From Clostridia bacterium (GTDB taxonomy: Bacteria; Bacillota; Clostridia; Oscillospirales; CAG-272): DNA of 64,000 bases. Numbering within the stretch: the first letter of the stretch is position 1; each line of letters opens with the position of its first letter. Under the pieces are notes generated by a model. It saw nothing but the letters and a program-made list of their open reading frames with translations, had not been told where the DNA came from and made no database searches. Where the stretch lies: the NCBI GenBank assembly GCA_017631085.1, contig JAGBTY010000003.1:1-64000 (forward strand), read 5' to 3'. The translations under genes and the position numbers were made by a program. This document shows, one piece after another, positions 1 through 64,000 of the stretch.

Positions 1-144
1 GTCCAAGCGCTCCCGGTGGGAGAAAAAGCGAGGGCGAGATGGGAGGAGAAAAGGAGCGTCGGATGTGCGCCACCGCGTACGCGTCCGAGGCGACTATTTC
101 GACGAGTGGGCTTTGCTTCAAATCTCTCCTTCTCCGCCAAAACG

Positions 145-168
145 AAAGCACCGCAATCGCGGTGCTTT
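145..168. terminator. Hairpin of repeat unit 1
   Basis: A perfect 10-bp stem (AAAGCACCGC / GCGGTGCTTT) with an AATC loop is followed by a T run on the plus strand and preceded by an A-rich stretch, so it could terminate transcription in either direction. The identical hairpin occurs in the second unit. Confidence 0.6.
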
Positions 169-361
169 TTGTTTTGCTGGAGAGGTTTGAACTCTCATAA
201 GCGTCGGTATTCCGGCAAGGGCATCGAGTCCGAGCGCTCCCGGTGGGAGAAAAAGCGAGGGCGAGATGGGAGGAGAAAAGGAGTATCGCAACCGGCAGGG
301 AGCGAAACGACTATTTCGACGAGTGGGCTTTGCTTCAAATCTCTCCTTCTCCGCCAAAACG

Positions 362-385
362 AAAGCACCGCAATCGCGGTGCTTT
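362..385. terminator. Hairpin of repeat unit 2
   Basis: This is identical in stem and loop to the hairpin at 145-168 and is followed by TTTTTCGTTTT. It lies upstream of the giant lipoprotein gene and may insulate that gene from transcription entering from the left. Confidence 0.6.
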
Positions 386-537
386 TTCGTTTTGCGGGAT
401 AGATTTGGGCTCTCAAATTCGACGGTATTTCGACAAGGGTAAGCAAGAAAACCCCCTATCCCCCTTCAAACAAATTAACCGCATATCACGCAAAAATATG
501 TTTTAAATAAATCAAATGTTTTATTTGACATAAACGG

Positions 538-566
538 TTGATTTTATAATTATATTATGATATAAT
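538..566 (+). promoter_or_regulatory. Promoter of the giant lipoprotein gene
   Basis: TTGATT (538-543), a 17-base spacer and TATAAT (561-566) form a good vegetative promoter. A second possible -35, TTGACA, lies at 525-530 but is spaced less well from the nearest -10-like hexamers. The leader to the ATG at 656 is about 85 nt and very AT-rich. Confidence 0.65.
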
Positions 567-655
567 TATTTTGTATTTATAATATAAATAGGTAACTAAA
601 TTTATTTTGATAAGAATCACTAAAAAAACACCATAGAAAAAATGGAGGATTAACA

Positions 656-3600
656 ATGAAAACTAAAAATAGGTTACTGGCAAGTATTCTTTGCTTGTTT
701 ATATTATCTTCTTGCTTTGTTAGCTTATTTGCTTGTGACAAAGACAACAAATGTAATCACCAATGGGGCGAATGGTCAACTACAACAAACGCGACCTGTA
801 CAGAATCAGGCTCTCAAGAACGCAAGTGCTCTGAGTGTGGAGAGACAGAAACATCCACGGTAAATGCACTCGGTCACGATTGGAATGAAGCAACCTGCTC
901 CACCCCTAAAACCTGCAAAAACTGTTCAGCTACGGAAGGTTCGGCATTGTCTCACACTTATACCGTAGAAACGGTAAAATCCAATGCTATAAAATCACCG
1001 GCGACCTGCACAAAAGGAGCTGTTTACTACAAGTCTTGTTCCTGTGGTGCGATCAGCACCAGCGATGCGGATACCTTTACAAGCGGTGCTCCTGCTACAC
1101 ATATTTTTTCCGTTAAGACCGTAAAGGACGAGGCGTTAAAATCCGAAGCAACTTGTATGAGCGCAGCTATATACTATACCTCCTGCTCATGTGGCGCTAT
1201 CAGCACCGATGATTCGGATACATTTACAAACGGATCTGTCCTTAAACATATTGATGTAAACAAGGATCATATTTGTGATTATAATTGCGGCAAGAATGTT
1301 GGAACTTGCGTGGATACTAACAAAGACCACATCTGTGATTACGGCTGTGCAAAAACCTATGGCGATCACACCGACGGCGATGATAGCAATCACCTTTGTG
1401 ACTATGGTTGCGAAAAGGTCGCTGATGATGGTTGTTACGACACCGTAGCAGATGGAAAATGCGACGAGTGCGAGGTTGACATCGATCATCCCTGTGCAGA
1501 CGACGATAAAGACCATGATTGTGATTATGGTTGCCCAAAGGTCTTTGGAGTTTGCGAAGATAATGATAAAGACCATGATTGTGACTATGGCTGTGAAACA
1601 GTCCTTGGAATCTGTGAAGACTCCGATAAGGATCACGATTGTGACTATGGCTGTGCCAAGACATTTGGCGAACATGCTGATGGTAATGACAACAATCACC
1701 TCTGCGACTACGGTTGTGAAAAGATTGCAGACAATGGTTGCTATGACACTGTAGTAGATGGAAAATGTGACGAGTGCGACGTTGACATTGACCATAATTG
1801 TATAGATAATAATAAAAATCACGCCTGCGACATCTGCTCTTCAAACATAGGAGAGCATGTAGATAACAATAAAGACCATGTTTGCGATTACGGTTGTATC
1901 AACAAAATAGGAAACTGTGTAGATTCAAATAGAGACCATCATTGCGATTACGGTTCCGCTTGTGAAGCAACCTTTGGCACTTGCGAGGATACAAATTTCG
2001 ACCATGCTTGCGACTACGGTTGCAACCAACTTTTGGGAGCTTGTGAAGACAGCAACAAGGATCATGAATGTGATCATGGTTGTGATAAGACCTTTGGAGA
2101 TCATGCTGACTCACCCATAGACAACGACCATGTCTGCGATTATGGCTGTGAGGCAGTCATAGAGGACTGCTCAGATAAAGCAAATGACAATGACCACAAC
2201 TGCGATGTATGTAATAATGCAGACATTACCAGTCACAGCTATAGTGACCCGACTTGCGCCACCACCGCAACATGCTCCGAGTGTGGCGCAACAACAGGTA
2301 CAACACTTGATCATAAAGACGATAACCGCGACCATGTTTGCGATAACAAGTGCGGAAAGAACGATATAGGAGTCCATTCGGACTCAAATACAGACAGTGA
2401 TCATGTTTGTGACTACGGATGTAATGCGATTCTTGAAAATTGCTCTGATGTAACAACCGATAAAGATCACAGCTGTGATATATGCAAAAAAGCCAACGTA
2501 ACCTCTCACGCCCATGTAGAAAAACCCGAGTTGGCAACCGAAGCAACCTGCTTAGCTGCAGCTAAAAAGACTTATGAATGTAACTGTGGCGATAAATATA
2601 CCGAAAACGATGGCGATGCATTAGGACACGACATTACCGGCGTAAAAGCTATTGAAAAACACGTCCTGGGTTGCGAATACGTCTTGGTATACATATGCCA
2701 GCGCAACAATTGCCGTGCGGAAGTATTTGGTGAATCCGTATATCATCACGATTATATTGCAAGCATAGGTACTCCCGCAACCTGTACAACACACGGTGAA
2801 AAGACCTTCAAGTGTGACGATTGCGGTGACACAAGCAAGGAACCGGAGAAGATCCCTGCTGATACAACGGGACACAAATGGAGCACAGAAAGTACAGAAA
2901 ACGGTACTAGAACAGATATCTGCTCTATTTGTAGCACAACAAGATCGGTTATCGTTTCAACAAATAACTCTGCTTCGTCCAATGCTTCAGATTTAGCAGA
3001 TGCCGATGTTCAACTTAAAGTTGACGACGGTACCAACGCAAACATCCAGCTTGGACATGGCGTTGCCGATGCCATCGGTGATAAGAATATTACCATTTCT
3101 GCAGGGGTCATTGATAAAAATACCCTTGAGAATATGAGTGTTTCTGAGGACCAGCTTGAACAAATTGGTACAAATACCGTTTACGACTTCAATATGAAGG
3201 ACGAAAACGGCACTCCTATCTCGAATTTTGGTGAAAACAACTTCGTCACTATTACCCTGCCCTATTCGTTGGGTAAAGATGAAGATATCGACAGTATAGC
3301 GGTTTGGTTTATAAGTGATACTTGTCAGATAGAAGAATGTGATAAAGGCGAAAAATGTGTTGATGCACACAAACTTGTTTCAATTGAAGCTACTTACAAC
3401 AACGGTTTCGTAACCTTCCAGACCAACCACTTCTCCATCTACACCGTAACAAGACTAACTCCTGCCGAGAGATGTGAACTTTACGGACACGGCTATGCTG
3501 AACAGGTCGTAGAAGGAAGCTGTACAAAGGACGGCTATGTTCTTCTCGTTTGCGTTCGATGCCACGATAAGCAAATCAAGGAAGGTACGTTTGTGAAGGG

Positions 3601-6600
3601 CGACGGACATGACTACTCGTCCGAAATTCACAATGCTACTTGTACCGAAAGCGGATACATTCTTTACGCTTGTAACGATTGTGACCACAGCTACAAAACG
3701 AAAATCAATGCGACAGGTCACAAATGGAGCGTTATAGACTCTGGCGATACGTCCTGTACCACCGATGGATTTGTAAAATACGGTTGTGATAATTGCAGTG
3801 ACGAATATACAGTAACATATGCCAAAACAGGTCATATTTACACAAATACTGTAGTACCTGCAACCTGTTCATCTGATGGTTACACACTCCACGAGTGTAA
3901 TAATTGTGACTACAGCTACACAGATTCGTATATCGATGCACTTGAGCACAGCTACGAAGCTGGTGAATGGGCTTGGGAAGCAAACGGCAATAAGGCTACC
4001 TTAAATCTCGTTTGCAAACATGACAACACCCACGTAACCAAATTGCACGTTATCTCAACCATGGAAAAGGTTGTTGAGAAGGGTGAGTGCTCTAACTACG
4101 TAATAAGGACTCATACCGCAACAGTAGAGTTCAATGGTGTAACGTATACAGACGTAATGATCATCAGACAAGGAAACCCACAGCATAAATTCTCTTCCGA
4201 ATGGACAGTTGGCGAAAATGAACACTGGCATGAATGTGTATGCGGTGAAAAAGCCGACGTCACAAAGCATACCTTCGGAAATCCCACAGTAACCAAGGAT
4301 CCTACTTGTACAGAAGCAGGCGAAAGCACCGCTTACTGTACGTGTGGCAAATCTGAGATAACATCTATTCCTTCTGCCGGAGGTCATACCTATGAAAACG
4401 GAATATGCATCAATTGCGGTACCGAATTGGCTGATAGCTATTATGTAAATCTTGTAAATTCTTGGAAGGATATTGATGGCTTTGCTATCAAGATCCAGAA
4501 TTTCTCCTACGAGCTTAAGCACAATGATATTAGTCTTCTTGACTCCTTCAAATTGGTCGGAAGCATTAAGCAGATCGATATTGCAGAACTCGCTTTATAT
4601 ATCGAAAACGGCGAGCTTGGCGGAGCGGCAACCGGAAGTATCGTTGTCTTCAATATCCCGAATTCCAATCCTAATTCGATTTACAAATTCAAAGCTGTCA
4701 TTCACGAGGGATATGTTTATATTACTGTAGAATACGGAAAAGATGACGCTAATAAGAATATAAACCTCAAAATATCCGTAGACTCGCTTATTGAATATTT
4801 GCTTGATAGCATGGACATCGAAGGTGAATCCCTGTATGTTTTTGATTTTCTCAAAGAAACAATTATCCCTCTTGTTGAAATGAAATCCGAAGAAGCTAAT
4901 TCGATATTGGAAGACTTATTCAACATTATATTCACATTTGAAAAGCAGCCTGACGGTTCATACATCGCAACAGTAGATTATGAAAAGCTTTATACATTAA
5001 ATGAAAATCTATCAACAAAATCTGTTGCGGAGATCGTAGATATTTATTTCGGCGATAGCACATTTGATAAAGCAGTCGACTCTATACGCGAAATTCTCGA
5101 TCTTAAGATCCCCGAGATTCCTGCATATCTTGATGAGCATGGAATTGATTCTGCAGAGCTTATTGAGGCATTGAACGGTCTCATCGCAAAAATGGGGGCA
5201 TCTGAAAAATACGACATTGCTGATCTTATCAATGACGAAAAGTATGCTGATACTACGATCGGAATGCTTATCTTCCGTGTCAGAGATGATTCTTACGTTG
5301 ATAGTTTTAACAAAAAGATAGATTATCTGCGTGAAAAATCTCTCTACGCGCTGATCAATTCCAATTCTGTAGATCATATCAAAAACAGAGTAACAAACAT
5401 TCTTGATATGATTTCCGATTGCGTTTCCATATCGTTTGCTACGAATAATTCAGGCATGCTCACATCGATCAGCATCGATACTAACAACTTCATCTATAAC
5501 TACGGTTCCTCCGAGTTGCAGATCAGCTTTGGCCTTGATATTATAATCAATGAAAAAATTGATGTAACATGGTCTGATATAATCGATGAAATCGAAGACA
5601 ATATTGTATTGCCAAATGATGAAAGTCTTGAAGATGATTCGAATTCCTACTACGGTTACGGTTATTCCGGTTACGTTAATTACCAAGGCAAAGAATATTT
5701 TTATACCGATGCAATCCGTATCACTGCATATAAGCGCCTCCATGATAAGTTAACATACATTATGTTCTCTCCTGACTGTAAAGACTGGACGAAATATAAT
5801 ACTTGTTATTCCGGAGGGTTATATGTATTTACAGTAACTACTATATTGGTCGATGGAAATCCTGTCATGCTCCTTATTGACCATTACAGTGGAGACGTTG
5901 TCAGACTTGTAGAAACAGAAACAGGATATATTGCGATATTTAAGGACGGCACGGAAAAGCCAATAACATTTGATTTTTCCGCATATAACAAGGATATTGC
6001 AAAAGCATATGCGGATCTTTACTTCTTGATATTCGAAGATCCCGAAGGCATTTTGCTTAATAGGTATGCATACTACAGCTATTACTACAATGCCGAACTA
6101 CAGAAATACGCAACCGAATCGCAACACGAACTTAAGTACGAATATGATATTCACGGAGACACTTGCAAGGATGGTTGTACCATTTATACCACGTGTAACA
6201 ACTGCGACTATACTTACGAAAATACAAGATATTGGTGCGATATAGACTATGACGCAGAGATCGATCTTTCCGAATATAGCTCCTGCGGTGGTACTGTAGG
6301 TGCTGAATTATGTACAGTCTGCGGATTTACCTATCGCATCAACTACATGGAATTCAATTGCAACATGGAAGATAAGGTTGCGACGGATATTACCGATGAG
6401 GAAGGAAATGTCATCGGAACTACGTATACCAGCACCTGCCATGACTGCGGTCTTGTATTGATATCAAAAGAATGGATCGATCGCCACACTGCTTGTGAGT
6501 ATACGGAATACAACGGCACTTATATCTATAAGGGTGATGTTTGCATCCTTGAATGTGTTCGCAATTGGTATGGTGTAGATCATGAATATAAATTCACCTA

Positions 6601-9600
6601 TGAGTTTGACGGTAATACCTGTGAAGACGGATACTATGTAACCAGATACTGCTCTAAATGCAATGATTCCGCGAGATATCATGATTGGGGACATAGAACC
6701 GACTGGAAAGAAATCAACATGGAAGAGCTCGGCTTCTGCGGTGGATACATTTGTGAATATTACTGCTCCATTTGCGAAACTATTGTTAACACTTATATCG
6801 AGGACTATTTCTGTTGGTGGGAATATGTAAATACAAACGCTGATGGAGGCGCGGTATATGAGTGCCATGACTGCGGTGCTACCAAGGTTCTCTACACAAC
6901 CATCGAAAAAGACGATGATTGTATGTGCACACAGACCGAAATCACAATCTATATCATAAATGACAAAGAAATTTACAAAAATGAAGAAATCCACTATTAT
7001 ACACAGCATGAGCATAAATATGACTTTGTAATGTACGGTAACTCTTGTATTGATGGATATACAGTCATTACGACCTGTAAGGATTGTGATTTTTACGAAA
7101 CATCAGAATATGATTACCACACTAGTTTCACCGCTTTTGAAACAAAAGAGCTTATCGGTTGTTGCAAAGATCACTACATTACAGTTGAGCATTGTCCTTG
7201 CGGTCAGGATCGCTACATTGATTTTTCGCACTACTCATTCAGATACGACGACGAATCAAACATGTACATATGCGACGATTGCGGACTCGCCGTTTCAAGC
7301 ATTACAAGCGAAATAGAAAACGGATGTTCTAAAACCGTAACGTTAATCTTTACCGTTTATCTCGACAACGAGGAATTGTATAGCTTCAAAAATGAACAAA
7401 ACTTCGCTAACCATAAATTCAGCGACGTCGAAACTTCTGTGATAAACGGTATAATGACCATCATAGTCTCTTGCGAGAGGTGTGATACTGTAAAAGCATC
7501 TGAGATATTGAGTGTTGAGATGGAAGAGCACGACGACGAGTATTATTACGATTACTCGTTTACCCCCGATACATCCGCAAACTATACCATTGTGGGATTA
7601 TCCGATAGAGATACGTACGTAGAGCTTTTCATGGTCATCGATGGCAAGATGATTTATATTAATACCAATGACGACGATGGATCTAATGGGCAATTCTTGT
7701 TGTCTTCTGATTTGACAGCTGGAACAACCTACATATACCGTATAAGCTTCTACGGTCAGAACAAAAAAGGAACTATCAGCTTCTCTCTCACCCAAAGCAC
7801 ATTGGCGGGATCCAAATGCGATCATTATGATTCAAAAGACTTTGCTCTTCTGCTTGACGGATCTGAAACCTGTGAGGATGGTGCGATCTATGGCAGTATC
7901 TGCGTCGATTGCGGAAGTATTAAGAATATTAGCGTTGAAAACACACACAGGATTATCACAAAAGACAGCATGAACCTTTCCGATCACGGAGCTTGCTACG
8001 GTGAGTTCTTTGAACAAAGCTGCGCCTGCGGCCAGAAACATAGGTCATACATGAGTGACTATTGCTACGATTATTGGACGGATAATGAATACTACGATGA
8101 TCAAGGCAGACTGATACATGTTGATGTTTATTCCTGCTCCGATTGTGGTTTGCGTCATACTCTTTCTTACTACACCGTAAAAGACCACGAAGCATGTACG
8201 AGAACCTACTACTACACGGAAGTTGTTAACATTGGTGCAAAACTCGTTGCGGAAACAGAATACACTAACGTTAGAATTGACCATGAGGTTATAACAACAG
8301 CCACGCTTCTGGGTGGTGAAGGATCATCCTGCGAGGACGGCGTTATCATCACACAAAAGTGTAAGGATTGCGGAATTGAAGATAGCAACAAATACTATGA
8401 TCACGAAAGCTATGAGAAAGAGCATATCAACCTTTCCGAGCTTGGAAGCGTTTGCGGAGGTTACGCAACCTTGTACGGATGTGCCTGCGACAAATATAAT
8501 AACTTGTCCCTTGAGCATAGCCTCTGCGAATGGAACGAAAAATGGGACGGCTCGTCTTGGATCGAAGATGCTATCCCCGAAGGACAGGAACAGATCAACG
8601 AATATACATATATATGGAATCAATCTTATATCAGTGTTTGCGCCGTAACCGATCCAGCTTGCGCATACAAGATCAGACACGCATCCTACTGGCTAAAGGA
8701 TAAAAATTCATGCTCGGCCTATAGTTATGAAACATGGCAATTCGGTTACAACGAGGAAACCGGAAGCTATGAGTATGAGATAACCTTCAGAACGGGCAAT
8801 AAAACAACGCATCATAATTATATAGACGGAAGCACAGATCATCACACAAAGTACGATTGTCCCGATTGCGGAAGCTACTATTATGAAAATTGGTACTTTG
8901 ACGAGAACGAAAATAATACCAAATATGAAAGGATCATTTCTAATACCATAGCCAACGGTTATGACAAATATTCCGAATATGTTGAGGAATATGCGTTAGA
9001 TGATAACGGAAACTTCTTCACATGCCGCGAATATAGCAAATACATTCGCTATAATAACGAAGAATATTGGTATGAGAGAATCACAAACCAGCAGCAATAT
9101 ACCGGCACCTTCGGTGATCCCGGTCGCAAAATAAGTCGTTCTTATACTGACTCGCACGGTGAAAACTACACAGAAGAATATGCTTTCGTTCTGTATAAGG
9201 GTTACAACTATAGTATCTATACGCTCAAGACAGAGGGTGATTATTGGTACAGATACGACTATACCTACACGTTTGAAGGCGGCTGCTCACGTACCGAGAT
9301 CTACACCGATAGCACCGGTGAATACACCGAAAACACCTACGGGAATTGCAATTTCTGGCAAACCATAACCATTAAACATCCCACTTGTTCTCAAGACGGT
9401 TTAGAATGCCGCGAATGTAAGTTTTGCGGAAAGCAAACCGAACATTATACTATTAGCGCACACGACCACAGCTGGGTACAGATTAAAGATAATTGGTATT
9501 ACTGCTTCACCTGCGGTCTTGAAAATGCAAATGGCGTAAGTGGCGATATCATCATGGAGGATCTGACCGAGCAGTATGGTAATGACGAATACTATGTTGT

Positions 9601-10177
9601 TGGATACTATTCAGGTAGCTACCTTGACTTCACTTACTATGTAAGCCTCATACTTGCAGACGGTACGGAAGTGGCTATTTGGGACGACATTGAATTCACT
9701 ACCATCGACGGACTTCGAGCATATGCCTTCAGCAAGGCAGCGGTGGAAGCGTGGGCAACCGAGAATGGTTATACCGACTACAAGGTAAGATTTTCATTTG
9801 TTCCCATTGGTTCTGACGGTAGCTTTGATTACGGTATAACCTTTACCGAAACCATTGACATCGATACTGTTGTTGACAGTGTATCCTTTGTAGATTATAT
9901 CGCTGAAGGCGAGAGCAAGAGCTATACAATAACTCCTGCTGAAGATAGCGTTTGGACGTTTACGTCAAAAGCAAATACAGACACCTACGGTTATTTGTAC
10001 GATGCAGATGAAAACCTGATAGTAACAGATGACGACGATGGTGAAGGATCGAACTTTATGATCACCTATGAACTTAAAGCTGGTGAAACTTATATTGTAA
10101 AAGTCAGATGGTATCATTCATCACAAGCAGGAAATATTTCCCTTCTCTTTATACGGGAAGCAATAGCTGCTAATTAA
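656..10177 (+). CDS. Giant Cys-rich repeat lipoprotein (3173 aa)
   Basis: Function unknown; a secreted surface protein. The start has GGAGG 7 bases upstream. Residues 1-27 form a lipoprotein signal with lipobox LFAC (lipidated Cys27). Residues about 30-190 carry 'ATC(T)..G....C..CG.....A.GH' motifs. Residues about 195-620 hold about 17 acidic units built on D-x-x-H-x-CDYGC. Residues about 750-940 are a Cys-poor beta region. More C..C repeats follow to about 1250, then a Cys-poor stretch (about 1260-1830) and five related modules of about 140-155 residues at about 1830, 1985, 2130, 2400 and 2555, each with a C-x-D-G...C-x-x-C start. Two PPC-like beta domains with DDDG loops lie at about 2295-2382 and 3078-3165. 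Paired Cys suggest metal sites or disulfides; the acidic units suggest calcium binding. It stands alone between its own promoter and terminator. Confidence 0.85.
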   Translation: MKTKNRLLASILCLFILSSCFVSLFACDKDNKCNHQWGEWSTTTNATCTESGSQERKCSECGETETSTVNALGHDWNEATCSTPKTCKNCSATEGSALSHTYTVETVKSNAIKSPATCTKGAVYYKSCSCGAISTSDADTFTSGAPATHIFSVKTVKDEALKSEATCMSAAIYYTSCSCGAISTDDSDTFTNGSVLKHIDVNKDHICDYNCGKNVGTCVDTNKDHICDYGCAKTYGDHTDGDDSNHLCDYGCEKVADDGCYDTVADGKCDECEVDIDHPCADDDKDHDCDYGCPKVFGVCEDNDKDHDCDYGCETVLGICEDSDKDHDCDYGCAKTFGEHADGNDNNHLCDYGCEKIADNGCYDTVVDGKCDECDVDIDHNCIDNNKNHACDICSSNIGEHVDNNKDHVCDYGCINKIGNCVDSNRDHHCDYGSACEATFGTCEDTNFDHACDYGCNQLLGACEDSNKDHECDHGCDKTFGDHADSPIDNDHVCDYGCEAVIEDCSDKANDNDHNCDVCNNADITSHSYSDPTCATTATCSECGATTGTTLDHKDDNRDHVCDNKCGKNDIGVHSDSNTDSDHVCDYGCNAILENCSDVTTDKDHSCDICKKANVTSHAHVEKPELATEATCLAAAKKTYECNCGDKYTENDGDALGHDITGVKAIEKHVLGCEYVLVYICQRNNCRAEVFGESVYHHDYIASIGTPATCTTHGEKTFKCDDCGDTSKEPEKIPADTTGHKWSTESTENGTRTDICSICSTTRSVIVSTNNSASSNASDLADADVQLKVDDGTNANIQLGHGVADAIGDKNITISAGVIDKNTLENMSVSEDQLEQIGTNTVYDFNMKDENGTPISNFGENNFVTITLPYSLGKDEDIDSIAVWFISDTCQIEECDKGEKCVDAHKLVSIEATYNNGFVTFQTNHFSIYTVTRLTPAERCELYGHGYAEQVVEGSCTKDGYVLLVCVRCHDKQIKEGTFVKGDGHDYSSEIHNATCTESGYILYACNDCDHSYKTKINATGHKWSVIDSGDTSCTTDGFVKYGCDNCSDEYTVTYAKTGHIYTNTVVPATCSSDGYTLHECNNCDYSYTDSYIDALEHSYEAGEWAWEANGNKATLNLVCKHDNTHVTKLHVISTMEKVVEKGECSNYVIRTHTATVEFNGVTYTDVMIIRQGNPQHKFSSEWTVGENEHWHECVCGEKADVTKHTFGNPTVTKDPTCTEAGESTAYCTCGKSEITSIPSAGGHTYENGICINCGTELADSYYVNLVNSWKDIDGFAIKIQNFSYELKHNDISLLDSFKLVGSIKQIDIAELALYIENGELGGAATGSIVVFNIPNSNPNSIYKFKAVIHEGYVYITVEYGKDDANKNINLKISVDSLIEYLLDSMDIEGESLYVFDFLKETIIPLVEMKSEEANSILEDLFNIIFTFEKQPDGSYIATVDYEKLYTLNENLSTKSVAEIVDIYFGDSTFDKAVDSIREILDLKIPEIPAYLDEHGIDSAELIEALNGLIAKMGASEKYDIADLINDEKYADTTIGMLIFRVRDDSYVDSFNKKIDYLREKSLYALINSNSVDHIKNRVTNILDMISDCVSISFATNNSGMLTSISIDTNNFIYNYGSSELQISFGLDIIINEKIDVTWSDIIDEIEDNIVLPNDESLEDDSNSYYGYGYSGYVNYQGKEYFYTDAIRITAYKRLHDKLTYIMFSPDCKDWTKYNTCYSGGLYVFTVTTILVDGNPVMLLIDHYSGDVVRLVETETGYIAIFKDGTEKPITFDFSAYNKDIAKAYADLYFLIFEDPEGILLNRYAYYSYYYNAELQKYATESQHELKYEYDIHGDTCKDGCTIYTTCNNCDYTYENTRYWCDIDYDAEIDLSEYSSCGGTVGAELCTVCGFTYRINYMEFNCNMEDKVATDITDEEGNVIGTTYTSTCHDCGLVLISKEWIDRHTACEYTEYNGTYIYKGDVCILECVRNWYGVDHEYKFTYEFDGNTCEDGYYVTRYCSKCNDSARYHDWGHRTDWKEINMEELGFCGGYICEYYCSICETIVNTYIEDYFCWWEYVNTNADGGAVYECHDCGATKVLYTTIEKDDDCMCTQTEITIYIINDKEIYKNEEIHYYTQHEHKYDFVMYGNSCIDGYTVITTCKDCDFYETSEYDYHTSFTAFETKELIGCCKDHYITVEHCPCGQDRYIDFSHYSFRYDDESNMYICDDCGLAVSSITSEIENGCSKTVTLIFTVYLDNEELYSFKNEQNFANHKFSDVETSVINGIMTIIVSCERCDTVKASEILSVEMEEHDDEYYYDYSFTPDTSANYTIVGLSDRDTYVELFMVIDGKMIYINTNDDDGSNGQFLLSSDLTAGTTYIYRISFYGQNKKGTISFSLTQSTLAGSKCDHYDSKDFALLLDGSETCEDGAIYGSICVDCGSIKNISVENTHRIITKDSMNLSDHGACYGEFFEQSCACGQKHRSYMSDYCYDYWTDNEYYDDQGRLIHVDVYSCSDCGLRHTLSYYTVKDHEACTRTYYYTEVVNIGAKLVAETEYTNVRIDHEVITTATLLGGEGSSCEDGVIITQKCKDCGIEDSNKYYDHESYEKEHINLSELGSVCGGYATLYGCACDKYNNLSLEHSLCEWNEKWDGSSWIEDAIPEGQEQINEYTYIWNQSYISVCAVTDPACAYKIRHASYWLKDKNSCSAYSYETWQFGYNEETGSYEYEITFRTGNKTTHHNYIDGSTDHHTKYDCPDCGSYYYENWYFDENENNTKYERIISNTIANGYDKYSEYVEEYALDDNGNFFTCREYSKYIRYNNEEYWYERITNQQQYTGTFGDPGRKISRSYTDSHGENYTEEYAFVLYKGYNYSIYTLKTEGDYWYRYDYTYTFEGGCSRTEIYTDSTGEYTENTYGNCNFWQTITIKHPTCSQDGLECRECKFCGKQTEHYTISAHDHSWVQIKDNWYYCFTCGLENANGVSGDIIMEDLTEQYGNDEYYVVGYYSGSYLDFTYYVSLILADGTEVAIWDDIEFTTIDGLRAYAFSKAAVEAWATENGYTDYKVRFSFVPIGSDGSFDYGITFTETIDIDTVVDSVSFVDYIAEGESKSYTITPAEDSVWTFTSKANTDTYGYLYDADENLIVTDDDDGEGSNFMITYELKAGETYIVKVRWYHSSQAGNISLLFIREAIAAN

Positions 10178-10199
10178 ATACAGTAGTCAAATAACACTC

Positions 10200-10236
10200 A
10201 GGCTGACGCAAGTTAACACTTTCGGCAGCCTTTTTC
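10200..10236 (+). terminator. Terminator of the giant lipoprotein gene
   Basis: AGGCTG (10200-10205) pairs with CAGCCT (10226-10231) across a 20-base loop, and a T run follows directly. It lies 23 bases after the stop codon. Confidence 0.7.
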
Positions 10237-10250
10237 CTAATTAAAAAGAA

Positions 10251-10269
10251 GCGGGAGTTAATCTCCCGC
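10251..10269 (-). terminator. Terminator overlapping the nuclease-like gene stop
   Basis: The stem is GCGGGAG / CTCCCGC (10251-10257, 10263-10269) with the stop codon of the minus-strand gene in its loop. On the minus strand it is followed by TTCTTTTTAA. It closes the marR-ABC operon and could also back up the plus-strand terminator. Confidence 0.75.
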
Positions 10270-11049
10270 CCTTTTTGAATAAATATATTTAGAATCCCGT
10301 TTTTCTCTCTCGAGTATTCCCATGCCGCAAAAGAAATTCAACGTATTGTAAAGCTTTCTGCCCGCAAGCTTCATTGCCTTTCCGTATTCGGCGGCGGAAA
10401 ATCCTTTATCGACAGAAAGAACGGCGGGAAGATATTCCGAAAAAGCCTCGGGTGCGGTATATTCGGTCACGTCCGCAAGGCTCAAAGGAAAATACTCTTT
10501 GTCATAAGCGCCGCTTTTGCGCCCTCTCACTCTTTCCGAATACCGCTGCTCTTCTCCGCATACCTCAAGGTATCTCACCCTTACTCTGCCCGAAGATAAA
10601 ATCTCTGAAATATACACAAGGTCGCATAGCTTATCCTTTATACGCTCGTGCTTGGGCGAGCGCTTTTTACTTATAAGCTCACCGCTTTCCCTATCCACGC
10701 GCAAAAGCTCTGTATCCTTCTTCAGAGGAATAACTACCACTACAGAATAATCGGTATTTTCAATGTAATATTCAAGCTTCTTTTTGAGCGGTCTTACACT
10801 TCCCGTCTGTATCTCGAATATTACGTCCGACACAAGTATATCTGCCACGTATCTTCCAATACGAGTTTCATATCCTTCGTATTCGTTCAAAGCATATCCT
10901 ATGCACTCGCTCTCAAGAATAAATCTTTTTACGGCTCTGTGAAGCCGTTTTTCATTATACGTACAAAGCTCTCCGCCTCCGCCCGAGATTCTGTCCTCGT
11001 TACATATCTTCTCGAAGAGAGCTTTTTTACTATGATCCGATAACATCAT
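10258..11049 (-). CDS. Nuclease-like protein with winged-helix C-terminus, unknown family
   Basis: I cannot name this protein with certainty; it resembles an uncharacterised Firmicutes family (possibly the one catalogued as DUF8091). Residues about 60-81 show E61...D70-x8-E79-x-Q81 inside alternating hydrophobic strands ('YVADI' and 'FEIQTG'), the layout of a PD-(D/E)xK nuclease core with Q in place of K. A further strand ('VVVVIPL') follows at about 103-109. The last about 60 residues look like a winged helix. Its ATG overlaps the stop of the upstream ABC gene by ATGA, so it is translationally coupled to the exporter operon; a second ATG follows immediately. Why a nuclease-like protein travels with a drug-type exporter is unclear. 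Confidence 0.55.
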   Translation of the reverse strand: MMLSDHSKKALFEKICNEDRISGGGGELCTYNEKRLHRAVKRFILESECIGYALNEYEGYETRIGRYVADILVSDVIFEIQTGSVRPLKKKLEYYIENTDYSVVVVIPLKKDTELLRVDRESGELISKKRSPKHERIKDKLCDLVYISEILSSGRVRVRYLEVCGEEQRYSERVRGRKSGAYDKEYFPLSLADVTEYTAPEAFSEYLPAVLSVDKGFSAAEYGKAMKLAGRKLYNTLNFFCGMGILEREKRDSKYIYSKRAGD

Positions 11050-12926
11050 GTGGAGATTCCCGCAAACTGATTTTGATACAGCTTATAATATTCTCCGCCG
11101 TGCGCAAGGAGCTCCTCGTGATTTCCCGATTCTGCAATATTTCCGGCCTTAAGAACAACTATCACGTCGGCATCTCTTATGGTCGATAGACGGTGTGCTA
11201 TTATAAGTGAGGTCCTGTTCTCCATGAGAGCCACCATTGCCTGCTGTATCTTCATTTCAGTTCTTGTGTCTACACTTGACGTAGCTTCGTCAAGTATAAG
11301 TATCTTGGGATCGGCAAGGACCGCTCTCGATATAGACAACAGCTGTCTCTGACCTTGAGACAGATTGCTTCCCGACTCGGCAAGAAGACTGTCGTATCCC
11401 TCAGGCAAACGCTCAATAAATCCGTCGGCTTTAGAAAAACGTGCCGCGAATTTCATTTCCTCGTCGTCAGCTTCAAGCCGTCCGTATTTGATATTGGTTC
11501 TTATAGTATCAGAGAAAAGAACGGTATCCTGAAGAACGATAGCAATGGAACGGCGAAGCGTTTCCTTGGGTATTTCTGTGATATCCACACCGTCAACGGT
11601 AATTTTTCCGCTGTCAAGCTCATAAAATCGAGTAAGAAGATTTACGATAGTGGTCTTTCCCGAGCCTGTTGCTCCGACGATAGCAACCTTTTGTCCCGCC
11701 TTTACCGACAGATCAAAGTCACGAAGTACAGGCTCACCCGGCTCGTAGGAGAAGAATATATCCTTAAATTCAATATCTCCCTTAATATCCTCAACCACCG
11801 TCTGTCCATCGTCCACCTCGTCGGCGCTGTCCATTATTTCAAATATACGCTCCGCACCCGCAAGTGCTGTAAGTATAGTAGTATATTGGTTTGCTATCTC
11901 GTTTATAGGTCTTGTAAACTTCTTTGAGTACTGAAGCATCGCCTGAATGTCGCCAAGCAAGAGTGGCTTCATAAAGGGAATGATTCCGGGATTCAGCAGG
12001 AAAAAGCCTCCGAATGCGGCTATAAGCACGTATTGCAGATTTCCGAGGAAATTCATACAAGGTCCCATGATAGAACCCCACACTCTCGCGCTTATACTGC
12101 ATTTTCTAAGCTCTTCGCTCATTTTTGAGAACTCTTCTACAGAATCGGTTTCCTTTCCGTAAGCAACGACCGTTTTATAAGAGGTCACCATCTCCTCCAC
12201 CTGACCGTTTATCTGTCCGAGAAGCTTTTGGCGTCTTATGAAAAATTTTCTCATAAATTTTCCGAGATTTGCCGTAAGAGCTATCGTCATTGGAATAGTC
12301 ACACACGCTATAAGCGCCATTATCCAACCGTAATATATCATCATGGAAAACGCGCCTACCAAGGTCAATATACTTGATATGAGAGAAGTTATCGACTGTG
12401 ATATGGCATTGGATACGTTCTCAACGTCATTGGTCATTCTCGACATTATGTCGCCATGTTTATGTGTATCCGTATATTTTATCGGTAGCTTTGATATTTT
12501 TCTGAAAAGGTCGTTTCTCAAGGTATAGACCGTTCTTTGAGAAAGCTTTGCAGCGAGTATACCCTGAAAGAATGCCATCAGCGCGCTTACCGCAAACATT
12601 CCTCCCATAAATGCGAGATATCCCGTCATAGCAGCCATATCAACGTGAATACCCGACTCGGTAATGCTTATGGTGTTTATAGCCTTTCCCTGAAGGAACG
12701 GCCCTGCAAGGTCGGAGACAGTAACGATAAGCATGATCGCAACAAGGCATATAAGCAAAAGCTTACTGCCGCCTATGTACTTAAGAAGCCTTTTAAGTGT
12801 TTTTTTGGTATTTTTGGGCTTTTCCTTGTTCAATCTCGCACCCATAGGTCCTCCGGGACCGCCCGGCCCGGGTCTGCCAGCCATTCTCATCGGAGGCATC
12901 TGTCCTCTCGGCTGTCCGTTATTCAT
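11046..12926 (-). CDS. ABC exporter half-transporter, catalytic-site subunit
   Basis: A 626-residue fused permease-ATPase. An unusual Gly/Pro-rich N-terminus of about 30 residues precedes a six-helix type-1 exporter membrane domain (about 50-340). The ATPase domain has Walker A GATGSGKT near residue 417, signature LSQGQ near 520, Walker B ILILDEATSSVD near 541 with the catalytic Glu, and H-loop IIAHR. The signature deviates from LSGGQ. The partner gene has the opposite pattern, so together they form a heterodimer with one good and one degenerate ATP site, as in BmrCD or TM287/288. The start overlaps the partner's stop (ATGA) with GGAGG upstream. Substrate is unknown; a drug, peptide or lipid is likely. 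Confidence 0.9.
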   Translation of the reverse strand: MNNGQPRGQMPPMRMAGRPGPGGPGGPMGARLNKEKPKNTKKTLKRLLKYIGGSKLLLICLVAIMLIVTVSDLAGPFLQGKAINTISITESGIHVDMAAMTGYLAFMGGMFAVSALMAFFQGILAAKLSQRTVYTLRNDLFRKISKLPIKYTDTHKHGDIMSRMTNDVENVSNAISQSITSLISSILTLVGAFSMMIYYGWIMALIACVTIPMTIALTANLGKFMRKFFIRRQKLLGQINGQVEEMVTSYKTVVAYGKETDSVEEFSKMSEELRKCSISARVWGSIMGPCMNFLGNLQYVLIAAFGGFFLLNPGIIPFMKPLLLGDIQAMLQYSKKFTRPINEIANQYTTILTALAGAERIFEIMDSADEVDDGQTVVEDIKGDIEFKDIFFSYEPGEPVLRDFDLSVKAGQKVAIVGATGSGKTTIVNLLTRFYELDSGKITVDGVDITEIPKETLRRSIAIVLQDTVLFSDTIRTNIKYGRLEADDEEMKFAARFSKADGFIERLPEGYDSLLAESGSNLSQGQRQLLSISRAVLADPKILILDEATSSVDTRTEMKIQQAMVALMENRTSLIIAHRLSTIRDADVIVVLKAGNIAESGNHEELLAHGGEYYKLYQNQFAGIST

Positions 12927-14728
12927 ACCGCCTCACCTCCGCTCTTCATCTGTGAATTATATATATCCACGTACGTGGGACTTATCCTCATAAGCTCCTC
13001 ATGGGATGCGCAAGCGCTGACAGTTCCGTTTTCAATGACCGCAATTCTGTCCGCATCCTTTACGCTGGCTATACGTTGGGCTATCATGATCACCGTGGTA
13101 TCCCCAAGCTCACGCTTAAGCCCATCGCGGAGCTTCGCCTCGGTGGCAAGGTCAAGAGCCGACGTAGAGTCGTCAAGTATCAGTATCTCCGGACGGCGAA
13201 CAAGTGCTCGCGCTATGGACATTCTTTGCTTCTGACCGCCCGACAAAGACGCTCCCTTCTCGGCTATGTAACTGTCATATCCCTCGTTAAAACTGTTAAC
13301 GAAATCCTCGGCTCTCGCGATCCTCGCGGCTTCCGCTACCTCCTCTGCGGTGGCATCGTCCTTACCCCATCTTATGTTCTCCGAGATAGTTCCCGAAAAG
13401 AGCTCGCTCTTCTGCATAACGTAAGAGATCTTCTTGCGAAGAGTGTGAAGATCATACTCCTTTACGTTTATTCCGTCAACGAAAACCTGACCCTCGGTCG
13501 CATCGTAAAATCTCGGAATAAGATTTACAAGAGAGGTCTTCCCCGAACCCGTAGCTCCGACTATGGCAAAGGTCTCGCCACGCTTTATATCAACGGTTAT
13601 ATCCGAAAGCACGGGACTACCCATTGCTTCGGGATAACGGAAGCTGACGCCTCTGAATGATACGGCTACTTCACTGTCGTCACCTATCTTGTCACCCGAA
13701 ACGATAACGGGATCGGTGTCAAGCACCTCGGCGACACGCTTTACAGATGCCATGGCTCTCGAAACAGACTGGAACATCATGGTAAGCATCATGACAGACA
13801 TAAGGACCTGCGTGATATAGGTTACCGCTGCCATTATAGTTCCCGCGCTCATTCCACTTCCCGCCACGTTGTTTATCTGCCAACCGCCCATATAAATAAC
13901 GGCAATGGTAGCGGCATTCATGACTACCGTAAGAACAGGGTGCATGATAGCCATAAGCATAAGAACTTTTTCATTTATTACGCGAAGCTCGGAGTTCGCT
14001 TTTTCAAATCTGTCGCACTCGTAATCCTCTCTGACGTACGCCTTGATAACTCTCGCTCCCGTTACGTTCTCCTGAACCACAGAATTAAGCTTGTCAAGCT
14101 TCTTCTGAACGACCCCGTAAAGAGGAACAGCTCTTGAGAGGACAAGGATTATCATAATAAGCATAATGGGTAGAGCGCATGCCATAACGAAACCAAATGA
14201 GATGTCCAGCGCAAGAAGCATTATCGTTCCGCCTATGAGGAACATGGGCGGACGAACTATCATTCGGAGCAGCATCTCTGTAAAATCTATTATCATAGTA
14301 ACGTCGTTGGTCATTCGCGTAACGAGAGAGCCCGTAGTAAATTTGTCGGTCTGCTCAATTGAAAGCGACATCACCTTTTTGTATGCATCACACCGCAATG
14401 CGTTTCCAAGTCCTTGAGACGCCTTTGCCGCCGTGTACGCGCAAAGTACTCCAAAGCAACCTCCCACAACAACTACCAGAAGCATAAGTATGCCAAAGGT
14501 TATTATGACCTGCATGGAGCTGTAGCTTCCCTCTCCAAATACTATCCTCATGACCGTGCTTCCAAGGACTGACTCGGACACGTCACCGCCGTTGTATATT
14601 CCATAGTCTACGATAATGGTCATAAGGCGTGGCAGACAAAGATCGGCAAACACCTCACCTATCATAAGAAGAGGAGAGATTATCGCCAAAAAAGCAAATG
14701 GCTTTAAATATTTAAATATGTATTTCAT
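12923..14728 (-). CDS. ABC exporter half-transporter, degenerate-site subunit
   Basis: A 601-residue type-1 exporter subunit with six membrane helices (to about residue 310) and an ATPase domain. Walker A GATGSGKT (about 391) and the signature LSGGQ are canonical, but Walker B reads ILILDDSTSALD, with Asp for the catalytic Glu, and the H-loop reads IAQR, with Gln for His. Its own Walker site is therefore expected to hydrolyse poorly, while its LSGGQ completes the good site of the partner. I chose the ATG at 14728 over the longest frame (14758) because it has a GGGAGGG ribosome binding site and overlaps the MarR stop as ATGA. Confidence 0.9.
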   Translation of the reverse strand: MKYIFKYLKPFAFLAIISPLLMIGEVFADLCLPRLMTIIVDYGIYNGGDVSESVLGSTVMRIVFGEGSYSSMQVIITFGILMLLVVVVGGCFGVLCAYTAAKASQGLGNALRCDAYKKVMSLSIEQTDKFTTGSLVTRMTNDVTMIIDFTEMLLRMIVRPPMFLIGGTIMLLALDISFGFVMACALPIMLIMIILVLSRAVPLYGVVQKKLDKLNSVVQENVTGARVIKAYVREDYECDRFEKANSELRVINEKVLMLMAIMHPVLTVVMNAATIAVIYMGGWQINNVAGSGMSAGTIMAAVTYITQVLMSVMMLTMMFQSVSRAMASVKRVAEVLDTDPVIVSGDKIGDDSEVAVSFRGVSFRYPEAMGSPVLSDITVDIKRGETFAIVGATGSGKTSLVNLIPRFYDATEGQVFVDGINVKEYDLHTLRKKISYVMQKSELFSGTISENIRWGKDDATAEEVAEAARIARAEDFVNSFNEGYDSYIAEKGASLSGGQKQRMSIARALVRRPEILILDDSTSALDLATEAKLRDGLKRELGDTTVIMIAQRIASVKDADRIAVIENGTVSACASHEELMRISPTYVDIYNSQMKSGGEAV

Positions 14729-15225
14729 TGTGCACCCTCCCCCATATCTTTTTCGCACTCAAGAAGATTGTTTCTTATCTTTACCAGAAGCTCCATAAGA
14801 AATTCCTGCTCTTTCTCGCTTATTCCGTCAAGCGCTTCTGCCTCGTGTTTCTTTATGGTGGCTATTCCGTCCATGTCCATTTGTCTGCCGTATTCGGTAA
14901 GATAAACGCGGAATTCGCGCCTGTCCTCACCGCTGCGCCTCTCGACCATTCCCTCTTCTTCCATTTTCTTCAGTATTCCGCTGACCGTGGGAGCGCGCAG
15001 ATGCGTATCCTCCACGAGCTTTCTCTGGATTATCCCATCGTTCAGAGCCAGAACGGCAAGAACCAGTCTTGCTCCGGGTTGAGACATGACTCCGTCAATG
15101 CTTCTCGCTTCGCGAAGCCTTCCGTGAAAAAGTCTTGATATTTCGTTGCATATCTTAATTGGATTGTCACTAAGCTCCTTCCTTGGAGGCGGCATCGGCA
15201 TGCAACATTTCTTTTTTTTTGACAT
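14725..15225 (-). CDS. MarR-family transcriptional repressor
   Basis: A 166-residue winged-helix regulator. After a short Lys/Pro-rich tail (residues 1-20, including two adjacent Cys) comes a MarR fold with a recognition helix region ('HLRAPTVSGILKKMEEEG') and a charged wing ('RRSGEDRREFRVYLTEYG'). It is the first gene of the operon marR-ABC-ABC-nuclease-like. A 16-bp palindrome lies at its predicted transcription start, so autorepression relieved by a small ligand exported by the ABC pair is the natural model. GTGAGGA upstream serves as ribosome binding site. Confidence 0.9.
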   Translation of the reverse strand: MSKKKKCCMPMPPPRKELSDNPIKICNEISRLFHGRLREARSIDGVMSQPGARLVLAVLALNDGIIQRKLVEDTHLRAPTVSGILKKMEEEGMVERRSGEDRREFRVYLTEYGRQMDMDGIATIKKHEAEALDGISEKEQEFLMELLVKIRNNLLECEKDMGEGAQ

Positions 15226-15332
15226 CTTTTTTCCTCACTTATTTTCGTTTTTTCATAAATAATATTTTTCAGTTTTGATAAAACTATTATCGGAAATTTA
15301 TCTTTTTTAAAAAAAAATTTACCAACAAAAAA

Positions 15333-15348
15333 TTAGTTAGATAACTAA
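15333..15348. promoter_or_regulatory. MarR operator candidate
   Basis: TTAGTTA-GA-TAACTAA is a perfect 7-2-7 inverted repeat that starts at the predicted +1 of the marR promoter on the minus strand. The position and size are typical of MarR operators. Confidence 0.7.
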
Positions 15349-15355
15349 CTGTATT

Positions 15356-15384
15356 AGTATACCATTGTACCGCTGTTATGTCAA
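15356..15384 (-). promoter_or_regulatory. Promoter of the marR-ABC operon
   Basis: On the minus strand, TTGACA (15384-15379), a 17-base spacer and TATACT (15361-15356) form a near-consensus promoter. The start would be near 15348, leaving a leader of about 120 nt before marR. Confidence 0.85.
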
Positions 15385-15483
15385 TATAAAAATCAAAAAA
15401 CGCAAAACAAAAATTACCGAGTGCTAAAAAAATTGCCTTGCTTAATATATATTGTAACACATTTGCCGTCACACTTTGCAAAT

Positions 15484-15490
15484 CATAATA
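15484..15490 (+). promoter_or_regulatory. Possible forespore sigma -10 box for spoIVB
   Basis: CATAATA matches the -10 consensus of sigma G (CATWMTA), and spoIVB is under forespore sigma control in Bacillus. I do not see a convincing -35 about 17-18 bases upstream, so this is tentative. Confidence 0.3.
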
Positions 15491-15537
15491 TTGCGGATTT
15501 CACCGCAAAATAAAATGAAAGGAATAAGGAAAATAAA

Positions 15538-16725
15538 ATGAAGAGACAAAAAATAAAGTATTTTTTTACTTTTTTGACTCTTGTGGCTATCACGGCTTCA
15601 TTCGTACCTGCAACGGCACTTTCGTCGCAACACGTCGCGTCTTGCTTTGACGAAGATGCAGTTCTCTGCTCCTCGGAGCTCGCATTTGCCGAAATTGACA
15701 GTGTAAAAATTCTTCGTTCAGAGTTGAATCCCTTTGGTATTCCCGTGTCGACAACAAAAACACCGACGTCATATAAAAACATGAAGCTCTACGTTGGCGG
15801 TATGCCCTTTGGAGTCAAATTCGCAACAGACGGTCTTTTAATAGTCGGATTTTCTGATATCAAAAACGGCGATAAAACAGAAAATCCCTGCCGAACGGCA
15901 GGGATTAAAATAAACGATGTGATAGTTTCTGTAAACGGAAAAAATGTCTCAAGCGCCGAAGAGCTTACCGACAGAGTCGCGGCAAACGGAAAATCTCCCT
16001 TGACGGTAGAATATATTCGAGACGGAAAGACCTATAAAGCAATCATCACACCGTCATACTGCTCCGAAGAGGGAAAATATAAAGCAGGCATCTTCGTCCG
16101 AGACAGCGGAGCAGGAATCGGAACTGTAACCTATATCGTACCCGAAGATGGCAGCTTTGCAGGACTTGGTCACGGAATATGCGACGGAGAAACAGGAAAG
16201 CTTATACCAATGAGTCGCGGCTCGGTCGTAGGCGTTGAGATAAACGGCGTCGTAAAAGGACTCTCAGGCTCACCGGGTGAGGTAAAAGGATATTTTAATT
16301 CAGGAAAAACGGGAACGCTTCTAAGAAATACCCAGTGCGGAGTTTACGGAGTATTTGCAAACGCTCCCTCCTCGCCAATATCCACTCCCGTCTCACTGGG
16401 ACTTCGAAACGAGGTAAAAGAAGGCTACGCAACTATATATTCCACTCTCGACGGAAAAACCCCCAAAGCATATGGGGTAAAAATATCCGATATAAAACGT
16501 GATGCTACGGGTAATAAGTGCTTTACAGTAAAGGTCACAGATCCCACCCTTATCGAAAAAACAGGCGGAATAATTCAAGGAATGAGCGGCTCTCCCATAA
16601 TGCAGAACGGCAAGCTTATCGGCGCTGTCACACACGTTCTCATAAACGATCCTACCACGGGGTACGGAATTTTCATTGAAAATATGTTGAACGCGGCACA
16701 AACACCAATGCAAAAGGCAGCATAA
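15538..16725 (+). CDS. spoIVB: SpoIVB peptidase (S55), sporulation signalling protease
   Basis: A 395-residue secreted PDZ serine protease made in the forespore; in Bacillus it cleaves SpoIVFA to start pro-sigma-K processing in the mother cell. Residues about 1-28 are a signal or membrane segment. A PDZ domain spans about 75-185 ('VGFSDI...AGIKINDVIVSVNGKNV'). The peptidase domain has GLGHGICD with the presumed catalytic His near residue 212 and GMSGSPIMQNGKLIGAVTH with the catalytic Ser near 349. Length is close to the family's usual 400-430. An AGGAATAAGG ribosome binding site precedes the ATG. It stands alone, divergent from marR and convergent with the next gene. It indicates an endospore former. 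Confidence 0.95.
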   Translation: MKRQKIKYFFTFLTLVAITASFVPATALSSQHVASCFDEDAVLCSSELAFAEIDSVKILRSELNPFGIPVSTTKTPTSYKNMKLYVGGMPFGVKFATDGLLIVGFSDIKNGDKTENPCRTAGIKINDVIVSVNGKNVSSAEELTDRVAANGKSPLTVEYIRDGKTYKAIITPSYCSEEGKYKAGIFVRDSGAGIGTVTYIVPEDGSFAGLGHGICDGETGKLIPMSRGSVVGVEINGVVKGLSGSPGEVKGYFNSGKTGTLLRNTQCGVYGVFANAPSSPISTPVSLGLRNEVKEGYATIYSTLDGKTPKAYGVKISDIKRDATGNKCFTVKVTDPTLIEKTGGIIQGMSGSPIMQNGKLIGAVTHVLINDPTTGYGIFIENMLNAAQTPMQKAA

Positions 16726-16758
16726 AAATATTCACCAATAAAATAGGGTTCACAAAAA

Positions 16759-16783
16759 AGGACGGAGAAAATTTCTCCGTCCT
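16759..16783. terminator. Bidirectional terminator
   Basis: AGGACGGAGAAA and TTTCTCCGTCCT form a near-perfect palindrome between the convergent spoIVB and GH38-like genes, with T-rich sequence after it on both strands. Confidence 0.8.
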
Positions 16784-16787
16784 GATT

Positions 16788-18503
16788 TTATTTATTGATC
16801 TTAAATCTGAAAATTGCATCATCGGAATACCATATAGGGAAATTGGTATTCCAAATATTATTGTATAGATTAAAATACAGATCCTGTACGCAAGTCTCTT
16901 GCTTGTACCTCAAAAGTTTTCTTCCATAAGGGGCTACGAGTGCGCAATCAAGACTCTCTATCTCGACCGAATCGTTTTTAACACCTCTGTCTATTCCACA
17001 TATCAGGTTGCTGTCAAGAATGTCCTCGGGACTGATCCACTGACCCATTTTGTTTATCTGCCACTTCTCTTGCATTCCCTTTATTTTGAACCAGAATGCC
17101 TGTGGAAGTCTTGACGCCTTTTTGCCAAACCATTTCAGCTCTATTTCAGAACCGTTCAGTTTAAGATAAAAGCTCGGGAGTCCATAAATCTCGGTCGCTT
17201 CTTCGTCAAATTCAAGAAGATAAAGCTTTTCGTCTCCCTTATAATACGCGCGCGTCACCTTCGCAGTAAGTATTTCGCCCACATAGTCCATAAGCCCAAC
17301 CTTCGTAAAATCCCAAATAGCCCAATCAAGATGACATCTCATATAGTTTTTACTATACCATTCGTAATCGGAGTTATCGAAAAGCTGCCAGCTTATCTCG
17401 TAATCGATCTCGTCGGGAATTTCCGTTTCGGTATAAAGCGTAAGATCATACTTTTCAACAGGATATTCAGATACTACGCCCAAAAGCTCTTCTGCTTTTC
17501 TGACATAGTCTCTTTGCTCTTCCCAGGAGCGCTCTATTTTTTCTCTCTCATCGGCTACAGCTTCAAGCTCCTTATGGGTATATGGCTCTTTGAGAGGGAA
17601 ATGTGTCTTTACGTCCATTCCCCAAGTATGCTCCGGGACACAAAGAAGACTATCTGTCAGGTCTGCAGATATATCGTCCATATCCTCAATCTCACGCAAA
17701 AGCCGTCTATATCTCGACATCTTCTGAGGATCTGTTCCCGCACCGTGTATCCACGTATCTCCTATCTCTTTTTCGATAACAGGCAACTCCTTAAGTCCTC
17801 TCACCCTTCTCGCAAGATCGTCTATTGTTGCCGCGTGAATATCGCAATTAGGGTACTTCTTGCGCAGTTCCTCGTAGACCTTAACGATAACGTCGGGGGA
17901 CTGAGGACCGAGATTATCTCCAGTATGTGCAAAGGAAACTATAAAATCGTCAAACTCCATGTCCTCGCCATAGTCGCCCTGATACATAACAGTGATCTCG
18001 TCCTCTCCCCATTTCCATTTAAAAACGGGAGGAACGCTTGGCAGAGGAGTCGCGGGATTTACTCCAAGATGCAAAAATTCAACTCCATTTGCCTTAAGTA
18101 TCGGTATCATACCTACCGTGTGTCCCGGAACATCTGTCATTTTCGCACCGACAGTCTCAAGTCCAAAACGCTCGTCAAGCTTCCTCGATATGCTCACGCC
18201 ATATTCAAACAGAGTTTTGTTCATAAGCTCGGTATGAGTCGTAAAGGGCAGCGCGTGCCAACGGAGTAACCCATCTTTTATCGCCCTCTCCACGCTTCCG
18301 TCGCTGTCACTTTTCAGCGCCTGCCATATCAGCCATGAGCCCACCGTCCAAACAAATGGGGTGTCAGAACCGCGAAGCTCATATCCAACCTTTATAGCGT
18401 TTGGTATATACCCATCGAGATATCTTTTTCGCACATTCTCCGAATAATCGGTAAATCCAATATCAAGATGTGTTTTAAATATAACTAAAACCTCTTTTTT
18501 CAT
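16788..18503 (-). CDS. DUF5054 protein with GH38-like N-terminal domain
   Basis: A 571-residue cytoplasmic protein without a signal peptide. The N-terminus reads 'IFKTHLDIGFTD' (residues 8-19), which fits the first metal/catalytic strand of the GH38 alpha-mannosidase-type barrel (H12 and D14), followed by 'DVPGHT' and 'HGAGTDP' motifs further along. The C-terminal half is beta-rich. I infer a glycosidase acting on imported oligosaccharides; family assignment rests on motif memory and the substrate is unknown. GGAGG lies upstream of the ATG. It has its own promoter but lies in a run of minus-strand genes with an amidohydrolase and an FG-GAP protein. Confidence 0.7.
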   Translation of the reverse strand: MKKEVLVIFKTHLDIGFTDYSENVRKRYLDGYIPNAIKVGYELRGSDTPFVWTVGSWLIWQALKSDSDGSVERAIKDGLLRWHALPFTTHTELMNKTLFEYGVSISRKLDERFGLETVGAKMTDVPGHTVGMIPILKANGVEFLHLGVNPATPLPSVPPVFKWKWGEDEITVMYQGDYGEDMEFDDFIVSFAHTGDNLGPQSPDVIVKVYEELRKKYPNCDIHAATIDDLARRVRGLKELPVIEKEIGDTWIHGAGTDPQKMSRYRRLLREIEDMDDISADLTDSLLCVPEHTWGMDVKTHFPLKEPYTHKELEAVADEREKIERSWEEQRDYVRKAEELLGVVSEYPVEKYDLTLYTETEIPDEIDYEISWQLFDNSDYEWYSKNYMRCHLDWAIWDFTKVGLMDYVGEILTAKVTRAYYKGDEKLYLLEFDEEATEIYGLPSFYLKLNGSEIELKWFGKKASRLPQAFWFKIKGMQEKWQINKMGQWISPEDILDSNLICGIDRGVKNDSVEIESLDCALVAPYGRKLLRYKQETCVQDLYFNLYNNIWNTNFPIWYSDDAIFRFKINK

Positions 18504-18530
18504 ATAAATTCCTCCTATTGTCTTTATAAA

Positions 18531-18559
18531 AGTTTAACATAATACAGAGAAAGTGTCAA
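18531..18559 (-). promoter_or_regulatory. Promoter of the DUF5054 gene
   Basis: On the minus strand, TTGACA (18559-18554), a 17-base spacer and TAAACT (18536-18531). Confidence 0.7.
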
Positions 18560-18594
18560 GTCAAAATAAAATATCTTTACAAGGTTACGCGTCA

Positions 18595-18638
18595 AAAAGG
18601 CAATATCGTTCCGAAAAATTGGTTTGATATTGCCTTTT
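18595..18638 (-). terminator. Terminator after the amidohydrolase
   Basis: AAAAGGCAATATC and GATATTGCCTTTT form a 13-bp stem 12 bases after the amidohydrolase stop. On the minus strand it ends in TTTTT. Confidence 0.8.
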
Positions 18639-18649
18639 ATTCTATAAAA

Positions 18650-19537
18650 TTACAACTCAAGAAATCTCTCGGCGTTCTCCCTGCAAATCTTACGGTAATT
18701 TTCCTCCGAAAGCTCACCGCTCTCTCTCATGCTCTCAAGGAAATCCGAGAACGTAAAGGGGTGAGTATTTGCCTGACTTCCAATGTCACAGCCGTACATT
18801 ACGCGGTCACCAAATTCAGCAAGGAATTTAGCTGCGTATTCCCTATCCCTCATCATTGCGTTTGCGCCGCTTCCTGCCGAAAGGTCACACGTCAGGTTTT
18901 CATTCTCGCGCAGAAGCGTGGCAAGCCTGCCCTCCGTTACCTTGCCCTTGGGATATCCGTTTCTTATCTCTTCGGTATTATCTGCCGATATCTCGCTCCA
19001 GAATGCTGCCGAATGTCCTATGAACGTAAGCTCTCTGTGCTTCTTCAGCATTTTTTCAAGTCTCGGAAGTCCCAGCCCGTCAACGACTCCATAGCTTCCG
19101 ACAAAGCTTGGATTTAAATGAAACAGCACAGGCATATCTAACTCCTCACAGCATGATAGAAGATTATCTGTCTTGGGGTCGTCAAAATAAATATTTGCCG
19201 TTATCTCTCCAACTCCCTTAGCACCGAGCGCCTTATAATGCTCAAGCAGCTTTCCAAGCTTAGATGTAGGGCTATTTGAACAGGCTCTGGGGTCTACGTT
19301 GCAAAACCATGAAAACCTGTCCCCATGTCTCTCCACACTCTTTATTATCTCCTCATTGGTCATAGGACTTTCCATGCCTTCAGGAGAAACTATGGGTAAA
19401 AGCACTCCTCTTTCGATTCCGAGCTTATCATACATCTCTATAAGCTCATTATCGTCTATCTTTATAAGCGATGGGGTGCTTCTGTAATGATTCGCCACGT
19501 GAGCGTGAATATCTATCTTTTTTATCGTTTCTTTCAT
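18650..19537 (-). CDS. Amidohydrolase (Amidohydro_2 family)
   Basis: A 295-residue metal-dependent TIM-barrel hydrolase. It has the strand-1 metal motif IDIHAH (residues 8-13), 'VLFHLNPS', 'FIGHSAAFW' and a late 'MYGCDIG', in the usual order for PF04909 enzymes such as decarboxylases and lactonases. Its substrate cannot be read from sequence. AAGGATAG precedes the ATG. It lies 70 bases downstream of the FG-GAP gene with a strong hairpin between them, and is followed by a terminator, so it is either the second gene of that unit with attenuated expression or separately transcribed. Confidence 0.85.
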   Translation of the reverse strand: MKETIKKIDIHAHVANHYRSTPSLIKIDDNELIEMYDKLGIERGVLLPIVSPEGMESPMTNEEIIKSVERHGDRFSWFCNVDPRACSNSPTSKLGKLLEHYKALGAKGVGEITANIYFDDPKTDNLLSCCEELDMPVLFHLNPSFVGSYGVVDGLGLPRLEKMLKKHRELTFIGHSAAFWSEISADNTEEIRNGYPKGKVTEGRLATLLRENENLTCDLSAGSGANAMMRDREYAAKFLAEFGDRVMYGCDIGSQANTHPFTFSDFLESMRESGELSEENYRKICRENAERFLEL

Positions 19538-19558
19538 ATCATTCTATCCTTTAAAGTT

Positions 19559-19594
19559 CGCCCCGCAGAAGACGATAATATCTTTTGCGGGGCG
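19559..19594 (-). terminator. Intercistronic hairpin between FG-GAP and amidohydrolase genes
   Basis: CGCCCCGCA and TGCGGGGCG form a 9-bp GC-rich stem. On the minus strand it is followed by AACTTT rather than a long T run, so it may be a weak terminator or an RNA-processing or stability element. Confidence 0.5.
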
Positions 19595-19607
19595 TAATTT
19601 TTGAGAA

Positions 19608-22334
19608 TTATTCGAATGTGACCTCTACTTTAGAGATTCTGGGAGTTCCGCAAGCACACTTAGCGCAGAGAGCGAGTCTGTACTGCATCTTGCCCTCGAC
19701 AGTGAACTTCTCGCCTGCCTCTACCTTCTTCCACTCTGCCTTCTCAAGACACTTGTCGCAAGCACCTGTGCGGTACTCAAGCTCAAGCCAGGAAGTGCTG
19801 AGGAATTCTGCCTCGTAGCTGATGGAGGCTGTATTCGAAGGAGCGTCATAGGATTCAGAGATATAGTACTCTTTGTCCCCTCTGTCCATCATGTTACCGG
19901 GGTCAATAGTACTCATTCCGTGAGGTCCGTAGGTAGGAACCTCTACCTTACCCTCCTCGGTGATACCCTTAGAGCTTCCCCAATAAATATAGGAGGTAGT
20001 TCTGTGGTCACCCTCGTCCTTGTGAGACGCAAGAGCCAGGTCGCAGTATCCGTCGCCGTTAAAGTCACCCGCGATACATCCGCTTCCCGAATGAGTCCAG
20101 ATAACCTGTTTGTTCTTGAAATTAAAGTGACCGTTGTCGTTATAGTAGATATAGCTTTCAAGGTCTCTGAAGCGTCCATTATTATAGGAGCATGCATAAA
20201 TATCAAGCCAACCGTCTCCGTTGAAGTCACCGATAGAGACCGCATTTGCGCCGTATGCAGGAAGCATTGTCTTTCTGTGCTCCTGATATCCGTCAGGGCC
20301 GCCCCAATAAATGATAAGGAAAGTTTCATAGCGGAACGCCTTGGAAGGAGTATAGTGACAACCGATAACAAGATCGGGATAACCGTCTTTGTTAAGGTCA
20401 GCCACGTTAGCGCTGATAGCACCCTCAGCATTAAGAGCTGTGCTTCTGTCTATCGAGAAGCCCTCAGGACCGTTCCAAAGTATATAAGCATGCTGTGAGC
20501 CTATGTTAGAAACGAAAAGGTCGAGCCAACCGTCTCCGTTAAAGTCTGCGGCATACATCCATCTGACCTGACCCCACTTCTTGAGGTTTGCCATCTCCTC
20601 TTCGGCAATGCCGTAGCCGGGAACGGCTTCAAGAGCGGCAATAGGCTCATAAGAATCGTTCTCATTAGGACCGAATACGACTCTGTCCATATTCTTCAAG
20701 CTATATCCGTCAGGACCGCCGCGGAGAATACGAACTTCTCTGTTGAGAATACCACCGGTAACGATATCAAGATATCCGGAGTGCGAGAAGTCGCCGACTG
20801 CCGCACCGTGAGCACGGATGGTGGGAATCTCCTTCATAAGATCCTTGGGATACTCGCCCTTCTCGTCCATGTAATAGAGATACGAAGGAATATCCTCATG
20901 CATAAGGCTTTCGTTACAGTTTATGATAAGTACGTCGGGACGTCCGTCGTCGTTGTAGTCAGCAATGTGAGTGTCAACTCCGGACATACCGAGAAGCTCA
21001 AGACGTCTGTTAGCGTCGTATCCATTCTCGTCGCCCATGAAGATGTATATCTCTTCGTCGCCGCGAACTCTGTCAGCCCACTCGTGCTGAACAAATACGC
21101 ACTGCTTCTTTCCGTCGCCCTTGAAGTCTCCGAAGAGTATTCTGGGACAGTCCTCGCCCTCTACCTTTTCGATGTTCGCAATGCTTCTGCCCTCAAAGGT
21201 CATAAAGAGGCAAGGAACGTTAAGAGTGTTGGTATTACCTGTCTGAGCGACCGACATTACGGTCTTTCCGTCTACAACGGTAAAGTTTGCGGTACGAGCG
21301 TTAGCGGTTGTAAACGCAAGCTTTTCGTCGCCGAACTTGCCGTCCTTGTTCCAGAAGATATAAGACTCAACAGTTGTGTCTCTGTCCTTTACGGAGCAAA
21401 GGAGAACGATATCCTCGTGTCCGTCGCCGTCAATATCGTATGCTGCAGCGAACTTTGCGTTTGCGCAAGGGATAGAGAAAGCAAGTTTGAATTCGCCCTT
21501 ATCGTATGCGTAGAAATACGCGTTGTTTTCATCTGCGCAGAAGCAGTACTTAACGCCGTCGATATCAACAACGGTCGTTCTCCACTCCTGATAAACTCCC
21601 GCTCTCGATGCGGTAGTTCCGACAAGCTCGGTAGCCTCGGTGCCGGAGCAATAGAACTGAGTAAAGTTGTCTGCCTTTATGCCGTCAGCGCTTCCCCAGA
21701 AAACTACTGCGGAGCCGTCCTTAAGCTTTGCGTAGATATCGGAATATCCGTCGCCGTTAAGGTCTGTGGTAAATACTGTATCTATGTTCTTGTCAAGCTC
21801 TATGGAGTAAGAATCAGCGGTGTTGAATCCTCTGTCGTCCTGTGTGAATATCTTGAGGACATTAACACAAACAAAGCAAATATCCTTCTTGCCGTTACCG
21901 TTGTAGTCACCAACGGTCACATCGCAACCGCCGGGAGTATAGAGGTAGCTTCTAAAGTCCTCTGTAAGTCCCTGCTCGGAGCCGTAGTAAATAACAGACT
22001 CAAGGTCTGCGTGTGTTCCGTTACCCTGACATACGATAACCACGTCATCGTATCCGTCGCCGTTAAGGTCACAAACGATACCGTCAGCGGGGCCGTTTGT
22101 AGCAAGAAGATCAAACTTCTCAAAGGAGGGGAACTCCTTGAATACCTTTATCGCCTGACGCTCACCTGCTCTGTGCGAGTTTGCGAAGGGGATATCGGGA
22201 TGGCCGTTTCCGTCAATATCCATGTTGAAGATTCTCTGAAGGACACCATTCTTTGAAACGTAGATGTTCTGTCCACTGTTTCCAAATGTACCTTTTCTGA
22301 AGGCCTCAAAGCCTTCCTTTGTCCATTTTTTCAT
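19608..22334 (-). CDS. FG-GAP/VCBS repeat protein without signal peptide
   Basis: A 908-residue protein that appears to be a beta-propeller made of about 12 FG-GAP/VCBS repeats with calcium loops of the DxNxDGxxD type ('DLNGDGYDD', 'DFNGDGWLD' and similar). Most of the length is repeat. A C-terminal domain carries two Cys pairs (CDKC and CAKCACG) that could bind zinc. Unlike most relatives it begins MKKWTKEGFEAF with no signal peptide or membrane helix, so it should stay in the cytoplasm or leave by a non-Sec route. I chose the fourth codon as start (AAAGGA at 9 bases); the first ATG would abut the ribosome binding site. Function unknown. Confidence 0.85.
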   Translation of the reverse strand: MKKWTKEGFEAFRKGTFGNSGQNIYVSKNGVLQRIFNMDIDGNGHPDIPFANSHRAGERQAIKVFKEFPSFEKFDLLATNGPADGIVCDLNGDGYDDVVIVCQGNGTHADLESVIYYGSEQGLTEDFRSYLYTPGGCDVTVGDYNGNGKKDICFVCVNVLKIFTQDDRGFNTADSYSIELDKNIDTVFTTDLNGDGYSDIYAKLKDGSAVVFWGSADGIKADNFTQFYCSGTEATELVGTTASRAGVYQEWRTTVVDIDGVKYCFCADENNAYFYAYDKGEFKLAFSIPCANAKFAAAYDIDGDGHEDIVLLCSVKDRDTTVESYIFWNKDGKFGDEKLAFTTANARTANFTVVDGKTVMSVAQTGNTNTLNVPCLFMTFEGRSIANIEKVEGEDCPRILFGDFKGDGKKQCVFVQHEWADRVRGDEEIYIFMGDENGYDANRRLELLGMSGVDTHIADYNDDGRPDVLIINCNESLMHEDIPSYLYYMDEKGEYPKDLMKEIPTIRAHGAAVGDFSHSGYLDIVTGGILNREVRILRGGPDGYSLKNMDRVVFGPNENDSYEPIAALEAVPGYGIAEEEMANLKKWGQVRWMYAADFNGDGWLDLFVSNIGSQHAYILWNGPEGFSIDRSTALNAEGAISANVADLNKDGYPDLVIGCHYTPSKAFRYETFLIIYWGGPDGYQEHRKTMLPAYGANAVSIGDFNGDGWLDIYACSYNNGRFRDLESYIYYNDNGHFNFKNKQVIWTHSGSGCIAGDFNGDGYCDLALASHKDEGDHRTTSYIYWGSSKGITEEGKVEVPTYGPHGMSTIDPGNMMDRGDKEYYISESYDAPSNTASISYEAEFLSTSWLELEYRTGACDKCLEKAEWKKVEAGEKFTVEGKMQYRLALCAKCACGTPRISKVEVTFE

Positions 22335-22433
22335 AACTGACATTCCTTTCTCTCGTCTTCCTAAAAGACTTTTAAAAATGTTTCGTTTTTTCGTATAAAA
22401 TTTTATTTACTCGAGATTTATACGCTTTGTTGC

Positions 22434-22462
22434 AGTATACCACAAACGATAGATAAAATCAA
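22434..22462 (-). promoter_or_regulatory. Promoter of the FG-GAP gene
   Basis: On the minus strand, TTGATT (22462-22457), 17 bases and TATACT (22439-22434). The leader is about 90 nt. Confidence 0.7.
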
Positions 22463-22497
22463 TAGTTTTCTCAAAATTTTTCCATATATAATATAAA

Positions 22498-22524
22498 AAG
22501 TGAGCCGAATATCTCGGCTCACTT
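22498..22524 (-). terminator. Terminator of prmC-ddl
   Basis: AAGTGAGCCGA / TCGGCTCACTT form an 11-bp stem with a 5-base loop, just after the ddl stop on the minus strand. A-rich and T-rich flanks allow use in both directions. Confidence 0.8.
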
Positions 22525-22529
22525 CGTTT

Positions 22530-23555
22530 TTATTTTTTCAGTGCAAGAAGAGCAAGCTTCTCACAAAGCTCATCATAGGAAATACCGACAGCCTCCGCCT
22601 CCATGGGCAAAAGGCTCGTTGGTGTCATACCGGGAAGCGTGTTTGCTTCAAGACACCAGAACATACCGTCGCTGTCAAGTATGTAATCGAACCTTGCGTA
22701 CCCCCGAAGCATCAGCGTCTCAAAACCTCTCTCGGTAAGAGAATAGATGTCAGTCTCTTCTTCCTCCGACAAGATGGGAGGACATATCTCCTCGGTAGCT
22801 CCCGCAACGTATTTGTTTTTATAATCGTAAAATCCTTTTTTGGGAATTATCTCAACGGGAGGCAACGCCCTTCCGTCAACGAATCCGCAGGTAAATTCCC
22901 TGCCCGATATCTTTCTCTCCACAAGGATATATCTCTCAAAGACTGCCGCCTCTTTTATAGCTCTTTCAAGCTCTTCCTCGGCATCGACTATGGACACACC
23001 AACACTTGAGCCGCAAGAGCAAGGCTTTACCACTGCGGGAAGTCCAACTGTCGAAATTATCTTTTTCATATCAAGCTCGACGTGCGTATCTACCCTCAAC
23101 CAATCGGGTGTGGGTATGTCTGCGGAGCGCAAAAGCTTCTTGGAAATATCCTTATCCATAGCGAGAAGACTTCCCGCATATCCCGATCCCGTGTATTTTA
23201 CTCCGTGAACATCAAGAGTTGCCTGAAGCTGTCCATTCTCTCCCATAGCTCCGTGAAGAGCAAGGAATACCACGTCTGCCGCCTTGCACAGCTCAAGTAT
23301 GCCCTCTCCGATAAGCGACTCTCCCTTTCCCGCCTCTTTCTTTAATTGCTCAAGATCAGGAGGGGTAGCAGGATCTGCCCATATTACCGCTCCGTCATCC
23401 CACTCACCATCTTCTTTATTATCAACATCCATGTAAACGTCTCTCATGCGCACCTTATGTCCGCGACGTCTGAGTGCTTCTGTAATAAGCCTTCCCGATG
23501 TCAAAGACACGTTTCGTTCGGGAGACAGACCTCCCGCAAGAACAAGTATATTCAA
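22530..23555 (-). CDS. ddl: D-alanine--D-alanine ligase
   Basis: A 341-residue ATP-grasp ligase that makes D-Ala-D-Ala for peptidoglycan in the cytosol. The N-terminal domain starts 'MNILVLAGGLSPERNVSLTSG'-like with the family's Glu and Ser in place; 'HGAMGENGQLQATLD', 'KPCSCGSSVGVS' and the C-terminal metal-binding 'EANTLPGMTPTSLLP' follow in the expected order. The start codon is TTG at 23555, with GGGAGG six bases upstream. It sits 75 bases after prmC in the same direction and ends at a strong terminator. It could be a resistance-type ligase, but the 'SLLP' end and overall look favour housekeeping Ddl. Confidence 0.9.
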   Translation of the reverse strand: MNILVLAGGLSPERNVSLTSGRLITEALRRRGHKVRMRDVYMDVDNKEDGEWDDGAVIWADPATPPDLEQLKKEAGKGESLIGEGILELCKAADVVFLALHGAMGENGQLQATLDVHGVKYTGSGYAGSLLAMDKDISKKLLRSADIPTPDWLRVDTHVELDMKKIISTVGLPAVVKPCSCGSSVGVSIVDAEEELERAIKEAAVFERYILVERKISGREFTCGFVDGRALPPVEIIPKKGFYDYKNKYVAGATEEICPPILSEEEETDIYSLTERGFETLMLRGYARFDYILDSDGMFWCLEANTLPGMTPTSLLPMEAEAVGISYDELCEKLALLALKK

Positions 23556-23630
23556 AGCGATCCTCCCTTCGCTAAACCGATCTATTCAGATAGTTGCTTC
23601 AATACATTTTATGCTTGAAAAGATTATGCG

Positions 23631-24491
23631 TTACAACTCGGCGGCTATGTCCACCATGTCGTTTTTTCTCTCTGCAACAGTAAGCAACGCTACCCTGTCG
23701 TTTCCACCGTAGTCCTTGAATACCTCACAGCGAAAACGGTTCTCAGCTGCTATGTGTGAAACGGCTTTTGCCTGATCCCAGCCTATCTCCAGAAGCATCA
23801 TTCCTCCTCTGTTGAGATATTTTCCATACCCACCGATTATAGCACGATAAAAATCAAGTCCGTCATCTCCACCATCAAGAGCGGTCTTCGGCTCGTAAGA
23901 CAGCTCCTCTGCAAGACCTGCTATCTCTGCCGATTCGATATACGGTGGATTTGAAAGTATGCAGTCAAAAGTCCCAAGCTCCTCCATAAATTCGGGAGCA
24001 AGTACGTCTGCACGTAAAAAACCAAGTCTTTCTCCTACTCCGTTTGTCTCGGCGTTCTCTGCCGCCATGTCAAGAGCCTCCGCGTAAAGATCTACTGCCA
24101 CACCTCTGCAATCTCCTCTTGCGGCAAGAGTAGATATTGCAATACAGCCGCTTCCCGTGCAAAGATCGATAAATCTTGCTTTTTCGGGAAGATTTTTTAT
24201 TGCCAACTCTACCAGTCTCTCGGTATCAGCCCGAGGAATGAGAGTGTTCTCATTTACTCGGTAGGTCTCGTTGCAAAAGCTCCAATATCCGAGAAGATAC
24301 TGCAGCGGATAATGATTACACCTTTTTATGACCGCTTCCTCAAGCTCGGGCGAGTCAAAGTCCGTATCGTGCATCCGAAGAAGCTCTGCCTTATTTATAT
24401 TACAGTAGTGACAGATAAGCATCGCGGCTTCTCCGCGGTTATTTTCAATTTCGGCTTCTGCCAGCGCCATGCATATCTCGTTATAAGTCAT
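23631..24491 (-). CDS. prmC: Release factor glutamine methyltransferase PrmC
   Basis: A 286-residue SAM-dependent enzyme that N5-methylates the GGQ glutamine of peptide-chain release factors. A small helical N-terminal domain is followed by a Rossmann methyltransferase domain with 'FIDLCTGSGCIAIS' (SAM loop) and the catalytic NPPY in 'ILSNPPYIES'. The longest frame begins at 24545, but the extra residues form an odd hydrophobic stretch; the ATG at 24491 has GGAGG at the right distance. No release factor gene is adjacent. It is co-directional with ddl downstream and probably co-transcribed. Confidence 0.93.
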   Translation of the reverse strand: MTYNEICMALAEAEIENNRGEAAMLICHYCNINKAELLRMHDTDFDSPELEEAVIKRCNHYPLQYLLGYWSFCNETYRVNENTLIPRADTERLVELAIKNLPEKARFIDLCTGSGCIAISTLAARGDCRGVAVDLYAEALDMAAENAETNGVGERLGFLRADVLAPEFMEELGTFDCILSNPPYIESAEIAGLAEELSYEPKTALDGGDDGLDFYRAIIGGYGKYLNRGGMMLLEIGWDQAKAVSHIAAENRFRCEVFKDYGGNDRVALLTVAERKNDMVDIAAEL

Positions 24492-24522
24492 AGATCCTCC
24501 GAACAAACAAAATAGTATTATA

Positions 24523-24551
24523 ATTATAACAGATTTCCGACGCAAAATAAA
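24523..24551 (-). promoter_or_regulatory. Possible promoter of prmC
   Basis: An extended -10 (TGTTATAAT on the minus strand, hexamer 24528-24523) lies about 32 bases before the prmC start. The -35 region (TTTATT) is weak. Confidence 0.4.
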
Positions 24552-24661
24552 GGGGTTTGATAAATTTTTTTATTTTTTCTTCTTCCATCCTCCGATCCCC
24601 ACACTCAAAAAGAAATTACAGAAAAAAATATTAATTTTTTTAAAATAAATCTTCATTCCTA

Positions 24662-24689
24662 TTGCATTTTTCAAAAAATGTGATATACT
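24662..24689 (+). promoter_or_regulatory. Promoter of the small membrane protein gene
   Basis: TTGCAT (24662-24667), 16 bases and TATACT (24684-24689), with a TG before the -10. Confidence 0.6.
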
Positions 24690-24732
24690 ATAATTACAAA
24701 GATAATGAAATTTTTACAAGGGGGATTATAAA

Positions 24733-24963
24733 ATGAACTTTTTCAGAAAGAAAGAAACAAATTACGGCAAGATCATTGCCATCACAGTTGCTTGCGTAGC
24801 TGCTGCTTCCGCAATTGCTTTTGTTATCTACAAGCTTATCAAGAAGTACACAGAGGACATCGTTTATGATTGCGATGATCTCCTTGATGAGTGCGAGGAT
24901 TGCGATATCGCTATCGAGGACGCTGAAGAGGCTGAACTCGAGGAAGCTGTTGACGCTGAGTAA
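24733..24963 (+). CDS. Small membrane protein with acidic tail (76 aa)
   Basis: No family recognised. A basic N-terminus (about 14 residues) precedes one membrane helix (about 14-36), a short basic patch (KLIKK) and a strongly acidic tail (about 40-76) rich in Asp and Glu with three Cys. The expected topology is N-in or N-out single span with the acidic tail on one face. An AAGGGGG ribosome binding site, a promoter and a following terminator make it a real stand-alone gene. A YtxH-like envelope role is possible but not shown. Confidence 0.75.
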   Translation: MNFFRKKETNYGKIIAITVACVAAASAIAFVIYKLIKKYTEDIVYDCDDLLDECEDCDIAIEDAEEAELEEAVDAE

Positions 24964-24975
24964 TTCGTAAAGTTC

Positions 24976-25017
24976 GGGGGTGTTCCGCTACGACGCGTAA
25001 CACCCCCTATCTTTTTA
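24976..25017 (+). terminator. Terminator of the small membrane protein gene
   Basis: GGGGGTGTT and AACACCCCC form a 9-bp stem with a 14-base loop, followed by TATCTTTTTATA. It separates this gene from mnmE. Confidence 0.8.
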
Positions 25018-25036
25018 TAAAAAAGGAATAAAACAA

Positions 25037-26422
25037 ATGGAACTTATAGATACGATAGCCGCCATAAGCACTCCCTGGGGCAAGGGCGGCATAGCAGTAA
25101 TAAGAATATCGGGCTCTGATGCCATAGAGATAGGAAGTAAAATATTCCGTTCCGTATCGGGAAAGGCGCTGTCCTCTATTTCCTCCTCACATATGACTTA
25201 CGGGCAGATACTATCCTACCCCGACGGTGAGGATATTGACGACGGAATGGCGGTAGTTTTCCGTGCCCCTCACTCCTTTACGGGAGAGGATACGGTCGAG
25301 ATAAGCTGTCACGGAGGAATACTTATTACCGAAAAAGTACTGTCCTCAGCGCTCTGTGCAGGAGCAAGAGCCGCCACCGCAGGTGAATTTACAAGAAGAG
25401 CCTTCGTCTTCGGAAAAATGGACCTTACCCAAGCGGAAGCTCTGGGTGACCTTCTTGAAGCCACAGGAGAGGGCCAACTCTCTCTTGCCAGAAACGGCAT
25501 GAAGGGAAAGCTGCGAAATAAAACTCAAAGCATATACGATTCGCTAAAAAATACCCTTACAAGTATTTACGCCGCCATCGACTTTCCCGACGAGGACCTC
25601 AGCGAGATGAGCCGAGAGGAGATATGCTCTGCCGTAAAGGAAGCCCTCCTCGACACCCAAAAGCTTGCGTCCACCTATAAAACAGGAAGAGCTATGGGAG
25701 AAGGAATACCCACGGTTATCTGCGGAAAAACAAACGCGGGAAAAAGCTCGGTATATAACAGACTTCTCGGATATGAGGCGGCTATAGTTACCGATATAGA
25801 AGGAACCACACGAGACATATTAAAGGATACCGCAACGGTGGGACGTGTAACGCTCCGTCTTTGCGACACCGCAGGAATCAGAAGCACCTCTGACAGAGTC
25901 GAGGAAATAGGAATCGAGAGAGCCATGAATGAGCTTGAGAACGCTTCTCTCGCCCTTGCCGTTTTCGATTCCTCCCGTGAGCTTGAGAGCGAGGATATTG
26001 CTCTTGCAGAAAAGATAAAAGAGCTTGGGATTCCCGCCATCGCAATTTTCAACAAATCCGATCTTGCCGTTCAGTGCGACATGACCGAACTCGAAAAGCT
26101 GTTCGAACGCTCAATACACATCTCGGCAATGAGAGGTGACGGCTTCGATTCTCTCAAGGCGACACTTGAGGAAATGTTTATAGACGGAGATATCGACGTA
26201 ACGACAGATCCCATAGTTACGGGAGCGCGTCAGTTTGCCGCTATCTCTTCCGCCACAGAAATACTTGACTCTGCCCTTGCCTCTCTCGAGGCAGATATCC
26301 CCCTTGATCTATGCTGTGTTAATATCGAAAGCGCAATGTCGGCTCTCGGAGAGGTTGGTGGCAGAGAGATAGGAGAGGAGATCGTAGGCGAGATATTCTC
26401 AAAATTCTGCGTTGGCAAATAA
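25037..26422 (+). CDS. mnmE: tRNA modification GTPase MnmE
   Basis: A 461-residue GTPase that, with MnmG, places the carboxymethylaminomethyl group on U34 of certain tRNAs. The N-terminal folate-binding domain starts 'DTIAAISTPWGKGGIAVIR'. The inserted G domain has G1 'GKTNAGKSS' (near residue 229), G2 'GTTRD', G3 'DTAGI' and G4 'NKSD'. The helical domain ends with FCVGK, the conserved C-terminal Cys motif (usually FCIGK). Full length. AAAGGAAT precedes the ATG. mnmG is not next to it in this window. Confidence 0.97.
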   Translation: MELIDTIAAISTPWGKGGIAVIRISGSDAIEIGSKIFRSVSGKALSSISSSHMTYGQILSYPDGEDIDDGMAVVFRAPHSFTGEDTVEISCHGGILITEKVLSSALCAGARAATAGEFTRRAFVFGKMDLTQAEALGDLLEATGEGQLSLARNGMKGKLRNKTQSIYDSLKNTLTSIYAAIDFPDEDLSEMSREEICSAVKEALLDTQKLASTYKTGRAMGEGIPTVICGKTNAGKSSVYNRLLGYEAAIVTDIEGTTRDILKDTATVGRVTLRLCDTAGIRSTSDRVEEIGIERAMNELENASLALAVFDSSRELESEDIALAEKIKELGIPAIAIFNKSDLAVQCDMTELEKLFERSIHISAMRGDGFDSLKATLEEMFIDGDIDVTTDPIVTGARQFAAISSATEILDSALASLEADIPLDLCCVNIESAMSALGEVGGREIGEEIVGEIFSKFCVGK

Positions 26423-26470
26423 CATAACGCCCCTTTAAATTGTACGTTTTTCCATTAATAAAATATCAAA

Positions 26471-26502
26471 AGGCTGTCTCAAATTTGCATTTGAGACAGC
26501 CT
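26471..26502. terminator. Bidirectional terminator
   Basis: AGGCTGTCTCAAAT / ATTTGAGACAGCCT form a perfect 14-bp stem with a TTGC loop between the convergent mnmE and GH94 genes. Confidence 0.85.
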
Positions 26503-26506
26503 CTGT

Positions 26507-28933
26507 TTATCCCATATTTACGGTGACCTTTACCGTATCTTTACCGCCAAGGATCTCCTTGGGAATAATATTTGTCTTATATTCCACACCGTCTATTTCG
26601 TAGGAAACAACTCCGCAGCTTACACGATCGGGATTCTTGAAGGTAATATCAAGCCTTGTACCAAGATAGTCTCTCTCTACCTTAAAGCTCTCCCATTCCG
26701 CAGGGATACACGGGTCGAGCTTGACTCCCGCAAGGGTGGTTCTTACACCAAGCAGATACTGAGTAGCCGCTATATTCATCCATGAGCATGTGCCCGTAAG
26801 ACGTATAACGTTACCCCAACCGTGCTTCGAGTTCTCAGGTCCTACAATATTACTTACCCAACCGTAAGGATCGGACTTGTAGGTCTCTGTTCCAAGAGTC
26901 TTATGCAGATTTGCGGGAATAAGGTCGGTATAATATTTCCATGCCTTCTCGGCATTTCTCCTCTTGGCTTCAGCAATTATCGACCATGTGTGAGCATGGC
27001 AGAAGATAGCTCCGTTCTCACCTGTTCCTGGGTTATACGGACTGAAGGGCTCTTTTACGTCGGGATATGTCTTGAATCCCGGAGTAAGAAGCTGAAGTCC
27101 GCAACCTGTGTCAAGCATATTTTCAACCGCGCTCCACGCGCTGTCATTCTGTTCGTTGCTTCCGATTCCTGAGATAACAGCCCAGCTTTGAGGATTGAGC
27201 CAAAGCTTTCCGAATTCGTCATTTTCTGCTCCGATAGGCATTCCGTTATCATCGAAACATCTGTACCACCATTTTCCGTTCCACGCAGATCTTTCTATGT
27301 TTTCTATCTGCTGAGCTTTATACTCGCAAAGCTTCTCGGCATCGCTTTCCTTGCCAAGAGCCTTTGCCATTTCTATCATCTTTCCGAGAGACGCTACATA
27401 CTGCTCAGCAGCAAATACCGATTCTCCGCGTCCTTCTTTAGAGAACTTGCTTATAATGTCGTTCCAGTCGCCGTCAAGCATAAGAGGAAGCCCGTGTTCA
27501 CCGAGATGGCTCTGGGTAAACTCTATAGTCCTCATAAGATGCTCCCAAACACTTCCGCTCTCGTCAGCTCTGTTTCCCTCAAGGTCGCTGAAGGGTATCA
27601 CCTCGTCAAGATACTCGATACCGCTCTCCGCAGCCACCGAATACGCAAGGAAAGGCAGCCACAGATTATCGTCACTCTTAAGAGACTCATAACGGTACTT
27701 TCCGGGTGTTCCGAACTCGTTCATTATACCGTTGATACCGTGGGATATCGCTCCGTTTACATATTGATGCGAAAGAAGATACAAAAGTCCTTCTTTTACA
27801 CCCTCTGGTGAACGATAAACAAGAGGCATAAGTGCCTGAGCCTTGTCTCGTATACCGATAGCTCTCGTTCCGGGCGCGCTTGGTTGAGGTGTCTGATGCA
27901 GGAGCGAGAACTGGAGAGCGTTAAGCGGTCCCCAGATATTTATCTGTCTCTCGCTCGTCTTGTCGGGTATCTCGCACTTAAAATGAGAAAAGTGCTTCTC
28001 ATATCTATCATAGAGCGCCTTCTTCTGCTCTGCAAGAAAATCTTTGTCGCGAAGCTGGTGAATGGTCTTCAGCGCATTTTCTCTCGCCTTATCGTAATCA
28101 ACAAGGACACCCTCGGAAGCCCCAAGGAAAAAGTTCACTCTCGCCTCTCCATGAGCCTCACAGCCCACCGCAACCTGAAGCACGGCTGAGGGATTTCCCG
28201 ACTGTATCTCATCATTTGAAAGACACTCGCACTCTATTCCCACAGGTGACATCTCGTTTCTGTAATTCCCAATGAATGCGTCACGGTCTCCGCAAAAGCT
28301 CTTTACGGGCATATCCGATGCAAAATATACGAGAGGAGAAGTCTTTCTCAGATAATCGTCTGAATAACGGTTGTAAAGATAAAACAAAGTCTGTTCTTCC
28401 TTATCGAACTTTGTACTGAGCATATGCTGCCAATAATATCCGAACTTCTGCTCAAGCTCCCAATCGAACTGCGAAAGCTCCGCATATGCGTATACGTCAT
28501 ATTCCTTTTTGCATCTGCCGCCGTTTTTAACAGTAAGCTCCCATACAAGTACATCGTGATACGGCGGGATATACATAGAAAGAATAGCCTCATCCTTACC
28601 GTTCTTTGCATAGAAGATAGTCTCGCCGGGACGGTGAACAGAATATCTTTCTGTTTCCTTGTCGTTCATGGGTTGGAATGTAGGACACCAGACCTTTCCG
28701 CTCTTATCCTTTATGTAAATATAAAATCCGGGCGTGTCCGACGGCACCTGATTATATCTGTATCTCGTAATTCTCATCTTGGCAGGAACTTTGTACCACA
28801 AAAAACCGCCACCCGCTTGAGATATCATTGCAGTAAGTCTCGTATTTGTCAGGTAGTTCACCCAAGGATACGGAGTGTCGAGCTTATTCATTTGCACCGA
28901 CATTTCTTTATCGTTAAAAGAGAAATATTCCAT
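26507..28933 (-). CDS. GH94 glycoside phosphorylase (cellobiose phosphorylase type)
   Basis: An 808-residue cytosolic enzyme that splits a beta-glucoside with phosphate to give a sugar 1-phosphate. The N-terminal supersandwich domain has 'TPYPWVNYLTN' and 'MRITRYRYNQ', typical of GH94. The (alpha/alpha)6 barrel has 'MLDGDWNDI' with the presumed general-acid Asp near residue 488, followed by 'GRGESVF'. A C-terminal jelly roll follows. Length fits cellobiose, chitobiose or laminaribiose phosphorylases; the aglycone specificity cannot be read here. GGAGG lies before the ATG, with its own promoter. The divergent MFS transporter may bring in the substrate. Confidence 0.9.
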   Translation of the reverse strand: MEYFSFNDKEMSVQMNKLDTPYPWVNYLTNTRLTAMISQAGGGFLWYKVPAKMRITRYRYNQVPSDTPGFYIYIKDKSGKVWCPTFQPMNDKETERYSVHRPGETIFYAKNGKDEAILSMYIPPYHDVLVWELTVKNGGRCKKEYDVYAYAELSQFDWELEQKFGYYWQHMLSTKFDKEEQTLFYLYNRYSDDYLRKTSPLVYFASDMPVKSFCGDRDAFIGNYRNEMSPVGIECECLSNDEIQSGNPSAVLQVAVGCEAHGEARVNFFLGASEGVLVDYDKARENALKTIHQLRDKDFLAEQKKALYDRYEKHFSHFKCEIPDKTSERQINIWGPLNALQFSLLHQTPQPSAPGTRAIGIRDKAQALMPLVYRSPEGVKEGLLYLLSHQYVNGAISHGINGIMNEFGTPGKYRYESLKSDDNLWLPFLAYSVAAESGIEYLDEVIPFSDLEGNRADESGSVWEHLMRTIEFTQSHLGEHGLPLMLDGDWNDIISKFSKEGRGESVFAAEQYVASLGKMIEMAKALGKESDAEKLCEYKAQQIENIERSAWNGKWWYRCFDDNGMPIGAENDEFGKLWLNPQSWAVISGIGSNEQNDSAWSAVENMLDTGCGLQLLTPGFKTYPDVKEPFSPYNPGTGENGAIFCHAHTWSIIAEAKRRNAEKAWKYYTDLIPANLHKTLGTETYKSDPYGWVSNIVGPENSKHGWGNVIRLTGTCSWMNIAATQYLLGVRTTLAGVKLDPCIPAEWESFKVERDYLGTRLDITFKNPDRVSCGVVSYEIDGVEYKTNIIPKEILGGKDTVKVTVNMG

Positions 28934-28962
28934 GTTTTACCTCCAAAAATATATACACCTTT

Positions 28963-28992
28963 ATTATAACATTTATTATGTCTGCATGTCAA
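28963..28992 (-). promoter_or_regulatory. Promoter of the GH94 gene
   Basis: On the minus strand, TTGACA (28992-28987), 18 bases and TATAAT (28968-28963). Confidence 0.8.
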
Positions 28993-29044
28993 GATACAAA
29001 GCTACTATCATTTAGGTCAATGCTTTAACATTTAAGTTTTTCTA

Positions 29045-29073
29045 TTGACAAATATAAAAAAACATGCTATAAT
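29045..29073 (+). promoter_or_regulatory. Promoter of the MFS transporter gene
   Basis: TTGACA (29045-29050), 17 bases and TATAAT (29068-29073): full consensus, with TG upstream of the -10. Confidence 0.9.
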
Positions 29074-29120
29074 TCCTATTGATTTTAATTGTTTTTAAAA
29101 TAAAAACCACGGAGGTAAGA

Positions 29121-30380
29121 ATGGCTCAACCAAATTACAAACTAACAAGATACGCCTGCTTTTTTTCATATCTTTCAATGGCGTCGGTCTTTGTTCTTCC
29201 GTCAATGCTTTTCACGACCTTCCATGAAACTTACGGTATATCCTATACCCTGCTCGGTAGTCTCGTGCTTGTGAACTTCTTCACTCAGATGACAATAGAC
29301 CTTATATTTACCTTTTTTTCAAGATTATTTAATATACGGGCGACCGTCCGTGTAATGCCTCTGCTTACATCTCTCGGTCTTCTGATATACGCACTCGTTC
29401 CCCGTTTCGCTCCCCAATACGCAATAGTAGGACTTATCGTCGGAACTGTGGTGTTCTCTATGGCGGCGGGACTTGGAGAGGTGCTTCTAAGTCCTCTCGT
29501 CGCGGCTATCCCCTCGGAGCATCCCGAAAAGGATATGAGCCTCTTGCACTCTCTTTACGGTTGGGGAGTAGTGGGCTCAGTACTTATAAGCTCAATATTC
29601 TTCCTTTTGTTCACAACTAAAAATTGGTTCTATCTAGCCCTGTTTTTCGCCTGTCTCCCCGTTATTGCCTCGATACTGTTTACAATATCACCCACACCCA
29701 ACGTAAACACCGAAAACAACACAAATAGCACGGGTGGAAGAGGAAAGATAATCGCATTGTGCGTTATATGTATCTTCCTCGGAAGCGCTGCCGAAAACAC
29801 CATGACTAACTGGATATCTGGCTTTATGGAAAAAGCACTTCAGATACCCAAAGCGGTTGGAGACATTATGGGACTTGCGATATTCGCGCTCCTTTTGGCA
29901 GTCACAAGAGTTCTGTATGCGAAATTTTCTCCCGATATATCAAAAACACTCCTTATCAGTATGATAGGAGCTGCCGTGTGCTATATAGTAGCTGGGTCGT
30001 CAAGTGCTATCGTCCTCTCGTTTATAGCCTGTATTCTCCTGGGAGTTTTCACCTCGATGCTCTGGCCCGGAACGCTTATTCTCATGGAGCAAAAGATACA
30101 CACCCCGGGAGTTGCAGCATATGCGCTCATGGCAGCAAGCGGAGACATGGGAGCATCGGTAGCACCTCAGCTTATGGGAATTATCGTCGATAAAGTATCG
30201 TCAAGCAGATTTGCCACAGAGCTCAGTCAAACCTCCGGCATGACTCCTGACGAGATAGGGCTCAGAACGGGTACAGTCATAACCGCTGTGTTTCCAATAC
30301 TCGGAACTCTGCTGTTAATATACATTATAAGGTCCTTCTCAAAAAAAGACCGACTAAAAAAAGCTGACCGAGCTGCATAA
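29121..30380 (+). CDS. MFS transporter (sugar permease-like)
   Basis: A 419-residue membrane protein with about 12 predicted helices and a central loop near residue 195 ('SPTPNVNTENNTNSTGGRGK'). The layout resembles FucP-like or other sugar MFS permeases of Firmicutes. I chose the ATG at 29121 (GGAGG seven bases upstream) rather than the longest frame at 29079, whose first residues overlap the leader. It is divergent from the GH94 gene, so import of a beta-glucoside is a guess. The stop codon lies inside the loop of the terminator. Confidence 0.8.
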   Translation: MAQPNYKLTRYACFFSYLSMASVFVLPSMLFTTFHETYGISYTLLGSLVLVNFFTQMTIDLIFTFFSRLFNIRATVRVMPLLTSLGLLIYALVPRFAPQYAIVGLIVGTVVFSMAAGLGEVLLSPLVAAIPSEHPEKDMSLLHSLYGWGVVGSVLISSIFFLLFTTKNWFYLALFFACLPVIASILFTISPTPNVNTENNTNSTGGRGKIIALCVICIFLGSAAENTMTNWISGFMEKALQIPKAVGDIMGLAIFALLLAVTRVLYAKFSPDISKTLLISMIGAAVCYIVAGSSSAIVLSFIACILLGVFTSMLWPGTLILMEQKIHTPGVAAYALMAASGDMGASVAPQLMGIIVDKVSSSRFATELSQTSGMTPDEIGLRTGTVITAVFPILGTLLLIYIIRSFSKKDRLKKADRAA

Positions 30381-30401
30381 AGCAGTCGGTCAGCTTTTTA
30401 T
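30361..30401. terminator. Terminator of the MFS gene
   Basis: AAGCTGACCGA / TCGGTCAGCTT (30361-30371, 30386-30396) form an 11-bp stem with a smaller CTGC/GCAG stem inside. Flanking A and T runs make it usable from both strands. Confidence 0.85.
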
Positions 30402-30408
30402 TTGTATA

Positions 30409-31917
30409 TTAATCTTCCTTTTTTCTCTTAACGGTCACTGCAAGAAGAGCCGAGATAACAGCTATTGCTGAGGACACACCCGAAACCGAAGCCAAGCATC
30501 CCGCGGGAGCCGCTTCTTCATATTCGAATCGCTTTTCCTTCTTTTTCGGTTCTTCCTTATTCTCGGAGATTGACTCTTCCCCTTCGTTTTCACCGTCATT
30601 TTCATCTATCACCGGAACGTTTGCAAGAAGATTCAGATATTCTGTCGTGTCAAAATCCGAGGACACCTCGCGGACCGAAACGTTTCCGTAATCAACAAGT
30701 ATGCTTTCATTCGAATAAGTCATCTCACCCCATTGAGTATTGAAAAACAGAACTCCCGAGACCTTTCCCAATGTGTTGTCAACATTCAAGGCGTTTATTA
30801 CCTCTCCCTTATATTCGCCGTCAACGTAAACGTAAAGCGATTCGTCTTCATTCCATTGAAGCTCAAGGGTGAACTCTTCATTTACTTCCCTATCAAGAAT
30901 AATCGTTGTGTAACTTTTTATGTTATTCAAGTATTGGTCATAATAGTTGAAATGCACGTTCAACACAAGTCCGAAATTTGCGGTATTTTGAATATTGCAG
31001 AAAAGACTTTCTTCAAATCTGTGCTTGAACGCAAGCCATATTCTTGGTGTTTTTATAGATGTCCAAGCGGAAGGTCCATCATTTGCCGCATCTCCAACAT
31101 TGGAAAATGGCAAATTTTTTACGTTAATGTCCATCTTTATCAGCATATCTTCCTTGACGGTCGTGATCCCGGAAAACGTTGCATATTCCCTTGTATTTGT
31201 GTAACCGCCGTAATTTGAGATCTCAAACGATCCGTCAGTGTTCTCTATAACGCCCGAGCTCTTAACAGGATTCGCGGGACGGCTTGTCGCGTTATAAGAA
31301 AAGCCTGACGAATATTCGGAAAGAAGAAGCTTTCCGTCGAAGAAGAAGGTATCATCTCCTACGAGTTCTATCTCAATATCTGTTCCGACTCCTCTTTCAA
31401 GAGCTTCAAATTTCATATCGAGCATGGGTAATGCTATTTCGCAAATATATCCGTCCGACGACGATATTGCACGTCCGCCACCACTCCTGCTCTCGACAGT
31501 TTCATTTGGAATATCTACACTGTAATAAGCTCCGCCGATCTCTATCTCAGCCTTTGAAAGAGCCTGTTTTCCCAAAAACGCTATATAGATCTCTTTTTCG
31601 TCAAGGTCATATGCCACACCGACATACGCATTGATAAGCTCAATATCCATAGTATATTCAGACTCATGGGGAGTTCCGGGCTTTGAGATATATCCCGTTG
31701 AGGTTCCAGAGCCGTCGGTAACGTAAGTATGAGAGGTACTTGGCTTAAAATCCAATACACCGTCAAGCTCTACATTGTTAAGCGTTGCCACCATAAGTCC
31801 TTCTTCTCTGTTGTTTATATCCAGTGCGGACAGAGAAAGAACAGCAGTAGTCAGCACTCCAAAGACAATGGCAAGAAACATAAACGTGCAAAATACTCTT
31901 TTAGTAAACTTTTTCAT
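30409..31917 (-). CDS. Secreted beta-rich protein with C-terminal membrane anchor
   Basis: A 502-residue exported protein of unknown function. Residues about 1-32 are a Sec signal ending near LSLSALD. Residues about 45-190 begin 'VELDGVLD', a phrase typical of CBM9/DOMON-like carbohydrate-binding domains. Residues about 215-420 look like a concanavalin-type jelly roll ('YVDGEYKGEVI'). An acidic then basic linker (about 432-470) leads to a Cys-containing segment (PAGCLASVSG), one hydrophobic helix and KRKKED. That tail resembles the Cys-Gly-hydrophobic-basic anchors common in gut Clostridia. GGAGG precedes the ATG. A sugar-binding surface role is inferred. Confidence 0.7.
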   Translation of the reverse strand: MKKFTKRVFCTFMFLAIVFGVLTTAVLSLSALDINNREEGLMVATLNNVELDGVLDFKPSTSHTYVTDGSGTSTGYISKPGTPHESEYTMDIELINAYVGVAYDLDEKEIYIAFLGKQALSKAEIEIGGAYYSVDIPNETVESRSGGGRAISSSDGYICEIALPMLDMKFEALERGVGTDIEIELVGDDTFFFDGKLLLSEYSSGFSYNATSRPANPVKSSGVIENTDGSFEISNYGGYTNTREYATFSGITTVKEDMLIKMDINVKNLPFSNVGDAANDGPSAWTSIKTPRIWLAFKHRFEESLFCNIQNTANFGLVLNVHFNYYDQYLNNIKSYTTIILDREVNEEFTLELQWNEDESLYVYVDGEYKGEVINALNVDNTLGKVSGVLFFNTQWGEMTYSNESILVDYGNVSVREVSSDFDTTEYLNLLANVPVIDENDGENEGEESISENKEEPKKKEKRFEYEEAAPAGCLASVSGVSSAIAVISALLAVTVKRKKED

Positions 31918-31950
31918 AAATTACCTCCCTTAACTTTTCCTTATATTAGC

Positions 31951-31979
31951 ATTATAACATAAACATTTTCTGAAGGGAA
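31951..31979 (-). promoter_or_regulatory. Possible promoter of the anchored surface protein gene
   Basis: An extended -10, TGTTATAAT (hexamer 31956-31951, minus strand), lies about 35 bases upstream of the start. The -35 region is poor. Confidence 0.45.
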
Positions 31980-32009
31980 GTATATTTTGAAAAAATTTAC
32001 ACATAGTTT

Positions 32010-32495
32010 TTATTTCTCTGCCTTGTCTCTTTTCTTTGATACCGAGTCTTTAATGACCGAAAAAATATCTATGAAGATAGACACCGCGAACACTCCGCCC
32101 GCAATTCCGATACCGATAACGGCACATTCGCCGAGATAGTGGATAGAATCGTCGTAATTTTTGGTTATCAGGTACGTCATGAAATAATAAATGTAGCTTC
32201 CCGGTACAGTAGGAATGATACACGGCAGAAAAAATGCGGTTGCAGGTGCGTGAACTATCCTTGCGGTAATTTCAGAAAACGCCGCAGCAACTACCGATGA
32301 GATGAACGCGGCACCGAAAAGCGAGCCGATCGCAATCTCTACGCAAAAATATATGACATAAGTAAGCCCACCGCCAACAATATCTATGGGAAGATTTTTT
32401 ACTCTCGATCTGAATATAAGAGCAAATCCAAGAGTTCCAAGCATAGCCGTCACAAGCTTTATGAGGAATGAAAGCGTCAGAAGTTCCGAAAGCAT
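32010..32495 (-). CDS. ThrE-type exporter, small subunit
   Basis: A 161-residue membrane protein with four or five helices, of the ThrE_2 (PF12821) type. In split exporters it pairs with the larger DUF1212/ThrE subunit to export threonine, serine or small acids. It begins at the stop of the upstream partner with TAATG (one-base overlap), so the two are translationally coupled. It ends with a basic tail (KDSVSKKRDKAEK). No clear terminator follows. Confidence 0.85.
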   Translation of the reverse strand: MLSELLTLSFLIKLVTAMLGTLGFALIFRSRVKNLPIDIVGGGLTYVIYFCVEIAIGSLFGAAFISSVVAAAFSEITARIVHAPATAFFLPCIIPTVPGSYIYYFMTYLITKNYDDSIHYLGECAVIGIGIAGGVFAVSIFIDIFSVIKDSVSKKRDKAEK

Positions 32496-33313
32496 TACAC
32501 AACACCTCCCATAACAAAAGAGGATAATAGGTAGCCGAAGGCTATCATAAGGGCTATGAGTACGACCTGTACCATTTTTATTGAGCCTGCCAGAAAATCT
32601 CCGTACAACAGATCCCTCAAAGATGTACCGAACGCAACCCCGGGAATCAGTAACATTACTGTTCCTATCATTATAAAATCGACGTTCTGCCCAAGCCCCG
32701 CCAACACCGACAAGTGTGCCATCATTCCACCCACAAAGGATTCAAGAGCGGTTCTTGCAAGTTGATTTATACGTCCGAGGGACGTGCATTCAAGCAGTGC
32801 AAAAACAGCACCTATCAATGCTCCGACTATTCCATCGCGTAAGCTGCCGCCGAAAAAAACGGCAAAGCTGCCCGACGCTAACATGTATCCCAAAAAAACA
32901 ATAGCAAAAGGCAACGTTTTTTTCCTTTTTTGGTTGCGTATCATTTCGTCCAGCTCCTCAAGAGGAGGACATTTCTTGCAAACGTTATAGGAAATATCAC
33001 TATAAGCTTCGATTTTGGAAAGATTGTTTTCCGAGCCGTACACACGTCTTGTCTGTGATGAATATTCCCCGTCCTCCATTCGTATCGACGCTATAATGAC
33101 AGACGGTATTGCAAATACCTCCACGTGTATCGCCCCATATGCTCTGCATATTCTGCTTACGGTATCCTCGACCCTGCTTATCTCTCCGCCATTCTTTAAA
33201 ATCCCCTCTCCTACATCAAGGGCAAGACATAGCAGATATTCACATCTATGTGAAGCAAAGGAAGAATTGTTTCCATTATTAAAACTGGCGCTTTTTATTT
33301 TAGAAAATACCAT
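32495..33313 (-). CDS. ThrE-type exporter, large subunit (DUF1212)
   Basis: A 272-residue protein of the ThrE family (PF06738). The cytosolic N-terminal half (to about 120) has 'CLALDVGEGILKNGGEISRVEDTV'-like sequence, the family's conserved hydrolase-like region. About five membrane helices follow. It is the first gene of a two-gene operon with the small subunit. AGAAGG serves as ribosome binding site and a full-consensus promoter precedes it. Substrate (threonine/serine or another small acid) is inferred from the family. Confidence 0.88.
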   Translation of the reverse strand: MVFSKIKSASFNNGNNSSFASHRCEYLLCLALDVGEGILKNGGEISRVEDTVSRICRAYGAIHVEVFAIPSVIIASIRMEDGEYSSQTRRVYGSENNLSKIEAYSDISYNVCKKCPPLEELDEMIRNQKRKKTLPFAIVFLGYMLASGSFAVFFGGSLRDGIVGALIGAVFALLECTSLGRINQLARTALESFVGGMMAHLSVLAGLGQNVDFIMIGTVMLLIPGVAFGTSLRDLLYGDFLAGSIKMVQVVLIALMIAFGYLLSSFVMGGVV

Positions 33314-33351
33314 TTTTAAACCTTCTTTTTCAAGATTTTTACGTTTGCGAC

Positions 33352-33380
33352 ATTATAACACTTTTTTTATACGGTGTCAA
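33352..33380 (-). promoter_or_regulatory. Promoter of the thrE operon
   Basis: On the minus strand, TTGACA (33380-33375), 17 bases and TATAAT (33357-33352). Confidence 0.88.
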
Positions 33381-33463
33381 TACCAATAATAAAAATGTAT
33401 CCCGTCTTACTTTTTTTCTCCTTTTGCTTAATATTTTTAAATAAAAAAATTAACACTTTTTTA

Positions 33464-33492
33464 TTGAATGGGACTCTTCTCGGTGATATAAT
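33464..33492 (+). promoter_or_regulatory. Promoter of the pyridoxal-kinase-like gene
   Basis: TTGAAT (33464-33469), 17 bases and TATAAT (33487-33492), with a TG before the -10. Together with the thrE promoter it fills the divergent intergenic region. Confidence 0.8.
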
Positions 33493-33535
33493 ATAATAAG
33501 ATAAAATTATTGCTTCTGAAATTTGGAGGATCCAT

Positions 33536-34372
33536 ATGCAATTCAAAAAGATACTCACGATACAGGATATTTCCTGCGTGGGACAATGCTCTCTCACGGT
33601 CGCTCTTCCCGTAATTTCGGCATGTGGCATTGAGACCTGCGTCCTTCCCTCTGCAGTCCTTTCTACACACACATCAGGCTTTAAAGGATACACCTTCAGA
33701 GATCTTACTGAAGACATTCCCGCAATAAAGGACCACTGGAAAAAGGAGGGTATCTCCTTTGATGCAATATATACCGGTTACCTCGGAAGCGCAAAGCAGA
33801 TAGGTTACGTAGCGGATATCTTTGCAGAATGTTCCGGCGAAGGAACGCTCAAGATAGTAGATCCCGCAATGGCAGACAACGGTAAGCTTTACCCCGGATT
33901 CGATACGGAATTTGTAAAAGCAATGGCTAATCTTTGCGAAAAAGCCGACTATATAATACCAAATATCACTGAGGCTTGTTTTCTTACCGATAGCGAATAC
34001 AAGACCGAATATGACCGTTCCTACATCGACTCTCTTCTCTTAAAACTCACAGATCTCGGCTGTGGTACGGTAATTCTTACGGGTGTCTCTTACTCCAAGG
34101 AGAAAACCGGCGTTGTCGTTTATAAAAAAGGAGATTACGAATATTACGAGCACGAGAGGCTCCCGGTCATCTGTCACGGAACGGGAGACATATATGCTTC
34201 CGTATTTACGGGTGCTCTTGTCAGAGGAAAATCCCCTCTTGACGCCTCATCAATCGCTGCTGACTTTACGGTAGAGTGCATAAAAGTAACAGCAAAAGAT
34301 AAGGATCATTGGTACGGCGCAAGATTTGAGCCCGTGCTTTATAAACTTTACGAAATGATAGAAAGCAAATAA
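33536..34372 (+). CDS. Pyridoxamine/pyridoxal kinase (PfkB/ribokinase superfamily)
   Basis: A 278-residue cytosolic kinase that should phosphorylate pyridoxal, pyridoxamine or pyridoxine in PLP salvage. It starts 'ILTIQDISCVGQCSLTVALP', the hallmark of PdxY/PdxK-like enzymes. It has 'VDPAMADNGKLY' and 'NITEACFLT' in the middle, and the anion-hole motif GTGDIYASVFTGAL with the catalytic Asp near residue 220. Length is normal. GGAGG precedes the ATG. The GH99-like gene follows after 25 bases and is probably co-transcribed, though the two jobs are unrelated. Confidence 0.88.
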   Translation: MQFKKILTIQDISCVGQCSLTVALPVISACGIETCVLPSAVLSTHTSGFKGYTFRDLTEDIPAIKDHWKKEGISFDAIYTGYLGSAKQIGYVADIFAECSGEGTLKIVDPAMADNGKLYPGFDTEFVKAMANLCEKADYIIPNITEACFLTDSEYKTEYDRSYIDSLLLKLTDLGCGTVILTGVSYSKEKTGVVVYKKGDYEYYEHERLPVICHGTGDIYASVFTGALVRGKSPLDASSIAADFTVECIKVTAKDKDHWYGARFEPVLYKLYEMIESK

Positions 34373-34397
34373 CAAAAAAAACACTGCGAGGTAAGTC

Positions 34398-35516
34398 ATG
34401 AAAAAATACGATATTGCTGCAATAATATGGCCCGCATATACGGGAGATGAACCGAGATCAAGGATCTTCTGGCCCGAGGGCTACGGAGAATGGCAGACGG
34501 TCAAAGCGACCATGCCAAAATACGAAGGACACGCTTGGCCCAGAAAGCCTCTTTGGGGATACGTGAATGAAGCAGATCCATATGTTATGGAAATGCAGAT
34601 CGAAGCGGCTGCGGCTCACGGAGTAAACGTTTTCATTTACGACTGGTATTGGTATGATAACCGCCCATTCCTCGAGCAATGCCTCAACAACGGATACCTT
34701 AAGGCTCGTAACAACGACAAGGTAAAGTTCTATCTCATGTGGGCAAACCACACGGCAGAATCACAGTGGGATACAAGAACTGCCGACCTCCACACTCCCA
34801 TCTGGGACGGAGCAGTCGACAGAAAGACCTTTGACCATATCGTAAAACGTACTATTGAAAATTACTTCACACACCCATCCTACTACAAGATAGACGGCAA
34901 ACCCGTCTACATGCTCTTCGACATCGAAAATCTTGTCAGAGGTCTCGGCGGTGTCAAGGAGACTATGGAGGCTCTTGAATATTTCAGAAACGAAACCGTC
35001 AAGGCAGGCTTCCCGGGACTTGAGCTCCACCTTACCATCAGACACAGAAAATATATGTCTCGTATGCTCGATGACAAGACCGATATCTTTACCTTTATCA
35101 ACAATGCGGGATTTGACGGCGTGACTCACTATCAGTTCTTCGACTTCGGCTTTGAATTTGACGGCTATAAGCCCACAACCTACCTCCAACTTCTTGAATG
35201 CGCAAAGAAGGAATGGAAGTTCATCGACGAGAACATAAATTCCATCTATTATCCTCAGGTCTCGGTAGGCTGGGACGCAAACCCCAGATATAAGGAGCTT
35301 CACCCTGCGGTATGTATTGAAAATACCCCCGAAAACGTTCAGAAGGGCTTTGAACTTGCCAAAGCTTACGTTGACTCTCACCCAAACATGAGAGCTCCGC
35401 TCATAACGGTAAACAGCTGGAACGAATGGACCGAGGGCAGCTACCTTGAGCCCGACAGCCTTTATGGATACGGATACCTTGAAGCTATCAAAAAGGTCTT
35501 TATGGACGAAGAATAA
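34398..35516 (+). CDS. GH99-like (WbsX-type) domain protein
   Basis: A 372-residue cytosolic protein with no signal peptide. It has 'IIWPAYTGDE', 'FIYDWYWYDNRPF', 'YYKIDGKPVYMLF' and the late 'NSWNEWTEGSYLEPD', the standard landmarks of the GH99-like/WbsX family (PF14307), which occurs beside O-antigen and polysaccharide genes and in gut glycan loci. An endo-mannosidase-like or glycan-processing role is inferred; the catalytic Glu pair of true GH99 is not certain here. CGAGG before the ATG serves as ribosome binding site. It ends at a strong terminator. Confidence 0.85.
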   Translation: MKKYDIAAIIWPAYTGDEPRSRIFWPEGYGEWQTVKATMPKYEGHAWPRKPLWGYVNEADPYVMEMQIEAAAAHGVNVFIYDWYWYDNRPFLEQCLNNGYLKARNNDKVKFYLMWANHTAESQWDTRTADLHTPIWDGAVDRKTFDHIVKRTIENYFTHPSYYKIDGKPVYMLFDIENLVRGLGGVKETMEALEYFRNETVKAGFPGLELHLTIRHRKYMSRMLDDKTDIFTFINNAGFDGVTHYQFFDFGFEFDGYKPTTYLQLLECAKKEWKFIDENINSIYYPQVSVGWDANPRYKELHPAVCIENTPENVQKGFELAKAYVDSHPNMRAPLITVNSWNEWTEGSYLEPDSLYGYGYLEAIKKVFMDEE

Positions 35517-35522
35517 AAAAAG

Positions 35523-35551
35523 ACGGGCTTCCGACAAGGGAGCTCGTTTTT
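35523..35551 (+). terminator. Terminator of the GH99-like gene
   Basis: ACGGGCTTCC pairs with GGGAGCTCGT (35523-35532 with 35538-35547, two G-T pairs) around a GACAA loop and runs into TTTTT. Confidence 0.75.
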
Positions 35552-35557
35552 GTATGC

Positions 35558-35606
35558 AAAAAAAGAAATGACCCTTGACCACGGTTACTACCACGATCAA
35601 GGGTCA
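35558..35606 (-). terminator. Terminator of the candidate ncRNA
   Basis: On the minus strand TGACCCTTGA (35606-35597) pairs perfectly with TCAAGGGTCA (35578-35569) around an 18-base loop holding a small GGT/ACC stem. TTTCTTTTTTT follows. Confidence 0.85.
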
Positions 35607-36101
35607 CTTCTGTTCACTCTTGATATCTAACATCTTTTTTAATCCTCTCTTTCCTTGTCTGCCTCTCACTTCTTCGTTCACATCTCTCAAAACACTCTTT
35701 TGCTTTTAAAGCTTTCTCTAAAGGAGATATCTTTTGTTTTTATCTGTGCCGTTCTGTAAGGGCGAATTTGTCTGACTTTCAACAAAGGCTTCATTTACAC
35801 ACTGACGACTCGAACTTTTCTTTGGCTTTCTCCTAAAGCATTCAAATCTATATCAATGCGTTGCGCCGCCGCGTCCTATTAGAAATTTGTTTTTGGATCG
35901 ATCCTGAATCTTAACTGATTTTTGAACTTTTATTTCTTCTATCTCTTCTCTATCTTCTCTCTACCGTTGTTCAAATATCGTCAATCAGTAACGCCTTCGT
36001 TAAAGTCCAAAACCTACTTTTTCATTGGACTATACCTTCCGTTTCTTCAAGAATCTGAGTAAAAACTTATATTCTCATTGGACCGTACCTTCCTTTCTTG
36101 T
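35558..36101 (-). ncRNA. Candidate large non-coding RNA of about 545 nt
   Basis: No reading frame of useful length exists on either strand over this gap, yet on the minus strand it has an extended consensus promoter at one end and an intrinsic terminator at the other. The predicted transcript is strikingly purine-rich (especially 35930-35970 and 35640-35700), which in these genomes marks transcribed RNA. Local hairpins can be drawn, for example AACG/CGTT near 36000-35989 and GCTTT/AAAGC near 35840. The 5' end holds two similar modules of about 36 nt. It lacks the signatures I would expect of RNase P RNA, tmRNA, SRP RNA or 6S RNA. Its size is in the range of the OLE, ROOL and GOLLD classes, but I cannot assign it to any. 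Confidence 0.75.
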
Positions 36102-36107
36102 GTCTTT

Positions 36108-36136
36108 ATTATATCATACTTTTTTTCTGTTTGCAA
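36108..36136 (-). promoter_or_regulatory. Promoter of the candidate ncRNA
   Basis: On the minus strand TTGCAA (36136-36131), 17 bases and TATAAT (36113-36108) with an extended TGA just before the -10. The start is expected at about 36101. No gene on this strand lies downstream before the terminator. Confidence 0.85.
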
Positions 36137-36210
36137 TTGGCAATTTATTAAAAGTTTACAATATTTTTTTGTTCAGATAACTGAAATTTGATTTTTATCA
36201 CAACTTTTTC

Positions 36211-36239
36211 TTTACAAATACGAGATCCTGTGATATAAT
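36211..36239 (+). promoter_or_regulatory. Promoter of the UPF0316 gene
   Basis: TTTACA (36211-36216), 17 bases and TATAAT (36234-36239) with extended TGA. The leader holds a small hairpin, GGCGT/ACGCC (36249-36263), followed by TGTATTTTTT, which might attenuate. Confidence 0.8.
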
Positions 36240-36294
36240 AGAGTTATGGGCGTGCTTTACGCCTGTATTTTTTGTGTTATTTAAAGGAGATACC

Positions 36295-36837
36295 ATGTCG
36301 GAAATTTTATCGTCCATACACCCCGCTTTCGTTTGCATTATAATCTGCATCGCAAAAATAGTAGAAATATCTATACAGTCCCTCAAGACCTGCATGATGG
36401 TCAAAGGACAGAGACTCAAAGCCGCTGGACTCGGTTTTCTTGAATGTACCATCTGGGGACTTGTTATATCGACCATGATAACCACCCTCGGTGATAATCT
36501 GCTCCTTCTTCTCTTCTACTGTATCGGCTACGCGTCGGGACTCTTTATCGGCTCTTCCATTGAAAGCAAGATAGCACTCGGAACGTCAACCCTTGAGCTT
36601 ATCGCAAATGACGAAAGCACCGAAAAGATCGTGGCATACCTTAAGGAACAAGGCAAAGGCTTTACCGTATTCGAGGGCAGAGGTTCTACCGACAAAATGA
36701 ATATGATACTTATCGTCCTTCCCAGAAAGGAAATGCCAAAAGCACTTAAAGAGATCCGTCACCTCTGTGACAATAAAGTATTCGTCGTCGCCTCCGACGT
36801 CAGCAAATACGCAGGCGGATATGGACTTATAAAATGA
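36295..36837 (+). CDS. UPF0316 membrane protein (DUF5698 + DUF2179)
   Basis: A 180-residue protein of unknown function. Residues about 1-85 hold three membrane helices (DUF5698). Residues about 95-175 form a soluble DUF2179 domain ('GKGFTVFEGRGSTDKMNMILIVLPR') also found at the end of YitT-type proteins, where it resembles a small ligand-binding module. The ATG at 36295 has AAAGGAG at the right distance and is preferred to the longest frame at 36274. It is monocistronic, with promoter and terminator visible, and diverges from the candidate ncRNA promoter about 100 bases upstream. Confidence 0.88.
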   Translation: MSEILSSIHPAFVCIIICIAKIVEISIQSLKTCMMVKGQRLKAAGLGFLECTIWGLVISTMITTLGDNLLLLLFYCIGYASGLFIGSSIESKIALGTSTLELIANDESTEKIVAYLKEQGKGFTVFEGRGSTDKMNMILIVLPRKEMPKALKEIRHLCDNKVFVVASDVSKYAGGYGLIK

Positions 36838-36855
36838 TCAAATTTCAATAAAATT

Positions 36856-36896
36856 ACCGAGGTCTACCCGAAAAGGATAGACCTCGGTCTTCTTTT
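36856..36896 (+). terminator. Terminator of the UPF0316 gene
   Basis: ACCGAGGTCTA / TAGACCTCGGT (36856-36866, 36878-36888) form an 11-bp stem followed by CTTCTTTT. Confidence 0.85.
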
Positions 36897-36936
36897 ATAA
36901 AACAAAAATTTCTTCCCGCAAAACGTCATAACCCTC

Positions 36937-36964
36937 TTGACTTTTTTATCAATAATGATAAAAT
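36937..36964 (+). promoter_or_regulatory. Promoter of the hydrolase-EEP operon
   Basis: TTGACT (36937-36942), 16 bases and TAAAAT (36959-36964) with TGA before the -10. Confidence 0.65.
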
Positions 36965-36994
36965 ATATTCAAAGATTCACAGAAGGAGAAAGCA

Positions 36995-37972
36995 ATGATC
37001 TTTTTATACATTTTCATACCTGTCGCCATTTTTCTCTTGGCGGCGGTATTGATGACCTCATACATCTGCTTTCTAAAGATATTTAGAGCTAACAGAGACA
37101 AACACAAGCTGGACGAGGAGGGTTATCCCATTCTCGAGGGACGTGTTTACGACGCTTACCGAGAGCAGATACGCGAGTGGATAAAAGAGACTCGCGCCAC
37201 ACCACACCGCAAAGTGAGCATAACCTCTTTTGATGGCTTAACTCTTCGCGGTAAATACTACGAACACAAAAAAGGCGCTCCCATAGAAATACTTTTTCAC
37301 GGCTATCAAGGTTCGGGAGAGCGAGATCTTTGCGGCGCGGTCATGCGTTGCTTCGCTCTCGGCAGAAATGCGCTTATCGTCGACCACAGAGGAAGCGGTG
37401 AGAGCGAGGGAGACATAGTTACCTTTGGGATCAACGAAAGCCGCGACTGTGCCGATTGGGTAAGATTCACTATCGATCATATAGATAAAGATGCAAAAAT
37501 AATCATTACGGGCATATCAATGGGCGCTGCTACCGTCATGATAGCTGCAGGAACAGAGCTTCCCGAGAATGTGGTCGGAGCACTTGCCGATTGCGGATAT
37601 ACCTCGGCTAAAGAAATAATCATGACAGTCATGAAAAAAATGGGGCTTCCGCCGCGACTTCTCTATCCCTTTGCAAGACTTGGCGGTCGCATCTTCGGTC
37701 ATTTTGACGTTGACGAAACCTCTCCCATAGAATCGCTGAAACATGCAAAGATCCCCGTCCTTTTTATTCACGGAGACGACGACAGATACGTGCCGTACGA
37801 CATGAGTGTTAAAAATCATGCCGTTTGCACAAGCCACAAAAAGCTTATAACCGTTCACGGCGCGGGACACGGTCTGGCTTATCCCGCTGATGTTGCAACC
37901 TACCTCAAAGAAGTGGGTGAATTTTTCGAACCTATTTTAAATGAAAACAATAAAAACAAAGGAGAAATGTAA
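36995..37972 (+). CDS. Membrane-anchored alpha/beta hydrolase
   Basis: A 325-residue serine hydrolase with an N-terminal membrane helix (about 2-25). The fold has the oxyanion segment 'LFHGYQGSGERD', 'VDHRGSGESEG', the nucleophile elbow GISMG (Ser near residue 176), Asp in 'HGDDDRYVP' (near 266) and His in 'GAGHGLAYP' (near 290). Such YqkD/BEM46-like proteins act as lipases or esterases of unknown substrate. GAAGGAG lies before the ATG. Its stop overlaps the next start as TAATG, so it is coupled to the EEP-family gene. Confidence 0.88.
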   Translation: MIFLYIFIPVAIFLLAAVLMTSYICFLKIFRANRDKHKLDEEGYPILEGRVYDAYREQIREWIKETRATPHRKVSITSFDGLTLRGKYYEHKKGAPIEILFHGYQGSGERDLCGAVMRCFALGRNALIVDHRGSGESEGDIVTFGINESRDCADWVRFTIDHIDKDAKIIITGISMGAATVMIAAGTELPENVVGALADCGYTSAKEIIMTVMKKMGLPPRLLYPFARLGGRIFGHFDVDETSPIESLKHAKIPVLFIHGDDDRYVPYDMSVKNHAVCTSHKKLITVHGAGHGLAYPADVATYLKEVGEFFEPILNENNKNKGEM

Positions 37973-38733
37973 TGAATCTCAAAGTAATGACTCTCAATAT
38001 CCGCATTCCCCTCCCCAACGACGGAGTAAACTCATTTACAAACCGCCAGCCTCTTATAAAGGCGCTTATCGACGGAGAATCCCCCGACATAATCGGTATT
38101 CAGGAAGCCACCGACGACATAAAGAAATGGCTTCGCAGCGCTATCGGTAGTGAATACGACGTTATCGGCTGCGGACGTGATGCTAACAGATTTGGAGAAT
38201 CCTGCCCTATCGCATACAAAAAGGACATATTTGAGCTTGTTTCCTTTGAGACCTTCGCTCTTTCCTCAACTCCCCATATTCCGGGCTCAAAATACCCCGA
38301 GCCCATTCAGAGCAAATTCCCGAGAATTGCCTCCCATGCATGTCTCGTTCACAGAGAGCTTGATGCGCCCATACACTTCTTCAATACCCATCTTGATTTC
38401 AAGACCGAAGAGGTTGCGGCACTCGGTATGGCGGTAATACTTGAAAAAATGTCCACGTGCGAAGGCACTCTTTTCCTGACAGGAGACATGAATTCACAGC
38501 CTCACGAGTTTGCAATGAAGATGCCTCTTGAGATGCCCTCATGTCCTCTTGTTGACGCGACAGCACATATCCCACACACCTCTCACGATTTCGGAGTAAC
38601 AGTTGAAAACACAAAGATCGACTACATATTTACCAACGCAAAGGTGCTGGAATGCTATCCTCGCGACGACGAGCCGACAAACGGCACGTGGATATCCGAC
38701 CACTATCCCGTAGTTGCTATACTTGAAGCATAA
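37972..38733 (+). CDS. Endonuclease/exonuclease/phosphatase-family hydrolase
   Basis: A 253-residue cytosolic protein of the EEP superfamily. It has 'LKVMTLNIRI' at the N-terminus, 'DIIGIQEA' with the metal-binding Glu near residue 45, 'FFNTHLDF', 'LTGDMNSQP' and the final 'SDHYPVVA' with the catalytic Asp-His pair. Bacterial members of this length cleave phosphodiesters or sugar and inositol phosphates; DNA is not the likely substrate. Translation is coupled to the upstream hydrolase, which suggests the two act on the same lipid or sugar-phosphate ester, but that is inference. Confidence 0.88.
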   Translation: MNLKVMTLNIRIPLPNDGVNSFTNRQPLIKALIDGESPDIIGIQEATDDIKKWLRSAIGSEYDVIGCGRDANRFGESCPIAYKKDIFELVSFETFALSSTPHIPGSKYPEPIQSKFPRIASHACLVHRELDAPIHFFNTHLDFKTEEVAALGMAVILEKMSTCEGTLFLTGDMNSQPHEFAMKMPLEMPSCPLVDATAHIPHTSHDFGVTVENTKIDYIFTNAKVLECYPRDDEPTNGTWISDHYPVVAILEA

Positions 38734-38757
38734 TTCAGATACGAATCCCAACATAAA

Positions 38758-38790
38758 AACGGCAGAGATATTTTCTCTGCCGTTTTTTTG
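38758..38790. terminator. Bidirectional terminator between EEP and rubredoxin genes
   Basis: AACGGCAGAGA / TCTCTGCCGTT form an 11-bp stem flanked by an A run and a T run, serving the plus-strand operon and the minus-strand rubredoxin operon. Confidence 0.85.
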
Positions 38791-38798
38791 ATTAAATT

Positions 38799-38957
38799 TC
38801 AGTCTTCCTTGGAAAATTCTTCTTTTCCGACTCCGCACAAAGGGCATACGAAATCATCGGGAATATCCTCCCATTTCGTTCCTTTTGCAATGCCGTTCTC
38901 TTCGTCACCTGCGGATTCATCGTATACGTATCCGCATACGTTACATACGTATTTCAT
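38799..38957 (-). CDS. Rubredoxin (52 aa)
   Basis: A 52-residue iron electron carrier. It has the two Cys-x-x-Cys-Gly knuckles: '[12 protein letters not shown]' (Cys5, Cys8) and '[13 protein letters not shown]' (Cys38, Cys41), with the conserved '[11 protein letters not shown]' between. AGGAG precedes the ATG by eight bases. It lies 57 bases downstream of the flavo-diiron protein gene on the same strand and should pass electrons to it. Confidence 0.95.
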
Positions 38958-39014
38958 ATAGAGCTCTCCTAATATTTTTTTATTATTATTGCCCCTATGA
39001 CAAAAAATATTACC

Positions 39015-40169
39015 TTACTCGCAAATTTCCTTTGCAAGTGCCTCTATTTCCGCATCGTTTTTCTCGCTCAGTGCCGAACGGAGAGTTACGGTAGTGTCGG
39101 TAAAGGTAAGACCTACACTTCCCTCAAGCATACTCTTTATCTTCTTTGCAGCAACGGGTGCCCACGTTCCGTTTTCAATAATTCCTATCTTGCGATTGCG
39201 ATATCCTCTTTCGGTAAGCTCATGAATGAACTCTCTCATAAAGGGGAAAATGTCACCGTTATAGGTCGTGGTCGCAAGAACTATTCTTCCGTACCTGAAC
39301 GCATCCTCAACAGCCTCTGCCATGTCACATCTCGCAAGGTCGTTGACTACTACCTTGGGACATCCGTTCTTCTCCAACGTCTCAGCGAGCTTCATAACTG
39401 CCTTTTTGGTGTTTCCGTAAACCGAGGTATATGCGATAACGACACCCTCGTCCTCTACACCGTAGGAAGCCCAGGTGTTATAAAGACCGAGATAATATCC
39501 GAGATTTTCGTCGAGAACAGGACCGTGAAGAGGGCAGATCCTTTCTATATCAAGCTCTGCAGCTCTGTCAAGAAGCTTCTTCGCCTGAGCACCATACTTT
39601 CCAACAATACCGAAATAGTATCTTCTTGCCTCGCACGCCCAGTCCTCATCGGCATCGAGCGCTCCGAATTTTCCGAAGGCGTCCGCCGAGAAAAGTGTCT
39701 TGCTGTACGCGTCGTATGTAACCATAACTTCAGGCCAGTGCACCATAGGCGCTGCCACAAATGTAAATTCATGACTACCGAGAGACAGTGTACTTCCGTC
39801 CTTTATTACGATCTGTCTGTCAACGTAGTCGTCACCGAAAAACTGCTCCATCATAACAAAGGACCTGTCCGACGAAACTATCTTTGCGCTCTTATATTTC
39901 TTTGCAAATCCCGTTATGTTTGAAGAGTGGTCAGGCTCCATGTGCTGAACTATAAGATAGTCGGGCTCTCTGCCGCCAAGTGCCGCCTCAAGATTTCCGA
40001 GCCACTCGTCGCCAAAACGAGCATCGACCGTGTCAAGAACGGCAATTTTTTCATCAATTACAACATAAGAATTATACGCCATTCCCTCCGGAACTATATA
40101 CTGTCCCTCAAAAAGGTCTATTTCCTTATCGTTGACGCCTATATAAAATATTTCATCTGTTATTCTCAT
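39015..40169 (-). CDS. fprA: Flavo-diiron protein (rubredoxin:oxygen oxidoreductase, FprA type)
   Basis: A 384-residue two-domain enzyme that reduces O2 to water (or NO to N2O), protecting strict anaerobes. The beta-lactamase-like domain carries the diiron ligands H76-x-E78-x-D80-H81, H144, D163 and H215 in the expected spacing. The flavodoxin domain starts near residue 240 with the FMN loop 'AYTSVYGNTKKAV'. Full length for class A FDPs. GGAGG precedes the ATG. The rubredoxin gene follows directly, giving the full electron-transfer pair. Confidence 0.95.
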   Translation of the reverse strand: MRITDEIFYIGVNDKEIDLFEGQYIVPEGMAYNSYVVIDEKIAVLDTVDARFGDEWLGNLEAALGGREPDYLIVQHMEPDHSSNITGFAKKYKSAKIVSSDRSFVMMEQFFGDDYVDRQIVIKDGSTLSLGSHEFTFVAAPMVHWPEVMVTYDAYSKTLFSADAFGKFGALDADEDWACEARRYYFGIVGKYGAQAKKLLDRAAELDIERICPLHGPVLDENLGYYLGLYNTWASYGVEDEGVVIAYTSVYGNTKKAVMKLAETLEKNGCPKVVVNDLARCDMAEAVEDAFRYGRIVLATTTYNGDIFPFMREFIHELTERGYRNRKIGIIENGTWAPVAAKKIKSMLEGSVGLTFTDTTVTLRSALSEKNDAEIEALAKEICE

Positions 40170-40199
40170 TTTTAACCTCCAAAAAATTCATTCATTATA

Positions 40200-40228
40200 A
40201 TAGTACAATATTTCTATAAAAAAGTCAA
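40200..40228 (-). promoter_or_regulatory. Promoter of the fprA-rubredoxin operon
   Basis: On the minus strand, TTGACT (40228-40223), 17 bases and TACTAT (40205-40200). A TATAAT hexamer slightly downstream (40199-40194) has no good -35. Confidence 0.6.
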
Positions 40229-40274
40229 GTGACAATTTTTTGATGTGTTTTTTTACCTTGTTTTACTATCAAAA

Positions 40275-40348
40275 ACCGATCCTTTTACATTTATCCCACA
40301 AGGCATAAAACTGAATTATAGCCTTAATAGAAAGGTCAAAGGATCGGT
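40275..40348 (-). terminator. Terminator of the aspS-gatCAB operon
   Basis: ACCGATCCTTT (40275-40285) pairs with AAAGGATCGGT (40338-40348). The intervening 52 bases contain a nested AAGGC/GCCTT stem. On the minus strand the outer stem runs into GGTTTTTG, 27 bases after gatB. Confidence 0.75.
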
Positions 40349-40374
40349 CGCTTTATTGAACTATTTATATAATA

Positions 40375-41811
40375 TCAAGAGATGCTGTCAATAAGAAGCT
40401 TTCTGAGTGTCTGGGGGTCGCAGTTGCCCTTGAGCTCCTTCATGCACTTTCCGAAAAGTGCCATAAGCGCTTTTTCTTTTCCGCTCTTATAATCGGCAAC
40501 AGATTTGGGATCGGCTGCAATTACTGCCTTGATCACCGCCTCGATCATCCCCGTATCGTTTGAAACAACGTATCCGTTTGCCTCGGCATAAGCCTTGGGC
40601 TCGATGGACGCGTCATCAAACATTGCGGCAAGTATCTTCTTTGCGTTCGCACGTCCAACAGTACCGCCACTTACAAGAAGAATAAGCTCTCCAAGCGCCT
40701 TTCCGTCAAGATCAAGCATATCGTAGGTCATCTTTTTCTGATTGAGTATGCTCATTACCTCGGATATCATCCAGTTTGCCGCATCCTTGGCACTCTTGCA
40801 CACCCCATAAGCCGCCTCAAAGCACTCGCAAAGAGCAATACTCTTGGTAAGCTGATCGGCATCGTACTCTCCAAGACCATACTCGCTTATATATCTTTCC
40901 TTTTTTACCTCGGGAAATTCGGGGAGAGACGCCTTTATAGAGTCGAACCATTCGTCGTCGATAACAACAGGCATTACGTTAGGATCAGGGAAATAGCGAT
41001 AGTCACCCGCAGTTTCCTTTGTTCTCATAGCATAACTCTTGCCCTTTATATCATCCCAACGGCGAGTCTCCTGACGAAGCTCCTCCGTACCGTTCTCAAT
41101 AGCGTCTATGTGACGAGCCGTTTCGTACTCGATAGCTCTCTTTATAGCCTCGATGGAGTTCATGTTCTTCATTTCCGCACGAACACCAAGCTTGTTGCTT
41201 CCCTCGGGACGTACAGAAAGGTTTACGTCACAACGCATCGTTCCGTGAGCCATTTCACACTCGGCAACCTTTGCATAACGAAGAAGAGTCTTAAGACGTT
41301 CAAGGTAAGCTTCTACTTCTTCTGCGCTTGAAAGGTCGGGCTGGCTGACTATCTCTATAAGCGGAACGCTGGTTCTGTTGAAGTCAACGTGCGTCGTATC
41401 CTCTCTTATATCGTGAACAAGCTTTCCCGCATCCTCTTCCATGTGTATCTGCTTGATGCGAACGTTTTTCTTGCCCTTTGAGGTCTCTATTTCCACTACT
41501 CCGTTTACCGCCACGGGAGCAAACCACTGGGTAGTCTGATACGCTGCCGGAAGGTCGGGGTAATAATAGCTCTTTTTGTCAAAGGTAGTAGTGCGGTTTA
41601 TATGACAACCAAGCATCATTCCTGCTTTCATGCCGTAGTCAACAACTCTTTTGTTTACAACGGGAAGCATTCCGGGCATTCCGCAGCAGGCAGGACAAAC
41701 GTGAGAGTTGGGTTCAGCTCCGTAGGAGTGCGCGGAGCAAGAACAGAATATTTTGGAGCTTGTTGCAAGCTCAACGTGAACCTCAAGTCCTATGACTGTT
41801 TCGTATCTCAT
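40375..41811 (-). CDS. gatB: Asp/Glu-tRNA amidotransferase subunit B
   Basis: A 478-residue protein that, in GatCAB, phosphorylates Asp-tRNA(Asn) or Glu-tRNA(Gln) and amidates it. It starts 'RYETVIGLEVHVEL', carries the zinc Cys set 'CSCS...CPACCG', the family segment 'KKSYYYPDLPAAYQ', and a C-terminal YqeY-like tail domain. It looks intact, unlike GatA beside it. The longest frame opens with GTG at 41817, but I prefer the ATG at 41811: GGAGGG lies 10 bases upstream and it follows the gatA stop at once (TGATAATG). Confidence 0.95.
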   Translation of the reverse strand: MRYETVIGLEVHVELATSSKIFCSCSAHSYGAEPNSHVCPACCGMPGMLPVVNKRVVDYGMKAGMMLGCHINRTTTFDKKSYYYPDLPAAYQTTQWFAPVAVNGVVEIETSKGKKNVRIKQIHMEEDAGKLVHDIREDTTHVDFNRTSVPLIEIVSQPDLSSAEEVEAYLERLKTLLRYAKVAECEMAHGTMRCDVNLSVRPEGSNKLGVRAEMKNMNSIEAIKRAIEYETARHIDAIENGTEELRQETRRWDDIKGKSYAMRTKETAGDYRYFPDPNVMPVVIDDEWFDSIKASLPEFPEVKKERYISEYGLGEYDADQLTKSIALCECFEAAYGVCKSAKDAANWMISEVMSILNQKKMTYDMLDLDGKALGELILLVSGGTVGRANAKKILAAMFDDASIEPKAYAEANGYVVSNDTGMIEAVIKAVIAADPKSVADYKSGKEKALMALFGKCMKELKGNCDPQTLRKLLIDSIS

Positions 41812-41813
41812 TA

Positions 41814-42995
41814 TCACTTGCCCTCCTTTTCGTACTTTTTAGCGGCCTCTAACAGAGCCTTTTCCGAAAAAGCTCTTCCAACGAGCTGAACTCCGCCTGC
41901 AACGATTGCGGGAAGTCCCGTTATCGACGCGGGAGCGGTATAGTAGTTTTCCTCAAACGCGATAAACTTGTTTTCCTTCACCTCTGCTTCGGTATAGCTC
42001 ATAGAAGACGTTGCGGGCATAAGTACCGCATCGTAAGTCTCAAAGAGCTTTCCGAATGCCTCGGAAATTACACGTCTTACACGCAAACACTTGTCGTATA
42101 TCTTCATATAGTTTTCGGTGGAAAGTGTTTCCGAGCCGAAGATTATCGCCGTCTTAAGAAGCTCACCGAAGGCTTCTGTTCTGCTGTTTGTATAAAGCTC
42201 GTCGATATTGGTGAAGCTCTCTGCTCTGTAGCCGTACTTCACTCCGTCGTATCTGGATACGTTGTTGCAAAGCTCGGCAGACATAAGAGCATTCCATGCG
42301 GGACGGGAAGCAGATATAACGCTGTCGTCTATCTCGTCTACCTCTACTCCGTTAGCCTTCAGCACAGCAACAGCCGCGTCGAGCTTTTCGCACACGTCAG
42401 CGCCAATACCCTTTTTCATAGAAGCGAGTACCGCTACCTTGCGTACGGTCGCCGCTTCATTCGTTTTTGCGATAAGCTCTGCGGGAAGGCTCGTTCCGTC
42501 CTTGTCGTCGTGTCCTGCGATAAGGTCAAGTATTCTACCGCAGTCCTCGGCATCGCACGCGAGAACGCTTACCGTCTCGCCCGAACAAGCAGCGGGGATA
42601 GTTCCGAATCTCGAAACAGTTCCGTAGGTAGGCTTTACGCTCACAAGACCGCTCTGTGCCGCGGCTCTGCGTACGGCGCCGTTTACGTCAAGACAGACCG
42701 CCGCGCTTGCGTCTCCCGAAAGTATCATTTCGGCAGCCTGATTTTTTATGTGTCCGTCCGAAGCAGGTGCTCCCTTAAAATTTGTCTCACCGAGAAGGTC
42801 GATAGCAAACTCACCCACTGCCGCCTTTGCCGCAACGGTATATCCTGCGTCCTTAAGTCTTGCCAGGGCTTCGGAGTCAAAAAGGCTCATATATCCGTCA
42901 AGCATTTTAGAACCTGCAGTTGTAGGCATATCCTTCGTAAGCATCATATCGTCGGCTACGACGGTCAATTTTTTATCTTCTGTATATGTCTTCAT
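41814..42995 (-). CDS. gatA: GatA-like subunit lacking the amidase catalytic triad
   Basis: A 393-residue protein in the gatA position, recognisable as GatA by 'TTAGSKMLDGY', 'VSVKPTYGTVSRFGT', 'LCNNVSRYDGVKYGYR' and 'YTAPASITGLPAI'. It is about 90 residues shorter than usual. The catalytic Lys motif (normally VKDN) reads VADD. The Gly-Ser-rich amidase signature (GGSSGGS) is replaced by 'GHIKNQAAEMILSG'. The second Ser motif (TGGSIRQ) reads VNGAVRR. All three residues of the Ser-cisSer-Lys triad are therefore gone, so it should not release ammonia from glutamine. The ATG at 42995 has AAAGGAG at 8 bases; the longest frame (43043) overlaps gatC. The reading frame is open throughout, so it is not a simple pseudogene. 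Confidence 0.85.
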   Translation of the reverse strand: MKTYTEDKKLTVVADDMMLTKDMPTTAGSKMLDGYMSLFDSEALARLKDAGYTVAAKAAVGEFAIDLLGETNFKGAPASDGHIKNQAAEMILSGDASAAVCLDVNGAVRRAAAQSGLVSVKPTYGTVSRFGTIPAACSGETVSVLACDAEDCGRILDLIAGHDDKDGTSLPAELIAKTNEAATVRKVAVLASMKKGIGADVCEKLDAAVAVLKANGVEVDEIDDSVISASRPAWNALMSAELCNNVSRYDGVKYGYRAESFTNIDELYTNSRTEAFGELLKTAIIFGSETLSTENYMKIYDKCLRVRRVISEAFGKLFETYDAVLMPATSSMSYTEAEVKENKFIAFEENYYTAPASITGLPAIVAGGVQLVGRAFSEKALLEAAKKYEKEGK

Positions 42996-43015
42996 ATCCA
43001 TATCTCCTTTCAGGC

Positions 43016-43297
43016 TCATTCCATGACCTTCGGCACACACCAATAACCCTCGTCGGTTTCGGGTGCTGCAGCCTGAAGCTCCTCGCGGGAGAATATCTGT
43101 GACACTTTATCCTCACGCACTACCGTCATTATAGGCATTACGTGTACCATTCTCTCTACATCTGCCGTGTCGATAGCGTCAAGTGTCTCCAAATCCTTTT
43201 CTCTATCGGAGAAGAATGCGATCACGCTCTCCTTCTCCTGCTCGGTAAGACTTAACTGATTAAGCAGCTCAAGTCTTCTGAGTATTTCTCTATCCAT
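43016..43297 (-). CDS. gatC: Asp/Glu-tRNA amidotransferase subunit C
   Basis: A 93-residue belt subunit that wraps GatA onto GatB. It has the typical helical N-terminus ('LELLNQLSLTEQEKE'), the central 'DTADVERMVHVMP' (family: D..GV.P..HV.P) and the late 'REDKVSQIFSREEL' segment. AAAGGAG precedes the ATG. It lies between aspS and gatA in one operon. Confidence 0.92.
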   Translation of the reverse strand: MDREILRRLELLNQLSLTEQEKESVIAFFSDREKDLETLDAIDTADVERMVHVMPIMTVVREDKVSQIFSREELQAAAPETDEGYWCVPKVME

Positions 43298-43329
43298 AAT
43301 ATACTCCTTTATTACGTATAAGGTTTAGA

Positions 43330-45105
43330 TCAGTCTCTTACTTTGATGTGGACCTCACGAAGCTGCTGCTCGGTGACTTCACCGGGAGCGCCCATCATAA
43401 GATCCTGTGCATTTCCGTTAAGCGGGAACGCGATTACGTCTCTTATAGTCTCTTCCTCGGCAATGAGCATTATCATTCTGTCAACACCGGGAGCCATACC
43501 TGCATGAGGAGGAGCTCCGTAAGCGAAGGCTGTATAGAGAGCACCGAATTTTGCCTTAAGAACGTCTTCTCCGTATCCTGCGATCTCGAATGCCTTTCTC
43601 ATTATTTCGGGATTGTGGTTTCTGACAGCTCCCGAAGAAAGCTCAACACCGTTACATACGATGTCGTACTGATATGCGAAGATCTCAAGAGGATCCTTGT
43701 TCATAAGAGCGTCCATACCGCCCTGAGGCATCGAGAAGGGATTGTGAGTAAAGTCTATCTTGCCTGTCTCGGCATTTCTCTCGTACATGGGGAAGTCAAC
43801 GATAAAGCAGAACTCAAAGGAATCCTTCTTTATGAGTCCGAGCTCGTTTCCGATCCATGTTCTCATCTCGCCCGAAAGCTTGTCGATAACAGACGCGCTG
43901 TCGCTTATGAAGAAGAGCGACTCGCCCTCCTTGATACCGACGAGAGCCGTAAGCTCTGCTTTCTGCTCTTCGGTAAGGAATTTTGCGATAGGTCCTTTAT
44001 ATTCTCCGTCTTCAAGTGTAATATAACCTATACCAAACTTCATTCCGATGCTTCTGGAATATGCGTCGATAGCCTTTTCGAACGCCTTCTTTCCGTCACC
44101 GTCGCCGTCCTTCTTAACGAGATAGTTGGCTACCATACCTCTTACGAGCTTGTTCTTAAAGGGAACTGTTCTGCCGTTAATGTTAAGAAATTCGTGCTTT
44201 GCGAAAAATTCGGTAAGATCCTGAATTATGATGGGGTTACGAAGGTCGGGCTTGTCAGAGCCGTACTTGAGCATTGCGTCAGCATATGTGATGCGTCTGA
44301 AAGGAGGCTTTGATACCTTCTTGTCGGTAAACTTCGTAAAGGTGTTGTAGATAACAGTCTCGGCTACCTCAAACACGTCCTCCTGTGTTGCGAAAGCCAT
44401 TTCAAAGTCGAGCTGATAGAATTCTCCGGGAGAACGGTCCTGACGCGCGTCTTCGTCACGGAAACAGGGTGCTATCTGGAAATAACGGTCAAATCCCGAT
44501 GCCATAAGAAGCTGCTTAAACTGCTGTGGAGCTTGAGGAAGAGCATAGAACTTTCCCTTGTGCTTACGGCTGGGAACGAGATAGTCTCTTGCTCCCTCAG
44601 GAGAAGATGCGGTAAGGATAGGTGTCTGTATCTCAAGGAAGCCCATATCCTCCATCTGCGATCTGAGATAGCTGAGTATCTTGGATCTGAGTACGATATT
44701 GTCATGTATCTTTCTGTTTCTGAGGTCAAGGTAGCGGTACTTGAGTCTTACCTCTTCTCTTGTGAGCGTAGACGAATCTATCTCAAAAGGAAGTCCGAGC
44801 TGACAAGGTCCGAGAACTTCTATTCTTTCAGCTCTGACCTCTATCATACCCGTAGCTATCTTGGGGTTTACAGTATCTTCGTCTCTCTTTGTAACGTTAC
44901 CCTCAACGAGAACTACCGTCTCCTTTGACATTCCCGCTATCATGCTATCGTCAGAGAAAACTATCTGTGTAACTCCATAATGGTCACGAAGGTCTACAAA
45001 AAGAACTCCTCCGTGGTCTCTTACTCTTTCTATCCAGCCTGTAAGCGTTACCTTTTCGCCGATGTTGTTTACACCGAGCTCGTTGCAATTATGTGTTCTA
45101 AGCAT
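43330..45105 (-). CDS. aspS: Aspartyl-tRNA synthetase
   Basis: A 591-residue class II synthetase of bacterial type. The N-terminal OB fold has 'VTLTGWIERVRDHGGVLFVDLRD'-like sequence, motif 2 is in 'FRDEDARQDRSPGEFYQLD', a GAD insertion domain lies at about 300-410, and motif 3 is in 'GAPPHAGMAPGVDRMIM'. With GatCAB encoded in the same operon it is probably non-discriminating, charging both tRNA-Asp and tRNA-Asn. GGAGG precedes the ATG. Expression is controlled by the T-box leader upstream. Confidence 0.96.
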   Translation of the reverse strand: MLRTHNCNELGVNNIGEKVTLTGWIERVRDHGGVLFVDLRDHYGVTQIVFSDDSMIAGMSKETVVLVEGNVTKRDEDTVNPKIATGMIEVRAERIEVLGPCQLGLPFEIDSSTLTREEVRLKYRYLDLRNRKIHDNIVLRSKILSYLRSQMEDMGFLEIQTPILTASSPEGARDYLVPSRKHKGKFYALPQAPQQFKQLLMASGFDRYFQIAPCFRDEDARQDRSPGEFYQLDFEMAFATQEDVFEVAETVIYNTFTKFTDKKVSKPPFRRITYADAMLKYGSDKPDLRNPIIIQDLTEFFAKHEFLNINGRTVPFKNKLVRGMVANYLVKKDGDGDGKKAFEKAIDAYSRSIGMKFGIGYITLEDGEYKGPIAKFLTEEQKAELTALVGIKEGESLFFISDSASVIDKLSGEMRTWIGNELGLIKKDSFEFCFIVDFPMYERNAETGKIDFTHNPFSMPQGGMDALMNKDPLEIFAYQYDIVCNGVELSSGAVRNHNPEIMRKAFEIAGYGEDVLKAKFGALYTAFAYGAPPHAGMAPGVDRMIMLIAEEETIRDVIAFPLNGNAQDLMMGAPGEVTEQQLREVHIKVRD

Positions 45106-45163
45106 GTTTTTATCCTCCGTTTATAATATTATCTAAATTTTTTTAATTTTTAAACACACAAAA

Positions 45164-45420
45164 AAACAAAAAACCTCTCATCCCACATGGGACGAAAGGC
45201 TTACTTCCGCGATACCACCCAAATTGACCTCCCGCACGGAGATCCTCTCATTTGTGTCCTTACGGGACAAGCGGACGGTTCTAATTTCATTCCGAAGGAT
45301 ATGATTTCTTCCGTCAGCTCCGAAGTGTTTTTCCCTACGGTCTTACTGCCGTTCTCTCACCTACAACGGCTCTCTTTGAGTAAGCTCTCCAAGGTACTCT
45401 CTTCATCACAGCTTTTTACA
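45164..45420 (-). promoter_or_regulatory. T-box riboswitch of the aspS-gatCAB operon
   Basis: The minus-strand leader has the T-box core GGGTGGTATCGCGG (45220-45207). A terminator TGGGACGAAAGG/CCTCTCATCCCA (45188-45199 with 45174-45185) and a T run follow. A Stem I region carries GAAGAGAGTA and GGTGAGAGAACGGC. It reads through when uncharged cognate tRNA binds. In my folding the specifier loop presents AAC (45329-45327), an Asn codon followed by A, next to the GAAG/CTTC basal stem; GAC (Asp) occurs a few bases later (45315-45313). Asn sensing would fit a route that makes Asn-tRNA(Asn). Confidence 0.93.
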
Positions 45421-45426
45421 ATTAGC

Positions 45427-45455
45427 ATTATAGCATCTTTTTTTTCGTTTGTCAA
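45427..45455 (-). promoter_or_regulatory. Promoter of the T-box-aspS-gatCAB operon
   Basis: On the minus strand, TTGACA (45455-45450), 17 bases and TATAAT (45432-45427), full consensus. The start is near 45420. Confidence 0.92.
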
Positions 45456-45557
45456 TATTTTTTATTCATTTTTTTATTATAACCGTATCGAAGACAAAAA
45501 AACACCTTCTTTTACGATTTTTATTTTGCATTTTGCCCCTAATTGCGTTGTTTTTTG

Positions 45558-45586
45558 TTGACAAATTTTTTACTCTGTGTTATAAT
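45558..45586 (+). promoter_or_regulatory. Promoter of the paaK-ior operon
   Basis: TTGACA (45558-45563), 17 bases and TATAAT (45581-45586), full consensus with TG upstream of the -10. Confidence 0.92.
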
Positions 45587-45665
45587 GTCTTTATCCTTTT
45601 TTTATTTACATATTAAATATAAAAGCGAAATAATAAATTAATTTTCAAATATAAAGGTGCAAACA

Positions 45666-46964
45666 ATGATTTGGTCAAAAGAAGAAACGCTTCCGAGAGA
45701 AGAGCTTGAAGCCATTCAGCTTGAGCGTCTCAAGGAAACCGTAAACAGAGTTTATGAAAAGGTCGCCCCCTATCGCAAAAAAATGGACGACGCAGGAGTA
45801 AAACCGTCGGATATAAGATCCTTATCCGACCTCTCAAAGCTCCCCTTCGTTACAAAGCAGGACATGAGAGACAACTATCCCTTCGGTCTTTTTGCCGTTG
45901 ACCGTGACGACGTCGTAAGAATACACGCCTCCAGCGGTACTACGGGCAAGCCCACGGTAGTCGGATATACTCAGGGTGACATGGATACATGGACAGAGTG
46001 CGTGTCCCGTATTGCCTGCATGGGAGGTGCTTCCTCTCACGACATAGCACAGATATGCTTCGGATACGGAATGTTCACGGGCGCTCTCGGTCTTCATTAC
46101 GGACTCGAAAAGATCGGTGCTGCCATAGTTCCCTCCTCCACAGGCAACTCTGAAAAGCAAATAATGTATATGCAGGATTTCGAGACATCTCTTCTCGTTG
46201 CCACCCCCTCATACGCTCTGCGTCTGGCAGAGGTCGCAAACGGAATGGGAATTGATCCCGCAAAAGACCTCAAGGTAAAAATAGCTCTCGTTGGAAGTGA
46301 GCTTCTCACCGACGCCATGAGAGAAGAAATGCACAAGGTATGGGGCAATGATATCCTTATTACATCAAACTACGGCATGAGTGAGCTTATGGGCCCCGGT
46401 GTGTCAGGCGAGTGTCTTGAACACTGCGGAATGCACATCAACGAGGATTACTTTATCCCCGAAATAATCGACCCCGTCACCGAGGAGGTACTCCCCGCGG
46501 GCGAGCAGGGTGAGCTCGTTATCACTTGTATCAAAAAAGAGGCTCTTCCCCTTATTCGTTATCGCACGAAGGACATCACCCGTCTCTTCTATGAAAAGTG
46601 CAAGTGCGGAAGAACACTTTGCAGAATGGAAAACCTTTCTGGAAGAAGCGACGATATGATGAAGATACGCGGCGTAAATGTATTCCCAAGCCAGATAGAA
46701 GAGGTGATCCTCAGCTTTGACGAGCTCGGCCCTCACTACGAAATAATCCTTGAGCGTGAAGGATATCTTGATAAAATGACTATCAAGGTCGAACTCGCAA
46801 AGAGCACCGACTCATTCTCGGAGCTTGAAAGAATAACAAAAGCTGTAAAAGCAAAGCTCAAGACGATCCTCGGACTTGACGCCAAGGTCACCCTTGAATC
46901 CCCCAACACCCTTCAGAGATTTGAAGGCAAAGCAAAAAGAGTAAAAGATCTAAGGAGTAAATAA
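45666..46964 (+). CDS. paaK: Phenylacetate-CoA ligase family protein, first copy
   Basis: A 432-residue AMP-forming acyl-CoA ligase. It has the P-loop-like 'ASSGTTGKPTVVGYT', 'NYGMSELMGPGVSGEC', 'RYRTKDITRLF' and the C-terminal hinge region 'SGRSDDMMKIRGVNVFPSQIE'. It interconverts an aryl acetate and its CoA ester. In an operon with indolepyruvate oxidoreductase it likely runs from aryl-acetyl-CoA to acid. The longest frame opens with GTG at 45657; the ATG at 45666 with AAAGG 8 bases upstream is preferred. A second, diverged copy lies three genes downstream; the two differ over much of their length, so this is an old duplication. Confidence 0.93.
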   Translation: MIWSKEETLPREELEAIQLERLKETVNRVYEKVAPYRKKMDDAGVKPSDIRSLSDLSKLPFVTKQDMRDNYPFGLFAVDRDDVVRIHASSGTTGKPTVVGYTQGDMDTWTECVSRIACMGGASSHDIAQICFGYGMFTGALGLHYGLEKIGAAIVPSSTGNSEKQIMYMQDFETSLLVATPSYALRLAEVANGMGIDPAKDLKVKIALVGSELLTDAMREEMHKVWGNDILITSNYGMSELMGPGVSGECLEHCGMHINEDYFIPEIIDPVTEEVLPAGEQGELVITCIKKEALPLIRYRTKDITRLFYEKCKCGRTLCRMENLSGRSDDMMKIRGVNVFPSQIEEVILSFDELGPHYEIILEREGYLDKMTIKVELAKSTDSFSELERITKAVKAKLKTILGLDAKVTLESPNTLQRFEGKAKRVKDLRSK

Positions 46965-46967
46965 AAA

Positions 46968-48716
46968 ATGGCAAACAAAACCATAATGCTCGGAAACGAA
47001 GCAATAGCAAGAGGTGCTTATGAAGCAGGAGTAAAGGTATCAAGCGCATACCCCGGAACTCCAAGCACCGAGATCAGCGAATACCTCGCAAAATACGATG
47101 AAGTATATACCGAATGGGCACCTAACGAAAAGGTTGCCGCAGAAGTTGCTATCGGTGCGTCCATTGCAGGTGTCAGAAGCCTTGCTTGTATGAAGCACGT
47201 AGGACTTAACGTAGCAAGTGACCCCCTTTACACATTCTCATATACAGGTGTTGGCGGCGGATCTGTAATAGTCGTCGCAGACGATCCCGGCCTTGCAAGC
47301 TCACAGAACGAGCAGGATACGAGAATGATAGCAAGAGCAGCTCACGTTCCTGTGCTTGAACCCTCGGACAGCTCTGAAGCAAAGGAATTTCTCAAATACG
47401 CATATACGCTCAGTGAGCAGTATGATACACCAGTTATCCTCCGTACTACCACAAAGCTCGCCCACTCACAAAGTGCTGTAGAGCTTTGCGACAGAACAGA
47501 GGTAGAGGATAAGCCTTACGAGAGACAGGTACAAAAGTACGTTATGATGCCCGCCTCCGCTATCGGCAGACACCTTGTAGTTGAAGACAGAGAAAAGCGC
47601 ATGGCAGAGGATTCTGCAAGCTTTTTTGTCAACAAGATGGAGATAAACGACAAGAAGATCGGATTTATCACCTGCGGCATCGCGTACCAGTACGTAAAGG
47701 ACGCTTGTCCCGACGCCAGCGTTCTCAAATTCGGTCTCGTAAATCCAATATCCAAGAAACTCGTCGAAGACTTCGTTTCTCAGGTAGAGACAGTATACGT
47801 ATTCGAGGAGCTTGAGCCTGTAATTGAAGAGCAGGTACGTGCCTGGGGCTTTGAGGTCAAGGGCAAAGAAGTGTTCACCCGTCAGGGAGAATACAGCGCA
47901 AATATGCTCAAAAAGGTCATATACGGCAGCGACGACGCAGTGTTCGAAAAAGAGACCGTTCCTGCTCGCCCTCCCATTCTCTGCCCCGGATGTCCTCACA
48001 GAAGTGTTTTCTCGGTGCTCAACAAGCTTAAGATACACGCATCGGGTGACATTGGCTGTTATACTCTCGGAGCAGTTGCTCCACTTAGTGTTATCGATAC
48101 CACCATCTGCATGGGCGCAAGCATTTCGGCGCTTCACGGAATGGAAAAGGCAAAGGGCAAGGAGTACGTCAAGAATTGGGTAGCCGTTATCGGTGACTCC
48201 ACCTTCTTACATACAGGAATAAACTCACTTATAAACATGGTCTATAACAAGGCGACCGGCACTGTCATGATACTCGACAACCGTACCACAGGTATGACAG
48301 GCCATCAGGATCACGCAGCAACCGGTAAAACGCTCAAGGGAGAGGACACCAATTCTATCGACCTTAAGGAGCTTTGCCATGCGGTAGGAGTAAAGAACGT
48401 CATCGAAGTAAACGCATTCGACGTCGAAACTCTTGAGGCAACTATAAAAGAAAGCGTTTCCAGCGACACACTCACAGTCATTATCACAAAATCTCCCTGC
48501 GTACTTCTCAAGGGACAGAAGTTCATAAACAAGTGCGTAGTTGACGCGGATCTCTGCCGCAAGTGCGGAGCCTGCACCAAGATAGGCTGTCCCGCAATAT
48601 CCAAGACCGCCGATGGAAAGGTAACTATTGATGCTACCATGTGTAACGGCTGCGGTCTTTGCATGACAAGATGTAAATTCGGAGCTATAAAGCTCGTGGC
48701 AAAGGAGGGCAACTGA
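46968..48716 (+). CDS. iorA: Indolepyruvate ferredoxin oxidoreductase, alpha subunit
   Basis: A 582-residue thiamine-diphosphate enzyme subunit that decarboxylates aryl pyruvates to aryl-acetyl-CoA while reducing ferredoxin. The N-terminal half is the pyrimidine-binding domain ('SSAYPGTPSTEI'). 'CPGCPHRSVF' (near residue 340) opens the diphosphate-binding domain with 'GDIGCYTLG' and 'GDSTFLHTG'. The C-terminus is a two-cluster ferredoxin: 'CRKCGACTKIGCP' and 'CNGCGLCMTRCKF'. It starts three bases after the first paaK stop and is followed directly by iorB. Confidence 0.96.
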   Translation: MANKTIMLGNEAIARGAYEAGVKVSSAYPGTPSTEISEYLAKYDEVYTEWAPNEKVAAEVAIGASIAGVRSLACMKHVGLNVASDPLYTFSYTGVGGGSVIVVADDPGLASSQNEQDTRMIARAAHVPVLEPSDSSEAKEFLKYAYTLSEQYDTPVILRTTTKLAHSQSAVELCDRTEVEDKPYERQVQKYVMMPASAIGRHLVVEDREKRMAEDSASFFVNKMEINDKKIGFITCGIAYQYVKDACPDASVLKFGLVNPISKKLVEDFVSQVETVYVFEELEPVIEEQVRAWGFEVKGKEVFTRQGEYSANMLKKVIYGSDDAVFEKETVPARPPILCPGCPHRSVFSVLNKLKIHASGDIGCYTLGAVAPLSVIDTTICMGASISALHGMEKAKGKEYVKNWVAVIGDSTFLHTGINSLINMVYNKATGTVMILDNRTTGMTGHQDHAATGKTLKGEDTNSIDLKELCHAVGVKNVIEVNAFDVETLEATIKESVSSDTLTVIITKSPCVLLKGQKFINKCVVDADLCRKCGACTKIGCPAISKTADGKVTIDATMCNGCGLCMTRCKFGAIKLVAKEGN

Positions 48717-48717
48717 T

Positions 48718-49290
48718 ATGACGAAAAACATTATGATAGTAGGAGTCGGCGGACAGGGCACTCTCCTTACCAGCCGTATAATAGGAAAAGCGGCTCTCTC
48801 AAAGGGATACGACGTTAAGATCTCCGAGGTACACGGAATGGCTCAGCGCGGAGGAAGCGTCGTCACATTCGTTCGTTTTGGTGAGACGGTAAACGAGCCC
48901 GTAGTTGAGGAAGGTCAGGCAGACCTTATTATAGCATTCGAGCGTCTTGAGGCAAAGAGATATGCTCACTTTCTTAAAAAGGACGGTGTGCTTGTGGTAA
49001 ACGACTGTCGCATCAACCCCATGACAGTATCCATCGGCGCAGCTACCTACCCCGAAAACATTATCGAAGACCTTAAGAACGACCACCCCGTTTATGCTAT
49101 AGACGGTCAGAAGGCAGCTCTTGAGCTTGGTAACAGCCGAGTTCTCAACTCGGTAGTTCTCGGATATGCCGCAAAGTTTATCGGATTTGATACTGATACT
49201 TGGCTCGATATTATTGAAAACACAGTTCCTCCAAAAACTGTCGACCTCAATAAAAAGGCTTTCTTGCAGGGATACGAAGCGAATAATTAA
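48718..49290 (+). CDS. iorB: Indolepyruvate ferredoxin oxidoreductase, beta subunit
   Basis: A 190-residue gamma-domain-type subunit completing the IorAB heterodimer. It has 'IMIVGVGGQGTLLTSRIIG' (CoA/nucleotide-binding loop) and 'SEVHGMAQRGGSVVTFVRFG', both hallmarks. It starts one base after the iorA stop (TGATATG), and iorA's end supplies its GGAGGG ribosome binding site. Confidence 0.96.
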   Translation: MTKNIMIVGVGGQGTLLTSRIIGKAALSKGYDVKISEVHGMAQRGGSVVTFVRFGETVNEPVVEEGQADLIIAFERLEAKRYAHFLKKDGVLVVNDCRINPMTVSIGAATYPENIIEDLKNDHPVYAIDGQKAALELGNSRVLNSVVLGYAAKFIGFDTDTWLDIIENTVPPKTVDLNKKAFLQGYEANN

Positions 49291-49304
49291 GGAGAATTTT
49301 GCAA

Positions 49305-50603
49305 ATGATATGGAATGAAACAAAAGAATGTATGAGCCGCGATCAGATGACGGCTCTGCAAAGCGCAAGACTTGTTAAGCTTGTGGATTACGTCTATCAC
49401 AATGTGGACTTCTATCGCAAAAAGATGCAAAACTTGGATCTTTTCCCCTCCGATATTAAAAGCATCGAAGATATAACCAAGCTCCCTTTCACGACAAAGG
49501 ACGACCTTCGTGATAACTATCCCTTCGGTCTTTTCGCAGTTCCCAATAAGGAAATAGTAAGAATACACGCTTCCAGCGGAACGACGGGCAAGGCTACCGT
49601 CGTCGGATATACCAAGCATGACCTGGATATATGGGCTGAATGTGTTGCAAGATGCATGACCATGGCAGGTATTGGCAAGGACGACATAATACAGATAGCA
49701 TACGGCTACGGTCTTTTCACAGGAGGACTAGGAGCGCATAACGGAGCAGAACTTTTAGGCGCTACCGTTGTTCCTATGAGCACAGGCAACTCGAAGAAGC
49801 TTACCACTATGATGGTCGACTTCGGAGCAACTGCCATTGCTTGTACTCCATCATATCTCCTCCATATCTCCGAGGTGCTTCGCGAGGAAGGACTCCTCGA
49901 TAAGATCAAACTCAAGGCTGCTATCTGCGGTGCAGAGCCATGGACCGAAAAGATGCGTCACGAGATAGAGACCAGACTCAACATAACAGCTCACGACATC
50001 TACGGACTCAGCGAGATAATGGGCCCCGGTGTCGCTTGTGACTGTCAGTATCACAACGGTCTCCACGTTTGTGAGGACCACTTCTATCCCGAGGTTCTGG
50101 ACACAGCAACACTCGCTCCCGTCGCCGACGGAGTAACGGGTGAGCTTGCATTTACAACCTTCACTAAGGAGGGTATACCGCTTCTCCGTTACAGGACCAA
50201 GGACCTTACGAGCATCGATCACTCCACCTGCGAGTGCGGCAGAACAAGCGCGCGTATCTCCAGATTCAAGGGACGTGTGGACGACATGCTCATAATCAGA
50301 GGCGTAAACGTATTTCCGAGTCAGGTCGAGGCTGCTCTTGTTGATGTAGAAGAGGTAACTCCTCACTACATGATGATAGTTGACCGAGTAAATAATCTTG
50401 ACACACTTGAGATTCAGGTCGAGGTCGATCCCAAATACTATACCGACGAGGTCCGCGCCCTTGAAGCTCTTAACAAGAAGATAGCTCACGTTATCCAGCA
50501 GGCTCTCGGAGTCAACGCAAAGATAAAGATAGTCGAGCCCCAGACCCTCGTAAGAAGCCAGGGCAAAGCAGTTCACGTTATCGACAACCGTAAACTTTAT
50601 TGA
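49305..50603 (+). CDS. paaK: Phenylacetate-CoA ligase family protein, second copy
   Basis: A 432-residue paralogue of the ligase at 45666, with the same motifs ('ASSGTTGKATVVGYT', 'IYGLSEIMGPGVACDC', 'KGRVDDMLIIRGVNVFPSQVE'). The substrate-pocket region differs between copies ('CGMHINEDYF' versus 'NGLHVCEDHF' and others), so the two may prefer different aryl acids, for example phenylacetate and indoleacetate. The longest frame opens with TTG at 49299; the ATG at 49305 has GGAG at 10 bases and is preferred. It is followed by the ACT-domain gene with a 24-base gap. Confidence 0.93.
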   Translation: MIWNETKECMSRDQMTALQSARLVKLVDYVYHNVDFYRKKMQNLDLFPSDIKSIEDITKLPFTTKDDLRDNYPFGLFAVPNKEIVRIHASSGTTGKATVVGYTKHDLDIWAECVARCMTMAGIGKDDIIQIAYGYGLFTGGLGAHNGAELLGATVVPMSTGNSKKLTTMMVDFGATAIACTPSYLLHISEVLREEGLLDKIKLKAAICGAEPWTEKMRHEIETRLNITAHDIYGLSEIMGPGVACDCQYHNGLHVCEDHFYPEVLDTATLAPVADGVTGELAFTTFTKEGIPLLRYRTKDLTSIDHSTCECGRTSARISRFKGRVDDMLIIRGVNVFPSQVEAALVDVEEVTPHYMMIVDRVNNLDTLEIQVEVDPKYYTDEVRALEALNKKIAHVIQQALGVNAKIKIVEPQTLVRSQGKAVHVIDNRKLY

Positions 50604-50627
50604 TAAATTATTCAGGAGGAAATAAAA

Positions 50628-51056
50628 ATGTTTGCAAAACAGTTGACCGTATTTATTGAAAACAGATCTGGAAGACTTAGTGAGGTACTTAACGTGCTTA
50701 AGGCCAACAACGTCAATATTCTTTCGCTCAGCCTTGCGGATACTACAGAATTCGGACTTCTCAGACTTATCGTAAACGATCCTGCGCTCGGAAAGGAAAA
50801 ACTTACCGAAAACGGTTTTTCTTCTCTTCTCTCCGACGTATCTGTAATAAAGATCTCGCACAAGTCCGGAAGCCTTCAGGAGCTTCTTGACGTCATTGAC
50901 AAAAACGGTGTTAACATCGAATACATGTACGGTCTTTCTATCGACGGAGAGCAAGCATACGTCGTACTTAAAGCGTCTGATATTACAAAGATAGACGAAA
51001 TACTTACCGCAAACGGAGTAGAGACCGTTTCAGGAGAGGCTCTTGCCAATCTTTAA
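50628..51056 (+). CDS. Tandem ACT-domain protein
   Basis: A 142-residue protein made of two ACT domains (about 3-70 and 71-140). The first is 'QLTVFIENRSGRLSEVLNVLKANNVNI'-like with the ligand-binding 'NRSGRL' turn; the second is 'SGSLQELLDVIDKNGVNIEYMYG'. Stand-alone ACT pairs often follow paaK and ior genes and are thought to sense an amino acid, probably an aromatic one here. AGGAGG precedes the ATG. It has no enzymatic domain. Confidence 0.92.
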   Translation: MFAKQLTVFIENRSGRLSEVLNVLKANNVNILSLSLADTTEFGLLRLIVNDPALGKEKLTENGFSSLLSDVSVIKISHKSGSLQELLDVIDKNGVNIEYMYGLSIDGEQAYVVLKASDITKIDEILTANGVETVSGEALANL

Positions 51057-51074
51057 TTTATTTAAGAGGAATAA

Positions 51075-51887
51075 ATGATAATCGATTTCCATACCCATAT
51101 TTTTCCTGATAGGATAGCAGAAAAGACCATAGAATATCTGTCACTGAAAGGCAATATCAGTCCTTTCTCCGACGGAACAAAAAATGGACTTTTCGATAGG
51201 CTCCGTGAGGCTCAAGCCGATATTGCGCTGAACCTTCCCGTGATCACAAATCCTACTCAATTTGACAGCGTAAACCGCTTTGCAAAGGAAGTAAATGAAT
51301 CCTTTGCCCAAAGCAGAAACAAAGGTATTATGTCCTTTGCGGGAATACACCCGCTGTGCGACGACCTCGACGAAAAAATGAAATGGATAAAAAACAATGG
51401 CTTCCTCGGTATAAAGCTACACCCTGACTATCAGGAGACCTTTATCGATGACGAAAAATACGAAAGGATCCTCGCTCTCGCCAAAGAGCTTGACCTTATC
51501 GTTGTCACTCATTCGGGAGCTGATATAGCATACAGAGGATACCCCGTAAGGTGTACCCCCGACCGTGTCCTGAAGCTTATACGAAAGGTTCGCCACCCAA
51601 AGCTCGTTCTTGCGCATCTCGGTGCAAGTGAAATGAGCGAGGAGGTATACGAAAAGCTCTGCGGAGAAGACGTATATTTTGATACAGCCTTCGTGCTTCG
51701 CTTTACCGACAAGGATACCTTCACGAAAATAGTGAAAAAACACGGAGATGACCGTATACTTTTCGGATCGGATTCCCCCTGGAGCGGTATTGAGAGAGAC
51801 ATAGATATCATTCGTTCCTTTGATCTTCCCAAAAATACCGAGGACAAGATCTTCTTTAAAAATTCAAAAAAACTCCTCGGACTTTAA
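51075..51887 (+). CDS. Amidohydrolase (Amidohydro_2 family)
   Basis: A 270-residue TIM-barrel metal hydrolase. It has 'DFHTHIFP' (Asp4, His6, His8), 'GIKLHPDYQ', 'VVTHSGADIAYRG', 'LVLAHLGASEM' and the final 'LFGSDSPWSG'. TatD-like or decarboxylase-like chemistry is possible; the substrate is unknown. Position inside the aromatic 2-oxo acid operon, 18 bases after the ACT gene, suggests a related substrate such as an N-acyl or ring-derived compound. AGAGGA precedes the ATG. Confidence 0.85.
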   Translation: MIIDFHTHIFPDRIAEKTIEYLSLKGNISPFSDGTKNGLFDRLREAQADIALNLPVITNPTQFDSVNRFAKEVNESFAQSRNKGIMSFAGIHPLCDDLDEKMKWIKNNGFLGIKLHPDYQETFIDDEKYERILALAKELDLIVVTHSGADIAYRGYPVRCTPDRVLKLIRKVRHPKLVLAHLGASEMSEEVYEKLCGEDVYFDTAFVLRFTDKDTFTKIVKKHGDDRILFGSDSPWSGIERDIDIIRSFDLPKNTEDKIFFKNSKKLLGL

Positions 51888-51899
51888 AAAGGTGATATT

Positions 51900-53096
51900 A
51901 TGAGTTATAATCAAAAGATGTTCGGGCTCGGAAGCAAGCGCTCGATAATCAGAGAAATTTTTGAATACAGTAAAATGAGAAGTGCGGAGATAGGCGCTGA
52001 TAAGGTCTTCGATTTCAGTCTCGGAAATCCAAGCGTTCCCGCCCCCGCAGAAGTAAACGCAACGATCAAGGAGCTTCTTGACACTCAAAGCTCGGTACTG
52101 CTTCACGGATATTCCTCCGCGCAGGGCGATGCGGGAGTAAGAGGCGTTATATCCGATAGCATCAAGAGCAGATTCTGCGTGGATATGTCTCCAAATCTTA
52201 TCTATATGACCTGCGGAGCAGCCGCTTCCCTTTCTATCTGTCTTAAGGCTGTCATTGAGGAGGATAAGGGCGACGAATGTATAGTTTTTGCCCCCTTCTT
52301 TACCGAATACAGAGTTTTCGTAGAAAACGCAGGCGGAAAGCTCGTTATAAGCAAGCCTGTCGATAAGACTCTTGAAGCCGACGTCAAAGACCTTGAGAGC
52401 AGAATAAACGAAAAGACCAAAGCGATAATCGTAAACTCCCCCAACAATCCCAGCGGAGTCGTCTATTCGGAGGAAACGATAAAGGCTCTTTGCGCTCTTC
52501 TTGAGACAAAGGAAAAGGAATACGGACACGACATATATCTTATCGCCGATGAGCCATACAGAGAGCTTGTTTACACCAACGTAAACGTTCCCTACCTTAT
52601 GAATTATTATAAGAACACTCTAGTTTGCTATTCCTACTCAAAATCTCTTTCCCTCCCCGGTGAAAGAATAGGTTACATAGCGGTAAATCCCGAAATGAAC
52701 GACGCATCGAATATTTACCTTGCAGTCTGCGGCGCGGGAAGATCTCTCGGCTACGTTTGCGCGCCCAGTCTCTTCCAGCAGGTGATCGCGCGTTGCATCG
52801 ACGCAAAGGTCGATATCGAGATATACCGTGAGAACAGAGACCTCCTTTATAACAACCTCACCGAATATGGCTATGAGTGTGTAAAACCCGACGGAGCTTT
52901 TTATCTCTTTGTCAAGGCTCTCGAGGAGGACGCGTACAAGTTCTATGAAAGAGCAAAGGCGCACGAGATACTCGTCGTTCCATGCGACGATTTCGGAGTC
53001 AGCGGTTATGTAAGAATTGCTTACTGCACCGACAAAGCTCGTGTCCTCGGAGCACTCCCCGCATTCAAGGCTCTTGCGGAAGAATACGGAAAGTAA
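51900..53096 (+). CDS. PLP-dependent aminotransferase (class I/II)
   Basis: A 398-residue fold-type I aminotransferase. It has 'FDFSLGNPSVPAP', 'HGYSSAQGDAGVR', 'IVNSPNNPSGVVY' with the conserved Asn, 'IADEPYRELVY' with the PLP-ring Asp, and the Schiff-base Lys in 'YSYSKSLSLPGERIGY' (near residue 244). It ends the operon. With IorAB and the ligases it should convert aromatic amino acids to the 2-oxo acids that IorAB consumes, completing an oxidative fermentation to aryl acetates. Exact amino acid not readable. AAGGTGAT precedes the ATG. Confidence 0.92.
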   Translation: MSYNQKMFGLGSKRSIIREIFEYSKMRSAEIGADKVFDFSLGNPSVPAPAEVNATIKELLDTQSSVLLHGYSSAQGDAGVRGVISDSIKSRFCVDMSPNLIYMTCGAAASLSICLKAVIEEDKGDECIVFAPFFTEYRVFVENAGGKLVISKPVDKTLEADVKDLESRINEKTKAIIVNSPNNPSGVVYSEETIKALCALLETKEKEYGHDIYLIADEPYRELVYTNVNVPYLMNYYKNTLVCYSYSKSLSLPGERIGYIAVNPEMNDASNIYLAVCGAGRSLGYVCAPSLFQQVIARCIDAKVDIEIYRENRDLLYNNLTEYGYECVKPDGAFYLFVKALEEDAYKFYERAKAHEILVVPCDDFGVSGYVRIAYCTDKARVLGALPAFKALAEEYGK

Positions 53097-53102
53097 CATA
53101 AA

Positions 53103-53417
53103 AAAACAGAGCCCGATCGGCGTATGCCCTAAAGTGTAGCTTTGAAACAAAAAAGATACGTTACCTACCGATAGGAAAAGGACAGAAAATAATAGGGAAA
53201 TTTATCCCTTATTCTCTGTCCTCTTTTCTTAGCAAGCACTGCATTTGTGGTCACAAATGCGAAATAATGAATTGACGGCAAGCCGTCATGAATTGAAGCC
53301 TTACAGCTTCATGATTTGAAACCTGCCGATTTCATAAATTGAATTGCCCCATTTATCTATGCCGAAGGCAATTCATTGCTTTGTGCCCTTAAGGACACAA
53401 AGCATAGGCTCTGTTTT
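53103..53417. repeat. Serial-hairpin element bounded by 11-bp inverted repeats
   Basis: AAAACAGAGCC (53103-53113) is the inverse of GGCTCTGTTTT (53407-53417). Between them lie seven successive palindromes: AGGACAGA/TCTGTCCT (53179-53222), GCATTTGTG/CACAAATGC (53241-53260), TGACGGC/GCCGTCA (53273-53288), TGAAGC/GCTTCA (53294-53311), TGAAA/TTTCA (53317-53334), TGAATTGCC/GGCAATTCA (53340-53375) and TGCTTTGTG/CACAAAGCA (53377-53404). Several are separated by ATGAATT-like spacers. It has no coding capacity. It lies between convergent genes and may also terminate both. It resembles the MITE-like hairpin strings dispersed in gut Clostridia; no clear target duplication is visible. Confidence 0.75.
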
Positions 53418-53427
53418 CTTTTATTAC

Positions 53428-54249
53428 TCAATCCTCAAGGAATTCGTCCTTCATACCTATGGTATTTGTCTTGTGGGTTGCAATATTGCCCTTGTCCTCC
53501 TTGGGCGATCTGTTCAGTATCTTCTTGTACTGTCTGTAAAATGTAGCGTAATTTTCAAAATGGCATCTTACAGCCACCTCGGTAGGCGGACAACCCTGCC
53601 ATATAAGCTGTTGCGCATACAGCATCTTTTTTTGATTTATATATCTCATAAGGCTTATTCCAAGATGGTTTCTGAATACGTGCGCAAGCCATGAAACACT
53701 AACGTAAAACTCAGCCGCGATGGTTTCAGCGTTTATAGGCTTTTCTATGTTAGCATCTATGTATCGAAGTATACCTTTTAGCGTATAATTTGACCTGCCA
53801 AGCTCGTCTCCCGTCTGTTTCTTACAATATTTAAGTACGGTAAGTACGGTTCGAAGCCCCCCGTTTATATAGCCCTCTCTGTCCTCATCGCTGAACTGTC
53901 CGTCATATTCACCCCAGGTCTTAAAAAAGCCGTCAACCACAGAATTTTCCATAACATTATAAATAACGTATTCCTGATCAGACTCTATACATATATCACA
54001 CCCTGACACCTCTTCCTCGGTAAAGTTTATAATGTATCTTTCATATGCTGCATCCGAACGAAGATGAAGATAGTGATATATTCTCGGTCTTACGATAAGC
54101 AGATCTCCACGATTCAGTCGGCAGACCGTACCCTCGATTATAAACTCTGCATCACCGCTTGTAAAATAAAGCATTTCAAAATCACTGTGTATGTGTCTGT
54201 GAAACATACTCTGAGTTGGTTTTGATGTTTTTTGGTGATGATAATACAT
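53428..54249 (-). CDS. AraC-family regulator, divergent from the hexuronate genes
   Basis: A 273-residue transcription factor. The N-terminal cupin (about 15-95) has 'MFHRHIHSDFEMLYF' and 'LNRGDLLIVRPRIYH', typical of sugar-sensing AraC proteins. The C-terminal double helix-turn-helix (about 155-255) has 'ETIAAEFYVSVSWLAHVFRNHLG' and 'PPTEVAVRCHFENYATFYRQYKK' signatures. It probably activates the uxaC-uxuA operon from the shared 170-bp intergenic region in response to a hexuronate or its product. GAGGT precedes the ATG. Confidence 0.92.
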   Translation of the reverse strand: MYYHHQKTSKPTQSMFHRHIHSDFEMLYFTSGDAEFIIEGTVCRLNRGDLLIVRPRIYHYLHLRSDAAYERYIINFTEEEVSGCDICIESDQEYVIYNVMENSVVDGFFKTWGEYDGQFSDEDREGYINGGLRTVLTVLKYCKKQTGDELGRSNYTLKGILRYIDANIEKPINAETIAAEFYVSVSWLAHVFRNHLGISLMRYINQKKMLYAQQLIWQGCPPTEVAVRCHFENYATFYRQYKKILNRSPKEDKGNIATHKTNTIGMKDEFLED

Positions 54250-54305
54250 CGTTTTTACCTCGCGTCTAAAAATATTTTTGCGCCTCTGTTTTTCATTGGA
54301 AAACC

Positions 54306-54334
54306 ATTATAACACAAATGTGCAGAATTTGCAA
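54306..54334 (-). promoter_or_regulatory. Promoter of the AraC gene
   Basis: On the minus strand, TTGCAA (54334-54329), 17 bases and TATAAT (54311-54306). Confidence 0.75.
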
Positions 54335-54355
54335 TATATTTTGCGAATTTTGTTA

Positions 54356-54384
54356 TTAACTTTACATTTAGGCAATGATATAAT
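54356..54384 (+). promoter_or_regulatory. Promoter of the uxaC operon
   Basis: TTAACT (54356-54361), 17 bases and TATAAT (54379-54384) with extended TGA. The imperfect -35 fits an activator-dependent promoter. Confidence 0.7.
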
Positions 54385-54418
54385 AAGATTGACAAAAAAT
54401 CATAGGAGATATTTTAAT

Positions 54419-55747
54419 ATGAAGGATTTTTTTGGTAAAAAACTGCTTTTAAATTCGGCTGCGGCAGAAGAATTGTATGAAGAGGTAAAATCTCTCCCCA
54501 TAATCGACTACCACTGCCACCTTGACCCCAAGCTGATAGCTGAAGACAAATGCTTTTCCGATATCGGAGAATTCTGGCTGTCGGGCGACCATTATAAATG
54601 GAGAGCCATGCGTATATGCGGTGTAGACGAATATTACGTAACAGGCGGCGCATCATACAAGGAAAAGTTTTTGAAATTTGCAGAGATACTTCCCCTCATG
54701 GTAGGCAATCCTCTCTATTATTGGTCACACATGGAGCTTCGCGGTATCTTTGGCATAGAGCTTCCTCTTAACAAGGAAACTGCAGAGCAGATATACGAGG
54801 AAGCGTCTGAAAAACTTACTTCTCTTTCCTGCAGAAAGCTTCTCTCAAAATTCTCGGTAGAGCGAGTAGCCACCACCGATGACCCTGCCGATACTCTTGA
54901 ATATCACGGAAAACACGGAGATACTCTGGTAACTCCTACCTTCCGCCCCGATAACGTATATTCTCTTGAGAGCGAATATCTCGAAAAACTGGGAAAGGCG
55001 GCAAAAATAAAAATTGATTCTCTTTCGGCTCTTCTTCTGGCTCTTGAATCAAGACTCGATTTCTTCGTCGAGAAAGGCTGCTTTATATCCGACCACGGAT
55101 TTGACGCTTTTCCGAAGTCTTACGCTTCCTATGAAGAAGCTACTTCCTTATTTAAGAGAAAGGATGAGCTTACGGCAGAAGAAAAGGACTCCTTCTTCGG
55201 CTTTATACTTCTCTGGCTCATGAAGGAATACAAAAAGAGAAACATGACCGCACAGCTTCACTTCGCCGTAACGAGAAACGTAAACCCCGAGCTTTTCGGT
55301 ATTTGTGGAAGAGACAGCGGAATAGACACTATTAGCTCCGCACCCGATGCAAAGGCCCTCATTTCTTTCCTGTCGAAGCTCACCGATGACGAGCGCCCGG
55401 ATATAGTTCTTTACACGCTTAACGACGCAACTCTTACTGCTCTTGCATCGGTCAGCGGTGCATTCAGACGGGTGCGTATGGGTGCTGCATGGTGGTTCAA
55501 CGATACGGTAGAAGGAATACGTCACAATCTCTCTGTCATATCCGAATATTCCTCTCTTGGAGTAAATCTCGGAATGCTCACCGACTCAAGAAGCTTTTCA
55601 AGCTACCTCAGATTTGACTTCTTCAGACGTATCCTCTCTGACCACGTTGGAAATTTTGTTGAAAACGGTGAATACGACAAGGCTTCTGCCATTGATGTCG
55701 TCAAAAAAATATGTTACTATAATGCAAAGGAGATGTGCGAAAAATGA
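54419..55747 (+). CDS. uxaC: Glucuronate isomerase (uronate isomerase)
   Basis: A 442-residue TIM-barrel metalloenzyme converting glucuronate to fructuronate (and galacturonate to tagaturonate). It has the N-terminal 'IDYHCHLDPKLIAEDK' with His32 and His34, 'ERVATTDDPADTLEYH', 'TAQLHFAVTRN' and the family's 'GAAWWFNDTVEGIR' near the C-terminus. It is somewhat shorter than the usual 465-470 residues. The longest frame (54278) runs back through the promoter; the ATG at 54419 with AGGAGAT is the real start. Its stop overlaps uxuA as ATGA. Confidence 0.95.
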   Translation: MKDFFGKKLLLNSAAAEELYEEVKSLPIIDYHCHLDPKLIAEDKCFSDIGEFWLSGDHYKWRAMRICGVDEYYVTGGASYKEKFLKFAEILPLMVGNPLYYWSHMELRGIFGIELPLNKETAEQIYEEASEKLTSLSCRKLLSKFSVERVATTDDPADTLEYHGKHGDTLVTPTFRPDNVYSLESEYLEKLGKAAKIKIDSLSALLLALESRLDFFVEKGCFISDHGFDAFPKSYASYEEATSLFKRKDELTAEEKDSFFGFILLWLMKEYKKRNMTAQLHFAVTRNVNPELFGICGRDSGIDTISSAPDAKALISFLSKLTDDERPDIVLYTLNDATLTALASVSGAFRRVRMGAAWWFNDTVEGIRHNLSVISEYSSLGVNLGMLTDSRSFSSYLRFDFFRRILSDHVGNFVENGEYDKASAIDVVKKICYYNAKEMCEK

Positions 55748-56778
55748 AAATGACTTTTCGTTGGTACGGCGAGAGCGACTCAATACCGCTTGAATATATA
55801 AAGCAGATACCCGGTATGAGTGGCGTCGTTACCGCCGTTTACGATGTTCCTGTTGGTGAAGTATGGCCTGAAGACCGCATAGCAAGACTTTATGAGTTGT
55901 GTCATGCTAAAGGCCTTGAGATGGAGGTCATAGAATCCGTACCTGTTCACGAAGATATAAAGCTCGGAAGACCTTCGAGAGACAGACTTATCGCAAATTA
56001 TGCAACAACAATCAGAAACCTGGGAAAATACGGCGTAAAATGTATCTGCTATAACTTTATGCCCGTTTTCGATTGGCTTCGTACTAATCTCAAAACAGTT
56101 GCAGAGGACGGAAGCAATTCCCTCTCCTACAACCATGACGAGCTTATGAAGCTGGACCCCAGAAATCTTCACCTTCCCGGTTGGGATGAAAGCTACACTA
56201 CAGACCAGCTTAACTCGCTCCTTGATGCTTACAAGGATATAACCCACGATAAGCTCTTCGAAAATCTCGTTTATTTCCTTGAGGGTATTATGCCCGCTTG
56301 CGAGGAGACGGGAATCAACATGGCTATACACCCCGACGATCCGCCATGGGATATGTTCGGACTTCCAAGGATCATTACATCTGCAGAAAGCTACGATAAG
56401 CTTTTCGCTGCAGTTCCGTCTATCCACAACGGCGTTACCTTCTGCACAGGCTCTCTCGGTGCGGGAAGATTCAATGACCTTCCGTATATGGCTAAAAAAT
56501 ATACAGAGAGAATACACTTCGCTCACATTCGTCAGCTTTGCCTCAGAGGTGAGCTTGACTTTACCGAAAAGGGACATCTTACCGATATGGGCTCTCTCGA
56601 TATTTACGCCATCGTAAAAGGACTTGTTGAGGGAGGATTCTGCGGATACGTTCGTCCTGACCATGGACGAAATATCTGGGGAGAAGACGGAAAGCCCGGC
56701 TACGGACTTTACGACAGAGCCCTTGGCGCAACATATCTGTATGGACTCTTTGAAGCAATCGAAAAAGGAGGAAAATAA
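55744..56778 (+). CDS. uxuA: Mannonate dehydratase
   Basis: A 344-residue enzyme that dehydrates D-mannonate to 2-keto-3-deoxygluconate. It starts 'MTFRWYGESDSIPLEYIKQIPG', and has 'YNFMPVFDWLRT', 'AIHPDDPPWDMFGLPRI', 'HFAHIRQL' and 'VRPDHGRNIWGE', which supply the metal and active-site residues of the UxuA family. The ATG at 55744 overlaps the uxaC stop. The SDR gene follows one base after its stop. Confidence 0.95.
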   Translation: MKMTFRWYGESDSIPLEYIKQIPGMSGVVTAVYDVPVGEVWPEDRIARLYELCHAKGLEMEVIESVPVHEDIKLGRPSRDRLIANYATTIRNLGKYGVKCICYNFMPVFDWLRTNLKTVAEDGSNSLSYNHDELMKLDPRNLHLPGWDESYTTDQLNSLLDAYKDITHDKLFENLVYFLEGIMPACEETGINMAIHPDDPPWDMFGLPRIITSAESYDKLFAAVPSIHNGVTFCTGSLGAGRFNDLPYMAKKYTERIHFAHIRQLCLRGELDFTEKGHLTDMGSLDIYAIVKGLVEGGFCGYVRPDHGRNIWGEDGKPGYGLYDRALGATYLYGLFEAIEKGGK

Positions 56779-56779
56779 A

Positions 56780-57610
56780 ATGAAATTACCTTTTAACGTA
56801 GATCTTAAGGATAAAATTGCCGTAGTAACCGGTGCTGGCGGAATAATCTGTAGCGAATTCGCAAAGGCTCTCGCAGAGTGCAGAGCAAAGGTCGCTCTCC
56901 TTGACATAAACGGAGAAGCAGTCGAGGCGGTTGCCGCAGAGATCGGTGATGCAGCTCTTCCCATCAAGTGCAACTGCCTTGATAAGAATGATATAATCAA
57001 AGCAAAGGAGATCATTTCCAAAAAATTCGGAAAGGTAAACTTCCTCATAAACGGAGCTGGCGGAAACAACCCGGCCGCTACCTGCGACAACGAATACATG
57101 ACTCCCGACCTTGAAGGTGTAAAGGATTTCTTTGACCTTGAAGAAAAGGGACTCAAGTTCGTTTTCGACCTTAACATCACCTCGGCATTTCTTGTAACAC
57201 AGGTATTCGCGGAGGATATGGTAAAAGACGGTGGAAATATTATCAATATCTCCAGCATGAATGCTTACCGTCCTCTTACAAAGATCCCCGCATACAGCGC
57301 GGCAAAGGCAGGCATCAGCAACTTCACACAGTGGCTCGCAGTTCACTTTGCTCCCTGCGGAATACGTTGCAACGCTATCGCTCCCGGATTTTTCGTAACA
57401 AATCAGAACCGCTCCCTTCTCTTTGACGCAGAGGGCAACCCCACCCCCAGAACAGGCAAGATACTCGCCGCAACACCTATGAAGAAATTCGGTGAGATAT
57501 CCGACCTTATCGGTGCTCTTCTCTGGCTCTCCGACGATAGCGCCAGCGGCTTTGTTACAGGAACTGTAATCCCCGTTGACGGAGGCTTTTCCGCATACAG
57601 TGGCGTATGA
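56780..57610 (+). CDS. SDR-family D-mannonate oxidoreductase (fructuronate reductase)
   Basis: A 276-residue short-chain dehydrogenase. It has the Rossmann loop 'VVTGAGGIICSEFAKAL', 'LINGAGGNNP', catalytic Ser in 'INISSMNAY', the Tyr-x-x-x-Lys pair in 'YSAAKAGISN' and a late 'GTVIPVDGGFSAYSG'. SDR enzymes of this type sit between uxuA and kdgK/uxaC in many Firmicutes and reduce fructuronate to mannonate in place of the longer UxuB. It completes the three steps glucuronate to KDG with its neighbours. AAAGGAGG precedes the ATG; a longer frame (56624) overlaps uxuA and is rejected. Confidence 0.85.
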   Translation: MKLPFNVDLKDKIAVVTGAGGIICSEFAKALAECRAKVALLDINGEAVEAVAAEIGDAALPIKCNCLDKNDIIKAKEIISKKFGKVNFLINGAGGNNPAATCDNEYMTPDLEGVKDFFDLEEKGLKFVFDLNITSAFLVTQVFAEDMVKDGGNIINISSMNAYRPLTKIPAYSAAKAGISNFTQWLAVHFAPCGIRCNAIAPGFFVTNQNRSLLFDAEGNPTPRTGKILAATPMKKFGEISDLIGALLWLSDDSASGFVTGTVIPVDGGFSAYSGV

Positions 57611-57634
57611 TAAAGGATAAATAGGAGTACGATC

Positions 57635-58453
57635 ATGAAAATAGGAGTTTGCTCGTCATATGTCAACTGGAGATCGATCGCCGACGTGGGCTACGATTAC
57701 ATTGAGGGAAACATGACGGAGATCGCAACCGCCACCGATGAGGAATTTGAAGAGATAAGGAAAACAGCATGCACTCTTCCTATCAAGGTAGAAACCACCA
57801 ATTGCTTCTTTCCTTCCGATGTAATTCTTTATTCATACAAAAAAGACGGCTCGGCTGACATAGAGGGCTTTAAAAAGAAAAAAGAAGAAATCGGTGAATA
57901 CGCAGTAAGAGCTCTCTCAAGAGTACGTGAGCTTGGCGTTAAGATCTCGGTCATCGGCTCTGGAAGCGCTCGCGCAATTCCCGACAGTATGGCCCCTGCG
58001 GTCGCGGAGGAGCAATTTATCGAGATCATAAAGCTGATCGGAGAAATAGCCTCTATGTACGGAGTCCGCCTCTGTCTCGAGCCTCTCCGCCGCGCTGAAA
58101 CCGATTTTATCAACACCTACGCGGAAAGCTTCGCTTTTGCGAAAAAGCTTGCCGATAAAAACATCGCAACCATGATAGATTTCTATCATCAGGCTGAGAA
58201 CGGAGAGCCTCTGGATACCTTTGTGTCAGCAGGTAAGGATCTCGTTCATACACATATCGCCGCCCCCATCACCCGCCAGGCGATCACCGAAAGCGATCTT
58301 GAATATTTCACCGATATCATGAAACATCTTCACAACATGGGATACACGGGAAGAATGAGTCTTGAAGCCTCCATTCCCTCCGATTTCGTGACATCGATCA
58401 AAGCAACTCTACCGCTGATGCGTAAGCTCTCGGAAGTTGTATCAGGCAAATAA
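57635..58453 (+). CDS. Sugar phosphate isomerase/epimerase-like TIM-barrel protein
   Basis: A 272-residue AP_endonuc_2-type TIM barrel. Metal-binding Glu and His positions are visible in 'LCLEPLRRAETDF', 'MIDFYHQAENG', 'VHTHIAAP' and 'MSLEASIPSD'. Such enzymes isomerise or epimerise keto sugars. As the last gene of the hexuronate operon it may epimerise a related uronate or ketose, but its reaction is not readable. ATAGGAG precedes the ATG. A strong terminator follows. Confidence 0.85.
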   Translation: MKIGVCSSYVNWRSIADVGYDYIEGNMTEIATATDEEFEEIRKTACTLPIKVETTNCFFPSDVILYSYKKDGSADIEGFKKKKEEIGEYAVRALSRVRELGVKISVIGSGSARAIPDSMAPAVAEEQFIEIIKLIGEIASMYGVRLCLEPLRRAETDFINTYAESFAFAKKLADKNIATMIDFYHQAENGEPLDTFVSAGKDLVHTHIAAPITRQAITESDLEYFTDIMKHLHNMGYTGRMSLEASIPSDFVTSIKATLPLMRKLSEVVSGK

Positions 58454-58466
58454 TCTATAAAAGCGC

Positions 58467-58511
58467 AAAACAGCGTAGTTGCGAAAAATTCGCAACTACG
58501 CTGTTTTTATA
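58467..58511 (+). terminator. Terminator of the hexuronate operon
   Basis: A perfect 19-bp stem (58467-58485 with 58489-58507) with an AAA loop ends in TTTTT. It is the strongest terminator hairpin of the window. Confidence 0.92.
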
Positions 58512-58600
58512 AACTTTCTCCTTTATTTAAAGCTTTTTCTTTTGTCACCGAATGTGGCGAAGTATGCTTTTTGAGAAAAAAATTAAAGCGTTTTCTTTTG

Positions 58601-61679
<3,079 letters not shown>

Positions 61680-61682
61680 ATA

Positions 61683-61711
61683 AAAATATTGATATTGAAT
61701 ATCAATATTTT
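61683..61711. promoter_or_regulatory. 29-bp perfect palindrome, likely regulator site for lacZ
   Basis: AAAATATTGATAT-TGA-ATATCAATATTTT is a perfect 13-3-13 inverted repeat. It lies directly upstream of the weak lacZ -35 and about 29 bases upstream of the araC -35, so it is placed to activate lacZ. Confidence 0.75.
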
Positions 61712-61739
61712 AACATTGTTTAAACTTTCAAAAAAGACC

Positions 61740-61768
61740 TTGACAATATACCCCTATTAGATTATACT
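61740..61768 (+). promoter_or_regulatory. Promoter of the AraC gene next to lacZ
   Basis: TTGACA (61740-61745), 17 bases and TATACT (61763-61768). The start would be near 61775, which is downstream of the first in-frame ATG (61773). Confidence 0.85.
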
Positions 61769-61796
61769 TAAAATGCAACAGATAGGAGGGATATAT

Positions 61797-62618
61797 ATAA
61801 AGGTAAACAATTATTACACCAATATTTCTTCCGAAGAACAAAGTCTCCCACTTTACATAGTGACCATTGGTGAATCACTTCCCGAAGATCTCGTCAGGAG
61901 ACCTGCGGGAATACCGGATTATCAAATACTGTACTGTCTTTCCGGAGAGGGAGAAGTTACGGTCAAAAACTCTCGCTATACTCTTTCAAAGGGACAGGCT
62001 CTTATTCTCCCGCCCTTTGCCCCCCACGAATATACTCAACAGGGAGACACGCCGTGGCATACTCTCTGGATAACCTACAATGGACGGGCTGCCACCGAGT
62101 GCTTTAATTTTGGATCGGAAATACGTGACCTTTCCTCATTTAACTTTACCGATAGCTTTCGGTCACTCATGACCAAAAAGGAACTAAACGAAAAAAATTT
62201 CAGACGAAATACAAGCTCTGCTCTTTACGAACTTCTTCTTTGTTGCGACGAATGTTCCATATATGGAGGAACTCCGCAAACGCAAAAAAACGAGGACGGC
62301 ATTTTTCAGGTAATAAGATATATTTCTGAAAATTACACAAAAACAATCGAGCTTCGACAGCTTTCTGACATATCGGGGCTTTCCGAAGGTCATCTTTGCA
62401 GAGTGTTTAAGGAATACACCCATATGCGCCCAATAGAATACGTAACACATATACGCATAGAAAACGCAAAATTGCTTCTTCTTACTTTTCCGGATGCACC
62501 TATTTCGTCCATTTCCAAAAATATAGGCTTCAACGACCCTGCCTACTTTGCCAAGATATTCAAAGACAAATACGGCATGTCACCCTCTGAATTCCGAAAC
62601 AAAAGAAACCTTTTATAA
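61797..62618 (+). CDS. AraC-family regulator divergent from lacZ, possible AUA start
   Basis: A protein of about 273 residues. The cupin domain (about 20-95) has 'RRPAGIPDYQILYCLSGEGE' and 'LILPPFAPHEYTQ'. The C-terminal AraC DNA-binding domain (about 175-270) has 'LRQLSDISGLSEGHLCRVFKEYTHMRP' and 'PISSISKNIGFNDPAYFAKIFKDKYGMSPSEFRN'-type signatures. The only in-frame ATG upstream of the domain is at 61773, but it lacks a ribosome binding site and lies above the predicted transcript start. A strong AGGAGG (61784-61789) points to ATA at 61797, seven bases downstream. I give that start tentatively; the ATG start would add eight residues. It likely activates lacZ. Confidence 0.8.
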   Translation: MKVNNYYTNISSEEQSLPLYIVTIGESLPEDLVRRPAGIPDYQILYCLSGEGEVTVKNSRYTLSKGQALILPPFAPHEYTQQGDTPWHTLWITYNGRAATECFNFGSEIRDLSSFNFTDSFRSLMTKKELNEKNFRRNTSSALYELLLCCDECSIYGGTPQTQKNEDGIFQVIRYISENYTKTIELRQLSDISGLSEGHLCRVFKEYTHMRPIEYVTHIRIENAKLLLLTFPDAPISSISKNIGFNDPAYFAKIFKDKYGMSPSEFRNKRNLL

Positions 62619-62650
62619 AAAAATTTATTTGAAATATAAAGGAGAACACC

Positions 62651-63457
62651 ATGAAACACGAAGTTATTCATCTTTGTCGCGACGACGAGAACGTAACGCT
62701 TACCACCTACGTTCAGATATCAAAAGACCAAAAAAGCGACGCTCTGCTCGTTATCCCCGGCGGAGGATATTCAAACGTATGCTCTGACAGAGAGGGAGAG
62801 AATATCGCTCTTGTCTTTAACGGAATGGGTATGCAATGCTTTGTTCTCAATTATTCAACAAAGGAGAAGGCAAAATATCCACGCCCCTTACAGGAAGCGT
62901 CTCTCGCTATGGCGTACATCAAATCACACGCTGAGGAATACGGCATCGATCCCGAAAGAATATTCGTTCTCGGCTTTTCCGCAGGCGGTCACCTTGCAGG
63001 CTCTTTGGGTACTCTTTGGCATAGGCCCGAAGCATACGACCCCATAGGACTTGAATACGGCGCAAACCGTCCCCGCGGTATGATCCTTTGTTACCCCGTT
63101 CTCTCGTACTTCCCCGAAACACACCTTGGCACCTTCTACAACGCGCTCGGCACGAGAAACCCATCCGAAGAAGAGGCATCTGTTGTGTCTTTGGAAAAGC
63201 ATGTTGACGAAAATACCGTCCCCTCATTTCTCTGGCACACGGCAGATGACGCGAGCGTTCACGTGGACAACACACTAAAAATGATGAGTGCCCTTGCAAG
63301 AAACAAAATATACTGCGAAGCGCACGTATATCCCCACGGTCCTCACGGAATGGGACTTGCAACCCCCACTACCGATGCAAGCGACGGACAAATGACCGAC
63401 GAACGCATCGCAGAATGGCCACGCCTTGCGAGAGCATGGATGAAAACAGTAAAATAG
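62651..63457 (+). CDS. Alpha/beta hydrolase, acetyl-esterase type (BD-FAE-like)
   Basis: A 268-residue cytosolic serine esterase. It has the oxyanion motif 'VIPGGGYSNVC', the nucleophile elbow in 'VLGFSAGGHLAG' (Ser near residue 115), Asp in 'TADDASVHVDN' and His in 'HGPHGMGLA'. It resembles xylan/acetyl esterases that deacetylate imported oligosaccharides. AAAGGAG precedes the ATG. It follows the AraC gene by 32 bases and may share its transcript, linking it to galactoside or xylan-type glycan use. Confidence 0.88.
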   Translation: MKHEVIHLCRDDENVTLTTYVQISKDQKSDALLVIPGGGYSNVCSDREGENIALVFNGMGMQCFVLNYSTKEKAKYPRPLQEASLAMAYIKSHAEEYGIDPERIFVLGFSAGGHLAGSLGTLWHRPEAYDPIGLEYGANRPRGMILCYPVLSYFPETHLGTFYNALGTRNPSEEEASVVSLEKHVDENTVPSFLWHTADDASVHVDNTLKMMSALARNKIYCEAHVYPHGPHGMGLATPTTDASDGQMTDERIAEWPRLARAWMKTVK

Positions 63458-63559
63458 ATCAAAAATTATTCGAATAATTCCTTTTATTCTTATTCTTTAT
63501 TTAACATAACAAACAAAAAACCACTCCTATATTTATCACTTTTGACACTCAAAGAAGAA

Positions 63560-63588
63560 TTGACATAATAAACTTTATGTGATATAAT
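63560..63588 (+). promoter_or_regulatory. Promoter of the solute-binding lipoprotein gene
   Basis: TTGACA (63560-63565), 17 bases and TATAAT (63583-63588) with extended TGA: full consensus. A second TTGACA lies at 63542-63547. Confidence 0.9.
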
Positions 63589-63630
63589 ATATGTTGGATA
63601 AATTCCATTCTGTTATTTTTTATTACAAAA

Positions 63631-63647
63631 TACGAACAATGTTCGTA
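63631..63647. promoter_or_regulatory. 17-bp palindrome in the lipoprotein gene leader
   Basis: TACGAAC-AAT-GTTCGTA is a perfect 7-3-7 inverted repeat about 40 bases after the predicted transcript start and just before the ribosome binding site. A repressor operator for a sugar regulon is a reasonable guess. Confidence 0.6.
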
Positions 63648-63664
63648 AATTTCAAGGAGGTTTT

Positions 63665-64000
63665 ATGAAAAGACTGATTACAATTTTGCTGTTATCCGTT
63701 ATGCTTCTTACAACTCTCGTTGCATGTGGCGGAGATGATAAGAAATCCGGTGATGGCAGCATTTCCGACGAATCTACATATCTTCCAAATGTAGATTTCG
63801 AAGGCTACGCGTTCAGAGTTCTTCACACAGACGGCGGAAAGATCTCTGCAATAGACGACGAGGATGCGGACGAAACGTCTATTCTCTATCAGGCATCGGT
63901 TGAGCGTGACTCTGAAATGATCGACCGCTTCAATATAAAAATTGAAGATGTTGAGTCTGGTTCCTCTAACGGAATAACCGATTACGTAACCAAAGACGCT
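63665..64000 (+). CDS. Extracellular solute-binding lipoprotein, partial (first 112 codons)
   Basis: The frame is open at the window end. The N-terminus 'MKRLITILLLSVMLLTTLVAC' type signal has the lipobox LVAC with the lipidated Cys at residue 21, followed by an acidic, Ser/Asp/Lys-rich linker (about 22-40) and the start of a mature domain ('FEGYAFRVLHTDGG'). This resembles solute-binding proteins of sugar ABC transporters in gut Clostridia. AAGGAGG lies 4 bases before the ATG. The permease genes would lie beyond the window. Binding specificity cannot be read. Confidence 0.8.
   Translation, partial: MKRLITILLLSVMLLTTLVACGGDDKKSGDGSISDESTYLPNVDFEGYAFRVLHTDGGKISAIDDEDADETSILYQASVERDSEMIDRFNIKIEDVESGSSNGITDYVTKDA

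Follow-up and report, generated by a model that had tools for sequence, protein, structure and literature searches.

A conserved family of predicted RNA genes in gut Clostridia that combines 5' minigenes with a tiny open reading frame locked into the terminator

Introduction

What is encoded on the minus strand between positions 35558 and 36101 of the window (the whole 64,000-nt stretch of DNA that was analyzed)? A sequence-only reading had proposed an orphan, large non-coding RNA of about 545 nt for this gap between two genes, possibly an ornate RNA of the kind represented by OLE, ROOL and GOLLD. Comparison of the locus with genomes of related Clostridia and with phage contigs indicates, from sequence, a conserved, undescribed family of predicted RNA genes that is not non-coding in the plain sense: conservation is highest in tiny ORFs and in the sequences before them at which ribosomes probably bind. 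All genome counts given for the RNA include the genome that carries the window.

Results and discussion

The locus and its predicted transcript

The predicted whole transcript occupies 35558–36101 on the minus strand (∼545 nt), with its start site placed from the promoter; its purine content, computed as 63.5%, agrees with the purine-rich character described previously. The promoter (36108–36143, minus) was found by a consensus scan exactly as claimed, with a −35 element TTGCAA at 36136–36131, a 17-nt spacer, a −10 element TATAAT at 36113–36108 and the TG of an extended consensus before the −10; a similar promoter precedes most copies of the RNA in other genomes. The word at its upstream end, TTGCCAATTGCAAA (36143–36130, minus), includes the −35 element and matches its own genome exactly once. 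No regulon was seen when this 14-nt word was searched in that genome, with one exact and six one-mismatch sites compared with three in the reversed control. The intrinsic terminator (35558–35611, minus) comprises a hairpin at 35611–35564 and a U-run extending to about 35558. Its position some 540 nt after the promoter is as described, whereas its stem is longer than the perfect 10 bp reported: 20 pairs were counted, the maximum of the scan, and a repeat search gave arms of 25 nt each that are 80% complementary. The transcript length is the promoter-to-terminator distance, ∼540 to 545 nt.

The flanks are as previously stated, with a WbsX-type glycan gene (glycosyltransferase; 34398–35516, plus) to the left and a DUF5698/DUF2179 (UPF0316-type) gene (36295–36837, plus) to the right, and the gene downstream of the RNA is convergent to it. 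The setting had been called not prophage-like, which fits the eight neighbor genes scanned around the RNA, all of them ordinary; elements with this layout are nevertheless present in phage contigs (see below). Compared with shuffled sequences, the RNA folds with a z score of −5.9, which falls to −1.9 (100 shuffles) when the terminator is omitted; most of the stability therefore comes from the terminator. Another terminator-like hairpin, of 14 pairs, lies at 36856–36888 (minus), just downstream of the UPF0316-type gene.

Comparison with known RNA classes

An Infernal search against Rfam had been proposed by the sequence-only reading, and no family reached the cut-off at the locus. Scanning the window at gathering score revealed no large-RNA family (OLE, ROOL, GOLLD, raiA or HEARO, all of which we take to be represented in Rfam), and a scan of 35500–36280 with E values up to 10 gave no plausible family. 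The 6S, tmRNA, RNase P and SRP RNA models matched neither in the window nor in 35500–36280, consistent with the earlier statement that their hallmarks are lacking. Eight loci with other copies of the RNA returned tRNA only, and Rfam release 15 holds no model that matches the RNA. Membership of an Rfam family was rejected. The weak miRNA matches at E up to 10, which are to eukaryotic families, fit the terminator hairpin. At gathering score, the window matches Rfam only at 45185–45418 on the minus strand, with a T-box leader (RF00230, 123 bits). The idea of a CsrA sponge and a GG...CC mini-hairpin at the 5' site were dropped, upon consideration by eye only. No description of such an RNA family was found by title or abstract start in the open-access PMC literature.

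OLE, ROOL and GOLLD share with the present RNA a rumen or phage setting. As far as an excerpt of PMC12286853 describes them, they are RNA genes of the same size class, likewise orphan; the RNA described here differs from them in having no Rfam match, a modest structure and tiny ORFs as its conserved core. The proposal of an orphan, free-standing RNA gene of ∼545 nt with its own promoter and terminator is thus supported as a prediction, conserved and outside Rfam. An ornate RNA like OLE, ROOL or GOLLD is not, given the lack of an Rfam match, the modest folding of the body and the far shorter length of other copies.

A patchy family in gut Clostridia

DNA similar to the window RNA was found in 34 of 98 genomes, with the best match at the 3' end and the next best at the 5' end; its presence in this search was patchy even inside the genus. 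An exact scan for the 3' core, with one genome per species, returned at least 117 stretches; among the 80 matches listed, the titles were Oscillospiraceae, Clostridia, Clostridiales, Ruminiclostridium or plain bacterium, and many sample names were from ruminant gut. From the fetched loci, 136 distinct copies were taken as the base set; 114 sequences went into R1, a covariance model of the 3' module. Of 146 family genomes, 44 were matched by the model, spread over 27 of 71 genera; among the 103 family genomes of good quality, 29 were matched. Across the class it matched 16 of 291 genomes, including two weak matches (E values of 3e-5 and 7e-5) at which our script found no core, and across the phylum 2 of 348, the second at an E value of 5e-4. 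Homologs in related Clostridia, which had been named as a check on the proposal, therefore exist by both methods. Because its presence is patchy, the RNA appears to be dispensable.

The predicted consensus structure from 114 copies provides the covariation that had also been suggested as a check: 15 of its 21 pairs have changed on both sides, and all 15 belong to the terminator. Consensus scans find many promoters and terminators, so that the two signals might have stood together by chance with no gene between them; conservation, covariation and ORF conservation in more than 100 copies refute this reading, and we give it practically no weight. The distance from promoter to 3' ORF varies across copies from about 175 to over 600 nt, and several loci carry tandem, diverged copies, up to three within about 1.6 kb in genome G036. 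In one such array of three tandem copies (G036:C45, loci L018 and L234), the minigene stop of one of the copies at L018 is replaced by a sense codon.

A 3' open reading frame locked into the terminator

The best conserved end of the RNA holds a short ORF. The conserved sequence GAAAGAGAGG (35644–35653, minus), in which nine of ten positions are at least 90% conserved among 114 copies, is its likely ribosome-binding site, and the ORF follows at 35604–35633 (minus) as ATG TTA GAT ATC AAG AGT GAA CAG AAG TGA, encoding MLDIKSEQK, with the stop codon (35606–35604) inside the 5' arm of the terminator. An in-frame stop is present in all 136 copies, after nine codons in 114, eight in 21 and eleven in one, and is variously UGA (88), UAA (40) or UAG (8). 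The +1 frame, taken as a control, also stops in 136 of 136, in 135 of them at the fixed UAG of UUAGAU, and so the conserved stop by itself is weak evidence; the +2 frame stops after five codons in 78 copies and has no stop within the stretch in 28. For this reason the case for the ORF rests on changing stop codons, 3-nt gaps and rescue of the start. Changes of the stop from UGA to UAA or UAG are mirrored in the other arm of the terminator, with 38 changes on both sides at pair 70–125 and 4 at pair 71–124, and the differences in ORF length are mostly in-frame gaps of 3 nt.

Because many copies had been found via the first 16 nt of the ORF itself, the start codon was checked in independent copies, found by DNA similarity or the covariance model, of which 68 were left after removal of five spurious matches (four by script, as no hairpin followed, and L015 by eye). 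All 68 have an in-frame start, in 61 at the usual place and in seven exactly one codon upstream; these seven upstream starts (five ATG and two GTG) are used where the usual ATG has been lost. Codons 2 to 5 show synonymous changes to CUA, GAC, AUU and AAA, and their replacements are mostly of I to F, T or L. Overall, the first five codons are conserved as protein and nearly as nucleotides, and the second half is variable. This pattern matches selection on a translated frame, translation being predicted here from comparative sequence. The element also combines a conserved short ORF with a predicted free-standing RNA gene, one of the traits of dual-function small RNAs.

Translation-controlled terminators similarly carry a stop codon in the stem, and so the position of this stop could be taken to indicate a leader or attenuator that acts in cis on a downstream gene. 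The neighborhood of the copies makes this very improbable, and regulation of a neighbor, by a leader-peptide attenuator or otherwise in cis, was rejected: the next gene in the window is convergent, leaving no downstream gene on the same strand, the next ORF lies on one strand in 46 copies and on the other in 46 (92 copies with a next ORF), and the largest cluster of neighbors comprises five loci, with no widely recurring neighbors. Random orientation and the lack of recurring neighbors point instead to action in trans. The UPF0316-type gene is present in 18 of 30 genus genomes, including that of the window; in the 17 relatives that have it, no RNA was seen within the 1.5 kb fetched around the gene (inspection by eye led us to discount a few three-mismatch matches to the short-ORF pattern as spurious), and neither the glycan gene nor the hydrolase gene lies beside it. 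From sequence, the RNA gene is predicted to be free-standing.

A 5' module of probable strong ribosome sites and minigenes

At its other end the window RNA carries two further tiny ORFs. Module 1 (36067–36096, minus) consists of AAAGGAAGGTACGGTCC-A followed by ATG AGA ATA TAA (M-R-I-stop) at 36078–36067, and module 2 (36014–36043, minus), a direct repeat placed 53 nt after it, of AACGGAAGGTATAGTCC-A followed by ATG AAA AAG TAG (M-K-K-stop) at 36025–36014. The gap had been described as holding no usable ORF and its transcript as non-coding; at very small scale neither description is supported, because two three-codon ORFs and one nine-codon ORF are present, each behind a Shine–Dalgarno-like site, and both kinds are recurrent. 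The usual layout is a Shine–Dalgarno site, a short spacer ending in CC-N, an ATG, one or two codons and a stop.

Minigenes were counted in the 100 of 136 copies that have a unique promoter of sufficient score, omitting copies with a promoter score below 10.5, a repeated promoter, or the promoter of a tandem neighbor (five named copies). An ATG falls within the first 70 nt in 94 of the 100, and the ORF that opens at the first ATG has three codons in 84, two in four and more in six (that is, two or three codons in 88 of 94), compared with a three-codon ORF in 1 of 94 for each of the other two frames. Among the six copies without an ATG, L134 has TTG and a three-codon ORF, L044 seemingly lacks a minigene and four are apparently wrong promoter picks. 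The 124 minigenes encode 48 distinct peptides, and thus it is the length that has been kept and not the peptide. Full minigene patterns occur once in 70 of the 94 copies, twice in 12, three times in ten and not at all in two; neighboring minigenes are mostly spaced by 44 to 95 nt, some by 116 to 169 nt and three by close to 500 to 590 nt (586 nt at most), and the most distant second or third minigenes may belong to another unit.

The predicted pairing with the 16S tail, for which an assumed sequence was used, has a median of −16.4 kcal/mol for 88 of the 5' sites and −9.6 kcal/mol for the best starts of 688 long ORFs, a contrast that is inflated because the promoter score gave a bonus for a Shine–Dalgarno-like word. 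Only 3.3% of the long-ORF starts were as strong as the 5' sites in this prediction. No 16S gene was found in the 30 genus genomes. Shuffling the last 10 nt before the ATG weakened the mean pairing from −15.8 to −10.2 kcal/mol, although this perhaps broke the core site too. ORF length formed no part of the promoter scoring, and the ORF-length result is unaffected. The same module was recognized in 12 of 13 loci from the search of the class (M-R-K, M-F-R, M-Y-K, M-R-V and others), in a search whose scoring favored the minigene and in which two of the 13 loci were earlier copies.

With both ORF kinds in hand, the RNA could be read as a tiny mRNA, in which the peptide M(x)LDIKSEQK is what matters, its translation being tuned by the long leader together with the minigenes at the 5' end. 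This reading, which we consider unlikely but the strongest of the alternatives, draws on the coding signature of the 3' ORF, namely its 3-nt gaps, three stop codons, start rescue and synonymous CUA, AUU, AAA and GAC codons. However, the peptide is only 8 to 11 residues long and varies in its second half, the 5' minigenes occur almost as generally as the 3' ORF yet their peptides are unconserved, and the phage elements described below end in a different, five-residue peptide (MDNVA, MDSVA, MDRIA and others).

The middle region

The middle of the RNA, variable in both length and sequence, is its least conserved part. At 35858–35873 (minus) it contains a possible small H-type pseudoknot, CGC-G-GCG-GCG-CAA-CGC, with a putative three-dimensional form suggested by 42 aligned copies. 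Its consensus is CAC-G-GCG-GUG-NNA-CGC, then AUAUAGAU or similar, in 42 of 136 copies chosen by motif; 46 motif matches had been obtained, four of which were dropped by eye, and a search with this motif in itself favors sequences that can form the fold. Read as a pseudoknot, 95.6% of the cells in the alignment are paired, and both stems show compensatory changes (three pairs, six cells). Comparison with 500 shuffles gave counts of 0 for the covariation score, 2 for the percentage paired and 2 for pairs changed on both sides, and slid versions of the pseudoknot all score lower. Against it, further pair types number 3 compared with a shuffle mean of 4.4; in addition, 13 of the 42 copies cannot form the outermost pair. 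A hairpin, UUCUC-NUUA-GAGAA, has four of five pairs changed on both sides in 35 sequences, with each pair broken in 2 to 8 of the 35 and a weak energy; these sequences were selected by eye from 56 candidates for which the script required five pairs, and the window copy is not among them. A further hairpin drawn by RNAalifold within the 3' ORF, GAUGU-UAG-AUAUC, was rejected, as none of its five pairs has changed on both sides. The pseudoknot motif also occurs in five viral contigs, in or beside open coding frames, and these matches were judged by eye to be chance.

The pseudoknot and hairpin hint at a further RNA function. A regulatory RNA could thereby be envisaged, in which the middle (pseudoknot, hairpin and purine-rich arms) does the work and the tiny ORFs load ribosomes that protect the ends. 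Both structures covary in subsets of copies, and the systems treated in PMC8708949 include an mRNA that is shielded by a ribosome bound to a strong site as well as minigenes that act in cis. We nevertheless regard this reading as rather unlikely, because the middle is the least conserved region, the pseudoknot motif is kept in only 42 of 136 copies, lengths differ widely and the window RNA, stripped of its terminator, is only modestly more stable than its shuffles.

A possible mechanism of ribosome capture

The minigene principle is known mainly from lambda bar and artificial minigenes. The lambda bar minigenes (barI and barII), which are part of a longer phage transcript, combine a strong ribosome site with a two-codon ORF and tie up tRNA as peptidyl-tRNA or drain ribosomes. 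Drop-off of peptidyl-tRNA from them inhibits translation, more severely where peptidyl-tRNA hydrolase is weak. An ORF of two or three codons behind a predicted ribosome site was found here in 88 of the 94 copies with an ATG and in all 21 phage copies, most of which have a two-codon ORF (MG or MV), as in lambda bar. In contrast to lambda bar, the RNA described here is a separate predicted RNA gene that has its own terminator and, besides one to three minigenes, another ORF at its 3' end, and its copies lie in chromosomes as well as in phage contigs. We know of no precedent for 5' minigenes and a tiny ORF in the terminator as a free-standing gene with a phage counterpart.

We propose, as the reading we tentatively favor while holding it to be somewhat less than an even chance, that ribosomes are captured at both ends of the RNA and terminate there almost as soon as they have initiated, in the manner of the lambda bar minigenes. 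Production of the RNA, translation of its ORFs and repeated initiation with quick release are all steps that we infer. At a strong site with a stop two codons past the start, a ribosome would initiate, finish and re-initiate without leaving, and its occupancy would shield both ends of the RNA from nucleases. If the RNA is abundant, it could drain free ribosomes or tie up tRNA as short peptidyl-tRNA, and a separate function may come from the 3' peptide, the first half of which is fixed. Conservation of the first five codons of the 3' ORF speaks against capture in its simplest form, since a mere ribosome trap could do without it.

Related systems provide precedents for parts of this mechanism. 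According to the available part of PMC8708949, ribosomes at a strong site before a minigene re-initiate without leaving, and in Escherichia coli a strong site before a six-codon mini-ORF protects the mRNA from RNase E. The same excerpt describes the axe-txe leader minigenes and the LEE4 six-codon mini-ORF, likewise short ORFs behind strong sites, as altering the stability or translation of their own RNA (PMC8708949). Its two-codon minigenes, like other leader minigenes, worked in cis only: they were without effect when supplied in trans, and they showed no toxicity (PMC8708949, in part). This disfavors action in trans. Within the same portion of that source, the axe-txe and LEE4 ORFs act in cis on a downstream gene, whereas the family described here has no consistent downstream gene (PMC8708949). 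Peptide-encoding small RNAs, as presented in an excerpt of PMC5521070, likewise join an RNA gene with a short conserved ORF; the present RNA differs from them in that it has tiny ORFs of two kinds, each kept to one end, and in that one kind is conserved in length only.

Elements of the same layout in phage contigs

No match to the window RNA was found by blastn in 50,697 phage records, nor in plasmid records, and the exact 3' module patterns are absent from IMG/VR. A scan with the 5' module, however, matched a phage contig of 117,928 bp, and the 22-mer of module 1, GAAAGGAAGGTACGGTCCAATG, is identical to that of one phage contig. In total, 21 copies of a small predicted phage RNA gene were found on 20 IMG/VR contigs (L233, L237–L251 and L261–L264), 16 of them distinct. 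Each comprises a TTGACA/TATAAT promoter, GAAAGAGAGGTACRGTCCAATG (in one, GAAAGGAAGG...), a minigene, a spacer, a second site such as GGAGGGTACTCCAATG before a five-codon ORF, and a strong terminator. The minigenes are M-G (14), M-V (3), M-G-N (2), M-Y-R (1) and M-C-R (1), and the five-codon ORFs encode MDNVA, MDSVA, MDTVA, MDNVT, MDRIA, MDNVN and MGYVF, three of the second ORFs (L238, the second copy of L251, and L261) having been read by eye. Six of the contigs measure 118 to 144 kb and the others are shorter. Among 14 phage records searched whole, the module occurs once in 13 and twice in one; contig L251 carries two copies of the element. At L241 and L237, the two loci with scanned neighbors, a gene for a Dda-like helicase stands on one side of the element and a gene of the DNA polymerase III alpha type on the other. 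Two further scan matches were set aside: H1 was read and contained no such element, and H3 lies inside an annotated ORF.

When the 22-mers of 104 scored bacterial copies were compared with those of the phages, four were identical, including that of the window, all to the L233 form, and 26 lay within two mismatches; none of 77 control windows from the same transcripts came within six mismatches of a phage 22-mer. In L183, a copy that belongs to a different family within the class, the commoner phage form is present without a single change. The 22-nt module, with up to three mismatches, occurs in the window's own genome only in this RNA, and with at most one mismatch it is in none of 397 other genomes of the phylum, few of which carry the RNA; a module this rare is therefore no general ribosome site. 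Outside the module there is little likeness: when the window RNA was compared with the 16 phage sequences by blastn, the 5' module region alone aligned (best match 41 nt at 83%), and other bacterial copies matched mostly in the same region. The likeness between host and phage modules may reflect either homology or convergence.

These observations bear on a conflict between phage and host, in which a phage minigene RNA would disturb host translation and the host copies would be decoys, antidotes or captured phage genes. The 22-nt module shared by the window and a phage contig but absent from the 397 other phylum genomes (≤1 mismatch) fits this idea, as do the patchy presence, tandem copies and lack of fixed neighbors in hosts. 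It is nonetheless improbable in our estimation: host and phage RNAs resemble each other hardly anywhere but in the 5' module, a likeness that convergence could explain, and the neighbors of host copies were compared by clustering alone.

The family numbers more than 100 copies in gut Clostridia, and its layout recurs in phage contigs. Ribosome capture, if true, would make it a natural and widespread use of the minigene principle, and RNA-only tuning of the ribosome supply by bacteria and phages would become testable. With still more reserve than for capture itself, we suggest a new class of RNA genes for starting and stopping ribosomes, common to gut Clostridia and phages, which may be a tool, and perhaps a weapon, to control host translation. 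Gene families of a start, two codons and a stop escape both routes of annotation, because ORF finders skip three-codon ORFs and RNA searches seek structure.

Two contigs were placed outside the count of 20: L252, which has no minigene, and L236, which has the 5' module with the three-codon minigene M-G-D and a terminator, and in which no second ORF was seen. The latter, a short terminated element at L236:3904–3932, lies between portal and scaffold genes in a different phage contig. Finally, L253, a human fecal phage clone (MT837449.1, 5906–6735), carries the exact 22-nt module before a three-codon minigene, M-Q-S.
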